A stretch of 64,000 nucleotides of DNA from Thermoplasmata archaeon (GCA_021817415.1 JAKAUZ010000003.1:186001-250000), one strand, 5' to 3'; shown: positions 1-64,000, numbered from the stretch's first letter. Notes: generated from the sequence alone by a model not told the origin. Numbers and translations are program-made.

Positions 1-128
1 CCTTCCTTCCTGACATCAAGTATGGATAAATTCTGGTCTATCCTGATCTCCTGCTGTCTTGCATCTATCTGAGAAAACCTCTTTCCCTCTATTGATGTAA
101 TTTCCAGATCTTTGATCACGGTACCCAC
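1..128 (-). CDS. N-terminal part of a conserved archaeal hypothetical protein (runs off window edge)
   Basis: Minus-strand reading from GTG at 128 or 119: (VGT)VIKDLEITSIEGKRFSQIDARQQEIRIDQNLSILDVRKE..., open to the window edge; starts just after the queC stop. Confidence 0.45.
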   Translation of the reverse strand, partial: MGTVIKDLEITSIEGKRFSQIDARQQEIRIDQNLSILDVRKE

Positions 129-132
129 AATC

Positions 133-867
133 CTATCTAACTAATTTGTCTTTTCTATTTTTCACATAGAAATCTGGATAATGTTCATAGGGTATTGGGT
201 CTTCAATTCCTGCCTCCATGAAACCCTTCAATCTGAGCTTGCAGGAATCGCAAGTTCCGCAGGCCTTTTCCCCTCCTTTGTAGCAGGACCAAGTGAGTTC
301 CAGTGGAACTTTCAATTCATCTGCGATCCTGACTATATCTGCCTTGGTAAACTTCAATAGAGGAGCCTCGACTTTTATATCTCCTCCCTCCACTCCCACC
401 TTCGTTGCAAGCTTGAACGTCTTGTTGATTGACTCGAAATATTCAGGTCTGCAGTCCGGATAGCCTGAATAATCCAGGTGGTTTGCGCCAATGAATATCC
501 TGTCCGCTTTGATGACCTCAGCAAGTCCAAGTGCAATCGATAGAAGTATAGTATTCCGTGCAGGAACGTAAGTCATTGGAATCTCCTTTCCAATTTGATC
601 GATGGGAGCATCTGGAACTTCAATTTGATCAGTTAAAGCACTCCCTCCAATTGTCCTCAGGTCGAGTTTCATTATCCTGTGTTCCACCTTGTAATAATCT
701 GCGATCTTCCTTGCTGATTCAAGTTCCTTTTTGTGGCGCTGTCCGTAGTCGAATGATAGGGCAGTGACTTCATACCCTTTGCTGAGGACAAGCGCAAGCA
801 TCGTCGAGCTATCCAGTCCTCCTGACAGAAGTGAGACTGCCCTATTTTTTCCAGGATGACTTTGCAT
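133..867 (-). CDS. queC: 7-cyano-7-deazaguanine synthase (QueC)
   Basis: PP-loop SGGLDSS near N-terminus and C-terminal zinc motif SCYKGGEKACGTCDSCKLR. Confidence 0.93.
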   Translation of the reverse strand: MQSHPGKNRAVSLLSGGLDSSTMLALVLSKGYEVTALSFDYGQRHKKELESARKIADYYKVEHRIMKLDLRTIGGSALTDQIEVPDAPIDQIGKEIPMTYVPARNTILLSIALGLAEVIKADRIFIGANHLDYSGYPDCRPEYFESINKTFKLATKVGVEGGDIKVEAPLLKFTKADIVRIADELKVPLELTWSCYKGGEKACGTCDSCKLRLKGFMEAGIEDPIPYEHYPDFYVKNRKDKLVR

Positions 868-1309
868 ATTGCCCCGGTCCCTCGTGAACTTCTATCTCAA
901 CTGCTTGATAATTCCCCACCATTGTTTCCCTGAACCTCTGGAGAATGTAATTGCTCAAACATTCTGCCGTGCTGTCCTTTATCGGGAGGAATCTGCACTC
1001 CTCAATAGGGAACTCGTACTCCTTGTCCCTTACTCCCACTTTCACAGACCGCTCGGTCCTCTCTATTTTCACTGAAGGATTTTCAGTAGGTATGAGGATC
1101 CTGTGATCCAGAAAATCTGCTATTTCCTTAAGGGAGTTCTTGGCAGAGGAGAAGTCAAGAAAGTACGACTTATCACCCAATTCTCCCGCTATCCTTGCAG
1201 AAAGTGAATAATCGTGCCCGTGAATCCTGTCACACTTCCAGTCCCCAGGAATAAAATGAGCGCAGGAGAATCTTATGTTTGAAAAGTTCCCGTCAATATA
1301 TATTTCCAT
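842..1309 (-). CDS. queD: 6-pyruvoyl tetrahydropterin synthase / QueD-like protein
   Basis: CAHFIPGDWKCDRIHGHDYSL motif, C-terminal HEGPGQYA; overlaps queC by 26 bp. Confidence 0.85.
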   Translation of the reverse strand: MEIYIDGNFSNIRFSCAHFIPGDWKCDRIHGHDYSLSARIAGELGDKSYFLDFSSAKNSLKEIADFLDHRILIPTENPSVKIERTERSVKVGVRDKEYEFPIEECRFLPIKDSTAECLSNYILQRFRETMVGNYQAVEIEVHEGPGQYAKSSWKK

Positions 1310-1381
1310 AAACCGGTATATGGGAATCTGGTATATTTTTTATTGAGGAAAGGGTTATTAATAATAAGTAAATAATGAAAT

Positions 1382-1723
1382 ATGACTAAGGTTCTGTATC
1401 TCGTTCTTAGTGGAGAAGATTCTCCACAGAAGTTCGATCTTGCAATTATCAGCGGTTTGAGGTCTATAGAAAATAAGAGATTCGAGGATCTCAAGCTACT
1501 CTTCTTCGGTCCAAGTGAAAATATGCTCGCAAAGGCAAAAGGAGAGAGGGCAGAGAATATAAAGAAGTTAATTGAGATGAAAGCGGTTGATTCGGCATGC
1601 GTTGCCGTGGCCAAAAATAATGGAATAGAAAATGATCTAAAATTATTGGGGGTCAGTCAGGAGCCATACGGTGCGAGGCTTGCTCACTTTCTCTCTGAAG
1701 GTTACGCTGTTGTCACTTTCTGA
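1382..1723 (+). CDS. DsrE-family-like small protein
   Basis: 113 aa, VLYLVLSGEDSP...GVSQEPYGARLAHFLSEGYAVVTF; overall DsrE/DsrF-like pattern. Confidence 0.55.
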   Translation: MTKVLYLVLSGEDSPQKFDLAIISGLRSIENKRFEDLKLLFFGPSENMLAKAKGERAENIKKLIEMKAVDSACVAVAKNNGIENDLKLLGVSQEPYGARLAHFLSEGYAVVTF

Positions 1724-1744
1724 GCCGCATGGGGAAGCGAATGC

Positions 1745-3397
1745 TCAGGAAGTGAGAGTTGCACCAAAAATGGACGGATGGTCTGTGTCGCCAATCGGAG
1801 GAATGAGCAGTATAGCCCGGTTCTTCGGTAGATACTGTTCATATCCTTTGAATGTCACAAATATCACGTCCGGGCCATAGAAATCAGATTTCTCCCTTAT
1901 TCTTGATGGTTTCCTTATGTCAGAATATTCGCATTCCACAGCTATCTTCTTGCCATCATTCATCAAGACCAGATCAGGTTTTCTTTCATTGATTTCCACA
2001 TTTTCAAACACCTCCAGCCCCTCACTCTTGAAATAGAAATAAGCCCGTGTAACAAGATACCGGTGATATATGGATTCCGATCCCCTTGCAGTTCTCGACC
2101 CGATCTTTTTCAGATACTCTTCTGTTGGAATGATCTTTCCATCAACCAAGGTTGCAAGATTGTTGGAAATCAGTATGTGGGAAAAGTAAGGGTCGAATTG
2201 GTTGGGAATTTGTACATTATCCCGGTCATCGAAATCGTAGAACGAACTATCAACCTCATATTTCCTTTCTGCCGCATGCCTCATTGCAATTCCATTGAAA
2301 TGGTTGCTCTCCCTTGGTATTAGTGCAACGAACTCATGAAATCCGGGATTCTTGAATGAGAGTCCGTAACTCCTGAATGCCTTCTCATCATCCGGAGAGA
2401 GCTGGAAAAGGAAGAAATTGTGAACATTTGTTTTCAACGCTTCCCTGATTGGAATTGGTAGATTGGAAAGAGATTGAGTCGCCGCAGTTAACCAGAGTCC
2501 AAATTTTCTGCCCTCGTTTATGAACTTCTGTGAAATGAAGGGAGAAATCGTCTGGAATTCATCTATCACGAGGACAGTATTGCGCATCCTGCCAAGGAGT
2601 ATGTTGTTCCAAATTTTGTAAAGCATCATTATTGCAAATGGTCTTGATATTGCTGATGATGAGTGTTCTGCTGAAAGGTCAACATAGAGCGTCCCCTTGA
2701 ATTTTGATATGTCGTAATAGTCGCTTCTGGAGGAGAATATTTTCTTTGAAGCGTCGCTCGAGACCAGTGGCAGTATCTTGTTCATCGAAGAGGAGATGAA
2801 GTCGTATCCCTGATTGAAAATGGTGTAGAATTGCGACCTGTCCTGTTGTTCCAGCGAAGATGCAAAGTCCTTCCTTGCATAGTAATTCATCAGAAGCTCA
2901 AGCATGTCAGTAATCGTTGGCATCACCCTGTATTTCTGGAGAAGTCTGGGAAGGATTGTGAATACCGTCTCAATCCTTGGTCCCCATGTACCATGGGAGA
3001 AGGTTTCCTCATTGGAGAATATGTCCTTTAGGGTAAAGATCACGAGGTCTTCATTTATGGTCTTCTCTGTCTCATTCTTATAAGGAAGTATTCCCATCAG
3101 GTTGAATTTCAGGAAACCCACTCCGTTCAAAAAAAGTGGTGAGAGAGAAATGATGGACGAATCATCACCTCCATATTTCCACAGCTCACCGTGTGAATCA
3201 AAAACTATCACATTCTTGCCTGCATCCCTGTAGACATCTATGAGCTGTGCGAGAAGGTTTGATTTTCCGGAGCCGGTCTTCCCAAGCACCAAGGAATGGC
3301 TCTCCAGGAATTCTTCTGGGAAGCTGATTGTCTTGCCGCTCAATGGGAACCTGAAACCATCTTTATAGGGCCAGTAATCCATTGTCCTTCCCTCCAA
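1745..3397 (-). CDS. HerA/FtsK-superfamily ATPase (DUF87-like) with nuclease-like C-terminal extension
   Basis: Walker A LGKTGSGKSN, Walker B TVLVIDEFQ, C-terminal KPDLVLMNDGKKIAVECEY resembling a PD-(D/E)XK core. Confidence 0.8.
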   Translation of the reverse strand: MEGRTMDYWPYKDGFRFPLSGKTISFPEEFLESHSLVLGKTGSGKSNLLAQLIDVYRDAGKNVIVFDSHGELWKYGGDDSSIISLSPLFLNGVGFLKFNLMGILPYKNETEKTINEDLVIFTLKDIFSNEETFSHGTWGPRIETVFTILPRLLQKYRVMPTITDMLELLMNYYARKDFASSLEQQDRSQFYTIFNQGYDFISSSMNKILPLVSSDASKKIFSSRSDYYDISKFKGTLYVDLSAEHSSSAISRPFAIMMLYKIWNNILLGRMRNTVLVIDEFQTISPFISQKFINEGRKFGLWLTAATQSLSNLPIPIREALKTNVHNFFLFQLSPDDEKAFRSYGLSFKNPGFHEFVALIPRESNHFNGIAMRHAAERKYEVDSSFYDFDDRDNVQIPNQFDPYFSHILISNNLATLVDGKIIPTEEYLKKIGSRTARGSESIYHRYLVTRAYFYFKSEGLEVFENVEINERKPDLVLMNDGKKIAVECEYSDIRKPSRIREKSDFYGPDVIFVTFKGYEQYLPKNRAILLIPPIGDTDHPSIFGATLTS

Positions 3398-3920
3398 TCA
3401 CAAATGACATTGCCTCCCCATCCGTCGCAATTATCCTGTGCCCCCTTCCAAAAGATAGCATCTGTTTCCCGTCCCTTGATGAATAAGACCTCGCAAGGAA
3501 TGGCACGTGTATCTTGAAGGCATGTAGCGACATTCTGTATTTTCCTCCTAGTGCAATGCGCTGGTGCGGAAATACTGGAAGGTATCTCTCTGTCTCTACA
3601 GTTATGACATCTCCCAATACAGTCATCATCGACGTCTCGATCAAAAAAGGGAAAAAAGAAAAAAAATAAAATTTGGGGGGATTCAAAAGAAAGACATTTT
3701 CCTGCCTGCTGGGGAAGTGTACTGCTGTCCCAGTTTCTGAGTCCAGTTCGTTCTTCAGGTAATCTTCAACATTCCTCTCGCTGTCCTTCAGTGATACCGT
3801 TATAGTCAGAAATCCACTGTTCCTGATTGCTATCCTGGATTCCCTTCCAACCAGAAGAAATGTCAGAAGACGTGAAAGATGTTCCCTGTTCCTGGGGAAG
3901 ACGTCAACAAGTCTATCCAT
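3363..3920 (-). CDS. Hypothetical protein, overlaps and precedes the HerA-like gene
   Basis: 185 aa ORF overlapping the HerA-like start by 35 bp; contains a homopolymer-encoded FYFFSFFPF segment. Confidence 0.55.
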   Translation of the reverse strand: MDRLVDVFPRNREHLSRLLTFLLVGRESRIAIRNSGFLTITVSLKDSERNVEDYLKNELDSETGTAVHFPSRQENVFLLNPPKFYFFSFFPFLIETSMMTVLGDVITVETERYLPVFPHQRIALGGKYRMSLHAFKIHVPFLARSYSSRDGKQMLSFGRGHRIIATDGEAMSFVIGGKDNGLLAL

Positions 3921-4392
3921 CCAGATTCACTCCTGAAGTGCGTTTTCCAGTGTGCCGAAAAGTACCAGAGCTTCCTCCTCGCGCAGGGGAATATTTAAAG
4001 TCCTTCCCGAAAAATCGTACCGAATGCAATACTCAAATTCCCCATCCAAAAAACTTTTATACAATCTTTTCTCTACTATCATTGCAATCACCATTTTTTT
4101 ATTTCATTTTATCCGACAGAATTTTTCATAAAGCCCAGTCAAAGCAAAATTACGCGGTAGAAATCCATTCACAGTTTGAAAGTCCTGTAGAAAAATCACT
4201 CTACTCCAACACAGGCATTACGCACTGTTTTTGTCTGAATACTCAGTATCTGTCGTATAAAATGAAACAATTCTTGAAATAGAAACTTATACTTAAGTTT
4301 ATTCCATATTTAGGTCGAGTGTCAGTTTTCGTCAGCTTCAGTGCAACCCAAATTTAACAAATAGAATTATATAATCAATATTTAATACGTCC

Positions 4393-5007
4393 ATGATAAA
4401 AATGCCCGGGGAACGTGTGGAGAAAGACTGGCTTTCAAGACTTGAAGATGAATTGGGGAAGAAGGAGAAGCAGGTCCTGAAGGACAGCTCAATGACAACA
4501 GGAAAGAAATCAGAACTTAACCAGAAGATACTGACCGATTTATGGCTGACTTGGGTAAGATTCAACAAACAGGATATACATTTCACAATTGATCCCCCTC
4601 CAAATAAATGGCTGGAATTCACTTCATACCCAGATAAATTCACTCTCAGGAATGATTTCTTCTTTGAGACTGTCAACAATATAACATTCAGAGATACTGC
4701 AAAGGAAATAGAGAGGCTTGGAGATTCGTTGAAGATAGTTTATAAGAAGGAAGAAACAGAGAGCATCAACGTGATTTTCGAATATTCAGAAGGAGAGAAA
4801 TATGACAGGTATACAGGCTGGCACAGGTATTTTACGCAGTACATCCTCTACGAATCACCGCTCAAAGAAGTGAAGTTGGAGGAGATCGAGAATATTTTTC
4901 TTTCAGTAATGGCAAAATGGTATGAGAGTCAACTGAGAAGGGACAGAGAAGTCATACTCAAGGAGATAAAGGAGAACTATAAGAAAGGTGAAACATTTAT
5001 TGAATGA
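4393..5007 (+). CDS. Hypothetical protein
   Basis: 204 aa charged, soluble ORF overlapping the downstream AlaX start by 20 bp. Confidence 0.6.
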   Translation: MIKMPGERVEKDWLSRLEDELGKKEKQVLKDSSMTTGKKSELNQKILTDLWLTWVRFNKQDIHFTIDPPPNKWLEFTSYPDKFTLRNDFFFETVNNITFRDTAKEIERLGDSLKIVYKKEETESINVIFEYSEGEKYDRYTGWHRYFTQYILYESPLKEVKLEEIENIFLSVMAKWYESQLRRDREVILKEIKENYKKGETFIE

Positions 5008-5677
5008 GGCCACTCAGCTCCTCTACCTGGAAGGTATAGATGGATCGTACATAAAGGAGGTAGAGGTAAATGTTGTCGGATATGAAAGTGGGGGATACAT
5101 CTTAGACAAAACAATGATGCACTATGAAGGGGGAGGACAGCCGGGAGACAAGGGATACCTTCTAACAGCAGAAAAAAAGGCGACAGTATTCAACGTGAAA
5201 AAGAAAGGGAGCAAAGTTCTGCATCTATCCACTGATGGTAACATGTCTGGCAGGGCTAAATTAGTGGTGAATTGGGAAAGAAGGTACAAAATAATGAAGA
5301 TGCACACCCTCCAGCACGCAATTTCAGCTTTCATATTCAAGGAGGGGTCGATGACGATGAAATCGGAGGTATTTCCAGGCAGCGGTTTTATTGAAGTTGA
5401 CAGGCCCCTGCGAAAGATTCCTGAGGGTGCATACAGTATCGCTACTGAAAAAAGGAATGTGTCCAGGAGGTTCATAGATAGGAAGGATCTCAACCCAGAG
5501 ACGCTGAAGAGATGCAACCTGGAGAAGCTGCCAAAATCTGTGGACAGGATATCTATAGTGGAGATTGAAGGGATGGACATATGTGCCTGCGCCGGCACAC
5601 ATCTGAGGAATACGGGCGAAATCGGGGAATACTGGATCAGGAACACGGGAAGAATAATAGAATTCGGTTTAATCTGA
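4988..5677 (+). CDS. AlaX-like alanyl-tRNA trans-editing protein
   Basis: MMHYEGGGQPGDKG, HTLQHAISAFIF, CACAGTHLRNTGEIG motifs of the AlaRS editing domain family. Confidence 0.88.
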   Translation: MKHLLNEATQLLYLEGIDGSYIKEVEVNVVGYESGGYILDKTMMHYEGGGQPGDKGYLLTAEKKATVFNVKKKGSKVLHLSTDGNMSGRAKLVVNWERRYKIMKMHTLQHAISAFIFKEGSMTMKSEVFPGSGFIEVDRPLRKIPEGAYSIATEKRNVSRRFIDRKDLNPETLKRCNLEKLPKSVDRISIVEIEGMDICACAGTHLRNTGEIGEYWIRNTGRIIEFGLI

Positions 5678-6014
5678 CAAAATTCCATGACTGGCTCATA
5701 GGTTGCTCTTAAGCCACCATAATTCATTTGGCAAAGGTCTCTCGGTTATCAAGTCCTTCATTTGGGCGCTTCTATGCATAGGTACACATTATTGCAGGCG
5801 GATTTCTTTTTCATTGCAACAGACAACAGTTTTTTTTCTTCCGTTGCTTTCCAGTTACTGAATTCGCAGATACAGTATTTGGAATTCAACCCTGAAATCA
5901 TAGCGGTTTCTCAAACAAGATGGAATCGAGAAAAACGACTGAGGCGAGCCGCAGGACCAACTGTCAGCATATAAATTGCAAAAAGGATATTAATTGGGTA
6001 TCCATAAATAAAAG

Positions 6015-9000
6015 ATGAGATTTACCGTGCCGTTCCTTGCATTGGTCCTTTTATTGTCGACGTTTGCTTTTTATGGGATATCAGGTACCCCCGTATCTTC
6101 TTCCGGTCAAATCAGTATGCAGGGACACTTTCAATCAAGGTCTCCAGGTTTTGTATATGAGACCCTTGCACTGAATAACCACACTTTGCTGCATGGAAAT
6201 TACATAAGGGATTATGAAGGGGAGGGACCCTGGGCAATATTTTACGATAATTTCAGCGGGGATGTTTACGTCTCTTATTCAAACTCCGGAAACCTTTCAG
6301 TTTTTAATGGTACCACGCTGCAATTCATAGAAAACATCTCCCTCAATGGCACATCTTTTGAATTCCAGACAGATCCAAAGAGCGGTGATCTTCTTGTCTA
6401 TTCCACCAATGGTTCTGGAATATACTTCATAGATCCATCCAACGTAATTACAAGGTACAACCCGTCTCTTTCAGCAATAAGGATTGCAGTAGACCCCAAT
6501 CTCGACTTCCTGTATCTTATGGAGTGGGATGGATCGGTTGAAATCGTTTATGAACCAAATCTGGAACCCATTAAGACACTGAACCTTTTTGGGGCAGACA
6601 TAGTTTACAACCCTCTGAATGGCGAAGTCTACGTCTTGAACATAAATGGGACCAATTCAAATCTGTTAATAATCGATGGACTGACTGTTGTAAATACCGT
6701 CGGGCTTGGTCCATTTGGGATAGAGATGAAACTTGATTTGACAAGCAATGTTCTGATTGTCACGGGAGATGGGGCAATTTCAGAATACAATGCATCAACT
6801 GGACAGGAAATCCGCTCTATTGGAATTCAATTTTATGGAATTGGTTTTTCGACTCTTTATTGCAGCGGGAACGGCTACCTTTATGCAATCAGTCATACCA
6901 TTGGGCAGGTGCGTGTATTTGACCTGAACGGAAATTACATTACGGGGATGAATGTTGGTCCGTGGCCCTCACCTACCTCAGAAGGCTCTGCGTATGACGG
7001 TGCAATTAGTTCTGTTCTCCTGGTCAACCGGGGCTCTGACACTATGACAATAATTCCCCTAACGATCTATGAGGTTCAATTTAACGAAAACTATCTTGAA
7101 ACAGGGACCGACTGGGGTGTCACCATAGGCAACCTGACCGAAGAATCCAATGGAAGTTCTATCGCCTTCATCCTTCCAAATGGGACTTACCATTACAGGA
7201 TCACTTATCCTTCTACCTACACTCTCTATAATCCTGAAGGTAATCTGACAGTGAACGGGAACGTTATCATTGAAAACCTCAATTTCAACAGTCCCTTGAA
7301 TCTTTCACTAATCAGGATATATTCAGTTGGCCTGCCACTGGGCCAGAAATGGACTGTGAGGATAGGGAATATTTCGCTGAGTCAGTACAATACCGCACTT
7401 GCCGGAAATTTTTACTATGAGTACATAGCATTTTACATTCAAAACGGAATCTACAATTATTCTATTTCTTCTCCAGGTTACAGGGTTGTTTCTCCATATG
7501 CGACGGACTGGGAGTGGTCCATTTATTCAAATCCATTCCAGCCAGATTTCCCTCAACTGACGAACCTCTCTTCGACCGGTACCATTAACACATTCAATTC
7601 ATCGCAATTTGCTGCTTATTTCAAGATAGCAAAGTATGACGTAATTTTCTCTGAGAACGGTCTTGCAAATGGTACTTATTGGAGCATAGACCTGAATGGC
7701 AATGTGCAAGGCACCAATGGGGAAAACATAACGTACAGCCTTCCGAACGGAACATATTCCTTTAATATAAGCACTATGGGGACGATCTCTCCTTCATTTT
7801 CGGCTTATTATGGCGTGAATGGCTATAATGCAAGCATTTCAGGAGGTACGATTAATATAAATTCTACAGGCGAAAAAATGATCGTGAACTTTACCCGCAA
7901 CCTATCAATGAGATATGCAAATTTCACTTTCATAAACTATCCTACAGATTATCTTAAAATAATCCAGATAGGGAACATTTCAGAATACACCGTATTTGGC
8001 CAGAATATTTCGTTCCTCCTCAAAAGGGGGGAATATACTGGCAGGATTATGTCCCCCTTCGAGAATAATATGCTTTATCCCTGGTTGGGGGGAATCTATG
8101 TCAGGGAATACGCGACTGACGTTAATTTCTCCCTGCAGAACAATTACAGTACTTCAGTCGCCATCAAGATACCGAAGGGGTACTATCTTACGACATTCAG
8201 GACAAATGAGACTCCTCACATGTCATCTCCTTTTATCTGGATAGGGAAGGGGAATAATTTTACAGGTATGTTCCTATCTCAGAACTCAACAGTCTATGCA
8301 TATCTGACAAATGGAACATACCAGTTCCTATCACTGCTTATATATTCCAATTTCACATTCTCGATTTCACCTATTTCATCACCTTATTTCTATGGGTGGT
8401 ATGGAGGTTATATTGCGAAAACATTTCCAAGATATCTGCCATCAAATGGAACGTTCAGCGTCAGTGGACAAAACAGTACTGTTTTCCTGAATTTCGAAAA
8501 AGAATATCTTGTAACAGTGAGGGTCAATGGCATATCGCAGGGACAGGGATTCACTCTCATATTCAATGGTCAGAAATTTGAGTCGACAAATGGAAGTGTT
8601 ACGCTTCTAGAGCCGAATGGTACGTACAATTACACCATAAAAATAAATGGAGTGGGGGATCATTACGTCCTGGAAAATGGCAGTGGCTCAATATCTGTCA
8701 ACGGTTCAGATTATGCCCTGGAAGTTGACGAAATTCCACTGCATGAGGTGACATTCGACATCACTGGTTCCGTGAGGTTCCCGGTCACTATTGTTGTCAA
8801 CGGGATCGAGTACAATGCTACGGGAACTCTTTCTCTCTATCTAAGGGACGGCACATACAGTTACAGAATAATCACTGTTCCAGGGTTAAAAACAGTCAAT
8901 GGCAGTGGTACCTTCACCGTGAATAACGCGTCCGTGATTCTGACAATAGCAATAGAAAAATCATCTCCTCCTCAAAACTATAATTCGTTTTACCTAGTCA

Positions 9001-9074
9001 CAGGTAGTGTACTGGTTTTGCTTGCAGTGGTGGCTGGTTGGGAGGCGGAACGTAGGAGAACCAAGAAAAAATAA
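6015..9074 (+). CDS. Large surface protein: N-terminal signal, beta-propeller-like region, repeated extracellular beta domains, C-terminal TM anchor
   Basis: Signal-like N-terminus MRFTVPFLALVLLLSTFAFYG; repeated 'hydrophobic-x-F-x-E-x-G-L...W-x-V-x-I-G-N ... PNGTYxY' units; TM FYLVTGSVLVLLAVVAGW then RRRTKKK. Confidence 0.8.
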   Translation: MRFTVPFLALVLLLSTFAFYGISGTPVSSSGQISMQGHFQSRSPGFVYETLALNNHTLLHGNYIRDYEGEGPWAIFYDNFSGDVYVSYSNSGNLSVFNGTTLQFIENISLNGTSFEFQTDPKSGDLLVYSTNGSGIYFIDPSNVITRYNPSLSAIRIAVDPNLDFLYLMEWDGSVEIVYEPNLEPIKTLNLFGADIVYNPLNGEVYVLNINGTNSNLLIIDGLTVVNTVGLGPFGIEMKLDLTSNVLIVTGDGAISEYNASTGQEIRSIGIQFYGIGFSTLYCSGNGYLYAISHTIGQVRVFDLNGNYITGMNVGPWPSPTSEGSAYDGAISSVLLVNRGSDTMTIIPLTIYEVQFNENYLETGTDWGVTIGNLTEESNGSSIAFILPNGTYHYRITYPSTYTLYNPEGNLTVNGNVIIENLNFNSPLNLSLIRIYSVGLPLGQKWTVRIGNISLSQYNTALAGNFYYEYIAFYIQNGIYNYSISSPGYRVVSPYATDWEWSIYSNPFQPDFPQLTNLSSTGTINTFNSSQFAAYFKIAKYDVIFSENGLANGTYWSIDLNGNVQGTNGENITYSLPNGTYSFNISTMGTISPSFSAYYGVNGYNASISGGTININSTGEKMIVNFTRNLSMRYANFTFINYPTDYLKIIQIGNISEYTVFGQNISFLLKRGEYTGRIMSPFENNMLYPWLGGIYVREYATDVNFSLQNNYSTSVAIKIPKGYYLTTFRTNETPHMSSPFIWIGKGNNFTGMFLSQNSTVYAYLTNGTYQFLSLLIYSNFTFSISPISSPYFYGWYGGYIAKTFPRYLPSNGTFSVSGQNSTVFLNFEKEYLVTVRVNGISQGQGFTLIFNGQKFESTNGSVTLLEPNGTYNYTIKINGVGDHYVLENGSGSISVNGSDYALEVDEIPLHEVTFDITGSVRFPVTIVVNGIEYNATGTLSLYLRDGTYSYRIITVPGLKTVNGSGTFTVNNASVILTIAIEKSSPPQNYNSFYLVTGSVLVLLAVVAGWEAERRRTKKK

Positions 9075-9184
9075 GAAGGCAAGGCAATAAAAAGCACCAA
9101 TTTTCATTTGTGGTCACTCATATGACCAGATGATTGGCCTCCTCGTTCCAAGAATAGGGGCAACCTTATCCCAATTGGCAACTA

Positions 9185-9718
9185 TTGAATAACAGAATGA
9201 AATCAATAGTAAGAAATATGCAGCACAGATGGGTTGTATTCATGGACTTGGATGGGACAGTCTGGGATCATCTTGATGTATCAATAACCGATCCACCTTA
9301 CAGGAAAATTTCCAATGATAGCATAGAGGATGAAAAGGGGGTCAGACTGTCACTTTTGCCAGGAGCAGTCGATTTCGTGGACTGGGTGAGACTGAACGGA
9401 GGCATAATATCAACGTGCAGTTGGAATATCTACGATAAGGCAATGGGTGCACTGGTTGCTTTTGATATAGCAAATAAATTTGACTACCACAAAATATCCA
9501 TGAGTCCCAGGAAAGACCTTGCGATGGAGGAAATTATACGCCAGCTTAACGGAAAAGGAGTAAGAATAGAAAATAACCTGATTTTTTATTTAGATGACAG
9601 GGACATTCACATGAAGGAGATAGCTGCAAGATTTCCAGGTCTGACGTTCTTCCATATGTGGAAAAAAGTCCGTAGTTTTGAGGAAGTGAAGAAAAAAATT
9701 TCTGAAAGTATCAATTAA
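9185..9718 (+). CDS. HAD-superfamily phosphatase, magnesium-dependent phosphatase-1-like
   Basis: VVFMDLDGTVWDH motif I; DDRDIHMKEIA late acidic motif. Confidence 0.75.
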   Translation: MNNRMKSIVRNMQHRWVVFMDLDGTVWDHLDVSITDPPYRKISNDSIEDEKGVRLSLLPGAVDFVDWVRLNGGIISTCSWNIYDKAMGALVAFDIANKFDYHKISMSPRKDLAMEEIIRQLNGKGVRIENNLIFYLDDRDIHMKEIAARFPGLTFFHMWKKVRSFEEVKKKISESIN

Positions 9719-9807
9719 AGTAAAACGATATCTCAATTTTCCCCCTTGCTTCTAAAACATTTTAGCGTGATAAAAGGAACGTTTATTTAGAGATATCCTA
9801 TAATTAC

Positions 9808-10998
9808 TTGGATCATCAAGGGGTTCATTCAATGAACAAATGGTTTTTGATGTTGGGATATGGAACAATAGTTGCAGCGTCACAAATGCTGTGGCTGACA
9901 TTTGCGCCAATCACCACAATAGCCGCCACTGAAATGAATACTTCAATTTCAAACATCGGAATTCTTTCTCTCGTTTTTCCTCTTGTCTATATAATACTGG
10001 CAATTCCACTGTCTAGATGGTTGGACAGGTCTTTCATTCCCGCCATAATCACGGGGGTATTGCTCACAGGGGTTGGAGGGGTACTGAGACTTGCCGCCCC
10101 ATTCAGTTTCCCTCTTCAGTTGTCATGCCAGATAATAATATCGATAGGACAACCGCTTCTCCTGGGAAGCCTGGCAATTGTCCCAGTATATTATTTCAAC
10201 GAATCTGAAAGACCATTAGCAATATCCCTTGGAAGCCTTTCGCTATTCATTGGGATAATCATTGCAACAGCCGGTGGTGCATTGATCTACTATCGCGCAG
10301 GTTACACCAGCATGTTGCTTATGGAAGCAATTCCAGGCATACTTGGCATGATTTTGGTGGGGACTGCACTCGCAGGGACTAAGATACCAACTTTTGTCAG
10401 GAGAAAAGGCCCTAAGTTCAGGTTCACTCCTCTCCATTACAAACTGGCGATCATGCTTTTTGTGGGAATGGGAGTATATGATGCCCTCGATACGTGGCTA
10501 CAACCCATGATCTCTGGATACGGTATATCAAACCAGGCAGGGAACATACTGGCACTGATGACATTCATGGGTATTCTGGGAGCCGGCATACTCCCCCAAA
10601 TAGTTTCCAGGAAGAACATGAGGAAAACTGCAATACTTGCAATAGCAGCGGTGAGCATAATAGCGCTGGCTGTGGTTTCGCTGGAGAAGAACCTGTTCCT
10701 AATTACAGGATTCTTTGCCATAGATGGATTCTTCCTTCTTGCCGGATTGCCAATCATAATAGAATGGGCGGAGAGTTCCACTCCTGCAGCCAATCAGGGA
10801 CAGGTGACAGGGTTCATCATGTTATTTGGCAATCTTGGTGGGTTGGTGCTTATATTCATTGGCGATTTCCTCATTTCCCTCAAGAATGGCAATCTAATAT
10901 TTGCTGCAGTTATGTCTCTTTTCCTCGTTGCGCTTATTCCAATGGTTATGATGATTCCCCCGACACAGATCAGTACCAGAGGAATCGAATCTAAATGA
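9808..10998 (+). CDS. MFS transporter
   Basis: About 12 predicted TM segments; likely true start is ATG at 9832 (MNKWFLMLGYG). Confidence 0.8.
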   Translation: MDHQGVHSMNKWFLMLGYGTIVAASQMLWLTFAPITTIAATEMNTSISNIGILSLVFPLVYIILAIPLSRWLDRSFIPAIITGVLLTGVGGVLRLAAPFSFPLQLSCQIIISIGQPLLLGSLAIVPVYYFNESERPLAISLGSLSLFIGIIIATAGGALIYYRAGYTSMLLMEAIPGILGMILVGTALAGTKIPTFVRRKGPKFRFTPLHYKLAIMLFVGMGVYDALDTWLQPMISGYGISNQAGNILALMTFMGILGAGILPQIVSRKNMRKTAILAIAAVSIIALAVVSLEKNLFLITGFFAIDGFFLLAGLPIIIEWAESSTPAANQGQVTGFIMLFGNLGGLVLIFIGDFLISLKNGNLIFAAVMSLFLVALIPMVMMIPPTQISTRGIESK

Positions 10999-10999
10999 G

Positions 11000-12391
11000 G
11001 TGACCAGAATGGATATACAGGAAATGATGAAAGAAATGGAAAAGATTTTCAAGCCTTACGAAACATCTGAAATGTCTTTCCGGGAAATTCCTGAGAAGGG
11101 CGTTGAGAAAACCACAATCCTGACAGAAATGGAGAAAATTATTTCAAAGGAATCTGAAAAATGGAAAGAAGGAAAGGTTTCGGGGGCAGTGTACCACGGT
11201 GGCATTGAACACATTGAATTCTCCAACAGCGTAATGGCACTGGCCTCCCAGAACAACCCTCTCCATCCGGACGTTTGGCCAAGTTCACTAAAGTTTGAAA
11301 GGGAAATAGTATCAATGGTGACAAGGATGCTTCACGGAGATGATTTTGTCAGGGGTTCCATAACCTCAGGAGGGACGGAAAGCATTCTCCTTGCGGTGAA
11401 GACTTACAGGGACATGGCCAAAGTGGAGAGAGGTATAAAGGAACCGGAGATAATATATCCGAAGTCCGCACACGCTGCTTTTGAAAAGGCGTGCCAGTAC
11501 TTCGGGATAAGGGGAGTTGTCACAGGACTGAGAGACGATTTCTCAGCCGATCCGGAGGACATAAAGGAAAAAATCACCAAGAATACAATAGGAATAGTGG
11601 CTTCAGCTCCCTGCTTTCCCTACGGGGTCATCGACCCAATTTCAGATATTTCAAGAATAGCTGAGGATAAAGGAATTCCGTTCCACGTTGATGCCTGCCT
11701 GGGAGGCTTTTTGTTGCCCTGGGCAAAAGAGATTGGGGCCGATGTCCCGGATTTTGACTTTTCACTGCCTGGAGTAACATCCATTTCAATTGACACTCAT
11801 AAATATGGTTTTGCACCTAAGGGAACATCAGTGGTGCTATACAGGAATTCTGAGATAATAAAGCATCAGTATTTTGCTACTTCTGGCTGGACAGGCGGAA
11901 TTTACTTCTCCCCAACTATGGCAGGAAGCAGGCCGGGAGCACTTCCTGCAGCAGCATGGGCCTCAATGCTGGAAATGGGGAAATCTGGTTACAGGGAAGG
12001 GGCGCGAAGGATACTTGAAACAACCAGCAAAATCAGGAAATATGTAGAAAGCATGGATGAACTGACCCTGCTCGGAAAGAGTCATTTCGTGGTTGCTTTC
12101 ACATCGAAGAAGCTCAACATCTATCAAATAATGGAAAAGATGTCTGAAAAAGGGTGGAGCCTTAATGGCCTTAACCATCCTCCGGGAGTTCACTTCGCGG
12201 TGACACTGGCACACACACGTGACGGAGTTCCTGAAAAATTTGACTCTGATTTGAGAAAATCAATAGAGGAGGTAGAGAAAAATCCGGGAGAAGAGACAGG
12301 GACCGCCCCAGTTTACGGGATGGCCGCAACATTCCCGGAGGATGCAATAAATGAACTGATTAAGTCTGTGGTTGAGTGGATGTACAGTTGA
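11000..12391 (+). CDS. PLP-dependent group II decarboxylase family, sphingosine-1-phosphate lyase-like
   Basis: GSITSGGTESILLAVKTYRDMA and PLP-lysine motif SISIDTHKYGFAPKGTSVVLYR. Confidence 0.85.
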   Translation: MTRMDIQEMMKEMEKIFKPYETSEMSFREIPEKGVEKTTILTEMEKIISKESEKWKEGKVSGAVYHGGIEHIEFSNSVMALASQNNPLHPDVWPSSLKFEREIVSMVTRMLHGDDFVRGSITSGGTESILLAVKTYRDMAKVERGIKEPEIIYPKSAHAAFEKACQYFGIRGVVTGLRDDFSADPEDIKEKITKNTIGIVASAPCFPYGVIDPISDISRIAEDKGIPFHVDACLGGFLLPWAKEIGADVPDFDFSLPGVTSISIDTHKYGFAPKGTSVVLYRNSEIIKHQYFATSGWTGGIYFSPTMAGSRPGALPAAAWASMLEMGKSGYREGARRILETTSKIRKYVESMDELTLLGKSHFVVAFTSKKLNIYQIMEKMSEKGWSLNGLNHPPGVHFAVTLAHTRDGVPEKFDSDLRKSIEEVEKNPGEETGTAPVYGMAATFPEDAINELIKSVVEWMYS

Positions 12392-13944
12392 GCAATTCAT
12401 TAGGCATAGATCTGGGGACATCCTCAGTTAAGGTGGGAGTGTTTGATGAAAGACTGAGGATGATTGGGGGTGGAAAGGAAGAGTACCAAGTAGAATATGT
12501 AGGGAAAAACGGTGCGGAGCAATCCGCAGTCAAATGGTGGAATTCCATAGTTAAGGTATGCAGGGAAATAGAGGAGAGAAGCCCTTCTGAATGGAAGAAG
12601 ATAAAATTCGTAGGAGTAACCGCTCAGTTTTCTGGAACCACAGCCATAGACCGGAATGGTATTCCTTTAAGGAATCCGATAATATGGCTTGATTCCAGAG
12701 GTGAGGAAGCAACAAGAGAACTGATCACCGGATTCCCGTCGATTGCAGGTTACAACATTGGAAGGCTGATAAGATGGATAAGACTCACGGGAGGTGCACC
12801 GACTAAATCTGGAAAGGACTCACTTTCACACATTCTTTACCTTAAGGCAAACGAACCGAACGTATATTCAGAGACATATAAATTCCTCGAGCCCAAAGAT
12901 TACATCAACCTGAAGATAACGGGAAAAATAGCTTCCACCTACGACACGATGATCCTGCACTGGGTCACAGATAACAGGGACATAAACAATGTCAGGTATG
13001 ACAGAAAACTTCTTTCAGTTGCGGGTCTGGACATCTCCAAGCTCCCCAACCTTATCGGCTCATGGGATGCAGTGGGAAATATTGCAAAAGAGGCAGCCTC
13101 AGAACTGGGACTCTCTGAGGAAGTGGTGGTCTCGGGAGGGGCAGGGGACATCCAGAGCTCACTCATTGGAAGTGGATGTATTGATAATTTTGAACCACTA
13201 ATATACATTGGCTCATCATCATGGATATCTGCCCATGTACCATTCAAGAAAACTGACATATTCCACAACATGGCCTCACTTCCCAGTGGCCTCCCTGGGA
13301 AATATTTCATTCCTGCTGAGCAGGAGAACGCTGGATCCGCCCTTGATTACCTAAGAAAGACAATTTCAAATGAGGCAAAAATATTTGATTTTGATGAACT
13401 GAACCTTCTTGCCGGAGAGGCGCCTCCAGGATCAGATGGTCTGATGTTCTTCCCATGGCTGTTCGGAGAACGTGCGCCGGTTGAGTCCAGGAGCCTGAGG
13501 GGATCTTTGTTCAATCTTTCTATAACTCACCAGAAATCTCATCTGGCACGTTCTGTGATGGAGGGAGTCGCAATGAATCTCAGGTGGCTTTCGACGACTT
13601 TCGGAAAGTTCATTGGGTTGAAGCCTGCAAAATACGTGATGGCGGGAGGAGGATCACTTTCTGATATCTGGTCGCAAATTTTGGCGGACGTTCTTCAGGT
13701 TGAAATAGCCTCCTCCGGCAGTCCTGTTTTTGTTAATGCAAAAGGAGCCGCCATACTTGGATTATTAGCCGGGGGGCTTGACATGAAATCAATAAGCGGG
13801 AACGTGAAATCAATCAGGAAAACGTTCCTTCCGAGCAAGTCCAACGCCAAAGTATACGACGGTACCTACGGGATGTTCGTGGAATTCTACAGGAGAAACC
13901 ACAGGTTAATGGAGCGGTTCAATGACGAAAGGAAATCGGGCTGA
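12376..13944 (+). CDS. FGGY-family carbohydrate kinase (xylulokinase-like)
   Basis: LGIDLGTSSVKVGVFD N-terminus, YVMAGGGSLSDIWSQILADVLQVEI C-terminal signature; overlaps the S1P-lyase-like gene by 16 bp. Confidence 0.88.
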   Translation: MDVQLSNSLGIDLGTSSVKVGVFDERLRMIGGGKEEYQVEYVGKNGAEQSAVKWWNSIVKVCREIEERSPSEWKKIKFVGVTAQFSGTTAIDRNGIPLRNPIIWLDSRGEEATRELITGFPSIAGYNIGRLIRWIRLTGGAPTKSGKDSLSHILYLKANEPNVYSETYKFLEPKDYINLKITGKIASTYDTMILHWVTDNRDINNVRYDRKLLSVAGLDISKLPNLIGSWDAVGNIAKEAASELGLSEEVVVSGGAGDIQSSLIGSGCIDNFEPLIYIGSSSWISAHVPFKKTDIFHNMASLPSGLPGKYFIPAEQENAGSALDYLRKTISNEAKIFDFDELNLLAGEAPPGSDGLMFFPWLFGERAPVESRSLRGSLFNLSITHQKSHLARSVMEGVAMNLRWLSTTFGKFIGLKPAKYVMAGGGSLSDIWSQILADVLQVEIASSGSPVFVNAKGAAILGLLAGGLDMKSISGNVKSIRKTFLPSKSNAKVYDGTYGMFVEFYRRNHRLMERFNDERKSG

Positions 13945-14071
13945 AACGTTCATTATTGGGACGGTCGACAGGATTATCCAGCAAGGCGCAAAATGATGTA
14001 AATTGACCGCATCAATCCTCCAGAAATTGTTATTTTATTGAATCACCAGGTTTCATTCTTACAGTCGTTCA

Positions 14072-14098
14072 GGTTTGAAAATTTCATCTATTCAAACC
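14072..14098. repeat. Perfect 8-bp inverted repeat GGTTTGAA(11 nt)TTCAAACC
   Basis: Read directly: 14072-14079 GGTTTGAA and 14091-14098 TTCAAACC in a convergent intergenic region. Confidence 0.7.
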
Positions 14099-14441
14099 AT
14101 TCAATACCGACCTTCAAGTTTGACTGCACCATGAGCGAATGATGCCCAAGAAATATTGTTCCAGAGGCATGACGGAACTGGGGTGGAAAAGGTTGAAGGG
14201 GAGAGACAACAGGTTGGCCGTTAGCCAAGCAGGGAGGAGGAAGGATGAATAATAAGTCAGGAAGTTGTTCCTCAGGAATAAAATAAAACATGGATAGATG
14301 AAAGCAAATTTTTCGCATTATCTTGTTGCTAGGAGTTCACGTCAATAACAAAAGCTTTCATGGCAGTACTGAACAGGAAATCATATAGTAAAAAAAGTAC
14401 AACTGGTAAGATCTAAAAGGCACATTGGATCAGGGCCTTCC

Positions 14442-15137
14442 TCATTCCAGGTAGAGATCGGAATTAGCCATAATCTGTATGCCGTCGCTTCCTATCGTAT
14501 ACGGACGTCCCTTGCGATCATGGTTAGTCAACCTCATCTTCAATATTCTCGCAGCACTGACGACGCTGCCATTGGAATCATTGTAAATGTTCTGGAGGGA
14601 GATGACTCCGTCTGCCACAAATTCCGAAAGGCCTTCTTTCGTCGAATAAGGAGAACCCACCTCTGCTTCCGCAATCATAAGTGTGGTCACGTTGAGGTCC
14701 TTGAGCGAATCTGAAAGATTAAGGACAACATTTCTCCTGAGCACGTCATTATCTGCGGCCATCAGCATTATTGAAACACTATCTATAATCACCCTGGAAA
14801 CGTTGAATCCTTCTATGCTCGTCTTGAAATTTTCCTTCATTCTCAGCATCTCCACAAATTCACCTGCTCCGGGATTCATGAGAGTCAGTCCATTGTCCAG
14901 GAACGGCTGAAGATCCATTCCGTACTGCTTTGAGGCAGCAATAATGCTATCCTTTCTTTCCTCAAGGGAAAAATAGGCAACCTTCTCCCCTCCCTTCAGG
15001 CCGGAAAATGCAAAGTGTATACCCATCGTCGTTTTTCCAGCTCCATAGCTTCCCAGTACCAGAACAGTGCTTCCCTTGGGAATTCCTCCGCCCAGCATTT
15101 CATCCAACCCATCTATGCCTGTTTTCACCAGTTCCAT
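14442..15137 (-). CDS. KaiC/RAD55-family RecA-superfamily ATPase
   Basis: TGIDGLDEMLGGGIPKGSTVLVLGSYGAGKTTMGIHF with intact Walker A. Confidence 0.88.
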   Translation of the reverse strand: MELVKTGIDGLDEMLGGGIPKGSTVLVLGSYGAGKTTMGIHFAFSGLKGGEKVAYFSLEERKDSIIAASKQYGMDLQPFLDNGLTLMNPGAGEFVEMLRMKENFKTSIEGFNVSRVIIDSVSIMLMAADNDVLRRNVVLNLSDSLKDLNVTTLMIAEAEVGSPYSTKEGLSEFVADGVISLQNIYNDSNGSVVSAARILKMRLTNHDRKGRPYTIGSDGIQIMANSDLYLE

Positions 15138-15937
15138 TATTTCACCTTCGTAGTATTAAGAACGATCATCCCAGACTTGTAGTCAAAATCAGTATCAAAT
15201 CTTTCTATCTTCTCCTGTTCTATCTGCGGCAGGACGCCAATAAACTTGGGGATGACCATGAAGCGTCTTCTCCTGCTGTATCTTTCGCTGGTATTCCACC
15301 TGAATAACATGGTTCCATCAAAAATGTCTATCAGGATATTTTCATTCCTTGTGTCAGTAATTTCTGTTGCCATTATGGCGTAAAGCAGTGAGTTCCATTT
15401 CTTAACTGCCCTTGAGACACCCCTTGCAAGGTCAAACAGACTCTTCTCGTCTATCAGCTTGGAAGTAATCAGGTCTGAGAGGGAATCTAATATGATCATC
15501 TTCCCTGGGGCATCTCTGTCCAGAGCAGATACCAACGCGCTGATAAGGTCCTCTTTTTCTCTCAGCCTTGGGCCCCCGATCCACGAATTTGGAATCTGTG
15601 TCTTTGCATAGTAGGCGGTTGATAGATCCACAATCTTTATCCTGCTCTTGAGGGAACGAACAATGTCCTCCTGCATCGTCAATTCTATGACCCTCATTAT
15701 TTCGCTTGCAGGTTTTGAGAATGTGACGTACAGAATCCCGTCCAGCAGGTCAATCTCCTTGTTCTGCAGTTCCTTTGGTATTATGCCGTCTATCGCCCTT
15801 GAATGTTTCACCGCCGATGTGATCGCAAACTCGGTCCCTCCTGCTCCAGCCTCGCCCAGGAGGAGAATGGAAGAACCTGATGGGACGCCACCATTTATTA
15901 TTGTATCCAGGGCCGAAACAAATGTTGGTATCTTCAT
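15137..15937 (-). CDS. KaiC-like RecA-superfamily protein with degenerate Walker A
   Basis: FVSALDTIINGGVPSGSSILLLGEAGAGGTEFAI: P-loop has GGT instead of GKT; adjacent to and coupled with the active paralogue. Confidence 0.8.
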   Translation of the reverse strand: MKIPTFVSALDTIINGGVPSGSSILLLGEAGAGGTEFAITSAVKHSRAIDGIIPKELQNKEIDLLDGILYVTFSKPASEIMRVIELTMQEDIVRSLKSRIKIVDLSTAYYAKTQIPNSWIGGPRLREKEDLISALVSALDRDAPGKMIILDSLSDLITSKLIDEKSLFDLARGVSRAVKKWNSLLYAIMATEITDTRNENILIDIFDGTMLFRWNTSERYSRRRRFMVIPKFIGVLPQIEQEKIERFDTDFDYKSGMIVLNTTKVK

Positions 15938-16878
15938 CTCTTATCACCCAATTCCTCAATGGCATTTCTTACCGAATCAGTGCTTTCCATCCTGTATTTC
16001 CAGCCGAAAGACTGTGCCTTCTTTATGTCCAGCGACATGACCTTTACATCCCCTGCCCACCCTCCTCCCCCTGGGCCTCCCATCAGCTTGATTCTGGCTC
16101 CTGGCGACTCCTTTTTTATCACAAGGTCCGCTATCTCCATAACAGTAGTTCTTCCGGCGGTCCCTAGATTGAAGATACCATCGCCCTTCCCATGAAGTAG
16201 ATCAATACCACTGATAACATCCTGAACGTCCACGTAAGACTTGGACTGAGTCCCGTCACCAAGGACTTCAAGAACCTTGCCGTCCTTCTTCAATTTATTT
16301 ATGAAATCCACTATGACACCGTGGGTTCCCCTCTTTCCCACTACGTTGGCGAATCTGAAGATGCTGGAGGTGAATCCATACATGCTGGAATAGCTCGATA
16401 TGAATCCTTCCGCAGCCAGCTTTGATGCACCGTAATGTGATACTGGTTTGAGTGGGCCGTAATTCTCCGGAGTTGGCAAAATAGTCGGTATCCCATATAT
16501 TGTTGAAGAGGATGAAAATATAATTTCCTTCACGTCGTTCTTTCTCATAGCTTCCAGAACTGAGTGTGTCGCGACTGTATTCTCCCTGAAGTCAACAATC
16601 GGGTCATCATATCCCACCCTGACATCTGGATTCGCACTGAGGTGGATGACCACATCAACCCCTTTCATCAGTTTAGAAAGTTCATCATTGTTCTTGACGT
16701 CATTGATGTGGAGGATGAAATTTTTATTTCCTTCCAGATCCCGTAGGTTCTCCATTCTCCCGGAAGACAAGTTGTCTACTCCTATTATTTCATTTTCATC
16801 TAAAAAATATTCAGCCATGTTGGAACCGATAAACCCAGCAATTCCCGTGATGAGAATTCTCTTTCCTTTCACGCTCAA
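15934..16878 (-). CDS. NAD-dependent epimerase/dehydratase (UDP-glucose 4-epimerase-like)
   Basis: ILITGIAGFIGSNMAEYF Rossmann motif; YGASKLAAE catalytic motif. Confidence 0.88.
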   Translation of the reverse strand: MSVKGKRILITGIAGFIGSNMAEYFLDENEIIGVDNLSSGRMENLRDLEGNKNFILHINDVKNNDELSKLMKGVDVVIHLSANPDVRVGYDDPIVDFRENTVATHSVLEAMRKNDVKEIIFSSSSTIYGIPTILPTPENYGPLKPVSHYGASKLAAEGFISSYSSMYGFTSSIFRFANVVGKRGTHGVIVDFINKLKKDGKVLEVLGDGTQSKSYVDVQDVISGIDLLHGKGDGIFNLGTAGRTTVMEIADLVIKKESPGARIKLMGGPGGGGWAGDVKVMSLDIKKAQSFGWKYRMESTDSVRNAIEELGDKR

Positions 16879-16996
16879 TAATCATACTGTCAATTTAATA
16901 ATTTGCTTGCTCATAGGTAGTTAATTTTGACCCTTGAAACCTGAACAAACAGTGCACGCAATCCTGAGAGGTTAGTCGGGTTAAGGGAGCACAGGT

Positions 16997-17068
16997 TCAC
17001 CTTATCACAATCATGACAACAACTAGAGCCACCAGTGTAATGCCGCTGTGCTCTCTCTTCCCGGTCAT
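16997..17068 (-). CDS. Candidate 23-aa single-TM microprotein
   Basis: Reads MTGKREHSGITLVALVVVMIVIR*; a TATA-like CCTATAAATATCC lies upstream (plus 17126-17138). Confidence 0.25.
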   Translation of the reverse strand: MTGKREHSGITLVALVVVMIVIR

Positions 17069-17312
17069 CAAATACGCGGGAGAAAGCAGCACGTATGATC
17101 TGCAGAAAGTGTAAGGCAGGTAACCGGATATTTATAGGCTATTCTGGAACGAGCGGTATATTACGTAGTTGCACATTGTTCATTTAACTGAAGACTGCTT
17201 TCCGACATTCTCTGTAACAGAGGGCATTCCTCCAGTTATCGCCAATGAGTCACATCTAGAGAGGCAATAGAAGGGAACAGAAATATAGAATGAAATTAAT
17301 TGGGCCCCAAAA

Positions 17313-17834
17313 TCACAAAAGGTCAGCCATCTCCAGGAACGTTTCAATCATCCTGGCAGTCAATCCCCATATGGTCCCTCTTTCAAGATCAAAATAGAGT
17401 TCATTCCCTTCTATTCTTCGGCTCAAGATTATTGAAGGTATAGGTACCCAGGAAAGAAAATCCGTCTCGCTGGACTGCACGAGGGGATAATTTCCAACGA
17501 TCTCAAAAACAAAGACAAACACCATCAGGTTCGTCCTGTTTCTTGGGGAAAGAGGACCAAAATATCCAAGCAGAGCGCTGGATGGGACATCTATCCCAGT
17601 CTCCTCTTTAATTTCCCTCCTTGCAGTATTCAGCAAATTTAAATCGCTCCCCTTGAAATGTCCTCCTGGAAGCGCAAACTGGCCAGCCCAGGGATCTTTA
17701 AGGGCCAAGCTCCTTCTTTCAATGATGATATTTGAATCGCTTATTATCAATCCGGTAGCGGCGTACTCGTTATCGCTGCCCAGAATGATATCCCCCTTCT
17801 TCAATCTCTCCCTCAATTTCTCTGTATCCAACAA
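17313..17834 (-). CDS. NUDIX hydrolase (CoA pyrophosphatase-like)
   Basis: LPGGHFKGSDLNLLNTARREIKEETGID, a NUDIX box with D at the first acidic position. Confidence 0.85.
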   Translation of the reverse strand: MLDTEKLRERLKKGDIILGSDNEYAATGLIISDSNIIIERRSLALKDPWAGQFALPGGHFKGSDLNLLNTARREIKEETGIDVPSSALLGYFGPLSPRNRTNLMVFVFVFEIVGNYPLVQSSETDFLSWVPIPSIILSRRIEGNELYFDLERGTIWGLTARMIETFLEMADLL

Positions 17835-17906
17835 CTTAATGAAATGGAGTAAAAATATAAAAAGTAAGTTGCTAAATAATATATTCGTTTTTACGTTACC
17901 ATACCG

Positions 17907-18212
17907 ATGATAATAGCTGAAGTAAGTTTCATGCCATTTGGAGTTGGCCTGTCTGTAGGAGATTACGTTATAGAAGCGCTTAAAACGTTCAAACGATTAA
18001 GGATTAAATTCACACCAAATAGCATGGGGACGGTCATTGAGGCAGAAACCATCGATGAAATTTTTAATGCGGTGAAGGAGGCAGAGAAATCAATTATCTC
18101 GATGGGAGTTAAACGACTGGATACAATACTCAAGATAGACCACAGAATAGACAGGGAAAACACGTCTGAGATCAAAATGAAGAGAATTACTGATGCAATG
18201 GGGGTAGTCTGA
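17907..18212 (+). CDS. MTH1187 family thiamine-binding protein
   Basis: 101 aa, IIAEVSFMPFGVGLSVGDYV...MGTVIEAETIDEIFNAVKEAE family pattern. Confidence 0.8.
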   Translation: MIIAEVSFMPFGVGLSVGDYVIEALKTFKRLRIKFTPNSMGTVIEAETIDEIFNAVKEAEKSIISMGVKRLDTILKIDHRIDRENTSEIKMKRITDAMGVV

Positions 18213-18213
18213 A

Positions 18214-18303
18214 ATGAACTTTAATTGGATCTGGATTATAGTAGTAATCCTTCTGCTAATTGGACTGGCATATTTTTATTTGAAGAACAAGGAAGGAATC
18301 TAA
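18214..18303 (+). CDS. 29-aa single-TM membrane microprotein
   Basis: Direct translation MNFNWIWIIVVILLLIGLAYFYLKNKEGI*; ATG starts 1 nt after the stop codon of the preceding gene. Absent from the ORF track because it is short. Confidence 0.55.
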   Translation: MNFNWIWIIVVILLLIGLAYFYLKNKEGI

Positions 18304-18344
18304 AGCTGAAGTAACTTATTTATGGATATATGTAATATCTCAAA

Positions 18345-18890
18345 ATGAACCCTTACAATGGTCACAGATCACGTCACGGGGCAGGAAACGCAGGCAGGTT
18401 CTCTCCAGACATCATGAAAGAGATCATTGATTTCTTGGGCATCGGGGAAGAAGATTCTATTCTGGATTTAGGAGGAGGAGATGGTTTTTTCAGTAAAGGA
18501 TTCCTGTCAGTCTCCAAGAATGTGACACTGCTTGACAAGGTGGATTCGAATTTCAAGGAACTGGAAACTATGGGAATCAATACCATAATTGGCGATATGT
18601 GCAAATTCCACGACAGGGAATTCGACACAGTTTTTATGGCCAATGTGTATCACGATGCCGCTTATGAGTGCCATGATTCAATCAGGAATAATTTGAGACT
18701 GATTGCAAAGAAGAATGTTGCAATTCTGGATTTCAAGCCGGATGCCTCAGGATTTGGTCCTCCCTCATGGCTAAGGCTATCGAAACAACAGGTCATCAGT
18801 GATCTTGTCTCCTCCGGGTTCAAATTAGTAAGAGAGAAGGACCTTGAATATCACTATCTGCTCATCTTCGAGAAAAGCGAACTGAGATGA
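18345..18890 (+). CDS. Class I SAM-dependent methyltransferase
   Basis: DSILDLGGGDGFFSKGF motif I. Confidence 0.8.
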   Translation: MNPYNGHRSRHGAGNAGRFSPDIMKEIIDFLGIGEEDSILDLGGGDGFFSKGFLSVSKNVTLLDKVDSNFKELETMGINTIIGDMCKFHDREFDTVFMANVYHDAAYECHDSIRNNLRLIAKKNVAILDFKPDASGFGPPSWLRLSKQQVISDLVSSGFKLVREKDLEYHYLLIFEKSELR

Positions 18891-20065
18891 AAATTCCAGG
18901 GAACCTGGTCAACGTCCTCACTGCCAGAGCATTCCTCAGTTTCAGTTACGGTTTTCTCAATATAATATTGAGCATTTATCTGCATTCTCTCGGTTACCCA
19001 TTGTTGGAAATCGGATTGATTCTTGGGTCGGCAATACTCATCAGTGCAATCCTAACGTTTTTGCTTTCATTGCTTGCAGACCATTATGGGAGAAAATTCC
19101 TGCTTGTCATACTTTTCATTTTGTTCGCTGCATCGTCTGCTCTCTTCCTCTATACGAGAAACGTTGTCGTGCTTGCTATTCTCAGCGGACTCGGTGGATT
19201 CACTGGATCTGGTGGAGGTCCTATAGGTTCGGGAGGTCCGTTCGGGTCAGTGCAGACTGCGCTCATCACCGAAGTCTCTGAAAGGAAGAACTTCTCCAGA
19301 ATTCTTTCCTACGCGTCAATAATAGGGATGCTAGCGGCAAGCGCAGGCTCTTTCACGCTGGAAGGGCTTGAAATCTGGAGGGTGGGAGTGTATCAGCTGT
19401 TCTATCTCGCCGCGTTACTGGGGCTGGTCGGGGCCATTATATCCATGTTTCTTAAGGATAACGGAATCAGGAGCAAACACCTTCTCCCAAGGATATCATG
19501 GAAGAACATCATCAAGCTATCCATTCCGACCATCCCAAATGGGGTCGGTATAGGCTTCGTTGCTCCAATATTCTCTCTCTGGTTCAAGCTGAAGTTTGGA
19601 ATATCTACCGGAGAGATAGGGGTGATATATGGGATATCGAACCTTTTTGTCATACTGACCATGTTCATTTTACCGCGATTAGTAAAACCTGAAAGTGAAC
19701 TGACAGCAATAATTTCGACAAGAATAGTTTCTGCTTTTGCACTGCTGGCGATGGCGATAAGCCCGTTTCTCTGGTCAACAGCATTGCTATATGTACTCAG
19801 AAGCGGGATGCAGATGGGGGCAGTACCATTAAGACAGTCTTTTTCGATGGGCATAGTGCACGAATCTGAGAGGGCCACCACTTCAGGGACATCGTCGATG
19901 GTGAGGACAGGAGTATCTTCCGTTTCTCCTCCTATATCCACGCCACTCCTTTCAATGAATATCGATTACCCTCCGCTCATTGGGGGGCTGCTCACATTCC
20001 TCGATCCATTGCTGTACTATGTACTCTTCAGGAAGAATTTCGAGGGTGCAAGGAAGAATGCATAA
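18887..20065 (+). CDS. MFS transporter
   Basis: 12-TM pattern; 4-bp overlap with the methyltransferase gene; Gly-rich GSGGGPIGSGGPFGS segment. Confidence 0.82.
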   Translation: MKIPGNLVNVLTARAFLSFSYGFLNIILSIYLHSLGYPLLEIGLILGSAILISAILTFLLSLLADHYGRKFLLVILFILFAASSALFLYTRNVVVLAILSGLGGFTGSGGGPIGSGGPFGSVQTALITEVSERKNFSRILSYASIIGMLAASAGSFTLEGLEIWRVGVYQLFYLAALLGLVGAIISMFLKDNGIRSKHLLPRISWKNIIKLSIPTIPNGVGIGFVAPIFSLWFKLKFGISTGEIGVIYGISNLFVILTMFILPRLVKPESELTAIISTRIVSAFALLAMAISPFLWSTALLYVLRSGMQMGAVPLRQSFSMGIVHESERATTSGTSSMVRTGVSSVSPPISTPLLSMNIDYPPLIGGLLTFLDPLLYYVLFRKNFEGARKNA

Positions 20066-20089
20066 TATTTAAGATTCAGTTAATGGTAT

Positions 20090-21367
20090 TTGATCGGTGA
20101 TGACTTGGAGGATTTTCTGCTGAAACAGGATGAAATAGATTTCAGGAATGAAGTAAGGAAGGTTGTTAAGGACATTCCCCATAACCTGATTAGAGACATA
20201 GAATCAGAGAAAGTGAAATTTCCAAGAGAATTCATAGAAATAATTACCAGGAGCAGGATCGCGGGCGCAAGATTCCCCGAAGCATACGGGGGGAGAGCGA
20301 AGGGCTGGGTTGCAGAAATGGCTGCGATAGAGGAAATGGGTTATCTGGGGTTCACCCTGAGCTGCATGTATTCACTCGGTTCAATAGTAGGGGAACCGAT
20401 AAACAGATTCGGAACCAAAGAGCAGAAGGAGATTTACCTCAGGGGAATAACGTCAGGCGATAAGTATGGGGCCGAAGCAATAACAGAGCCGTCCGGAGGC
20501 TCAGATCTTTTTGGAATGATGCATACAACTGCCGAAAGGAAAGGAAATAAGTTCCTGCTGAATGGCCAGAAGAGATTCATTGTCGGTGGTCAGGGAGCTG
20601 ATTTCTTCGTCACCTATGCACTGACTGACAAAGACGCAAAGCCAAGATCAAAGGGAGTTAGCGCGATGATTGTCGACAGGGAATCCAAAGGGATAAAAGT
20701 TGAAACTATGTACGGCCTGATGGGGAACCGAGGAGGGGGAACGGCGAGGATTGTTTTCAAGGATGCGGAAGTTCCAGAAGAAAATGTCATCGGGGAGGTC
20801 AACAAGGGATACGATGTGTTCAACAGGATGATGGTACCTGAGAGACTTACTACATCAGCAGGTTCGATAGGTGTTGCGCTGGCAGCCATGGAAATAGCGA
20901 CAAAATACGCTTCCATGAGGGAGGCTTTCGGTTCCAAGCTTGTCGATCATGAGGGCGTCAATTTCAAGATATCGGAAAGCCTGACTGCCATTACTGCAGC
21001 CTCATCACTTGTGTACGCAGCTTCAAGGGCGGCAGAAGAACTGGATAAAGGCAAGATGAGCCTCTCTACTGCAAGGAAGCTAATATCAATGGCCAAATTG
21101 AATTCAACTGAAGTGATGTGGACTTCTGTTAACAACGCAATGCAGATCATGGGTGGGATTGGATATACAACAGTATACCCAATTGAGAGATTACTAAGGG
21201 ACTCAAGACTCGGGCTCATCTGGACAGGAACGAGCGAGGTAATGAAACTCATAATTCAGCACGAGTATCTCAGGGAAATAAACTCAGGTGCCATAACCAA
21301 GGACAAGAGAAATGTGGAGCTGGACGCCCTAGACTTCCAGCTAGAGGAAGAAAAAGTTTACAAATGA
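20090..21367 (+). CDS. Acyl-CoA dehydrogenase
   Basis: AEAITEPSGGSDLFGMMHTTAERKG and QIMGGIGYTTVYPIERLLRDSRL signatures. Confidence 0.92.
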   Translation: MIGDDLEDFLLKQDEIDFRNEVRKVVKDIPHNLIRDIESEKVKFPREFIEIITRSRIAGARFPEAYGGRAKGWVAEMAAIEEMGYLGFTLSCMYSLGSIVGEPINRFGTKEQKEIYLRGITSGDKYGAEAITEPSGGSDLFGMMHTTAERKGNKFLLNGQKRFIVGGQGADFFVTYALTDKDAKPRSKGVSAMIVDRESKGIKVETMYGLMGNRGGGTARIVFKDAEVPEENVIGEVNKGYDVFNRMMVPERLTTSAGSIGVALAAMEIATKYASMREAFGSKLVDHEGVNFKISESLTAITAASSLVYAASRAAEELDKGKMSLSTARKLISMAKLNSTEVMWTSVNNAMQIMGGIGYTTVYPIERLLRDSRLGLIWTGTSEVMKLIIQHEYLREINSGAITKDKRNVELDALDFQLEEEKVYK

Positions 21368-21474
21368 CAGGAGCGTGGAATGTATCAGTAAGAATTCAGA
21401 AATCGTCAAATCATATCTCTTCCAAATTTTTTCGCGCAGTAAGGCAAGATTATTTTGCACTATTTAATCAAAGA

Positions 21475-22317
21475 TCAACCCAAAAGCACATAAAGAATGA
21501 GAAAGGACACAATGATGAAAGGGATTGGAAAATTAAATTTCATCATTACTTTATCTTTGAATTCGGGATCGCCCTTTCTCCATAGTGCCATTTGAACCGT
21601 TATTATTGCAGCAACTATTAACACCATTATAATCAGAAGGATACTTGGAAATGAAAAGAAGGTAAATGAAACAAGTGCACCAAAGAACGTTACAACTGCA
21701 GGGATATCCACTCTACCCCTGCAAAGAACAGGAATAGTTTTCATCCCCATAGATGTGTCAAAGAGGTAATCTGAATTCTGGTAAAGTATGTCGAAGGCAG
21801 AAATCCAGAGGGAAACAAAAATCATCAACAGATATGGTCTAACGCTCCCAGGGAATGCATCCTTGCCGGCGACATATCCCGCCAGGACTATAAGGCCAAT
21901 AGAAAAACCAAGGACATAATGGCTGATCGCATGTATCTTCTTTGTCAATGGGTAAAGGTAGAAAAATAGGATTACAATAGGAGAAAGTATCCCAGCAAGT
22001 GTGTTGATTGAAAACGCAACAATCACGAAAATGGAACTGCTTGCGACCAAGGCAGCCTTTGCCTCCCTGAGAGATATCTTGCCTGTGACCAGTGCCCTTT
22101 CTGCGGTTCTTGGGTTAATTCTATCCAGGGGGAGGTCCATCAACCTATTTATGATCATGCCAGAAGTTCTTGCACTTATGCCTGCAATTCCCACCAGAAT
22201 CAGGACCTTGACTGAGAATACTCCCGCTAGCAAAACACCCATGTAGGCGAAGGGAAGGTCAAATGAACTGTGTTCAATCCTTATGAACTTCAGGAACTCC
22301 CTAAGGTCGAATCCCAT
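21475..22317 (-). CDS. UbiA-family prenyltransferase
   Basis: Multi-TM protein with SGMIINRLMDLPLDRINPRTAERALVTGKIS (NxxxD motif). Confidence 0.88.
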   Translation of the reverse strand: MGFDLREFLKFIRIEHSSFDLPFAYMGVLLAGVFSVKVLILVGIAGISARTSGMIINRLMDLPLDRINPRTAERALVTGKISLREAKAALVASSSIFVIVAFSINTLAGILSPIVILFFYLYPLTKKIHAISHYVLGFSIGLIVLAGYVAGKDAFPGSVRPYLLMIFVSLWISAFDILYQNSDYLFDTSMGMKTIPVLCRGRVDIPAVVTFFGALVSFTFFSFPSILLIIMVLIVAAIITVQMALWRKGDPEFKDKVMMKFNFPIPFIIVSFLILYVLLG

Positions 22318-23734
22318 ACCTTTTCAACTTGTCCTTCAATATAACCTCTTCATCAATCTCTATTTTCTCAGGCCAGGGTTTCTGGATTCCCTCACTTCGT
22401 CCCTTGATGGTTGCATCTATTATCATCTTCCCTCCCACATCCGGGAAAATGGAGGAATGGTCGAGTGAGTCGGATGGAGCCATTCTTATGATTTCAATGT
22501 CTCTGGACGGATCAGTTCTGGTAGCAACCGCCCAGAGGACTTCTTTCCTATCTTGGACATTAATGTCTTCATCCACCACAACAACATACTTTGTGAACAT
22601 CATCTGTCCACTAGATAGGATGGACATTCCCACCTTCCTCCCCTGGCCAGGATATCTCTTTTTTATGGAGACGAAAACAACATCATTGAATAATCCCTCC
22701 TCGGGGAGGAAAATATCATTGATTTCAGGTACCTGAAATTTTATTGCGGGGAGGAATATTCTTTCTATAGCTCTTCCTATAGGTACGTCTTCACTCCATA
22801 TTTTTCCCACTAAGATGGAATGGTAAATGAAGTCCTTGCGATGGAATATTTTAGTTATGTGAAAGACTGGGTAGAGGTCAACAGGGGTATAGTATCCAGT
22901 ATGGTCGCCAAACGGGCCCTCCTCCCTAGTCTCATCTGGATCGACAAATCCTTCTAATATTATTTCGGAAGTTGCAGGATATCTCAGGGATACGGTCTCT
23001 CCCTGCACCACATTATGTTTCTCGTTGCTCAGGTAGCCTGCAAATGCCATCTCATCAATTCCTTCAGGAAGCGGGGAGACTGCTGAAAAGAGAATTGAAG
23101 GACTGACCCCAATCGCCACAGCCACTTCCAGTTTCTTTCCAAGTTTCTTTGCTTTCTTGAGATGCATCGCACCTGTTTTCTGGGTTTGCCAGTGCATCCC
23201 TGTCGTCTCTCCGTCAAAAACCTGCATTCTATACATCCCGGCATTATAGACACCTGTTTCAGGGTCCCTAGTTATTACCACTGGAGCCGTAATGAATCTC
23301 CCTCCATCCTCCGGCCAGTGTTTGAGAATTGGAATATCGTCAAGTGTGATATCCCCCTTGTAATCCTTCACTGGACCATTTCCCACTTGGTTCACTGAAA
23401 AATTCTTGAGTTTGGAAAAAAGTTTCAGCCCATCGAGGAGCCCAGGTTTGCTAAGAAGAGAATCGAATATCCCCTGGAAATCACCAGCGAAATCCTCTGT
23501 TCTTCTTTCCATCACTGATTCAAATCTCTTCATCGTCCCAAATACATTCGTAATAACCGGGTTGGTGAATCCAGAGACCCTATTGAACAGCAGTGCAGGT
23601 CCCTCTTTTCTCTGATAATGGTTGGCAAGGGCTGAAATTTCAAGATCTACACTAAATTCCTCCTCTATTTCTCTTAAATCATTATTTTTCCGAAGTACTG
23701 ATATTGATTCCCTAAGATCTGGCGTCATTCTCAA
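22301..23734 (-). CDS. UbiD-family decarboxylase
   Basis: Family patterns including EGPFGDHTGYYTPVDLYPVFHIT and VVVVDEDINVQD; overlaps ubiA-like gene. Confidence 0.9.
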   Translation of the reverse strand: MRMTPDLRESISVLRKNNDLREIEEEFSVDLEISALANHYQRKEGPALLFNRVSGFTNPVITNVFGTMKRFESVMERRTEDFAGDFQGIFDSLLSKPGLLDGLKLFSKLKNFSVNQVGNGPVKDYKGDITLDDIPILKHWPEDGGRFITAPVVITRDPETGVYNAGMYRMQVFDGETTGMHWQTQKTGAMHLKKAKKLGKKLEVAVAIGVSPSILFSAVSPLPEGIDEMAFAGYLSNEKHNVVQGETVSLRYPATSEIILEGFVDPDETREEGPFGDHTGYYTPVDLYPVFHITKIFHRKDFIYHSILVGKIWSEDVPIGRAIERIFLPAIKFQVPEINDIFLPEEGLFNDVVFVSIKKRYPGQGRKVGMSILSSGQMMFTKYVVVVDEDINVQDRKEVLWAVATRTDPSRDIEIIRMAPSDSLDHSSIFPDVGGKMIIDATIKGRSEGIQKPWPEKIEIDEEVILKDKLKRYGIRP

Positions 23735-24911
23735 CTCCCAATTTTATATCATTTCCACTTATATAACGATAAATGATAAATAGAGCAACTATTCCATACA
23801 CTGGGAAAGAGATCAGGAGGAGGAACAGCTTGTCATACCCGATTACGAGTGCCAGTGGAAGTAGCGAAAGAGGAGCTATGACGTGCCCAGAACTGCCTAT
23901 GAGGGAGAATTCCCAAGTTCCTGTTCCTACTCTTTCCTTTCCGTACACGGCAATAGGCGTGGAGTATATGGGGGAGATAGCTAAAGCCTCCGACTGAATA
24001 AGTAGTACACCAAAGAGTATCATGATGCTGCTTGAATGCAAGTACATCAAGATGAATCCAGGGATGGAAAGGGAATACCCAATAATTCCCACAATCAAAA
24101 GTGAGTTAATACCATGTAATTTTGAATACAATAAATATGCGGCCGCACCGCCAAACACCGTTGCAATTGCCCCCCAAGTGCCGAAAATAGTCATGGCACT
24201 TGAAATGATTGCGGGGGTGGAATAAACCGGGATGTATAAAGGCAAGATAACTGCCAGGGTGAGATTAAACCCTGCAATAGTCATCCAGAGTAGTCCATAT
24301 ATCCAGGTAAATTTGAAACCATATGTGCTCTTTGAGACCTCATCCTTCTCAAAGGATTGACTACCTCTAAGCAGAGATACAAACGGAACGAGTGAAATGA
24401 CCCCAAGAGCAGGTATTAAAATGAATGAAAGTTGAATTGGAAGGGAGACTGCAACGAGTGAACCAAGTGTCACGCCCGAAGGTATACCACTTATGGAAAT
24501 TGCTGATGCAGCACCTCTCTGTCTTTCGGTGAAAAGGAATGAATAAGCTATTGAATATATTTCCATCACAAAGCTTGAAGTTCCCTGAATGAATCTCAGG
24601 ATGAGGAATGACACAAGTGAATGGACGTATGGCAGAACAATTATAGTTCCTATGATCACGAGAAACATGAGAAGGGTGTATAATGAAGCGTTCCTGTGGA
24701 ATTTCATTATCCTTCCAAGTATTTTTCCAAATGGCATACCTGCGAAATAAACAATTGTGATAAGCATCACAAAGGAACTGCCATTCATAGGATTTCCCAA
24801 ATTTCTCAAGAATACTGGGGCAAGGAGAGTCACTGATGACAGGACACTGAAAATTATTGCTGTAGTTATAAATCCAACAAATGGAAGAGAGATCAATTTC
24901 CATTTTTGCAT
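23712..24911 (-). CDS. MFS transporter
   Basis: Roughly 12 TM segments; overlaps UbiD-like start. Confidence 0.78.
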   Translation of the reverse strand: MQKWKLISLPFVGFITTAIIFSVLSSVTLLAPVFLRNLGNPMNGSSFVMLITIVYFAGMPFGKILGRIMKFHRNASLYTLLMFLVIIGTIIVLPYVHSLVSFLILRFIQGTSSFVMEIYSIAYSFLFTERQRGAASAISISGIPSGVTLGSLVAVSLPIQLSFILIPALGVISLVPFVSLLRGSQSFEKDEVSKSTYGFKFTWIYGLLWMTIAGFNLTLAVILPLYIPVYSTPAIISSAMTIFGTWGAIATVFGGAAAYLLYSKLHGINSLLIVGIIGYSLSIPGFILMYLHSSSIMILFGVLLIQSEALAISPIYSTPIAVYGKERVGTGTWEFSLIGSSGHVIAPLSLLPLALVIGYDKLFLLLISFPVYGIVALFIIYRYISGNDIKLGVENDARS

Positions 24912-25123
24912 GGTTTAGCAAATATCGGTCTCTATATAATTCTAAATGCAACCTGTCCCAAGTTTTATGTCACTTAAAAGTGGACCATTGTACATGAGAC
25001 AAAGAATGCGCAAACATTTACTTCAGAAAGGGCTGCTTATTTGTTGTTATAACCGTCCTGTGGTCAACATAGAGAAAGGCGCAATATGCTCTTACGGATT
25101 AAAACAAAAGAAGTTAATGTTAA

Positions 25124-25912
25124 GTGAATGAATATTATGTCAACCGAGACATGGAAGAATTTACTAAAATCTCTGTCACTCCATTGAATATGGATTCAGT
25201 TATGGATACCGAATTCCCAGATGGAATCTCCTTCTTTTCTTCCTTCCTCTCCTACTATGCAAGAGAAGTCCTGGAGGTCGGCGGAGAAGCGTTTGTATCC
25301 AAGGATGCAGAAAACAGGATAAATGGCCTCTTTATTTACGATCAATTTGAAAAGACAGGAACGGTATTCACGAACAGCAGGGCAGTCTTCAATCTTTTTT
25401 ATGGGTTCAGACAGCACAGGTTCCTCTTTTCTGAGGTCATGACTGAGTTTGAAAATGAACCGTTTGACATTTATTCGATGAATCTGGCGAACTACATTGG
25501 GGACCACAGATTCAGGCACGAAGTGGAAATGGCTGAAGAGAATGAAATAGAAGAAATAGAAAGGTTCATGGCAATGGTGAATCCTGGGATGAATCCTGGA
25601 TGGGTAAGGGTTGCCATACACAATGGAGATAGGTGCTTTATCTCAAGACTTGGAGATGAAATAGCTGGTTTGGGATGGCTCTCCAAAGTGAACGGAGTCG
25701 GGAGGTTGCATTCTCTCTTCGTATCCCCAAAGTTCAGGGGAATGGGGATAGGGACAGATTTATTGAATGCGCGTCTATTCTGGCTCAGAGCATCTGGAAC
25801 CAAATGGGTATTTTCTGAAATATCGCAGTTCAACGTTCCTTCTGCCAGGATAGCAGCAAAGGGGGGAATGAAGAAAACAGGTGTGATTTATCTTTACTTC
25901 AGAAAGGTTTGA
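25124..25912 (+). CDS. GNAT-family acetyltransferase
   Basis: C-terminal LHSLFVSPKFRGMGIGTDLLNARL acetyl-CoA binding motif. Confidence 0.78.
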   Translation: MNEYYVNRDMEEFTKISVTPLNMDSVMDTEFPDGISFFSSFLSYYAREVLEVGGEAFVSKDAENRINGLFIYDQFEKTGTVFTNSRAVFNLFYGFRQHRFLFSEVMTEFENEPFDIYSMNLANYIGDHRFRHEVEMAEENEIEEIERFMAMVNPGMNPGWVRVAIHNGDRCFISRLGDEIAGLGWLSKVNGVGRLHSLFVSPKFRGMGIGTDLLNARLFWLRASGTKWVFSEISQFNVPSARIAAKGGMKKTGVIYLYFRKV

Positions 25913-25946
25913 CAGGATTGGAAATATAAAAAATATTTTAGAAGGC

Positions 25947-26999
25947 TCAGGTCCTGGGTGCTCCGCATTCAGGGCACGTTTGTGCTGTTGAATCTATTAA
26001 TGCCCCGCAGTAACTGCACTTCACCTTAACCACTTCCTTGATCACGATCTGTTGGACTGGAGGCTGTTTAGGAGTGAGATCTATTGTGGGAGCTCCGGTA
26101 ACCGGTTCAGGACGATCTGGCGGTGGATATGGTACCTTGTTTTGGGCAGCAGGCTCGCCAGAATGTTTTGGAAGATGCTCTCTTTTCTTCCTTATCAGTA
26201 TGGCCATCGCTATCACCACTATTACTGCTACGGCGGCTATGGCTACCCCTGTTATTACAAGTGGCGAAAGATTGGATTGAACTGGTGAGGAGCCTGTGAA
26301 TGGAGTAAGGGGATAGCTGGTGGAATTCACATATAGAATGTCGGTATAGGTGAAACCACTTCCAGAGGAATTGGAATCGTGTTCTAAGTACTGATACCCT
26401 AGAATGTATCCCGTGGACGGGTCAAAGTACGTATCCCAGGTGTACTGTGCGTTAAAAATACCATAAGAATCATTCCTCAGATATGAAGACGATCCCTGGG
26501 CAAAAATTGATTTCACATTCCTGTTTTGCGATGGCAGATGGTAACTGTAATCCAGTGAGGAGACAGTCATTTCTGTATTCAGGAGGTAGAACGTTCCACC
26601 CACCGGGATCGTATTGTTCATGTAAAACCACACGGTGGGATTGACGTAACCAGTCTGATCATCTGTTCCATTAAGATACAGGAAAGAATCTGAAGAAAAG
26701 GTATAGTTTCCAGAATATTTCCCGGTTTCCGTCTGCCCTGTGCTGTTTCCCCATATGTACGAATAATTGTAGTGTGCAGAAACAACTCCATTCCCGCTGA
26801 CCGAATTCATCACTTCCTTCCCACTAATGGTCATATGCTCCGTATAGCCTTGGTAATTTCCAGTACCATTGGCGAGATTCACTATTTCGTAATAAGTGAA
26901 ATAATCGCCCTGTCTGGGAGTATAATGCACAGATGGTGCTGCAGGACCGAGAACAAGGGCAGCAGTGACAATTATCAGGAGAGATAGTTTATGAATCAT
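25947..26999 (-). CDS. Membrane protein: signal peptide, extracellular domain, TM helix, cytoplasmic C-terminal zinc ribbon
   Basis: Signal-like N-terminus; TM LSPLVITGVAIAAVAVIVVIAMAILIRKKRE; C-terminal CSYCGALIDSTAQTCPECGAPRT. Confidence 0.75.
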   Translation of the reverse strand: MIHKLSLLIIVTAALVLGPAAPSVHYTPRQGDYFTYYEIVNLANGTGNYQGYTEHMTISGKEVMNSVSGNGVVSAHYNYSYIWGNSTGQTETGKYSGNYTFSSDSFLYLNGTDDQTGYVNPTVWFYMNNTIPVGGTFYLLNTEMTVSSLDYSYHLPSQNRNVKSIFAQGSSSYLRNDSYGIFNAQYTWDTYFDPSTGYILGYQYLEHDSNSSGSGFTYTDILYVNSTSYPLTPFTGSSPVQSNLSPLVITGVAIAAVAVIVVIAMAILIRKKREHLPKHSGEPAAQNKVPYPPPDRPEPVTGAPTIDLTPKQPPVQQIVIKEVVKVKCSYCGALIDSTAQTCPECGAPRT

Positions 27000-28564
27000 C
27001 CTGAGAAACCTCCGACTCCGTGGACATGGGCTGGGTGAAATCCCCCAATCCCGCTGAATGTGGAATAGTAAGAGGAATGTGCCACTATCATTGGAACGTA
27101 ATAGACGAAAAATGCGTTGGATGGCATATATGTGAATTGGATCGGGGTGTTTGTTATTCTTGCAGTCGGGTCCAGATCCTTCACCAGTTCATTCTTGATT
27201 CCATGAATCATTCTGACTGAAAGGCTAAGAAGTTCCGACCGTTCCAGTCCCTTTGAAACTTGTCCAAGCACAGAGTAGGCCTTCTCAAGCAGATCCAGAG
27301 TTTCATTCGCCTCGAGGACCTGTATTGAAGCCAGTACGGCTGCCGCAACCAGTGGGTATTCAAGGTATGCCTTAAGCCCGTTTACTATGATTGTCAATTT
27401 TGCACTGACATCCTGAGGTGAAAAACCGGATGCAGAAAGGAAGGCAGATGCAAGTTCCGTATCATCCGACATATGGTAGCCCCATGAAGAGAAAAGGGAC
27501 CTGAAAGAAAGAAATCTATTTGTCAATTCTTCTACTGGTGATTTTAAGACAGAGAGGACAGCAGCAGATTCATATGAGGAGGTCACTGAGGCAAATTGAG
27601 AGAAACGGTCAATCGGATATGTTCCGTCGAACTTTCTCCCAAACAATATTATTGCTGCGACTCCAGCAGATAATTCATTTGGTACTTTTAGATGATGCCT
27701 CAGTTCATGGTCAAGATTTTCCAGGTTCAAAATCAGCTGGTCATAGCTCATTTCCTGTGGTCGCTGACTGTCTGTAGACACCATTGACGTGATGATCTCT
27801 GCCGCCATCAATTTATTATCAAAAGTGGAATGGAATTTCCGCAACGTTTCGTATGCCTGGATGAATCTCCTGTAAATATCTCCCGGCTGACCCTGCATCT
27901 TGGCCAGTCCAATCGAAGTTCCCCAAAGCAAAGAAATATCGCCCTCAGGGAAGCTGCTTGCCAGGTTGGTCTCGTGAATCCTGCTATTTTCCGCAATGGA
28001 TTTCAGTTCATTTGAAGTCTCCGAGATCTCATCCCTGAAGGTGGAGAATTCTTCCTCTGAAACCCTGTAGTTCCTTACGTTCAGATCGCTTAAAGTTACT
28101 GTTCCAAGGCCAGTAAGCGAAACGAATTTATCACCAAATGGAACCATTCTATCCAGTACTGATTTCTTCTGTATCAGGTCCCTTATAACAGATTCCCTGG
28201 AGCTGATCTCTGTCTTTTCCTTCTGCTCCCTGTTAGCTATTTCCTTCATCTTTTCAATTTCTGATTCCCTCTTTTCCCTTCCCTCAAAATGAAACAGTAT
28301 GGAATGAGTCTTCATTTCTTCTTCTTCAAGAGATGTCTCCAACCCCCTCTCTTCCATTGTTTCCTTCTGCTGTTCCTGAGTTGCTTCCGCGAGGGCAGCG
28401 ACGTCGGAAGACATCTGATCATACTGGCTCTTATCCATAAGTATTATGTACCCATTTGTAGCGAGGTATTCAAGATCCTGCGGCTGAACTTGCACAGATA
28501 TATTCCTACCAGATACCTGGGAAAAGAAATTCCTCACATCTCCGCATTTCATGACCATTACCAA
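26996..28564 (-). CDS. Hypothetical protein, coiled-coil plus alpha-helical C-terminal region
   Basis: 522 aa; Glu/Lys-rich coiled-coil-like segment (EEEEMKTHSILFHFEGREKRESEIEKMKEIANREQKEK), then helical domain; 4-bp overlap with the zinc-ribbon membrane protein gene. Confidence 0.7.
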   Translation of the reverse strand: MVMVMKCGDVRNFFSQVSGRNISVQVQPQDLEYLATNGYIILMDKSQYDQMSSDVAALAEATQEQQKETMEERGLETSLEEEEMKTHSILFHFEGREKRESEIEKMKEIANREQKEKTEISSRESVIRDLIQKKSVLDRMVPFGDKFVSLTGLGTVTLSDLNVRNYRVSEEEFSTFRDEISETSNELKSIAENSRIHETNLASSFPEGDISLLWGTSIGLAKMQGQPGDIYRRFIQAYETLRKFHSTFDNKLMAAEIITSMVSTDSQRPQEMSYDQLILNLENLDHELRHHLKVPNELSAGVAAIILFGRKFDGTYPIDRFSQFASVTSSYESAAVLSVLKSPVEELTNRFLSFRSLFSSWGYHMSDDTELASAFLSASGFSPQDVSAKLTIIVNGLKAYLEYPLVAAAVLASIQVLEANETLDLLEKAYSVLGQVSKGLERSELLSLSVRMIHGIKNELVKDLDPTARITNTPIQFTYMPSNAFFVYYVPMIVAHSSYYSTFSGIGGFHPAHVHGVGGFSG

Positions 28565-29727
28565 TCCAGGATTGGGAATTTACTAATTAATCTTTGTTCA
28601 CCAAGGATGTTTCCAATCTCAAGAAATAATGTCTGTCCGATAACTTCTGGTCTGACAATCTTATCATCCACCAGTGCATCCTTTACAATCTGCTCAAACT
28701 CAATTTTCCTATTGGTCTTGTTCCGGAATCTCTTCTCTCTTTCACGCTCAATCTGTTCATAGGCAAACATGAATTCATAAAGTGACCTGTAAATCTGGTC
28801 ATCAATCTTTTCTGCGATTTCATTTTCCTTTACTGTAATCCATTCCAGACCTTCCAGGTCTACAAAATAAATTGTGCCGTCAGGGGCCAGCACCGCATCT
28901 TTGTCAAGCCAGACGTCATAAAAATCATAACCGCTATAAGTTCCGTTTCCGTTCCATCTCAGGGTACGGGTGAACAATGTAAGGTAAGCAATTCCGCTTT
29001 TGACAAAATTCCTCAGGAACTCGAATGCCTTCTCATCACTGTCTATGCCAAACTTGTCGAATATGGCACTGACATTCCCTCCTATGGTACTTCCTGAGTG
29101 GAAATATATCCTTACGTTTGAGGGAATGAGCCTCACTTCCTGAACAATTCTACCTGGAAATTTCCTGTACCAGTAGATTTTCTTTATGATGCTTTCTAAT
29201 TCAGGAGGAAGCAGGCTTATCATGATAAGTGGAGCAAACCTGAAGCCATTAATTGAAGTCATATCAGCAAACTCAGAGACTTTTAAAGAAGTGGTCGCGT
29301 GCTGGAGTCCCTGTCCACCGTAGGGAGAGCCTCTAAGCCACAATTCTCCGGTGATGAATCTGGGTGGAGCTGAATTTTGTCTGATGAAGGAATCTGCCAG
29401 ACCCCGAATTCCAGTTAGAACCTCTATTTCTCCGAGATCCATTAGCTGATGAGAAAAAGGGCTCATCATTGAACCAACTCCCTTTACTGAGAGGTAAAAA
29501 TCAGTGTTCCTGATAGTCAAGGCTGGTTTTGAAAAAACAGCTCCCCTGTTATCATCTTCAATGAACTGTTTATCGTCTTTACATTCCTTATCTGTGAACG
29601 AGGACATGCTTTCGGGCAGATACATCATTCTGAATCCAGAAAGATCATAGTCCCTGAAATGTTTGTTTACTATCGTTTCAGGGTTCTCGTACTGCTTCAA
29701 TTTTAGTGGCATTCCACTCATGATCAT
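28558..29727 (-). CDS. Hypothetical protein of unknown fold
   Basis: 389 aa; 7-bp overlap with the 522-aa gene; contains YDVWLDKDAVLAPDGTIYFVDLEGLEWI. Confidence 0.7.
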   Translation of the reverse strand: MIMSGMPLKLKQYENPETIVNKHFRDYDLSGFRMMYLPESMSSFTDKECKDDKQFIEDDNRGAVFSKPALTIRNTDFYLSVKGVGSMMSPFSHQLMDLGEIEVLTGIRGLADSFIRQNSAPPRFITGELWLRGSPYGGQGLQHATTSLKVSEFADMTSINGFRFAPLIMISLLPPELESIIKKIYWYRKFPGRIVQEVRLIPSNVRIYFHSGSTIGGNVSAIFDKFGIDSDEKAFEFLRNFVKSGIAYLTLFTRTLRWNGNGTYSGYDFYDVWLDKDAVLAPDGTIYFVDLEGLEWITVKENEIAEKIDDQIYRSLYEFMFAYEQIEREREKRFRNKTNRKIEFEQIVKDALVDDKIVRPEVIGQTLFLEIGNILGEQRLISKFPILDW

Positions 29728-29819
29728 TTCCTATCAACATTTCTTCAGAGTGGCAAAAGTAATAAACTATTTGCTGGCCTGGTCATTTATAGTTTAGAGA
29801 ACATAGTGCGAACCAGAAT

Positions 29820-30788
29820 TCATTTTGGGACATAGTAGGTTTCGATCGAATCAATAATAAGTTTAGCCATACCCCTATATGCCTCATTGATTTCATCTGT
29901 GCCCTTGAGGAAGTTAGATAGTTCGCTATTATCTAGGTAATAAGTGTTGTAGGATTCCTTGCCATCGAAATCACACGAATGCCATAATGCCGGTGACATT
30001 CTTTTCTCCTCTATGTCAAATATGTCGTTAGATATCTTTCCCAGCCTCACATCTTCAGTAACGAACAAATCTCCTCTCCTGATCCTATACTGGTCTTTCA
30101 GGGAGTGTTCACTCTCACACTCTCCCAAAGAGAACCTGATAGTTCTCACAAACCCATTTCCAGCATCTGGCATTTTCAGATCAAAATGGAATGGATGTTT
30201 GTACAGAGGCGCATTCTTGAGATATTCAGCATTGAGTATCTCTCTCTCCTTCAGTTTAACCACCTCCTTTGAATACCTGTATTCTTCCAGGAACCAATGG
30301 AGGTAGTGAGGTCTTCCAAGATATTCAATCATCAGCTCGCTTTCCTTGTTCCCTTCCCTCTCCTTTGCAGCCTCAAGCAGGAAATCAGAAACTGCATCTA
30401 GGTTTTCCTCAAGGAACAGGAACCTCCAGTATTCTCTCTTACCCTTTATAAGATGATATGATCCTCCGATCACTCCTGGTATATCCAGCAATTTTCTGGT
30501 ATTATAAGTTAGTCTCTTGAAAGGATCTGATTCAGGATAAGGTAGGTATTCGGAACCATAGGAACCAACAACAGAACCCTTCTGAATTTTCATCAGTTTC
30601 TCGTAAAAATCACTGTCAGTAGGGTCAATTTTCAAATAGAATTTATTAGTTCTTTGATCATAAAAAGCTGGCACTGAATAGCTAGGGTTCCCGCTTACAA
30701 CACTGAAGAAAGGACATAGTCTTGAAAGTATCAATTCATAATCGAAAGATGACTCAGGGTGGGTATTAGATCGAGAGAGCTCTTCCAC
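29820..30788 (-). CDS. Hypothetical protein
   Basis: 322 aa soluble ORF, same strand, 92 bp upstream of the 389-aa gene. Confidence 0.65.
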   Translation of the reverse strand: MEELSRSNTHPESSFDYELILSRLCPFFSVVSGNPSYSVPAFYDQRTNKFYLKIDPTDSDFYEKLMKIQKGSVVGSYGSEYLPYPESDPFKRLTYNTRKLLDIPGVIGGSYHLIKGKREYWRFLFLEENLDAVSDFLLEAAKEREGNKESELMIEYLGRPHYLHWFLEEYRYSKEVVKLKEREILNAEYLKNAPLYKHPFHFDLKMPDAGNGFVRTIRFSLGECESEHSLKDQYRIRRGDLFVTEDVRLGKISNDIFDIEEKRMSPALWHSCDFDGKESYNTYYLDNSELSNFLKGTDEINEAYRGMAKLIIDSIETYYVPK

Positions 30789-30914
30789 AATGTTATATTG
30801 CTGGCTTAATATTTATTTGTTATTACATGTTATACATCATAAATAATACTAAGGGTAACAGAAAATCTCTTCACGAACAAGTATTTAGAAATTTCATACT
30901 GATGACCACATAAA

Positions 30915-30989
30915 TGCTCCGGCCGGGATTTGAACCCGAGTCGCCGGCTTGAAAGGCCGGTATGCTTGGCCGGACTACACCACCGGAGC
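30915..30989 (-). tRNA. tRNA-Glu (anticodon UUC)
   Basis: Minus strand: GCTCCGG-TG-D arm-CCGGC-CTTTCAA-GCCGG-CGAC-TCGGG-TTCAAAT-CCCGG-CCGGAGC-A; acceptor stem pairs fully; loop CTTTCAA gives UUC; CCA not encoded. Confidence 0.95.
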
Positions 30990-31006
30990 AGACATAAGGA
31001 AATAGG

Positions 31007-31028
31007 CAACAAATATTAATTCTTGTTG
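31007..31028 (-). promoter_or_regulatory. Putative tRNA promoter: TATA-like ATTAATATTT flanked by CAACAA/TTGTTG
   Basis: Minus-strand ATTAATATTT (31020-31011) lies about 22-31 nt upstream of the tRNA 5' end. Confidence 0.45.
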
Positions 31029-31286
31029 ATTTCAATCGCGATAGCAGTTCTACGCAGACTAAATGGAAAAGACGCATTTTACTAATACGTCTACCATTGC
31101 TCACTCTCAACACAATCTTTCTTACGTTTACCGATAGACATCCTGGCCTAAATTTATTCGTATGGTGTCACGCTGGGATGTGCAATTACGAACCAGAAGG
31201 CATCGATTTATCAACTTTTCTGCCTAAACATCGGCTCATTCTTTCGAAATCTGAGTTCCTGGGCTCACTGAAGTTGGGGATAGGAA

Positions 31287-32213
31287 TTGCTTCAAGAGGT
31301 CTATTCTGAAGGCAAAATTAAAGTATTATATGTCTCTACCATTAACAGTCCTCGTGAGGGTTGTGGAATGAATCTTACAGTTGAAAATTACATGACAAAG
31401 AAACCGTTTGTAATAAAGTTGCCATCCTCGGTGTCAGAAGCGATGAAAATAATGGCATCGAAGGATGTGGCAGCAGTCCCCATACTGAGTCCTAAAGGAA
31501 CTTATGCAGGAATAGTTTCCAGAAGGGATATTCTGGAGAATCCGAAGGAAGATGAGCTCTCAATGTTGATGAGGACAGATTTCCCGACACTTACTTCAAA
31601 AGATGATATAGAGAAGGCAGTATCGATGTTCAGCGAGATCAGAAGAAGACACCTCACTGTGGTGGATAACGGTAAGGTCACAGGAATAATCACTCCTTAT
31701 GATCTGCTGGACGCCGTGGTCACCAGAAAGGTACAGACAAAAATTTCTGATCTGATAACGAGGGTATGCGTTCCTGTTCACATCAGATCCACTGCGAAGA
31801 TGGTGGAGAAAGCTATCAGGCTGACGCACATAACTGCATTTCCAGTCCTCAATGATGATGGGACTCTTTCTGGAATTGTGACGGAGAGAGACCTGCTGAG
31901 TGGCGCTAACCTGGACATCAAGCAGGTATCTTCGCAACTTGGAATAGGGGAGGACGATGACTCCTGGAGCTGGGAGAGTTTAAGGGACATTTTCACTTTC
32001 TATTATACCGTAAGAGATCTTGAAATTCCAAACGTGCCAGTGGAGAAGATAATGATCAAGAATCCGCAATCAATTTTTGAGGGGGCATCAGCAGTTGAGG
32101 CAGCAAAGATAATGAAGAAGAACAAGTTCACGCAGCTTCCAGTCAGGAACGTTGACGATGAACTCAGTGGAATGATTTATGATTTCGATATCATTGCCTC
32201 ACTGATAAAATGA
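31287..32213 (+). CDS. CBS-domain protein (four CBS motifs)
   Basis: Repeats such as AMKIMASKDVAAVPILSPKGTYAGIVSRRDIL; likely real start is the ATG at 31368 (MNLTVENYMT). Confidence 0.88.
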   Translation: MLQEVYSEGKIKVLYVSTINSPREGCGMNLTVENYMTKKPFVIKLPSSVSEAMKIMASKDVAAVPILSPKGTYAGIVSRRDILENPKEDELSMLMRTDFPTLTSKDDIEKAVSMFSEIRRRHLTVVDNGKVTGIITPYDLLDAVVTRKVQTKISDLITRVCVPVHIRSTAKMVEKAIRLTHITAFPVLNDDGTLSGIVTERDLLSGANLDIKQVSSQLGIGEDDDSWSWESLRDIFTFYYTVRDLEIPNVPVEKIMIKNPQSIFEGASAVEAAKIMKKNKFTQLPVRNVDDELSGMIYDFDIIASLIK

Positions 32214-33853
32214 ATGATCCGGATCAGGAAGAGATCTCAAAGAGAAGGGGGATATATCTTCCATCATTCTTGATTTATGGAGGGGTCTCCGGACTGTACG
32301 ATTACGGTCCTTATGGCTCCAGAATTAAGGACAACGTAATCAGAATATGGAAAGACATGATGCTTTCAGAGGGGAACGTCGCAGAATATGACGGTACCTC
32401 ACTGACGCAAATATCTGTCCTCAAGGCATCAGGACATTATGACAGATTCTTTGATTACTCAACGGAATGTGAGAACTGCCACACCAAATTCAGGGTAGAC
32501 GATCTTCTGGAGAAAAGGAACATAGAGGTTAGATTGGATCAGGATTATCTCACCAGAGCATTAAAGGAAGATAACATAAAATGCGACAAATGCGGGGGGG
32601 AATTGGGAGAGGTTAAAATACATAAACTTATGTTCCAGGTGGAGCAGGGTCAAAACTCGGACCCTCTTTTCCTGAGGCCAGAAACGGCGCAGGGTATTTT
32701 TGTGAATTTCAAGGAATATTATAGGTTTTTCAGAGAGAAATTGCCGTTCGCTATAATCCAGGTTGGGAGAGGGTACAGGAACGAAATTTCACCTAGGAAA
32801 GCACTGTACAGGCTTAGAGAATTCAACATGATGGAATGCGAATCCTTCTTTGATCCGGAGAATGAAAGATGGGTAAATGAGCCTCCAGACTCTTTTAAAG
32901 TGAAAATGGCAGCAAACACTGGTGAGGAATTCTTCATATCACCTAGGGAAGCATACGAAAGGCAGATAGTGAAGAGTCAACCACTTGCATACTTCATCGG
33001 CAAGTCATTTCAATTTTATGTGAGAATTGGGCTGGACCCTGACCGAATAAGGTACAGGCAGCATAAAAAGGACGAACTGAGCCATTATTCTTCTGATACC
33101 TGGGATGCAGAGGCGCTTACAAGTACTGGTTGGATCGAGATAACTGGTATAGCTCACAGAGGAACATATGATCTCTCAAGGCACATAGAAACGTCCGGGA
33201 AGGACCTGTATGCACAGAGGGTCATTCCTTCCAGAAAAGTGATGGAGGAAGTAGTGGAAATCGATTACGGTCTTATAAAGAAGAAATTCGTGAATGACGC
33301 CCCCGCCGTGATCAGTGCACTGAAGAACAATCAAGATTTCGTAACCATAAAGGGGGAAAAGATAAAACTTGCTGAATTCCTCATAAAGAGTCATGTGGAG
33401 AAGATAATTGACAGAGAAAATTTCATACCTACAGTGATAGAGCCTTCTTTTGGTCTTGACAGAATCATTTATTCGCTGTTCGACCAGAATTTCACGACAA
33501 GGGCAGAAAGCGGGTTCAATGTATTGCGCATTCCCAGTGAAATCAGTCCGTATGAGGCGGTAGTACTCCCGCTTATGCCGAATGATTCACTGGACAAAGT
33601 CGCAAGGGAAGTGTTCTCTCAATTACTGGCTAAAGGAGGAAGAGTTCTGTATGATGAATCAGGTTCTATTGGGAAAAGGTATGCGAGGTACGATGAGGTC
33701 GGTATAGTCTACGGAATCACAATAGACTATGATACACTGAAGGATAATACAGTGACGTTAAGGCACAGGGATACCAGGGAACAGATCAGAATCCCAATCA
33801 AGGAAATAATGAACTACGTAAGGTCTTCTCCATGGAATGGGAAAAAGAACTGA
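32210..33853 (+). CDS. glyS: Glycyl-tRNA synthetase
   Basis: GGVSGLYDYGPYGSRIKDNVI, LRPETAQGIFVNFKEYYRF, PSFGLDRIIYSLFD motifs of class II GlyRS. Confidence 0.95.
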   Translation: MNDPDQEEISKRRGIYLPSFLIYGGVSGLYDYGPYGSRIKDNVIRIWKDMMLSEGNVAEYDGTSLTQISVLKASGHYDRFFDYSTECENCHTKFRVDDLLEKRNIEVRLDQDYLTRALKEDNIKCDKCGGELGEVKIHKLMFQVEQGQNSDPLFLRPETAQGIFVNFKEYYRFFREKLPFAIIQVGRGYRNEISPRKALYRLREFNMMECESFFDPENERWVNEPPDSFKVKMAANTGEEFFISPREAYERQIVKSQPLAYFIGKSFQFYVRIGLDPDRIRYRQHKKDELSHYSSDTWDAEALTSTGWIEITGIAHRGTYDLSRHIETSGKDLYAQRVIPSRKVMEEVVEIDYGLIKKKFVNDAPAVISALKNNQDFVTIKGEKIKLAEFLIKSHVEKIIDRENFIPTVIEPSFGLDRIIYSLFDQNFTTRAESGFNVLRIPSEISPYEAVVLPLMPNDSLDKVAREVFSQLLAKGGRVLYDESGSIGKRYARYDEVGIVYGITIDYDTLKDNTVTLRHRDTREQIRIPIKEIMNYVRSSPWNGKKN

Positions 33854-34578
33854 GAAAGGCTTTTGAAGACGCAATGTGGAGAATTCCAGCGAGAGTGGGA
33901 ATTGTATTTTCAGGGGGATTGGATAGCTCACTGCTCGCGTACCTAATCAACATGCACGACAAGGACGTCCATCTTTATTCAGCTGCAGTAAAGGGTTCCC
34001 ATGACTCAAAGTGGGTCGGGAAAGCCGCAAATCTTCTCGGCCTCCCGATAAAGACGATTGAGCCAGGAGAAGACGAGATAGTGGAGGCGATCAGCGACAT
34101 CAAGAAAATTGACCCCAGGGCAGACCCACTTTCAATCGTCATAGATCTCCCCCATTACTTCACATCGAAATATTCTGAAAACAGAATACTAGTGTCAGGA
34201 CAGGGGAGTGATGAACTGTTCCTCGGTTACAAGAAATATGAAAAATCAAACACCTCTTCCCAGGATCTGGATAAATTGATCAACGTCGATTCAGAGAGAG
34301 AAAGAAAGATAGCAGGAAGATGGAATAGAAGGCTGATATTCCCCTATCTTGACGAAATAGTTGTAAGAACAGCAAAAATGGTTCCAGATGACCTGAAACT
34401 CCACAATGGCACTCACAAGTACATTTTGAGGAAAATGGCAGAGTCCATTGGATTGACACCAGAAATAGCGCTAAAACCCAAAAAAAGTGCCCAATACTCC
34501 TCTGGGTTCAAGTCGATATTGGAAGAGATAGCAGAAAAAAATGGAAAAAGGATCTACGAATTTATCAGAGATCTGTAG
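33832..34578 (+). CDS. Asparagine synthetase-like ATP-pyrophosphatase (no glutaminase domain)
   Basis: RVGIVFSGGLDSSLLAYLIN PP-loop and SGQGSDELFLGYKKY motif; overlaps glyS by 22 bp. Confidence 0.85.
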   Translation: MEWEKELRKAFEDAMWRIPARVGIVFSGGLDSSLLAYLINMHDKDVHLYSAAVKGSHDSKWVGKAANLLGLPIKTIEPGEDEIVEAISDIKKIDPRADPLSIVIDLPHYFTSKYSENRILVSGQGSDELFLGYKKYEKSNTSSQDLDKLINVDSERERKIAGRWNRRLIFPYLDEIVVRTAKMVPDDLKLHNGTHKYILRKMAESIGLTPEIALKPKKSAQYSSGFKSILEEIAEKNGKRIYEFIRDL

Positions 34579-35837
34579 CGCTGGTAAATTTCAGAATTTT
34601 TCCTTATGACCTCTTCAACGTTAATGCCCTCAAATTTTCCATTGGAATAGATAAGTCTTCCATCCACAATAGTGTGGGACACGCTTCTTCCGTTGGTCGA
34701 ATAAATCAGTATATTCTCTGCATTGTCAGGGGTCAGTGGCACCTGTGATAAACCTCCACCTACCACGGTTATGTCGGCCTTGAAACCCTCCTTTATCATT
34801 CCGCCATTACCCCCAAACACCTTCCAGGGGTTCAGCGTTAAAGCACGAACCATCATAGGGGGATCCAGTGCCATTGATTCTTCCCTGTAATTCTTCTGCA
34901 GAAGCGAAGCAATCTTGGCGTTTTCCAGCATGTCCAGTGAGTTCTCGGTTGCTGCTGAATCAGTTCCAAGAGTGAAGTTGAGACCGTTCTCTATCATCTC
35001 TATAACCGGGGAAAAATTACCATTCCCAAGTTTCATGTTGCTGACGGGATCATTTACGCCAGTCACTCGGTATTCTCCCAGTTTTCTCATTTCAGCCAGT
35101 GTGACATATATGAGATGGGATGCAACCAGCCTGTTACTCAGGAAACCTAGGTCATTCAAATATTCAACTGGCCTTTTCTTTTCCTTCTTCACAATGTCAT
35201 AAACCTCTTTCCTGTTTTCACTCAGATGAATTGTGTAGGGCGATTCATATCTATCAGCCATGTCTTTAGAGGCAATTATGTCATCCCTATCGCATGAGTA
35301 AATTCCGTGAGGTGCAGGGAGTGGAGTAACCAATTTATGCCCCCTGTAACTTTTGATGAAATTTTCTGCATTGCTCAGTGGGTCTCCCTTCTGCGTCGTG
35401 ATATTTTTATTAACTATGCTCCATCCCAAAAATCCCCTTATTCCTGTCTCTTCAACAGCTCTTGCGGTCTGTTCCTGTGAATAATACATGTCCATGAACG
35501 AGGTCACGCCATTACTCAACATTTCCAGAATACCCAACTTGGCCCCCCAGTAAATCTCCTCCTCCGTCCTGACCTCATCCAGCTTGAATCCCCTTGCAAG
35601 GAACTTGTCAAACTCCAGGTCATCCATTAGCGTCCTCATGTTTGTCATCGATACGTGGGTGTGCATGTTGACAAACCCAGGAGATACAATCTTCCCGTCA
35701 CAATCTATGGTATATTCTGATTCATGGCTAATTGTTTCAGAAACCTCTGAAATCAAACCGTCATCTAAAAATACGTCCATACGGGAGGGGGGTCCCGTAT
35801 TTGTTATGACTATTCCATTCTTGAGAAGAATCTGCAT
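34554..35837 (-). CDS. Amidohydrolase (SAH/MTA deaminase or TrzA/ATZ-like family)
   Basis: DCDGKIVSPGFVNMHTHVSMTNMR metal-binding motif; convergent overlap with preceding gene. Confidence 0.85.
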   Translation of the reverse strand: MQILLKNGIVITNTGPPSRMDVFLDDGLISEVSETISHESEYTIDCDGKIVSPGFVNMHTHVSMTNMRTLMDDLEFDKFLARGFKLDEVRTEEEIYWGAKLGILEMLSNGVTSFMDMYYSQEQTARAVEETGIRGFLGWSIVNKNITTQKGDPLSNAENFIKSYRGHKLVTPLPAPHGIYSCDRDDIIASKDMADRYESPYTIHLSENRKEVYDIVKKEKKRPVEYLNDLGFLSNRLVASHLIYVTLAEMRKLGEYRVTGVNDPVSNMKLGNGNFSPVIEMIENGLNFTLGTDSAATENSLDMLENAKIASLLQKNYREESMALDPPMMVRALTLNPWKVFGGNGGMIKEGFKADITVVGGGLSQVPLTPDNAENILIYSTNGRSVSHTIVDGRLIYSNGKFEGINVEEVIRKNSEIYQRYRSLINS

Positions 35838-35865
35838 GAAATCATATCAGTTCTTAATATAAATC

Positions 35866-36930
35866 CTATTTCAAGAGCCAAATTAATCCTATTGCTCCAG
35901 TTATCAGGAGAAATAGAAATGAGTACTTATTGAACTTGAGGAAGTTCTTCCCTGAAATGTTCCTGAGCGCAATCAGGTTTGCCAGGGACGCAATGACCGT
36001 TCCGTTCCCGCCTATGTTAACACCGTATGAAAGTGGAACCCAGCTTGAGATCTTCCCAAATAACACAGTGGTTGGAACGTTGCTGAGGAACTGGGAAAAT
36101 ATGATCGACAGAATGTAAATTTCAATTACATTCGTTGGGACAGGAATTCTCACGATCAATTTAAGGGAGTTCATGACAAGGAATATCAGGATGAAAACGA
36201 CGATCAGCACATAATCGACCTTCACAATCCCCGCAGGCTCAATAACCAGGAGGGAAGCAATCGAGACGATTATCGCTGCAATGAAAAACCATCCACTTAG
36301 ATTCAGTGCCATTGCACTTATGACCACTGAGAGAAGAACCACATTGGTAGCAAACAGTCCATAATTAGGCCTAGTGGGAGTTGCTTGAGTCGCCAGTTTT
36401 TCATTGCCCATGAAACCAACGAAAAGCAGCAGTACAACCATTGAGAAAAGGTATGGAGGGAACATATTGGAAATGAATTGGGGATAGTTCAGGTGGTTCA
36501 ACCCGTAGATGATGATATTTTGCGGATTGCCAAATGGAGTCAGCATTGAACCCACGTTTGCTGCGATTGCCTGGAAAATAATGACGTCTTCGACATTCTT
36601 TTTAGTGAACTTCCCTATGCTCACGGTGAGTGGGACCAGGACGAGAAGGGCCACATCATTTGTGAGAAACATTGCAAGGGATGATGTCAAAATAATGGAA
36701 GTAAGCAGAAGCTGTCTTCTGTCTTTAGTGAATTCCAGTATCTTAAGGGAAAGAAAGTCTATTCCTCCTGACATCATCAGGCTCGCATTTATGACAATCA
36801 GCGAACTCAGGATTTCAATCGTTTTCCAGTCTACCAATCCAGGAGAATAGAAACTTCTCCTCAGCAGTGAGAGGGAGAGATAAGCCAGGCCCAGAACAAT
36901 GAGCAAGGCTCTGTTTACTGTTATTCTCAT
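35866..36930 (-). CDS. ArsB/NhaD-like ion transporter (IT superfamily)
   Basis: Multi-TM with AMFLTNDVALLVLVPLTV and NVGSMLTPFGNPQNIIIYG. Confidence 0.82.
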   Translation of the reverse strand: MRITVNRALLIVLGLAYLSLSLLRRSFYSPGLVDWKTIEILSSLIVINASLMMSGGIDFLSLKILEFTKDRRQLLLTSIILTSSLAMFLTNDVALLVLVPLTVSIGKFTKKNVEDVIIFQAIAANVGSMLTPFGNPQNIIIYGLNHLNYPQFISNMFPPYLFSMVVLLLFVGFMGNEKLATQATPTRPNYGLFATNVVLLSVVISAMALNLSGWFFIAAIIVSIASLLVIEPAGIVKVDYVLIVVFILIFLVMNSLKLIVRIPVPTNVIEIYILSIIFSQFLSNVPTTVLFGKISSWVPLSYGVNIGGNGTVIASLANLIALRNISGKNFLKFNKYSFLFLLITGAIGLIWLLK

Positions 36931-36932
36931 TC

Positions 36933-37274
36933 TTATAGCGTATCTTTCAGGATCGTATCCAGCTCAGGTCCAATTGCTTTTACTATCGTCTTCACCATCT
37001 CGTCCCTGAATGATTCAGGGAGTGATATGATACCCAGTTCTGCGACAATTTTCAGGAGTTTTCCCTGTGCTGCAGCCTCCAGCAATTTTCCCTGAGTGTA
37101 TTCCTTGATCGCTCCCTTGAGCTCCTCCTCCAGCCTTGGGTTGTCCTTCAGCTTCTTTCTTATGAGATCCTTGATCTCCTCTTTGTAGATGTCTACCACT
37201 GCATTAATGATTATGTCATCTGAAATCATCAGTTTCCTTGAACTGTCGAAAATGAAATTATCGTCAGGGCACAT
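36933..37274 (-). CDS. Hypothetical protein
   Basis: 113 aa charged helical ORF, 2 bp upstream of the transporter gene. Confidence 0.6.
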   Translation of the reverse strand: MCPDDNFIFDSSRKLMISDDIIINAVVDIYKEEIKDLIRKKLKDNPRLEEELKGAIKEYTQGKLLEAAAQGKLLKIVAELGIISLPESFRDEMVKTIVKAIGPELDTILKDTL

Positions 37275-37305
37275 GTGATATTAATTCAATGCTGACTATT
37301 AAACA

Positions 37306-37707
37306 TTATATGTCGAGGGTAATCTCAATGATACCATTTTCCCTGTCGACAATTATTCTGTCGTACGTTGCTGCCTTGATGACATATCTCCTCTGGTGCC
37401 TCGATTCGTCAAATCTCTCCCCGTACCCCTCCCAGTATATTTTCCACTTGTCGATCCTGAGTAGCCTCACCCTGTAGTTCATCATTCTCACGTCTGAATT
37501 ATAGATTAGATCAGAAAGCAGGGAGACAACGCAACCTTCAGCATCTGAAAAGATGACTGTCGAACTTATTCTCTCCTCAGCCTTCACGGTCCCTTCGTAA
37601 ATGAGGGAAAGCATGAAGTTGGACAATTCGAGGAGCGATTTCTGTATGCTCCTTGACTGTGCCCTGAGGCGAATGTCGGCAGTATGATCGACAATAGTTA
37701 CAGGCAT
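37306..37707 (-). CDS. Archease
   Basis: VTIVDHTADIRLRAQSRSIQKSLLELSNFMLSLIY...YVIKAATYDRIIVD archease pattern. Confidence 0.83.
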   Translation of the reverse strand: MPVTIVDHTADIRLRAQSRSIQKSLLELSNFMLSLIYEGTVKAEERISSTVIFSDAEGCVVSLLSDLIYNSDVRMMNYRVRLLRIDKWKIYWEGYGERFDESRHQRRYVIKAATYDRIIVDRENGIIEITLDI

Positions 37708-37734
37708 CCCCGCTCCTCCACTTGAAATAAGTGA

Positions 37735-39264
37735 TCACTGGGAAGGTTTCTTGATCTCATTTAACGCATACCTCACAAGTTTCTTGACATTGAATGTGTT
37801 CAGAATCTCCTTGAACTCTTCCCTGCTAAGTATCTTCAGGGCCCTGATAATGAGCAAGTATATGACTGAGTAAGCTACAAATAATCCTGCAAGTATCAAG
37901 AATGGAATTGAGGAGTTGTCATCGAAATACCAGTAAAATGGGATTATGAGTGCAACTGATATAGCGACAGACTTGATTGTATCAAGTGTAATGAATACTT
38001 TTATTGAACGGTAAACGAGAAATGAAGCCGTAAGGTAAGTTGCAATGCCGGAAATCAGGGTGGCTATTGCCGCTCCATTAACACCATAACCAAGCAATGT
38101 AAGACCACCTACCTTGCCAGGGATCAGGACAAGATCAAGGATGATGATAAGAACGGCACCAACTATGGAAAGGAAGGCAGATATTCCCGTTTCTCCGGTC
38201 GCATTGAAATGGCTCTGGTAAGGGTTAAGCAGCACCGTGAACCAAGTTGCAACCAAAAGAAGCTGAAGAGTAAAGCTGAAAGGTATGAGCTGTGAGCTCC
38301 ACAGATTTAGAATGGGTGCCGAAAATGCATACGCAAACATTATGATGGGTGAAACAAAAAGAGCAATGTATTTCATAAGGAAAACCAGGCGGTCCACATA
38401 TTCCTGCGCACTACCCTTGTGGGAAGCAAGCAGTGGAAGGATCAGGATGGTCAGCGAACCGCTGAAGCTACTCAGCATGGTGATTATTCTCACTGCGCTT
38501 GCGTACCCTCCAAGTTCGTATGAATGGAAGAAACTCTGGATCATAATCTGCGCGAGATTTGAAGAGATTGCGAGCACAATAGAAGCACCCATCAGAGGAT
38601 AGGAATAATGCAGATATTCCCTTATCACCGTAAATCTGGGCCACCTGAAATTCCACGGTCTGCCAAACCTGTAATACATCGCAAAATAGACCAAGTAGGA
38701 AAGAGTGTAGGAGACGGCAATCATCTCGGCCATCTGGTCTATATTCCCGATGTTGAAAACATTGAACTGGATCAGGATCACCACAGCGACAAGCCTCACT
38801 GCAGTTTCTGCAATGCTTGGTATCGCCATTTTTGCAGCTTCAAGCGTACCAGTGAAGAAGCTCCTGATTCCCTGGATAAATGGAAGCGAGAAGAAGTAAG
38901 GTATGAGAATTATAATGCTCAGCAGTTCGTACTTTGATTCAAAACCGTGATGAAGTACAATCCTCCAGACAAACAAGGATAAGAGCACAGCAGAGATGTA
39001 AATTAGCGTCAGGAATATTTTCAACAGGATGAACGCATTGCTGTATTCATTCCTGTCCTTTCCCTCGGAAATCATCTTCGTTTGTGCAGTGTTTATGCCC
39101 AGATCAGATATAAATGAAAATAAGCTCCCAAATGAGAGTGCGAAGGAGAATATCCCGAAGGCAACCACACCGGCGTGTCTAAGAATCAGATAATAGACCA
39201 GGTATCCAGCTATCAGCCCAAATACGTTCTGAATCATTATCCACGTTGGTCTGGAAGTTTCCAT
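37735..39264 (-). CDS. Polysaccharide biosynthesis protein / flippase (Wzx-like MOP superfamily)
   Basis: 509 aa, about 14 TM segments, FALSFGSLFSFISDLGINTAQTKMISEGKDR. Confidence 0.85.
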   Translation of the reverse strand: METSRPTWIMIQNVFGLIAGYLVYYLILRHAGVVAFGIFSFALSFGSLFSFISDLGINTAQTKMISEGKDRNEYSNAFILLKIFLTLIYISAVLLSLFVWRIVLHHGFESKYELLSIIILIPYFFSLPFIQGIRSFFTGTLEAAKMAIPSIAETAVRLVAVVILIQFNVFNIGNIDQMAEMIAVSYTLSYLVYFAMYYRFGRPWNFRWPRFTVIREYLHYSYPLMGASIVLAISSNLAQIMIQSFFHSYELGGYASAVRIITMLSSFSGSLTILILPLLASHKGSAQEYVDRLVFLMKYIALFVSPIIMFAYAFSAPILNLWSSQLIPFSFTLQLLLVATWFTVLLNPYQSHFNATGETGISAFLSIVGAVLIIILDLVLIPGKVGGLTLLGYGVNGAAIATLISGIATYLTASFLVYRSIKVFITLDTIKSVAISVALIIPFYWYFDDNSSIPFLILAGLFVAYSVIYLLIIRALKILSREEFKEILNTFNVKKLVRYALNEIKKPSQ

Positions 39265-39400
39265 CTATCTGTCCACATTAGCAATACATAGAAAAATGTT
39301 GGCAAATCTCTGGGGTCTCAACCAGTTAATGCGAGACTACCGCCTGCTCATTGCAGAATCAGCTCGACAATTCAGCATTCCAGTCTGAAGGGGTGAGTGA

Positions 39401-42205
39401 CTATTTTCTCAAATTTCTTCTACCGCGACGCATAAGTATCGATCCAGTTGCAATTATTGCAATCGCAATCAATGCTATTATTATCCCAACGTAAACGATC
39501 GGTATTCCATTCCACGTGTTACTCAGAGAGTATACGCGAAGTTCCTCAATCGTGACCGCGGATGAATTTGAGCTCAGGAAGACCGTTCCTTTTACAGATC
39601 GAGGATAATAACCCTCTGGAAAAGTGGCAACATAACTGTAGGTCCCATTCGTCACGTTGAATAACATGGTGCTCGTGTTGGAAGATTCAGTCTTTCCATC
39701 CACTTTTACGGACCAATTTTGGCCTTTTGCCAGTCCGGCTTCCTTGAACTCAAGTGTCAGATACCTGTAGAACACTATTGTCAAAGTCGTGTTCCCGTTC
39801 AAGTAAAGTGTTCCCTTGTCAGGAACAGCAAGGTAACCTCTGACCGGCATTACGGTGTAATTCCATTTCCCACCCGTAGCGTAAATAATTATGGAGGAGT
39901 TGTATGAGTGGAAGAGATTGCCAATGTAGACGCCCCATTCAGTCCCGTTCGGAAGTCCCAGTTCTTTCACAGTTATTGTATATACTTTAAAAAACTGAAT
40001 ATATATGACAATGTCCACATACCCAAAGGAATTGGAAAAAGAACTACCTGCTTCGATACCGTAGTATCCCTTAGCGCCTGCAGAAATACTATACGTCCCA
40101 TTGAACGTGTAATAATCCTTTATGTAGATATTTGGCGTATTATTCCGTTGGCTCAGATTATTGAGACGAGCCTGCCACTCATAATGTGACGGAAGCCCAG
40201 TCTCGCTGAATTCCACTAACCAGTACTGTTTGAAAACCACTGTAATGTTTTCATCAGCGTTCACATTTATTTTGCCAGTAGACGGGAAGGGAGTGACCTG
40301 AATATAACTGTAATATGTGGTCGCATAGTAGGTATAGTTGCCTCTACTCAAGTAGAATGTTATGGTTGAAAAATTTGTTCCATAGGATTCCGTGATATTG
40401 TTAATTGTGATCTGCCAGTAGTTAGATCCATACGAGCCTCCCATGCCCATTTCAGTAAAGTTCACTCTATAACCCTGAGGGTGAATGAAGGTAATCGAAA
40501 TATTAACTGAAGTCCCATTGACTGTAAAATTACCCATTGATGGATCAGGGGTGTAGCCATTGACAGGTTGTATGCTGAAGGAGTAGTTGCCATGTGGTTC
40601 CGCAAACGAAGTTTGATTCCACAGATATGGTCCAGGATGGAACGACTCTCCATTGGACAGGTTAACGTACCACCTCCACTGGTCAGTATTTGGCTCACCC
40701 GAATTCGGAAGCCCTGACTGGAAAAAGGTGACAATGAAAGTTTTCATGTAGCTTATCGATATGGCAGTTGATTTTCCATCTACAGTAATGTTACCTGAGT
40801 TCGGTACTGTGACAAAACCAGCGAGATTCTCGACTGAATATGAATAAGTTCCATTAGGAACAGAAAAAGTGATTGTTGAATTATCTGAATGAATCGTCTT
40901 ACCGTCGAGAGTCACTGACCATGTCGTATTGACTGGCAGCCCCGACTCGGAAAATGATACTGAATAATATTTGGGTGACGAAATAACTGAAACAGAATCA
41001 GATTTTGAATCTGTCACATAGATGTCCTGATTTGATGGATCGTACGTAATTGCATTTGGGCTGGACCCCACATGGACTGTTGCAACAACTGCATTGGTAA
41101 CGTCGTTTAATGCATCTACGGTGTCATTGCCCCACATGTTGACGAACAGAAGGCCGTTTGCTGTATCAAGAGCCATCCCCAGAGGCCTGGGCGAAAGGTT
41201 GATGGATCCAATGACACTGGAAGAAGAGGCACTTATAACCGAAATATTATTTGAGAGGAGGTTGCCAACGTATATCTGATTGTTCAGGGGGTCGTATAAT
41301 ATTGAGCCAGGGCTGGAACCAACACTTATCGAACCCACAACAGAGTTGGTAGTTACGCTGACAACTGAAATATTGTTGCTTCCAGTATTAGCTACATATA
41401 TGCGCCCATTATTAGGATCGTATGCCATGGCCCCTGGTGCAGTTCCCACCTGTATATTTCCAACAAATTGGTCATTTCCTGCATTGATAACCGAAACTGA
41501 ACTAGAATTGAAATCGGCGACATATATGTCTTCACTTATGCCTGCGTAAATGATTGAAGCAGGCTCTGACCCGACTGTTATATTGCCACTTACTGAACGT
41601 GCAGACGGGTCAACTATTGCGACATTATCTGACCAGAAGTCAGTAACGTAGATCATCTGATTGAGCGGATTGACAGCAATCGCATCCGGGCCGCCTGCCG
41701 TCACAATTGAGCCGATTACTTCGTTGGTGGAGCCGTCTATGATTGAAGTGTTGTTTGAATCGAAGTTAGTTGCATACAGCATGCCGTTGAACTGATCATA
41801 ACCGATGCCATCAGGGAAATTACCGACTTGAATATTTGCAACAACCCGAATGGAGGCGTTCATATCCTGAGGACCGGAAAATAACGTTAAATTGGATGGT
41901 CCATTTGGATTACGTCCTATAGCCTCTTTTGGAGTGTATATCGGTGCGGCTGACAATGACCCTGGGTTATGCAGCTGGCCTGAATTACCCAGTGGGAATG
42001 CCAAAATCATGGCCATCACCAAACAGACGGACACCCCTATCTTGATTTTCACACTCTTTCTAGTTTCCAAATGAATATGGTTGACCGCACTCGTGGAACC
42101 TCTCCTCGAATTCGCCAACATCAAGGTCAGTACTATTAATTGTTGAAGTACTAAAAACATTTCCTTAAAGGAAATGAGACGCAAAGTAGTCCACAATATA
42201 GACAT
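39401..42205 (-). CDS. Large surface protein with seven-bladed YVTN beta-propeller, six extracellular repeat domains and TM anchor
   Basis: Seven 'IYVTDxxSDNVSVI'-type units, six 'FSESGLPxxTxWSVTLDG' units, TM VYVGIIIALIAIAIIATGSIL then RRGRRNLRK; the first ~50 residues of the ORF are probably upstream of the true start. Confidence 0.82.
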   Translation of the reverse strand: MSILWTTLRLISFKEMFLVLQQLIVLTLMLANSRRGSTSAVNHIHLETRKSVKIKIGVSVCLVMAMILAFPLGNSGQLHNPGSLSAAPIYTPKEAIGRNPNGPSNLTLFSGPQDMNASIRVVANIQVGNFPDGIGYDQFNGMLYATNFDSNNTSIIDGSTNEVIGSIVTAGGPDAIAVNPLNQMIYVTDFWSDNVAIVDPSARSVSGNITVGSEPASIIYAGISEDIYVADFNSSSVSVINAGNDQFVGNIQVGTAPGAMAYDPNNGRIYVANTGSNNISVVSVTTNSVVGSISVGSSPGSILYDPLNNQIYVGNLLSNNISVISASSSSVIGSINLSPRPLGMALDTANGLLFVNMWGNDTVDALNDVTNAVVATVHVGSSPNAITYDPSNQDIYVTDSKSDSVSVISSPKYYSVSFSESGLPVNTTWSVTLDGKTIHSDNSTITFSVPNGTYSYSVENLAGFVTVPNSGNITVDGKSTAISISYMKTFIVTFFQSGLPNSGEPNTDQWRWYVNLSNGESFHPGPYLWNQTSFAEPHGNYSFSIQPVNGYTPDPSMGNFTVNGTSVNISITFIHPQGYRVNFTEMGMGGSYGSNYWQITINNITESYGTNFSTITFYLSRGNYTYYATTYYSYIQVTPFPSTGKINVNADENITVVFKQYWLVEFSETGLPSHYEWQARLNNLSQRNNTPNIYIKDYYTFNGTYSISAGAKGYYGIEAGSSFSNSFGYVDIVIYIQFFKVYTITVKELGLPNGTEWGVYIGNLFHSYNSSIIIYATGGKWNYTVMPVRGYLAVPDKGTLYLNGNTTLTIVFYRYLTLEFKEAGLAKGQNWSVKVDGKTESSNTSTMLFNVTNGTYSYVATFPEGYYPRSVKGTVFLSSNSSAVTIEELRVYSLSNTWNGIPIVYVGIIIALIAIAIIATGSILMRRGRRNLRK

Positions 42206-42240
42206 TGATAGATATTTAAACTAAAAGAGATTCGTGGGAG

Positions 42241-42786
42241 GTGATCCTGAGTTTCCTCGTATCTCTCGTTTTATTTATACCTGCATTCATAGCCAATCCG
42301 GCAGCAGTAGTGACCGGAGGACATGTCATACTGGACGGGAACAGGATATGGAGAGGGAAGAGGATTCTGGGGGATCATAAGACTCTTTCTGGATTGCTAG
42401 GAGGTACAGCGGCCGGAGTAATCATCGGACTTATTCTCAATTACATTTTCTTATTTGCTCATTTAAGCTACCTGACATTCTCGTCGTCATTTCCGACCGC
42501 TTTTTCAATCGTGCTTTCACTCTCCTTCTTTTCAATGTTCGGGGACCTTGTAGGATCGTTTATCAAAAGAAGACTGGGGAGGAAACCGGGACAGGAATCC
42601 ATATTCCTTGACCAGTATCCGTTTGCCTTGTCGGCACTATTTTTCACATATGTGCTATTTCCAGGAATCTCAAGTAAATTATTTCCTTGGGAAGGGATAA
42701 TTGCCATTCTTGTGGTTACACCGCTGATACACAGGGCAGTGAACATAATTGGGTACAGGCTGAAGATGAAAGATGTACCGTACTGA
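42241..42786 (+). CDS. carS: CDP-archaeol synthase (CDP-2,3-bis-(O-geranylgeranyl)-sn-glycerol synthase)
   Basis: IANPAAVVTGGHVILDGNRIWRGKRILGDHKTLSGLLGG; GTG start. Confidence 0.88.
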   Translation: MILSFLVSLVLFIPAFIANPAAVVTGGHVILDGNRIWRGKRILGDHKTLSGLLGGTAAGVIIGLILNYIFLFAHLSYLTFSSSFPTAFSIVLSLSFFSMFGDLVGSFIKRRLGRKPGQESIFLDQYPFALSALFFTYVLFPGISSKLFPWEGIIAILVVTPLIHRAVNIIGYRLKMKDVPY

Positions 42787-42787
42787 A

Positions 42788-44632
42788 TCATCCAGAAAAG
42801 TTTGATTCTCCAATATTTCCTGGAAGTGAGTTTTCAGTCGCATCGATCTGGAGGAACTCAAGTGCGTTTCCAATAACGTCTTTAGAGAGGTAAAGGTTGG
42901 GAAGATATCTCTTGAACTTCCTTATCCGCGAATCTAGGACGATGGCGACTCCTCTGTCTTTCGGGCTACGGATCAGCCGGCCAATGGCCTGTCTTATTCT
43001 AGTTGCTGCAACAGCCTCATAGGCATATTCCCATCCCCTTTTGAATTTCATGTCGTAAAATAGTTCTATAGCAGACGTTTCTGGCGAGGGTCTGGGATAT
43101 GGAATACCCGCAATGACTGCAACCTCCAGCAATTTACCAGGGAGGTCAAGCCCTTCCGACAATCTTCCATTGATGACTGCAAACAGCTTTCCTCCTTTCT
43201 CCTTAAATGAATTGAGGAGTTTCAGAAAATCTTCATTTGACATTCCTTTCCTCTCGAAATATATCTTTCCCTTGAGGTCCATTTCCAGGAATGAATCTAT
43301 CTGATCATATGAAGTGCAGAAAATCACCGTATTTCTGTCAATTTTTTCCACGATTGTCTTTATGTACCTTTTCATGATCTGAGAGTTTTCGTCCTTTTCA
43401 CTGTATCTGGAAGTGACATCATCTGTGAATATTACTCTCAGATTGTTTTCCAGGTAATCAGTTCTTATAATGATGTCATCGCTCTCTTCAATTCCTATCT
43501 CGTCTTTGAATTTACTTATTGGAGAAATGGTCCCTGAGAGAAAGATGACCTTGTGCATTCCTTTCAGGAATTCCAGCATCTTATAAGTCTCCAGATAGAG
43601 GATTGATATTCCAGATGGTTCATCGTTACGGGCTATCCTCACGCTGTAACTATCGTCCTCCTCCATCAACTTCAGTGCGGTCGTTGCTGAATTAAATATG
43701 AAGCTCCTCGGCAGTTTATTCTCGATCTCCTTGCTCTCCTTTATAGAAAGTCCATAATTGGCAAGGGCCATCAGATAATTCTTGATTTCCAGGGAATTCA
43801 TCTGGAAAGTATTCATGAACTCTTCCCTAATGTCCTCCGGAGTGAGTATCCTGTCTCCTTCCTTCAGTAGGTTTAAAACCGACTCTTCCAGTGAATCGAC
43901 AATGAAGGAAATATTCACGTTCCTCAGCAGGAGATCTCCATACTGATCTATCTCCTTCCTGCAGTTCCTGAGGCTGTTCAGGGAAAATTTCAAGGAGAAA
44001 TGTTCACGCGTTAGGTCAGGTATGTTATGCGATTCATCCGCTATCAAGACGATTTCCGACGGGAAGACATTCATCCACTCCAGGAATCTCTCCCTGATGA
44101 ATGGGTTCAGGAAGTATGAGTAGGTTGTCACAACAACCCTGGCCTCTTCCAGAAGACCCTTCTGAGCAAAATAAGGACAAAAATCCAGATTTCCCAGCTC
44201 AAGAAAGTCACCCTGGGAAAATATCTCTTTTTTCCACCCTTCGGTGTATTCTGTATTGTACGGGCATCCATCACCCGATTTCTTTTGCCTTTCTACCAGG
44301 TTCCTGCAGTACTGTGCCTGTTCCGATGGATCCCCCTGGCTCATTTCTGGAGCTCTTTGCCTGTACAGGCACATCTCTCCCCTCCCTTGGAACTGGATGA
44401 CTTTGTCAGCGTTGAGAGACCTCGCCTCCCTTAGCAGATTCTCAGCCTGGGAGTTTGTCCGGGTAAGGTAGACTATCTTCTTGTCCCGGAACTTCGAAAG
44501 AGCATAGAAAAGGGAAACTATTGTTTTCCCAGATCCAGTTGGGCTCTCCAGTATGACGTATTTCTTATTAGACATCTCGAGGGCCTGAATAATCTGTTCC
44601 TGCCAGGGGTATTTTTCATATGGAAATTCCAT
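42788..44632 (-). CDS. XPD/Rad3-family DNA helicase with Fe-S cluster cysteines
   Basis: ESPTGSGKTIVS Walker A, IADESHN, four spaced Cys (MCLYRQ..YCRNL..GCPYN..FCPYF), AIGRLIRSPKDRG motif VI. Confidence 0.92.
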   Translation of the reverse strand: MEFPYEKYPWQEQIIQALEMSNKKYVILESPTGSGKTIVSLFYALSKFRDKKIVYLTRTNSQAENLLREARSLNADKVIQFQGRGEMCLYRQRAPEMSQGDPSEQAQYCRNLVERQKKSGDGCPYNTEYTEGWKKEIFSQGDFLELGNLDFCPYFAQKGLLEEARVVVTTYSYFLNPFIRERFLEWMNVFPSEIVLIADESHNIPDLTREHFSLKFSLNSLRNCRKEIDQYGDLLLRNVNISFIVDSLEESVLNLLKEGDRILTPEDIREEFMNTFQMNSLEIKNYLMALANYGLSIKESKEIENKLPRSFIFNSATTALKLMEEDDSYSVRIARNDEPSGISILYLETYKMLEFLKGMHKVIFLSGTISPISKFKDEIGIEESDDIIIRTDYLENNLRVIFTDDVTSRYSEKDENSQIMKRYIKTIVEKIDRNTVIFCTSYDQIDSFLEMDLKGKIYFERKGMSNEDFLKLLNSFKEKGGKLFAVINGRLSEGLDLPGKLLEVAVIAGIPYPRPSPETSAIELFYDMKFKRGWEYAYEAVAATRIRQAIGRLIRSPKDRGVAIVLDSRIRKFKRYLPNLYLSKDVIGNALEFLQIDATENSLPGNIGESNFSG

Positions 44633-45551
44633 AATATCTCTCCAGGAATTTATCCACGTTAGAGTCCTCCGGTAGGCCCATCATCTTTATCTGTTCCCTG
44701 AGGTCATCCTTGTCAATCTCGGTGGTGAAAATGTAAGAATCCAGGCTGGTGAGTACATCTCTTACCTTTACATGAAGTAATTCAGACAGAATTTCCGATG
44801 CTTCAATTCTCAATTTGCCTGAATTCATTCTGGGAATTATTCTCTTGTATTCCCTGAAGAATATTCGTGCGGATTCGGTTAGGCCCCCGGAGTTTATCAG
44901 AACACAGCATCCTTTTTCTATGGGATTTTTCACCCCTTTGAACATTGAAAGATAAGGTTCCCATATTGATATCGCGTCTACCTCCTTTTTCGAATATGCA
45001 TCCAGCATGTCCTCTATAGACTTGTAGTAGACCAACCTGAAATTCTTCCTTTCCCTAGACTCTCTTTCCATCGAGGAGATTGGGGTAGTACCCAACAAGC
45101 CCTCATTATTCCGCATCAGCATTCCCGACCCACCCTTTGAAATTCCGGAGATAGGCTTGATGTTGTTGTCAATCAGGTAAAAGAAATAGCTTGATATCAG
45201 GGGGCTGGCGACCAGGTCAAGAGAACCAGTAAGTAGGTCCTTAAGTGCTTCCAGGCTGTTATCATAGAGTCTGATTCTCACCATTACAGCCTTCTCAACC
45301 CTTTTCAACGCAAGGACAACTGCGGCATATTCAGAACTTTTAAGCATGCCTACTCTCAGCACCTTCTCCCTGTTTATGGATACCAGAACAGTCCTGTCGC
45401 TTACCTTTTCTCTTCTGACCAGTCCCACGTTCTCCAAATCCGAGAGGATTTCAGAAATTCTGGATCTGGAAGATCCCAGTGAGAGAGAAATCTCTCTCTG
45501 AGTTCTTTTCCCATCCATGAGAAATTCCAATATTTTTTCCCTGGTATTCAT
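44616..45551 (-). CDS. Transcriptional regulator: winged HTH fused to periplasmic-binding-protein-like ligand domain
   Basis: N-terminal TQREISLSLGSSRSRISEILSDLENVGLVRRE; C-terminal region reads like a type 2 SBP (LLTGSLDLVASPLIS..., EVDAISIWEPYLSMFKG). Confidence 0.7.
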   Translation of the reverse strand: MNTREKILEFLMDGKRTQREISLSLGSSRSRISEILSDLENVGLVRREKVSDRTVLVSINREKVLRVGMLKSSEYAAVVLALKRVEKAVMVRIRLYDNSLEALKDLLTGSLDLVASPLISSYFFYLIDNNIKPISGISKGGSGMLMRNNEGLLGTTPISSMERESRERKNFRLVYYKSIEDMLDAYSKKEVDAISIWEPYLSMFKGVKNPIEKGCCVLINSGGLTESARIFFREYKRIIPRMNSGKLRIEASEILSELLHVKVRDVLTSLDSYIFTTEIDKDDLREQIKMMGLPEDSNVDKFLERYYGISI

Positions 45552-45553
45552 TT

Positions 45554-46774
45554 TCAGATTTCAAATTCCTCCCCATTCTTTGGCAGGATCACTTCCCGGT
45601 CCGTTATTTCGCCGGCTAACTGTTCCCTTTTTTCGCCGTGCATTAATACAACAGTATCTGGTTTGCATCCACTGATAAATTCTAGTAGCTCCTTGTGACC
45701 AGAATGTGCTGAAAAATCAAAGGACTTGATGTCCATGTTTACCTTCGTTGCCACTCCAGCAAGATCGATGCTTCCTGTTTCAAGGAGCATCCTTCCATTT
45801 GTATCTTCTACCTGATATCCAGTCAAAAACAGACCGTTCTTGGGGTCATTCAATTGTGAGATGTAGTTAAGTACGGGGCCACCGTCCAGCATTCCACCAG
45901 TCGTAATGATCACGTCACCATGCAATGCCCTCTCCCTGTCAGCGTTATTTCTCACAATTCTTATTCTTCTCAACATCTTCTTGTATCTCTGGAAATTCTT
46001 GATGTATTTCGGGAAACTCAGCAGAACATTACTGACAGTCCTGGCCATTCCATCAATCCATATCTCGTAATCAGTATTTTCCAGTACCATAAGTAGTTCC
46101 TGGGCCCTCCCTGTTGCAAATGCAGGGACTACGGCGACTCCCTCCCTCTCAACTACCTCTGCTATTGAATTGAGGAAATTTTCCTCAACTGCGACTCTTG
46201 GTGGGTGCTCCTTACCGGCGTATGTGCTTTCGACGACCAGTATGTCGGTATCTATCGGCTTTATCCCATAAAGCATGTGAGTGTCAATACTTTGAATGTC
46301 CCCCGTGAAGACCAGTTTCTTATCGTCGCTAACCTGATACATGCCGCTCCCGACAAGGTGCCCAGTAGAATGTACCGAGACTGATATATCCTTGAATTCA
46401 ACTATTTCGCCATAATTTATCGCCTGAAATGCCTCAATGATGTTATCAACGTCTATCTGTTCATACGGTAGAGTGTTATTTTCTATTTTCGCAATCTTTA
46501 CAGTGTCGTAAAGTAGAATGGGTGCAACTGCCAGCGTAGGTGGAGTGGCGTAAATGTTTGCCCCTCCATTTCTTGTCAGCCATGGAAGCATTCCCAGATG
46601 GTCCAGGTGCGAGTGTGTCACAAATACCGCATCAACCGGTGGAGCCAGCATCGGGAATTCCGGTGGCTTGGTAGGATTGATTCCATAATCGAAGAGGAAT
46701 TTGTATTTCCCAGTAGTTAGGACCATCCCAAGTCTTCCTACCTCATTCCCTCCCCCAAGGAACTTTGCTTTCAT
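45554..46774 (-). CDS. Metallo-beta-lactamase / beta-CASP ribonuclease (aCPSF2/RNase J-like)
   Basis: GGGNEVGRLGMVL, THSHLDHLGMLPWL, TGHLVGSGMY, SAHSGHKELLEFI motifs. Confidence 0.88.
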   Translation of the reverse strand: MKAKFLGGGNEVGRLGMVLTTGKYKFLFDYGINPTKPPEFPMLAPPVDAVFVTHSHLDHLGMLPWLTRNGGANIYATPPTLAVAPILLYDTVKIAKIENNTLPYEQIDVDNIIEAFQAINYGEIVEFKDISVSVHSTGHLVGSGMYQVSDDKKLVFTGDIQSIDTHMLYGIKPIDTDILVVESTYAGKEHPPRVAVEENFLNSIAEVVEREGVAVVPAFATGRAQELLMVLENTDYEIWIDGMARTVSNVLLSFPKYIKNFQRYKKMLRRIRIVRNNADRERALHGDVIITTGGMLDGGPVLNYISQLNDPKNGLFLTGYQVEDTNGRMLLETGSIDLAGVATKVNMDIKSFDFSAHSGHKELLEFISGCKPDTVVLMHGEKREQLAGEITDREVILPKNGEEFEI

Positions 46775-47544
46775 AATCCAGCCTCTTTTAGGGACAACCC
46801 GCAGCCGCAGGATCTTGTCTCCTTAATCCTGGGTATTGCTCTCTCAAGTAAATTTGATATGTTCCCTTCATTTTCCTTCATCACCCTTATAACTTCAGTC
46901 GAACTGACCGGGTTATCAGCCCACACGTCATAGTCAGTGACCGTCGCCAGAGTGAGATAACACATCTCACTTTCACGTGCAAGATTGATCTCAGGTACCA
47001 GTGTCATTCCGATAACGTCTCCGACTGATCTGAAAAATCTGCTCTCTGCCCTCGTCGAAAATCGTGGCCCCTCAATGCAGATATAAGTCCCCCCTTTGAG
47101 TGACTTCATTTTCAAATCGAGCAGGGATTTATGAAATACATCCGTAAGGTCAGGGCAAAAAGGATCTGCCATTGAGATATGAACCACTTGTGGTCCGTCA
47201 AAGAAAGTATACTTCCTCCCTTTCGTATAATCGAAGAATTGATCAGGAATGACTATTGTACCAGGTTCAATGTGCTTTTGCAAAGAACCAACGGCAGAAA
47301 CTCCTATAACCCTTTCTATGCCAAGTTGTTTGAGACCGTAAATGTTCGCTCTATAGTTTATACCATGTGGTGGTATCCTGTGCGGTCTCCCATGTCTATA
47401 CAGAACCGCGACATCAACTCCACCAATTTTGCCAATTTCAATGGGGGAAGACATTTCGCCATATGGAGTGTCGATATTGATTTTTTCAGTATCAGTCAGC
47501 AAATTGCCTACTACTGAACCCCCTATTAGTGCTATTTTTGTCAT
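46771..47544 (-). CDS. mtnP: S-methyl-5'-thioadenosine phosphorylase / purine nucleoside phosphorylase family
   Basis: ALIGGSVV...VLYRHGRPHRIPPHGINYRANIYGLKQLGIERVIGVSAVGSL. Confidence 0.9.
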   Translation of the reverse strand: MTKIALIGGSVVGNLLTDTEKINIDTPYGEMSSPIEIGKIGGVDVAVLYRHGRPHRIPPHGINYRANIYGLKQLGIERVIGVSAVGSLQKHIEPGTIVIPDQFFDYTKGRKYTFFDGPQVVHISMADPFCPDLTDVFHKSLLDLKMKSLKGGTYICIEGPRFSTRAESRFFRSVGDVIGMTLVPEINLARESEMCYLTLATVTDYDVWADNPVSSTEVIRVMKENEGNISNLLERAIPRIKETRSCGCGLSLKEAGL

Positions 47545-47803
47545 TTACAAGGTAATCCCAATAACCTAAATAAATTTCCTTTTATTTTTAAGAAGAGATA
47601 TCTTGATATTACTTCAATGACCTTCCTGACTTGGGAAAAAGTGCAATCGAGCATTATATCCTATTAGCATAATAGTAATATCAATTAATTCCCCCTCAGT
47701 TGCATAGTATTCTTAGGTTTTATGTGTGATCAAATTATGCAAATTGTTCAATTTATGTCAAATATAAAAAACATTATTTATACTGCAATTTGTTGCTCTC
47801 CAA

Positions 47804-48658
47804 ATGATGCGTTCCCCGTTCAGACCTTTTCTATACGATCATTTCTTTGATCGGCAAGCAATATTTTCATTCAGTGAAGATGTTTTCGACTTGCCACTTC
47901 ACGCAATGATACCTGATAATTCTCTTTTGTGGCACGACCCAGCGGAGGGAAAGTTAGATTTCATGGTCCCCAATTCACACCCTCTTTTTCATGAAATTAA
48001 GAGGCGTCTGGAAAAGGCAGCTACACAATTTCAAATAAATGAAGCCGGATTGAATTTCGGCGTCTTTTTCCCGCAATTCGAGAATAAAGACTTTCTCGCT
48101 ACTGTTAAGGCAACGCCAACTGCCCTCGTGCCTGGACTCGTCGTCTTTCCTGCATTGGTTTATAGGGACAGAAGAGTCTACCTGCTTGAAATGTTCAAGA
48201 AAAGTTCTATGGAAGCATCATCTGACAGAATAATGGGAGTTTCTGAAGCATATAGCACGTTTACAAACCGTGACTCTCTCAGGATTGAATACCTGGGTCC
48301 AGTTTTGGATTTCAGTGAATTCTATCAATCCATTGAATCAATCTGCATTACTCTGTTGTTCAAGCACAGTCTGAATGATGAGATTTCAAGGGGACCAAAG
48401 TGGCCGATTCTTCAAACGGACGAAGTGACTGGAGAAGGAAGGGTAGAAAGTATGGAGGGAGAATCTTTATTTCTCATGCATCAGTATTCTGTCTTGCCTG
48501 ATGTTAAATTGCTTTGGATGGAAAGCTACCTGGTCGACAACAATTTAATTACAAACATAATAATAAACAAACAACGTCTGCCCGAGGTATTGAGTTACAT
48601 TGCTAAACTGGAATCCAGGCCATCCATCATCAGACTTCTTGAGTTGAGTCAGGCTTAG
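47804..48658 (+). CDS. Hypothetical protein
   Basis: 284 aa ORF with AT-rich upstream region (TATA-like tttatac); no recognised motif. Confidence 0.6.
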   Translation: MMRSPFRPFLYDHFFDRQAIFSFSEDVFDLPLHAMIPDNSLLWHDPAEGKLDFMVPNSHPLFHEIKRRLEKAATQFQINEAGLNFGVFFPQFENKDFLATVKATPTALVPGLVVFPALVYRDRRVYLLEMFKKSSMEASSDRIMGVSEAYSTFTNRDSLRIEYLGPVLDFSEFYQSIESICITLLFKHSLNDEISRGPKWPILQTDEVTGEGRVESMEGESLFLMHQYSVLPDVKLLWMESYLVDNNLITNIIINKQRLPEVLSYIAKLESRPSIIRLLELSQA

Positions 48659-48773
48659 CAATCATTTAAAGATCCCTGTTTAATCACATCCAAGAAAGAT
48701 GATGGAGTTTGTTGTGAAATAATTGTTAACGTTCTGAAACGCAAAATTATATACGAGCTTACATTGTCGTCTC

Positions 48774-49010
48774 ATGGACAATCACCTAAGGCCCCTCACA
48801 GTTCTTGGAGGCAGTCTGAACAAGAACGTGCTTGTCAAAGTCAAGTGGAATAGAGAGTACAGGGGCGTACTGGACGGTTACGATCAACATATGAACTTGG
48901 TGATCAAGAACGCAGAAGAGGTCATATCTGATAAGAGTAATGGCGTTTTCCCCACAGTTGTTGTTAGAGGGGATGTCGTAGTTTATATTTCACCATCGGA
49001 GGTGATATGA
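48774..49010 (+). CDS. LSm/Sm-like archaeal protein
   Basis: PLTVLGGSLNKNVLVKVKWNREYRGVLDGYDQHMNLVIKNAEEV Sm1/Sm2 motifs. Confidence 0.92.
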   Translation: MDNHLRPLTVLGGSLNKNVLVKVKWNREYRGVLDGYDQHMNLVIKNAEEVISDKSNGVFPTVVVRGDVVVYISPSEVI

Positions 49011-49011
49011 T

Positions 49012-49173
49012 ATGAGAGGAACCCCATCAATGGGAAGGAGAAATAGAATAAAGGTACATATTAAATGTAGAAGATGCGGTCAGCATTCTTATAATGTGAC
49101 CGACAAGAGGTGCTCCCACTGTGGATATCCCGATTCAAGGATCAGGAAATACAGTTGGGCGAAGTCTAAATGA
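49012..49173 (+). CDS. rpl37e: 50S ribosomal protein eL37
   Basis: Direct translation MRGTPSMGRRNRIKVHIKCRRCGQHSYNVTDKRCSHCGYPDSRIRKYSWAKSK*; two CxxC pairs. Not in the ORF track because it is 53 aa. Confidence 0.95.
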   Translation: MRGTPSMGRRNRIKVHIKCRRCGQHSYNVTDKRCSHCGYPDSRIRKYSWAKSK

Positions 49174-50539
49174 GGCCTGCGGAGTTATAGCTCTTGCAGA
49201 AACAGTACCTGTCAGTTATAGAATAATTCAGTCCCTACGAATAATACAACACAGGGGGCAGGAATCTGCTGGAATAGCAATTTTCTCTAATGGGAAGACG
49301 AAAGTCCACAAGGGAATGGGACTTGTCAATGAAGTTTTTTCTGGAAAGAAAATTGAGGATGATGGGCTTAAGGGAATCGGACACATCAGGTACAGTACAG
49401 CTGGATCGTCTGTCATAGAAAACGCGCAACCACTCTTTGCAAGGATAAAGAATCTTGAGATCACTATTGGGCACAATGGTGAGATCTCAAATGCAGCGGA
49501 TATTAAGAGTAAGCTTGAGGATTCAGGTTATTCCTTCCAGACAAATTCCGATACAGAGGTCATTCTGAAACTTTTATCAATCGAACTTTCGAAGAATCAG
49601 GATTTCATCGAATCAATGAAGAAAGCTTTCAGGAACCTGATTGGAGCTTATTCGTTGGTGATCGGAATAAATGACAGGATTTTTGCCGTAAGGGACCCAA
49701 ACGCTATCAGGCCACTGAGCGTTGGGAAAACGAAATATGGATACGGTGCGGCCTCGGAGGACATAGTATTCTACCAGCTTGGGGGGTATCCCGTCAGGGA
49801 CGTCAAGCAGGGTGAGATAGTCGAAATTACTCAGGAAGGTATAAAATCATTCATATATGAAGGGAGGACTAAACCAGCCCATTGCATGTTCGAATATGTC
49901 TATTTCTCCAGGCCTGACAGCACCCTAGATGGAAAGAACGTATTTGCAGTCAGAAGGCAAATTGGAAGGATCCTTGCCAGAGAGAATCCTGTCGAAGCTG
50001 ATTATGTAGTACCTGTCCCAGATTCAGGCAGGTCTCATGCACTTGGTTATTCAGAGGAGTCCAGAATACCCCTGGTGGAAGGACTAATAAAGAACAGGTA
50101 CGTAGACAGAACCTTCATAATGCCGGAACAGGATGGAAGAAGGAATGAACTGGACATCAAGCTCAATCCGATCAACGAGATTGTGGAAGGAAAAAGATTG
50201 ATCCTCGTGGATGACAGCATCATAAGAGGAAACACAATGAGGAAGATAGTCAACCAGCTCAGAGACAGGGGGGCAAGGGAAGTTCACGTCAGGATAGGTT
50301 CCCCCCCAATAGTTTCACCATGCTACCTTGGAATTGATATGAAAACACGGACACAATTCATAGCATCCGGTAAATCAGTAGAGGAGATTTCAAAGACGAT
50401 CGAAGCAGATTCACTTCATTATATATCTCTGAACGGGTTGATAGAGGCGATTGGACTTGGAGAGGAGAATCTATGCCTTGGTTGCCTGACAGGAATTTAT
50501 CCCGTGAAAATAAAGGATGAAAAATTCAGGGGCTACTGA
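49121..50539 (+). CDS. purF: Amidophosphoribosyltransferase
   Basis: CGVIALAET N-terminal nucleophile Cys, IQHRGQESAGIAIF, VDDSIIRGNTMRKIV PRPP motif, ENLCLGCLTG. Confidence 0.95.
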   Translation: MDIPIQGSGNTVGRSLNEACGVIALAETVPVSYRIIQSLRIIQHRGQESAGIAIFSNGKTKVHKGMGLVNEVFSGKKIEDDGLKGIGHIRYSTAGSSVIENAQPLFARIKNLEITIGHNGEISNAADIKSKLEDSGYSFQTNSDTEVILKLLSIELSKNQDFIESMKKAFRNLIGAYSLVIGINDRIFAVRDPNAIRPLSVGKTKYGYGAASEDIVFYQLGGYPVRDVKQGEIVEITQEGIKSFIYEGRTKPAHCMFEYVYFSRPDSTLDGKNVFAVRRQIGRILARENPVEADYVVPVPDSGRSHALGYSEESRIPLVEGLIKNRYVDRTFIMPEQDGRRNELDIKLNPINEIVEGKRLILVDDSIIRGNTMRKIVNQLRDRGAREVHVRIGSPPIVSPCYLGIDMKTRTQFIASGKSVEEISKTIEADSLHYISLNGLIEAIGLGEENLCLGCLTGIYPVKIKDEKFRGY

Positions 50540-51324
50540 CCTTTTCTGATTTCCCCGATCCTCTTTTTCAGTTTCAGATCAATGTCTGATTGAATACCCG
50601 CGAGGTCAGCTCTCGCTGCCTTGACAATTGCATTCGCATAGGTCCTGGAAATTTTCCCTGCCATCTTTTTTGGGGCCCTGTAAATGTCAGGAATCTCATA
50701 AATAAGACCATGTTTTGGAGGTTCTCCATTTCCCTTCTTGAATCTAAAGAACGCTTTTTCTGCTCCTATAACCTGGATAGAACTTGATGAACTTAGTGCA
50801 ATCTTCCTCAGGCTCCCCGTGGCATTTATCAACCTGGCTGCAACTTTGTACCCAACAAGTTTGCCTAGATTGGGTGCACTTCTGTTCACATACTCTTCCA
50901 AACTTTTTTCTGCTTTTTCTCTCATATCTCTCGCCTCCAGGTAGAATCCGTCCATTAACCTGAGAAAATCCCTGTTTATTGAGGGGGCATACTTTATGAA
51001 CGTTATAGTTTCCTGTAATTTCTGGTTCATGTAGTTCTCAAATTTTTCCATTTCGTCAAGCGTTGTTATGATCTTCACTATCATGCTGTCCTCGGTGAGA
51101 TTTGCTGAAAGAATCATTTTGTTGATCCTCCCCATTTTCTCTTTACTTTCACTAACGTTAATAGATTTGTTTACGAAAGTTTCCGGGAATGCAACCCTCT
51201 CCTCATTGTAGTATGCGACTCCCTTCTTGATTAAATCTATATACAATTTTATGAAAAGATCGTCATCAACCGAAATCTCTCTCTTTCCGTCAGAAATAGT
51301 GTTCCATCCTGTGAGATACAACAT
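50533..51324 (-). CDS. Nop5/Nop56-58 box C/D RNP protein
   Basis: APNLGKLVGYKVAARLINATGSLRKIALSSSSSIQVIGAEKAFFRF...PKHGLIYEIPDI Nop domain. Confidence 0.93.
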   Translation of the reverse strand: MLYLTGWNTISDGKREISVDDDLFIKLYIDLIKKGVAYYNEERVAFPETFVNKSINVSESKEKMGRINKMILSANLTEDSMIVKIITTLDEMEKFENYMNQKLQETITFIKYAPSINRDFLRLMDGFYLEARDMREKAEKSLEEYVNRSAPNLGKLVGYKVAARLINATGSLRKIALSSSSSIQVIGAEKAFFRFKKGNGEPPKHGLIYEIPDIYRAPKKMAGKISRTYANAIVKAARADLAGIQSDIDLKLKKRIGEIRKGQ

Positions 51325-51555
51325 TTCATGAGCGAAGATTCATTTCAAATAAAATCTTTGCTAAACGCAATATGGAACCCGCAAGGGATGTTTTGCACCC
51401 TGCAACTGTTGGGTATGTCTGAAATCAGGCAGTGGGGAATGAGGCAATTGAGTAGAAATTTCCAAATGATTGGGACTGATCGTTATCCAGCTACCCGAGT
51501 TACAATATAAAATGATAGACAGTTATGCATTAATATCCACATTAAATATTGGTTT

Positions 51556-52008
51556 ATGAATGCGCCTGTTTACAATGCCCTGTTACGCATATTCAAAGAA
51601 AAAATACCTGAAGACAGTAAGGAAATAGTAGATTTCACCGTTAAGTTCCTCAACGAAAATGTGGAGAAGTATAATTGGGTTGGGATATATATGATAGATG
51701 GAGACGATCTCGTACTCGCAGGCTGGTCTGGCCCTGAAGCAACAGAGCACACTAGGATAAAGGTTGGGGATGGAATTTGCGGTCTCGCAGCAAAAGAGGA
51801 ATTCACAGTCGTTGTACCTGACGTTTCAAAGGATTCTAGATATATATCATGCTTCCCGGGCACAAAATCAGAAATAGTTGTGCCAATATTTAAGGAAGAG
51901 AAAGTCATTGGAGAAATAGACATTGACAGTGATTTCGTCGATCCATTTGATGGCAAGGACGAAAAATTCTTAGAAGAAATAGCAAATTTTATAGGTAGAA
52001 GAATATAA
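51556..52008 (+). CDS. GAF-domain protein, free methionine-(R)-sulfoxide reductase-like
   Basis: NWVGIYMIDGDDLVLAGW, GDGICGLAA, RYISCFPGTKSEIVVPIF...IGEIDIDSDF. Confidence 0.8.
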   Translation: MNAPVYNALLRIFKEKIPEDSKEIVDFTVKFLNENVEKYNWVGIYMIDGDDLVLAGWSGPEATEHTRIKVGDGICGLAAKEEFTVVVPDVSKDSRYISCFPGTKSEIVVPIFKEEKVIGEIDIDSDFVDPFDGKDEKFLEEIANFIGRRI

Positions 52009-52020
52009 GGTAAAGAGGGA

Positions 52021-52275
52021 ATGGTATCTACAGTTTCAAGTGCAATTAATTATCCCTTCGGTGAGGTTATGGCCGAGAGAAAGTATTCAAGATATGAGAA
52101 GGCAAGAATAGTTGGAGCGAGGGCTCTTCAGATATCAATGGGTGCACCAATCCTGATAGAGATTCATGAAAACATTTTCGACCCATTGAGAATAGCTCTG
52201 TACGAATTTGACAATGATGCAATTCCAATGACTGTGAAAAGAATTAAGGATGGCACCATCAGGGGAAATGAATGA
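52021..52275 (+). CDS. rpoK: DNA-directed RNA polymerase subunit K (Rpb6 homologue)
   Basis: [27 protein letters not shown]...[21 protein letters not shown]. Confidence 0.92.
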
Positions 52276-52655
52276 AGAATTGGAGCGGGCACATAATTTT
52301 TCCTGAAAATTTCGAGTGGAAACAGCTTGAGAAATCTTTCAGGGGCATGATGGAGCTTTTTTTCAGGGAAAGCGGCGAGATGGAAGATGAACCTGATCAC
52401 AAGGAAGTCATAATGCTCCTGAATATGCAGGACATAAAGAACAACAGGAAACCGGAAGGTTATAACAGAGAGGGAAAGTTAAGATTGATTTTCCCACTCC
52501 AAAGGAAAGAAATCACTATTGTTTCGCCACTTCCTGAGAATTATGTCAGAGACGTATCTGAAGCACTTAGCAAATATCTGACAAGCAAGAAGATCAGGCA
52601 CACCCTTGATTTTGACCAGATGAAATTCACCGAATTCAGGAAGAAGAGGAAGTAA
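52272..52655 (+). CDS. Hypothetical protein
   Basis: 127 aa ORF overlapping rpoK by 4 bp. Confidence 0.6.
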
Positions 52656-53798
52656 TCAGTTTCTCAAAAAATGCGCTATCCTTCCTGCCCCCTCCATTAT
52701 TTGATCCCTTGAAATAGCAAATGAAAGCCTAATCCGATTGGATCCACTAGGCCCGAATTGTGAACCCGGCGTTACCAGCACTTTCTCTTTTTCCAGAAGT
52801 TCCTTTGAAAATTCTTCACCGTCAAGTCCATTGACCAACTCTGGGAACATATAGAACGTCCCCTTGGGTTTGTTAAGCTTGAACACTTCATTCTCTTTCA
52901 ATAAATCGTACAGGAGATCTCTCCGCTCCCTGAACATAATGTTCATGTGAGTGGGGAAATCATCGTCATCCAATGCACGGAGTGCGGCAAATTGGGATAC
53001 TGATGGAGCACACGTTATTGTATGCTGCTGGAATGAATCGATGTACGGGGCAAATTCTGGAGGGGCAATGAGATAACCTATTCTCCACCCGGTCATTGCG
53101 TGGCTCTTGGAAAAACCATTGACAACAAACGTCCTATCTTCCATTCCTGGAAATCTCAGTATCGATTCGTGCCTTCCTTCAAATATAATCTTCTCATAGA
53201 TCTCGTCTGAGACAACATACAGTTTCTTATCTATGACAATATCAGAAATCTCCTTCAGTTCAGAAATATTTGCAACCCAGCCCTGCGGATTTGATGGCGA
53301 ATTAATGATGATCATCCTTGTTCTCCCTGATATGTTGTTCTTCAAACTTTCAATATCAGGCGACCCGTCTTCCAGCGAAGAGAAATATCTAGGTATCCCG
53401 CCGGCAAGTTTGATGATCTCAGGGTAGGAAACAAAACTTGGATCCTGGAGAAGTACCTCGTCCCCGCTTTCAATCACTGATTCAACCGCAGAATGGATTG
53501 CAAATTTCGCAATTGTCACGATTACGTTGCTCGCCCGTACTTCCTTTAAGGCAATTTTTTCGTATTTTCTGGCAATTCTTTCCCTTAATTCCTGAATTCC
53601 CGCAGAGGGTGTATAGTGAGTATTTCCCTCTCTCGCTTTCTCAAATGCAAAATCCATGACATCGGCTGGAGTTGTTGGATCTGGCTCACCTGCTGCAAAT
53701 GAAATCGCACTCTCCCCGTTTTTCTTCATTGCGTTGTAGATATTGTTGAGTGAAACCGTTGAAGACGGGGTTATATTCTTGAATTTAAGTGATACCAT
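52656..53798 (-). CDS. Pyridoxal phosphate-dependent aminotransferase class I (AspC-like)
   Basis: SFAAGEPDPTTP, INSPSNPQGWV, FSKSHAMTGWRIGYL PLP lysine motif. Confidence 0.92.
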   Translation of the reverse strand: MVSLKFKNITPSSTVSLNNIYNAMKKNGESAISFAAGEPDPTTPADVMDFAFEKAREGNTHYTPSAGIQELRERIARKYEKIALKEVRASNVIVTIAKFAIHSAVESVIESGDEVLLQDPSFVSYPEIIKLAGGIPRYFSSLEDGSPDIESLKNNISGRTRMIIINSPSNPQGWVANISELKEISDIVIDKKLYVVSDEIYEKIIFEGRHESILRFPGMEDRTFVVNGFSKSHAMTGWRIGYLIAPPEFAPYIDSFQQHTITCAPSVSQFAALRALDDDDFPTHMNIMFRERRDLLYDLLKENEVFKLNKPKGTFYMFPELVNGLDGEEFSKELLEKEKVLVTPGSQFGPSGSNRIRLSFAISRDQIMEGAGRIAHFLRN

Positions 53799-53901
53799 GA
53801 GCCCGAATACAAATGAATTATTTCTACGTTTCTAAAATTATCTAATCAAAAATTGGATTCTGGCAACGTATTCATATACAATTTGTGTAGCATCTTCTGT
53901 T

Positions 53902-53938
53902 AAGTGGCTATAGAGTTGTCTCCTGAATTTAGCCACTT
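53902..53938. repeat. Perfect 9-bp inverted repeat AAGTGGCTA(19 nt)TAGCCACTT in a divergent promoter region
   Basis: Read directly at 53902-53910 and 53930-53938; followed by TATA-like tttataaata before the gene at 53992. Confidence 0.65.
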
Positions 53939-53991
53939 TGATTTCATGCATCTAAGAATTTATAAATAGGGCTTGTTGAATAATCAAGGGT

Positions 53992-55131
53992 ATGTCAAAA
54001 TCTTTTCTTGTTCTGGGTGGAGCCGGAGACATGGGGTCCTCCGTTGTGGACGATTTAGCTTCTAATGGAGTGGAGAATCTTATAGTAGGGGACATAAACG
54101 AGAAGTCTGTCGTGAAGACAATTTCAAGGCTGAAGAAAAAGGGAGTAAAAGCAAAAGGAATTAAAGTTGATGTGAATGAGAAAAAGGAACTGTCAGGTGC
54201 AATACAGGAAGCAGATATTATAGTGAACACTGTTGGCCCATTTTATAAATTCGAGACCAAGATACTTGATGTGGTAAAGGATTTTGACATTGGTTATGTG
54301 GACATATGTGACGATTTCGACGTGACCTCAGACGTATTCAAGAAGATCGACACTGGTTCCATTAAATCGAGGATCGTGGTTGGAATGGGCTGGACTCCCG
54401 GAATAACCAATGTTTGCGCCAGAGATGGTTACAATAACATGGACAAGGTCACGGAAATTAACATTGCATGGGCAGGCAGTGCGGCGGATGCGGCAGGAAA
54501 AGCAGTGATAGAGCACGCATTTCACGTGGTCACTGGAGATGTTCCAATGTTCATTGAGGGTAAGACAAGAATGGTGCCTGCGAGGCAATTCCACCGTGAA
54601 ATAGAATTTCCTGATCCGATCAACCGGGTAGATACTTACTATACCGGGCATCCGGAACCAATCACCATCCCAATATTCTTGAAGGGTGTGGAGACTGTGA
54701 CTGTCAGGGGAACTCTCATTCCAGACTGGCAGAACAGCCTTGTTTCTCAGTTCGCCGACATTGGGCTGACTGAGAACAGGCTGGTTGAAGTGGGTGGAAG
54801 GAAGGTCTCATCTCGAGATTTCCTGGTCTCCTTTGTGCACGATACCCTCGACCAATTCAAGTCAGGGGGGGTTGATAAGTCAGGTTTCTGGGTTGAGGTG
54901 AAGGGGAAAAAGAACGGCAAGAGGGTTACGATTCATTATACTGGAGCAGACAGGATGAAAAGGCTTACGGGAATACCAGCTGCAATAGGTGCCAAATTTT
55001 TGAGCGAGAGCAACAAGGTAAAGAGGGGGATATGTGCTCCAGAAGGAGCAATTGATCCGTCTTTCTTCTTCAATGAGCTCAGAAAGAGGAGAATTAAGGT
55101 CAACAAGATTGTTGCAACAGAGGAATTCTGA
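53992..55131 (+). CDS. Saccharopine dehydrogenase-like NAD(P)-dependent oxidoreductase
   Basis: FLVLGGAGDMGSSVVDDLASNGVENLIVGDIN Rossmann motif, GMGWTPGITNVCAR. Confidence 0.85.
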   Translation: MSKSFLVLGGAGDMGSSVVDDLASNGVENLIVGDINEKSVVKTISRLKKKGVKAKGIKVDVNEKKELSGAIQEADIIVNTVGPFYKFETKILDVVKDFDIGYVDICDDFDVTSDVFKKIDTGSIKSRIVVGMGWTPGITNVCARDGYNNMDKVTEINIAWAGSAADAAGKAVIEHAFHVVTGDVPMFIEGKTRMVPARQFHREIEFPDPINRVDTYYTGHPEPITIPIFLKGVETVTVRGTLIPDWQNSLVSQFADIGLTENRLVEVGGRKVSSRDFLVSFVHDTLDQFKSGGVDKSGFWVEVKGKKNGKRVTIHYTGADRMKRLTGIPAAIGAKFLSESNKVKRGICAPEGAIDPSFFFNELRKRRIKVNKIVATEEF

Positions 55132-55134
55132 AAC

Positions 55135-55593
55135 ATGTTGAGCTTTGGGACTGCAGATTTCTTCCTACACCTCAAAGATACACTGAATGGTGATAGGGTT
55201 TTCAGGAAGCTCGGAAAAGCAGACTACACAACCACGGAGTTGATTTATGTCAGGGACCTTAAAATAGGAGTATGGCAGAGGACTGTCGATGGCGAAATAA
55301 AGGAATTTTATCTCGTTCCAAAGAAACAGCTCGTGGAAAAGGAAAATGAAGCAGAGATAATATACTACGTAAAAGATTACGACACCCTAATAGGGTTACT
55401 CAAGGGAGAAGATAGTTTCGTTGCTCTAGTAATTGATGGAACACTCGAGTTCAAAGGTTCAATGAAAAAGGCAATGAAAATCCAGCCAGCATCTGACAGG
55501 ATGGAAGTTATAGTCAAGAAGATATGTCTGGAATCAGTCCTGCCTTCCAAGATACAGTTTCAGAAGTGGGCAGCAAAAGAGGGTTACATATGA
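55135..55593 (+). CDS. SCP2-like lipid-binding-type protein
   Basis: 152 aa; C-terminal VIDGTLEFKGSMKKAMKIQPASDRMEVIVKK resembles SCP2 C-terminal pattern. Confidence 0.5.
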   Translation: MLSFGTADFFLHLKDTLNGDRVFRKLGKADYTTTELIYVRDLKIGVWQRTVDGEIKEFYLVPKKQLVEKENEAEIIYYVKDYDTLIGLLKGEDSFVALVIDGTLEFKGSMKKAMKIQPASDRMEVIVKKICLESVLPSKIQFQKWAAKEGYI

Positions 55594-55997
55594 TCGTCAA
55601 ATTCTCGGACGAATGGTTCAGGGAATATTGTAAAAGCATTAACAGTGATGAAAAATACAGGAATAACGGAAAAGGATGGAAATGGAGCGTTACATTCTCC
55701 ATCGCGGGGGATCAGGGATCAAGATATCTAAAACAAGGTCTGAATAGAATAGTGAAGATGAAACTTAAAGAAGGGAGATGCGAAGGGATAGAGTTACTTA
55801 GTTCGGAATCGATTCCCCTTGATGAATATCTTCTCAAGGGTAAGGCATCAGTATGGGAGAGCATTATTGACGGGAAGACGAGTATAATAAATGCGATGCT
55901 CAAGGGGGACCTGAAGGTGACAGGGGATGTTAGGACGCTCACAAAATACATCCCTGCCGCAAACGACCTTGCAAGGATCGCAAGTGGTGTTAAATGA
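55590..55997 (+). CDS. SCP2 sterol-binding domain-like protein
   Basis: ORF track gives 55524, but ATG at 55590 overlaps the upstream TGA (ATGA); ...SIINAMLKGDLKVTGDVRTLTKYIPAANDLARIA. Confidence 0.6.
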   Translation: MIVKFSDEWFREYCKSINSDEKYRNNGKGWKWSVTFSIAGDQGSRYLKQGLNRIVKMKLKEGRCEGIELLSSESIPLDEYLLKGKASVWESIIDGKTSIINAMLKGDLKVTGDVRTLTKYIPAANDLARIASGVK

Positions 55998-56356
55998 TCG
56001 TTGACGAAGCTTCAGAATTAAGAGAAACGCTTGAAAGGTTCATTGCAGACGTGAACAACAATGAAAAAGTCCAGAAAATGATAAGAAAATGGAGTTCGGT
56101 AGTTAATATCTGGGGGAAGGATATAAATCGCGGCTATTTGCTTGAGGTGGTGGACGGCAAGGTGACACAGATGATGGAAGCAATGAATGTTGATGATGGA
56201 AAAGTGAAGGTGGTCGGAGAATCCAGAACTCTGATAAGAATGTTCCAGGGAAAGGAGAAGATAGTTCATCTCTACCTTGACGGAATAGTCGAAACATATG
56301 GATCAGAGAGAGATCAGATTGTCCTTGATGCCATAGCCAGACTCCTCTGGAAGTGA
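55994..56356 (+). CDS. SCP2-like or small hypothetical protein
   Basis: 120 aa, ATGA overlap with preceding gene, KVVGESRTLIRMFQGKEKIVHLYLDGIVETYG similar in layout to neighbours. Confidence 0.5.
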   Translation: MIVDEASELRETLERFIADVNNNEKVQKMIRKWSSVVNIWGKDINRGYLLEVVDGKVTQMMEAMNVDDGKVKVVGESRTLIRMFQGKEKIVHLYLDGIVETYGSERDQIVLDAIARLLWK

Positions 56357-56362
56357 ACTAAA

Positions 56363-57652
56363 TTGGCAGCAAAACTTAAAAGAAGTCTAAAATTCACAAG
56401 ACTAGTCGCCGTGACCATGGGGACACCACTTGCTGCATCTGTCTTCCTCAGCATTATAATAATGGAAACATACACATCCAATCTGCCTAGCATGTTGCTA
56501 GCAGTCCTGATAGCTACGGCGCTCGCTGCCGCTGCATCCCTCTCCTATGGCGAGCTTGTTAGCATATATCCTTCAGCGGCGGGAAATCGCGTTTTCCTGA
56601 AAAAACCAATGGGAGACGTGGTCTCCATCTCCCTATCATTCATGTGGACGATAATCATACTTGGTGCTGCAGGAGTGGAAGCGTACGTTCTTGGAAATGT
56701 AATCCATTTTCTGATTCCTGCTGTCCCAGCAATCATTTGGTCCGTGATATCTCTTACAATCATCCTGTTAATTAATGCCGTTGGCGTGGAAATCTCAGGA
56801 AACTTCCAGATGGGAATCACCTTCTTCATTGCGTCTGCACTTGTGGTCGTCTCCGTGATTGCGCTTGTAACTCCGCATCATGCCTTAAATACAGGAGGGA
56901 ACATAGATTTCGCCGGTTCTCTTTCAGCTGCGGCTGTCGGAGTTTATTTCTTCCTTGGGTTTGGAAGGGTGACGACCCTAGGGGAGGAGGCAATAGATTT
57001 CAAGAAAGGTATTCCACGCGCAATGCCCATTGCAATCATTCTTCTTGGGATAGTGTTCACCTTTGTATCGTCTGCAATATTCACCAGAGTACCGTTATCA
57101 TCGGTACAATCATCTGCTGTCCCTCAAATTGTACTGGGAAAATATATGCTTAATGGCGATTATGCAATCATAGTTGCAATCATAAGCGCATTAATGAGCT
57201 TCAGTACATTCAATGCTGGAATACTTGGCACGTCAAGACTGATATATGCACTTGGAAGGGAAGGCACCCTTCCAAAGTTTCTCGGTACGATAAATTCAAA
57301 ATTTTTTACTCCAACTTTCTCACTGGTGTTTATCTACGCAATAGCGTTGGTTGTCACTATTACAGTTTACGTGACTAGGAGTTTTACCATACCTGTCCTT
57401 GTGGCTGCCTTATTCGACTCGTTCATGTATGCCTTCGTTTCCTACAGTGCCTTCTGGCATCATAGAAAACTGGCTCGTGGGGAGATTCCGTTCAGGGTAA
57501 AGGGAGGAACAATTCTTTTTCCAGTGACTGCAATAATATTCATTGTGCTTGGTCTGATATTGGTATTAACTTCTCCATTCATAGTGACCGGTCTCACGGT
57601 CCTTGGAATCATCTTGACTGGAGTCTATTTTTACCTGAGGGTAGAAAAGTAA
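56363..57652 (+). CDS. APC-superfamily amino acid permease
   Basis: About 12 TM; YGELVSIYPSAAGNRVFLKKPMGD, GFGRVTTLGEEAIDFKKGIPRAM. Confidence 0.85.
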   Translation: MAAKLKRSLKFTRLVAVTMGTPLAASVFLSIIIMETYTSNLPSMLLAVLIATALAAAASLSYGELVSIYPSAAGNRVFLKKPMGDVVSISLSFMWTIIILGAAGVEAYVLGNVIHFLIPAVPAIIWSVISLTIILLINAVGVEISGNFQMGITFFIASALVVVSVIALVTPHHALNTGGNIDFAGSLSAAAVGVYFFLGFGRVTTLGEEAIDFKKGIPRAMPIAIILLGIVFTFVSSAIFTRVPLSSVQSSAVPQIVLGKYMLNGDYAIIVAIISALMSFSTFNAGILGTSRLIYALGREGTLPKFLGTINSKFFTPTFSLVFIYAIALVVTITVYVTRSFTIPVLVAALFDSFMYAFVSYSAFWHHRKLARGEIPFRVKGGTILFPVTAIIFIVLGLILVLTSPFIVTGLTVLGIILTGVYFYLRVEK

Positions 57653-57677
57653 ATACCTTGATGAGGCATACTCCAGA

Positions 57678-58445
57678 GTGGCTATTCTCATAGATTCCCT
57701 GTCAAAGTTTTATGGGTCAAAGGAGGTACTTTCAGGACTCAACATGCAGATTGATAGTGGTCAGATTTATGGAATCCTTGGCCCCAATGGTTCTGGGAAA
57801 TCCACTTTGTTGAGAATAATGGCAGGTATTTCCCAATATGACAAGGGCAATGCAATTATAGAGAATATTGAGGCAAAAAACAATCCAATCGAGATACGTA
57901 GGATAGTGGGATACGTTCCTGAGACTCCTTATCTTTACGAGAGCTTGACACCCATGGAATACTTCGGTTTCATAGGCTCAATAAGAGACCTGAACCGGGA
58001 GACAACGGAAAGGAGGACGAGGGACCTCATCAAGGCATTCGGGATGGAAGAGTACAGTGACCAGTTCATCGGAAGTCTCTCCTTCGGAACAAAGCAAAAG
58101 GTATCGATCATAGCTGCGCTTTTGCACAACCCCAAGGTGTTGATCCTGGATGAAAGCATGAATGGGTTGGACCCTCATTCTGCAAAAATATTCAGGGATC
58201 TGCTTAGGAGCCTGGCAAATGACGGTGCAACGGTAGTTTTCTCAACCCACATTCTTGAGATTGCGGCGAATGTCTGTGATCGAATAGCGATAATGAAAGA
58301 TGGAAAGGTTATGGCAGAAGGGAAGACAAGTTCGCTGGTAGCTGAAAAGAATCTGGAGGACCTCTTCATCCAGCTTACCTCATCAGAGGACATAAAGATG
58401 GTCGTCAATGCCCTGAGAGGGTCGCTGAGGAACGAGTCAACCTGA
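57678..58445 (+). CDS. ABC transporter ATP-binding protein
   Basis: GILGPNGSGKSTLLRIMAG Walker A, SLSFGTKQKVSIIAALLHNPKVLILDE signature/Walker B. Confidence 0.9.
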   Translation: MAILIDSLSKFYGSKEVLSGLNMQIDSGQIYGILGPNGSGKSTLLRIMAGISQYDKGNAIIENIEAKNNPIEIRRIVGYVPETPYLYESLTPMEYFGFIGSIRDLNRETTERRTRDLIKAFGMEEYSDQFIGSLSFGTKQKVSIIAALLHNPKVLILDESMNGLDPHSAKIFRDLLRSLANDGATVVFSTHILEIAANVCDRIAIMKDGKVMAEGKTSSLVAEKNLEDLFIQLTSSEDIKMVVNALRGSLRNEST

Positions 58446-58497
58446 ATGTTCTCTGGGACAAGGTCGCATACCTTTTTCCTGGAATCCGGTCGGTACC

Positions 58498-58527
58498 CAG
58501 ATGCTAAAGGCGACGGAACAGCATCTG
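58498..58527. terminator. Putative stem-loop CAGATGCT(14 nt)AGCATCTG
   Basis: Perfect 8-bp inverted repeat downstream of the ABC ATPase gene in a convergent intergenic region. Confidence 0.4.
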
Positions 58528-58618
58528 AAACCGACAGATTGTGACTTGAAAAAATTTAGCCCATTTGGAGTATAAACAACGTGATCCCTATGGATTGTGA
58601 TTCCCCATTCAAGCTGAC

Positions 58619-59230
58619 CTATTTTTCTCTTTCGCCCTTCAGGCCGTTAAAGATGAAATTCATTAAGTTTTTAAATTTGGGCCCATCCAGGGACTCTTCC
58701 CAGACTTCGTACCTAAGGCCAATGAAATCGGCTATTCCCATCAGGGCATATGAAATTAACTCCGCATCATTGCTTGCGAATTCTCCATTTTCAAATGCTT
58801 CCTGCAATCCTTCTGAATAACCTTTGGAAATACTGGAATAATACCACTTGAACAAATCAAGGTCCAGGTATTCTGACTGTCTCACTATCCTATAAAATCT
58901 CCTGTGCTTCTTAACGAAGTCAAAGAAAAGCTCGAATCCCTTTCTCTCGATTTCTTCCCTTGATTCAAGACCATTGGTACCTATTTTTATTGACTTCCTC
59001 AATTCATGATTGAGGTTCTTCACCAGTGCCTCGAAAATCTCGTATTTCGAGCTGAAATATATGTAGAACGTGCCTGATCCCAGGCCAGCTTTTGTAGTGA
59101 TTTCCGAAATGCTCGATTCATAGTATCCTTTATCTCCGAAAACCTTCTCTGCAGCTCTCAGCAATTTCTCTCTAGTTTTCTGTCCCCGTGCTGATTTTGG
59201 AATCATCATGATTATTTCTCTCCTCTCCAA
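58619..59230 (-). CDS. TetR/AcrR-family transcriptional regulator
   Basis: TREKLLRAAEKVFGDKGYYESSISEITTKAGLGSGTFYIYFSSKYEIFEAL HTH. Confidence 0.92.
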   Translation of the reverse strand: MERREIIMMIPKSARGQKTREKLLRAAEKVFGDKGYYESSISEITTKAGLGSGTFYIYFSSKYEIFEALVKNLNHELRKSIKIGTNGLESREEIERKGFELFFDFVKKHRRFYRIVRQSEYLDLDLFKWYYSSISKGYSEGLQEAFENGEFASNDAELISYALMGIADFIGLRYEVWEESLDGPKFKNLMNFIFNGLKGEREK

Positions 59231-59621
59231 TGATCATCTCTGATATTAATACAGTAGATTCATTTCTTTTCAGAGTCAAGGTACAGTAGTATAAAGTAAA
59301 TTCTCCTTTCTCATTTTTGCTGTCCACCCTGAGATGAGAGCAAACAGTATCCCCAGGTCTGACGGGGGACAGAAATCTGACTTTATTGAATCCATATAGG
59401 AAGTACCCGTGAATCAGTTCAGAAATTAAACCAAGTGAGATAGACAGTGAAAGCAGCCCATGCGCGATCCTGCCCCTGAATCTGGTCCTATCTGCATACT
59501 CCTTGTCTACATGAAGTGGGTTGAAGTCCATGGTCAGTCCAGCAAATGCATTTACATGGTAGTCTGTTACTGTTAAACATTTTCCAGTGAACTCTTTTCC
59601 TATCTCAAGTTTTCCATTCAT
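59172..59621 (-). CDS. MaoC-like (R)-specific enoyl-CoA hydratase / hot-dog dehydratase
   Basis: FAGLTMDFNPLHVDKEYADRTRFRGRIAHGLLSLSI hydratase 2 motif. Confidence 0.9.
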   Translation of the reverse strand: MNGKLEIGKEFTGKCLTVTDYHVNAFAGLTMDFNPLHVDKEYADRTRFRGRIAHGLLSLSISLGLISELIHGYFLYGFNKVRFLSPVRPGDTVCSHLRVDSKNEKGEFTLYYCTLTLKRNESTVLISEMIIGEERNNHDDSKISTGTEN

Positions 59622-61074
59622 TATACCACTTCCTCATTAATGTGTAATCTTTCTTTCCTGCGCCCGTCTTAGGGATGCTTTTGACTACTCTGAAATACTT
59701 GGGAACTGCATAATTAGCCATTTTTGTCGAGAGCCATTCTTTTAGTTCTTTTAGATCGATATCTCTCCTAACATCTATAAAAGCAGCACCTACCTCACCC
59801 CACTTGTCGTCAGGCACACCTATTACCGCGCTCTCATAAATTCCAGAGTAGCTCTCAAGGACCTTCTCCACTTCACTTGGATAGACGTTTTCCCCGCCAG
59901 ACTTGTACATGAACTTGATTCTCCCAACAAAATAGTAGAATCCATCTTCATCTCTTCTCAGTATGTCACCTGTCCTCACCATGCCGCAATTCATAATATC
60001 CTCCGTCTTTTTTGCGTCCCTAAAATATCCTGAGAATATTACAGGGCCACCCACCATCAGTTCCCCTAAATCAGATTCCTGCCCATTCTGGTCAAGAAGT
60101 TTTAAATCCACGAAAAGAGACTTTCTTCCGATGGAAAAAGGGCGATTTAAATCATCTTCATTGGAGTAGAAGAGATTTGGACCCGCCTCTGTCAACCCAT
60201 ATCCCTGATAGAAGTTTATTCCCTTATTCCTGAACCTTTCAGTTACATGCTCTGGAGTGGTTCCGCCACCGCTTTTGACAAATCGTAGGGAAGAAAGCTG
60301 GCTTCCATTGAAATTCTCTGACTCCGAAATCTGCGCCATCATTGCAGGAACCCCAGAAAAAACAGTGATTTTCATCCCATCCATAATTCTTAGTACAAGG
60401 GAAGCATCGAACTTATCCACCAGAATGATACTTCCTCCTGCGATCAGGAGTGGGATTGTGAGCACGTTCCATCCTCCTGTATGAAAGAGAGGGTAGACCA
60501 GAACCGTCCTATCATTCTCCGACAGTTTCCATGAAAGTACAGTATTTATGGCGTTAAATATGATGGACCTGTTGCTGAGGACTGCCCCCTTAGGTTCTCC
60601 CGTGGTTCCTCCGGTGAACAGGATTAGTGAGGGAGTTTCGAGATCAACTTCCACGGTCTCATTAGAGGTCACATGCACTGGTCGTCCGATTCTTTCGAGG
60701 ATCTCCACTTTTACTGCCAGTACAGCGCAGAGTCTGCCGTATTTTTCCTGAAGCGATTCACTCAGGACGATGATCTTCGGTTCAACTCTCAAATTGGTAC
60801 TCAAAAGTTCCTGTTCTGTTAATCTTAGATTATTTGGAACAAGTATTGCCCCGATTTTCTGGCAGGCAAGGTAGAGAATGACCAATGCTGCCTTATTCTG
60901 AGATATGACGGATACTCTGTCTCCTTTTACAATTCCATCTTCCTTCAGTCTCCCTACGATGTAATTCGCAATTCTCTCCACATCCAAGTATGAGTAATTT
61001 TCCCCTCCCCAGTCTATCAGCGCAATTCTTTTCCCGTACTTGGACGAAATGAAACGAGAGATATCAAGAGTCAT
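59605..61074 (-). CDS. AMP-dependent acyl-CoA synthetase/ligase
   Basis: LILFTGGTTGEPKGAVLSNRS, GYGLTEAGP, PKTGAGKKDYTLMRKW. Confidence 0.93.
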   Translation of the reverse strand: MTLDISRFISSKYGKRIALIDWGGENYSYLDVERIANYIVGRLKEDGIVKGDRVSVISQNKAALVILYLACQKIGAILVPNNLRLTEQELLSTNLRVEPKIIVLSESLQEKYGRLCAVLAVKVEILERIGRPVHVTSNETVEVDLETPSLILFTGGTTGEPKGAVLSNRSIIFNAINTVLSWKLSENDRTVLVYPLFHTGGWNVLTIPLLIAGGSIILVDKFDASLVLRIMDGMKITVFSGVPAMMAQISESENFNGSQLSSLRFVKSGGGTTPEHVTERFRNKGINFYQGYGLTEAGPNLFYSNEDDLNRPFSIGRKSLFVDLKLLDQNGQESDLGELMVGGPVIFSGYFRDAKKTEDIMNCGMVRTGDILRRDEDGFYYFVGRIKFMYKSGGENVYPSEVEKVLESYSGIYESAVIGVPDDKWGEVGAAFIDVRRDIDLKELKEWLSTKMANYAVPKYFRVVKSIPKTGAGKKDYTLMRKWYNEWKT

Positions 61075-62094
61075 CTATCTGCCCCATTTAATTACTGTCG
61101 AGCCCCACACATACCCTGTTCCAGCGGCAGCAAAGACTATGTTCCCTGTTGAAAAACCAGTTTCACTGATTACTTGGTCAAGCGCTATGAACTGATCTGC
61201 AGATTGGCTGTGGCCGAATCTTTCCAGATAGTACGATTTCCTTTCAGGTATTCCCAGTGATGCTAGTATTTCATTATGGAAAGTGGGTTTCATGTGGTTG
61301 AGGAATATCTTGCTTACGTCCTCGGTCTTGATCCCACTTTTTTTAATTGATCTCTCTATGACCATCCTGAAATTCTCGACTGATTTATTATCCAAAATTG
61401 ATTTCATTCTTTCCTTATCCATCAGCCCTTCCAAGTAAATTCTATTCCTGCTGCAGTAATCTGGGTAACAGGGTTCCTTTGCTCCTCCTCCCCTCTCAAG
61501 CACGCTGAATGAAAGTGACCCATCACTCATAAAGTCAGAACTGAGTATCAAATTCTCGGAGAAGTCAGGAGCAACGATGGCTGCAACACCTGCATCAGCA
61601 AAATTATCCATCCAGTTAGTGGATCTGTTCTCAGGATCAACTATGTATGATTCCTTTGACGCACCAACAAGAAGTATGGACTTTCCTTCAGTGCTAGAAG
61701 AAAGTATCTTCTTTGCTACATAAAGGCCGAAAACTATTCCGGTGCACATTGAAGACATATCTAGGGAGAATGCTCCTTCGATTCCAAGGGCATCCTGGAT
61801 GTACGTGCTCATCAGCCATACGTGGTAATCTTTCCACTGGGAACCAACGTACAGTATCATACCGATATCATCCTTCCCTATTCCCTTTAGAGTTGCCTTT
61901 TCAATGGCTTTTTTTGCAGCCTTAATTGCCATTTCACTGGGCATCTCATCTTTCTTGCTGACGTGTTTGCTCAGGAGTCCCTGTTTCTTCTTTACCACAT
62001 CAACAGGGATGTGATAAATGTTGGAAATGTCTTCTGCAGTCTGGATACTTTCTGGGATATAGAGGCCATATGATACTATTCCTACGTTTCTCAA
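61075..62094 (-). CDS. Thiolase-fold ketoacyl synthase III / HMG-CoA synthase-like protein
   Basis: LDMSSMCTGIVFGLYVAKKIL active-site Cys region; FLNHMKPTFHNEIL His motif; FGHSQSADQFIALDQ. Confidence 0.82.
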   Translation of the reverse strand: MRNVGIVSYGLYIPESIQTAEDISNIYHIPVDVVKKKQGLLSKHVSKKDEMPSEMAIKAAKKAIEKATLKGIGKDDIGMILYVGSQWKDYHVWLMSTYIQDALGIEGAFSLDMSSMCTGIVFGLYVAKKILSSSTEGKSILLVGASKESYIVDPENRSTNWMDNFADAGVAAIVAPDFSENLILSSDFMSDGSLSFSVLERGGGAKEPCYPDYCSRNRIYLEGLMDKERMKSILDNKSVENFRMVIERSIKKSGIKTEDVSKIFLNHMKPTFHNEILASLGIPERKSYYLERFGHSQSADQFIALDQVISETGFSTGNIVFAAAGTGYVWGSTVIKWGR

Positions 62095-62955
62095 CTAATG
62101 CACCTCCCTCACATAAGGTATGTAGGAATATTCTTCCACTAGTCTTACAAAGTTCCTAATCTCATCATTTACCCTAGGCGCCTCCTCAATGAAAAGAAGG
62201 TGATTTTGATTTTTGAATACAAGTAGTGAGGAATTTCTGAGTGATTTGAATATGATAAGGCTGTTTGTCCAGGGCAAAACCCTGTCTTCCGTTCCACAGA
62301 CGATAAGGGATGGCGTATTAATCTTCTTGTTTGCATCGCAGGCATCATAATCCTTCGTTGCAAGCGCCTGGTATACCATCTGTGTCTGATCCTGAAGATA
62401 ATCCAATCTCTCCCCTATGATGCTTTCGAACTCCAATCTCCTTTCCCTGGGGAATTTGTCCGTCATTGCTATTTTCATGGTCCTGATAAGTTTCTCACGT
62501 ACGCTCTCTCCCGGAATGGTTTTTTCCATTTCGTCCCAAGTTGACTTTGGCATAGGAAGAGAGTTGCCTCCTCCGCAGGAAGTGGATATCAGTATAGTGC
62601 CTTTTACCCTATTTTCTGCCATTATGGCGATCTCCTGAGCAATAAAGCCTCCCATGGAAACACCCAGTACGAAGAATCTGTCTATGCCAAGGTGGTCCAT
62701 TACCTCCATTGCATCTTCTGCAAACTCTCTCACACTGTAAGGAGAAGTCAATGGGGAACTCTTCCCCACTCCCCTATTGTCTACCAGAATACAATGTGCC
62801 CATGAACTGATCTCCTGCAGCTGTTTTCTCCACATCCAGACCGAGTAGCCTAAACCTTCCAGAAAAAGGATTGGGATACCTTTCCCCGATTCCTCGTAGT
62901 AAATTTCATGATCCTTCACTCTAATTATACTCATCCTTTGCACCTTCCTTATCAT
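62095..62955 (-). CDS. Alpha/beta hydrolase
   Basis: FFVLGVSMGGFIAQEIAI nucleophile elbow; DNRGVGKSS; likely start is Met8 (MSIIRVKDHEIYYEESG). Confidence 0.9.
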   Translation of the reverse strand: MIRKVQRMSIIRVKDHEIYYEESGKGIPILFLEGLGYSVWMWRKQLQEISSWAHCILVDNRGVGKSSPLTSPYSVREFAEDAMEVMDHLGIDRFFVLGVSMGGFIAQEIAIMAENRVKGTILISTSCGGGNSLPMPKSTWDEMEKTIPGESVREKLIRTMKIAMTDKFPRERRLEFESIIGERLDYLQDQTQMVYQALATKDYDACDANKKINTPSLIVCGTEDRVLPWTNSLIIFKSLRNSSLLVFKNQNHLLFIEEAPRVNDEIRNFVRLVEEYSYIPYVREVH

Positions 62956-63658
62956 TCTGTCCCAGGTAAGACCTTCTCACAATTTCGTTCTTCATCATCT
63001 CTTCGCCAGTTCCTGAGGCAATTATCCTCCCTGCATCTAGCAGGTACACCTTCCTGGCCAGAGGAACAGTCTCTGAAACGTTCTGCTCCGTGAGTAATAT
63101 AGGCATCCTGGTCGAGATCGTCTTTATTTTCAGAAGAACCTCTTTCAGAAGTTTCGGATAAAGTCCGGTGGTAGGTTCATCCATTATCAGGAACTTTGGG
63201 GATGTCATCAAGGCTCGAGCGATAGAAAGCATCTGTTGCTGACCGCCACTCATCTTCCCTGCAGGCGTGGCAAATTTTTCTGCGAGGTCGGGAAAGAGGT
63301 CTTTCACGAATTCCAGGCGCTCTTCCAATTTCCCTTTTTTGCCCTTGATGGATGATTCAAAACCAAATTTCAGGTTATCAATTACGCTCATTTCCCTGAA
63401 GACTCTTCCCCTCTCAGGTACCGTCGAAATGCCTAGTTTTGCAATATGGAAAGCCTTCCTGTCCTGTATCTCTTCCTCACCAAAAAATATCTTTCCGCTG
63501 ACGGGTCTCAGTGTCCCAGTTATCGATTTTACGAGAGTTGATTTACCAGCTCCATTGGCCCCTATGACAAGTGTTATCTCATCACTGCAGCTCAAGGAGA
63601 CATCTCTAAGAACATTCGACCCATAGTACCCGGCCGAGAGATTATCAACTGTCAACAT
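62921..63658 (-). CDS. livF: LIV-type ABC transporter ATP-binding protein (LivF-like)
   Basis: VIGANGAGKSTLVKSITG, MSGGQQQMLSIARALM; start assigned to MLTVDNLSAGYYG rather than the ORF-track start at 63700. Confidence 0.88.
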   Translation of the reverse strand: MLTVDNLSAGYYGSNVLRDVSLSCSDEITLVIGANGAGKSTLVKSITGTLRPVSGKIFFGEEEIQDRKAFHIAKLGISTVPERGRVFREMSVIDNLKFGFESSIKGKKGKLEERLEFVKDLFPDLAEKFATPAGKMSGGQQQMLSIARALMTSPKFLIMDEPTTGLYPKLLKEVLLKIKTISTRMPILLTEQNVSETVPLARKVYLLDAGRIIASGTGEEMMKNEIVRRSYLGQNDKEGAKDEYN

Positions 63659-64000
63659 TTGTTTCGCCTCCCATGTATGCCTCCCTGACTTTCTCATCAT
63701 CGAAAAGTTCCGTCGTTGTTCCCTGAAAGATCTTCTTTCCCTTATCCATTACCACGACACTATCTACAAAGGGGAATATCTCGCTCAACCTGTGCTCAAC
63801 TATGATCATTTTTGTTCCCTTTTTCTTGAGACTGGAAAGAGCATCTATAACGCCTACTGCCTCATTATTGCTCAATCCCCCAATTGGCTCATCAAGAAGA
63901 AGAAGCTTCGGGTTAGTCATCAGAGCTTTTGCAACCTCGAGGCGCTTAAGGTTCCCGTGTGAAAGTTCACGCGCCTTTTTATTTCCAAATTGAGAAAGTC
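63645..64000 (-). CDS. livG: LIV-type ABC transporter ATP-binding protein (LivG-like), partial at window edge
   Basis: Open frame extends to the edge: LSQFGNKKARELSHGNLKRLEVAKALMTNPKLLLLDEPIGGLSN. Confidence 0.85.
   Translation of the reverse strand, partial: LSQFGNKKARELSHGNLKRLEVAKALMTNPKLLLLDEPIGGLSNNEAVGVIDALSSLKKKGTKMIIVEHRLSEIFPFVDSVVVMDKGKKIFQGTTTELFDDEKVREAYMGGETNVDS

Follow-up and report, generated by a model that had tools for sequence, protein, structure and literature searches.

A conserved archaeal gene set pairing a membrane ectodomain protein and a GNAT acetyltransferase with a putative kinase-like-fold enzyme

Introduction

In protein kinases the metal-binding residues, N171 and D184, are spaced 13 residues apart. 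Hydroxamate siderophore loci typically have a GNAT partner, and IucB acetylates an amine in siderophore synthesis. A published kinome survey (PMC9758233) counts IucA_IucC, the domain of the NIS siderophore synthetases, among the members of the Pfam protein-kinase clan and describes SelO as having the kinase fold. The NIS synthetases (IucA/IucC, PF04183; e.g. DesD, AlcC and AcsD) and the protein adenylyltransferase SelO (PF02696), which AMPylates proteins, are AMP-forming members of this fold. Also pertinent are RimI (TIGR01575), a protein acetyltransferase of the GNAT type, and the archaeal membrane proteins that carry a zinc-ribbon tail.

The locus considered here recalls each of these in part. 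It comes from a Thermoplasmata archaeon and lies in a window of 64,000 nucleotides, this being the whole stretch of DNA that was analysed (GCA_021817415.1, JAKAUZ010000003.1:186001-250000). The original prediction was of a cassette of four minus-strand genes (A, B, C and D) specifying a membrane-linked multi-protein unit of undescribed function. All four open reading frames are present (Table 1), and the general idea is supported by conserved linkage and by the topology of D; judged by its conservation, though, the real unit is B, C, D and a further gene, E, without A. A literature search with several sets of words, subscription journals being mostly outside its coverage, retrieved no description of the B-C-D-E gene set, which is apparently undescribed.

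Table 1. Features of the locus, with positions counted from the first nucleotide of the window
Feature	Position	Strand	Description
E, 262 aa	25124..25912	+	GNAT acetyltransferase, 34 bp from the end of D and convergent with it
D, 350 aa	25947..26999	-	single-pass membrane protein, C-terminal zinc ribbon
C, 522 aa	26996..28564	-	cytoplasmic coiled coil plus all-helical protein, conserved HPxHVHxxGGFxG tail
B, 389 aa	28558..29727	-	putative protein-kinase-like-fold nucleotide-dependent transferase
A-B gap, 92 bp	29728..29819	-	TATA-like CTATAAAT about 60 bp before the ATG of B; candidate B-C-D promoter
A, 322 aa, GTG start	29820..30788	-	Ta1207-like; judged not part of the system

Gene boundaries and the exclusion of A

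That B, C, D and E are real, constrained genes is argued by their divergence from relatives, which falls mostly at third codon positions (0.59-0.68, vs 0.19-0.40 at positions 1 and 2). Of the overlaps proposed earlier, that of 4 bp between C and D (ATGA) is real, but the 7 bp between B and C would need a TTG start that is not conserved among relatives. Since the relatives of C start, on alignment, at a later ATG (MKC..., 28552), and since the end of B and the start of C meet in a TAATG junction at 28558, the true overlap is probably 0-1 bp and the true start of C is likely the ATG at 28558 or 28552. The TATA-like sequence ahead of B could be the promoter of a B-C-D operon.

The inclusion of A in the cassette is contradicted by that box and the gap in which it lies, by the absence of A relatives from the 40 B loci examined within the class, and by the presence of A-like genes in five copies at five places in the window's genome; a four-gene cassette containing A was rejected on the latter two. 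A matches the Ta1207 family (PF19020) at E 1.6e-4, below the cut-off, and this weakly Ta1207-like family is a lineage expansion. Directly adjoining A is a tRNA-Glu(ttc) gene (window 30914-30990), and short stretches resembling this tRNA region recur elsewhere in the genome, at several sites, of which several are near contig starts.

A unit kept together

A search with B found relatives in 46 of 300 Thermoplasmata-class genomes, one of them judged spurious (E 4e-4, over a short stretch), leaving 45 with a genuine B. In the great majority of the class loci inspected, where the contig is long enough, B is adjoined by C and D. Both are again present in a wider scan that gave 80 B loci, in records whose titles name Thermoplasmata, Nitrososphaerales, other Thaumarchaeota and Bathyarchaeota. 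Among complete loci (n=102) the three genes are always co-directional, with none split or inverted: 88 are ordered B-C-D, 12, from Nitrososphaerota/Bathyarchaeota, C-D-B, and two D-B-C. The last order is that of what is here termed type II. Its C is often too diverged for the first C profile, which recognised it in the two loci just mentioned; six more loci have D-B, and in six further type II loci a C-like ORF follows B, with HPVHVH or a similar end in the sequences inspected.

Clustering of neighbouring ORFs yielded one recurrent family, in 94 loci, the GNAT acetyltransferase E, so that the cassette boundary formerly placed at D left out a conserved partner. E is convergent with D in 79 of the 81 B-C-D loci with room for it (in one of the two exceptions, which was checked, it is about 12 kb off on the same contig), and it follows B on the same strand in every C-D-B locus with room. 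In type I Thermoplasmata and Bathyarchaeota it is on the opposite strand, outside the B-C-D operon, a point against a joint complex. Across the same 300 genomes an E profile found E in 43 of the 45 with B, the other two having B on fragmentary contigs, and in none of the 255 lacking it. The hypergeometric p of about 4e-50 overstates independence as the genomes are related, yet the separation is complete. Among the other recurrent ORF clusters, some had the look of antisense shadows, the genomes being GC-rich, and the rest seemed to be ABC ATPases or repeat proteins without a fixed position.

Could this be a chance neighbourhood of unrelated housekeeping genes? The different strand of E might be so taken, and A is a genuine chance neighbour, but three gene orders with the same members, the extent of co-occurrence and the fusion of D with E in nine loci (below) make this so improbable as to be negligible. 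Gene order and co-occurrence together show B, C, D and E to be a unit kept and inherited together in several archaeal lineages. Synteny, which had been proposed as a check on the cassette, thus bears it out for B, C and D far beyond Thermoplasmata, but not for A, and the cassette as drawn omitted E.

D and E: a membrane protein and an acetyltransferase

Hydropathy gives D a signal peptide (6-24) and one membrane helix (251-269), and B, C and E no membrane helix. All ten N-glycosylation sequons of the D ectodomain are on the outside; beyond the helix there is a Pro-rich linker and then the C-terminal zinc ribbon (C328/C331/C342/C345). The earlier picture of an extracellular domain, one transmembrane segment and a terminal zinc ribbon is hence borne out by hydropathy, sequons, cysteine positions and Pfam. 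The tail resembles those of other archaeal zinc-ribbon-tailed membrane proteins in matching PF13248 (E 3.4e-7) and PF13240, both above the cut-off; D differs from them in that the ectodomain (29 D sequences aligned) matches no Pfam family. Look-alikes of the tail elsewhere in the genome are weak (E 2e-3 or worse).

E is a GNAT by its match to PF00583 (E 5.5e-11, 43 bits against a cut-off of 20.7), and its acetyl-CoA loop is intact (R-G-M-G-I-G, in FRGMGIG, with R205 and G208 conserved). Its nearest NCBIfam family is RimI, whose GNAT core and acetyl-CoA loop recur in E and in the type II fusion, though the scores, 28.2 bits for E and 43.6 for the fusion, are far below the cut-off of 86.4. Two features set E apart from RimI: an extra N-terminal half of about 130 residues, and its tie, or outright fusion, to a membrane protein.

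An extreme in this regard is type II, whose D, about 530 aa, has the ectodomain and membrane helix of type I, but a GNAT domain where type I has its zinc-ribbon tail. Across nine such loci the E profile covers nearly its full length in the cytoplasmic half of D (E 5e-28 to 1e-48), Pfam calls GNAT in both of the fusions scanned, and beside the fusion loci there is no separate E. As these loci carry both proteins as one polypeptide, D and E act together, and theirs is the sole physical linkage within the unit that the sequences show. The acetyltransferase of the fusion is predicted to be inside the cell, and it is plausible that the type I zinc-ribbon tail is a docking site for E.

B: a putative kinase-like fold

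Searches with B (phmmer, hmmsearch) gave no match in Pfam, NCBIfam, PADLOC or the PDB. That A, B and C lack any recognisable motif had been part of the original prediction, and B and C are indeed without a family match, but a kinase-like catalytic loop in B had been missed. Alignments of 39 sequences, type II included, and of 76 were made, and an AlphaFold2 model from the 76 natural sequences has a pLDDT of 92.2 and a pTM of 0.91. Foldseek matched it to DesD (7tgj, E 1e-4, prob 0.99), SelO (6eac, E 8e-3, prob 0.87), the ROP5 pseudokinase and protein kinases. The top 50 matches are mostly NIS synthetases, SelO, ROP pseudokinases and kinases, with one at E<0.001 and TM-scores mostly 0.2-0.4, low values with which the kinship of B to solved kinase-fold structures would be distant at most.

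The motifs of B are K82GxG85, P202-S-N-x-R206 and the loop D271xxxD275-K-D277-A-V-L-A-P-D-G-T-x-Y-F-V-D290-L-E-G. In the 39-sequence alignment K82, G83, G85, D275, K276, D277 and D290 are invariant, and DLEG is present in nearly all. B has the lysine and two metal-ligand residues of a kinase, with 13 residues from D277 to D290. Invariance at these seven positions favours an active enzyme over a pseudo-enzyme. Model and motifs support, without proving, a protein-kinase-like fold whose nearest members are the AMP-forming NIS synthetases and SelO, with a nucleotide/metal site that looks intact; B therefore probably uses ATP.

The two best local blocks in hhalign place 'YLSVKGVGS..PFS' and 'RLIPSNVRI' of B on 'LKGAGRTPYSR' and 'RVAPSHLRF' of SelO, colinear with the SelO motifs and in the same order, and both proteins have a D-containing catalytic/metal loop. 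However alike the two are by eye, a profile comparison of B with ten sequences of SelO falls short of significance (P 0.055-0.12, at a probability of about 1%). The SelO HMM gives nothing in the window's genome at E<=10, while matching in 5 control genomes; the gene context of B is different; and where SelO has NTDN...DYGP, B has DKD...DLEG (invariant LDKD ... D290), the TDN...DYGP pattern being absent. B as a SelO was accordingly rejected. So too was B as a NIS synthetase: the PF04183 HMM finds nothing in the window's genome at E<=10, nor, at E<=0.01, in 147 genomes from the phylum, and B is roughly 200 residues shorter. A NIS-like ORF in a relative (L180) is a different protein from B, and Haloferax NIS genes were not found in the stretches of pHV4 inspected. 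B is assigned to neither family, though its mode of action may be like theirs.

A reading that takes the NIS likeness further is that of a small-molecule pathway at the membrane, in which B, as a shortened ligase of the NIS-synthetase kind, would adenylate a carboxylate and join it to an amine, E would acetylate the amine, and D and C would handle or sense the product. Metal acquisition would be an example, with the HPxHVH tail of C and the zinc ribbon of D binding metal. To be set in its favour are the occupancy of most top Foldseek places by NIS synthetases, the conserved histidines of the C tail, and the GNAT partner usual in hydroxamate siderophore loci. Besides the silence of PF04183, however, there are no siderophore genes nearby, no transporter or monooxygenase is conserved beside the cassette, E occurs fused to an ectodomain protein that crosses the membrane once, and the nearest family to E, albeit below the cut-off, is a protein acetyltransferase. 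We regard this pathway as unlikely.

C and its short paralogues

For C, aligned in sets of 32 and of 68 sequences, no significant family-wide match emerged from Pfam, NCBIfam, PADLOC or the PDB; an FhaA_N hit on C (E 0.06, below the cut-off) and hits of DUF1598/DUF5788 to single relatives, two or three in number, were treated as noise, not being reproduced across members. The AlphaFold2 model (pLDDT 86.6) has a long coiled coil, an all-helical remainder and a disordered tail, in support of the coiled-coil and helical protein predicted. The HPxHVH in that tail is conserved in types I and II. No significant fold match to the model was found in the PDB (best E 0.12). Of what Foldseek had been expected to clarify, C is thus left without a significant match, and B points, weakly, to a protein-kinase-like fold.

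Genomes of family f13 also have short C paralogues, about 400 aa, without the coiled coil and without the HPxHVH tail. They (loci L210-L219, e.g. L211:6785-8489, +) are preceded by a small, conserved membrane protein with the ending KPKQGVGA, and their loci are flanked by two giant surface-repeat proteins, one with CarboxypepD_reg repeats and the other with InlB/BNR repeats. This is a second undescribed conserved surface locus. Such a position, behind a membrane protein and between giant surface proteins, hints at membrane or surface proteins as working partners of the C family.

From it, and from the glycosylatable ectodomain of D, maturation or assembly of envelope proteins could be considered, with D and C serving the building or modification of surface proteins that B and E modify before or during export. 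As no surface-protein gene is conserved beside B-C-D-E, and as the short paralogues, lacking two features of C, may differ from it in role, a function of this type seems to us improbable.

Distribution and history

The unit reaches Nitrososphaerota and Bathyarchaeota, and in a tree of B the window's copy and two relatives group with the Nitrososphaerota/Bathyarchaeota clade (support 100), apart from other Thermoplasmatota. Identity to the closest set, of that affinity, is 53-65% for C, 52-62% for D and about 46-51% for E, and is mostly lower to other Thermoplasmata. With all four most like the same lineages, it is as if they had moved together; the data are consistent with transfer of the whole unit between phyla, the alternative being loss elsewhere. 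A deep-branching pair of Thermoplasmata B sequences (L139, L146) is in loci that keep C, D or a D fragment, and E. Next to E in the window (21475-24911, -) is a compact cluster of a UbiD-family decarboxylase, an MFS transporter and a prenyltransferase-like membrane protein, which is not conserved with the cassette.

A patchy distribution (3 of the 15 genomes of the window's family) and a copy grouping with another phylum are what might be expected of a defence or stress system, in which kinase-like and acetyltransferase effectors would be gated by the membrane protein. But for A-E there is no relevant match to a PADLOC model, that of D to a zinc ribbon being weak (E 0.053); B has no relatives in plasmid and viral-contig collections, and in a phage search one marginal, partial match (E 0.4, 33% coverage); no defence genes are conserved nearby, there is one B per genome, and the catalytic residues are invariant. 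The defence suggestion made earlier is therefore very unlikely.

Possible function

The reading preferred, if tentatively and with rather less than even confidence, is of a single membrane-anchored complex with four components, B, C, D and E, that modifies proteins. In such a complex the ectodomain of D would sense or bind something at the cell surface, and its cytoplasmic tail, in type I the zinc ribbon, would recruit E. C, whether as helical scaffold or as substrate, would bring B to the membrane. The reaction of B would be nucleotidyl or phosphoryl transfer, or else acyl ligation driven by ATP, and that of E the RimI-like acetylation of a protein amino group, in either case on C or on shared target proteins; that the substrates of B and E are proteins is itself inferred. 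The state of the surface would thereby be linked to protein modification in the cytoplasm.

More specific, and somewhat unlikely as it stands, is the proposal of an undescribed archaeal transmembrane system in which an ectodomain protein and a cytoplasmic GNAT are coupled, either fused or through a zinc-ribbon tail, and work with a new family of kinase-like-fold enzymes and a helical scaffold. Surface conditions would be relayed to protein acetylation and nucleotide-dependent modification by an acetyltransferase receptor, not by a histidine or Ser/Thr kinase.

Should it be correct, a receptor-like acetyltransferase module and a new kinase-fold enzyme family would be present across several archaeal lineages. 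With co-occurrence near perfect and D fused to E in type II, the partners to be tested are clear, and, archaeal surface signalling being poorly understood, the module would bear on it.
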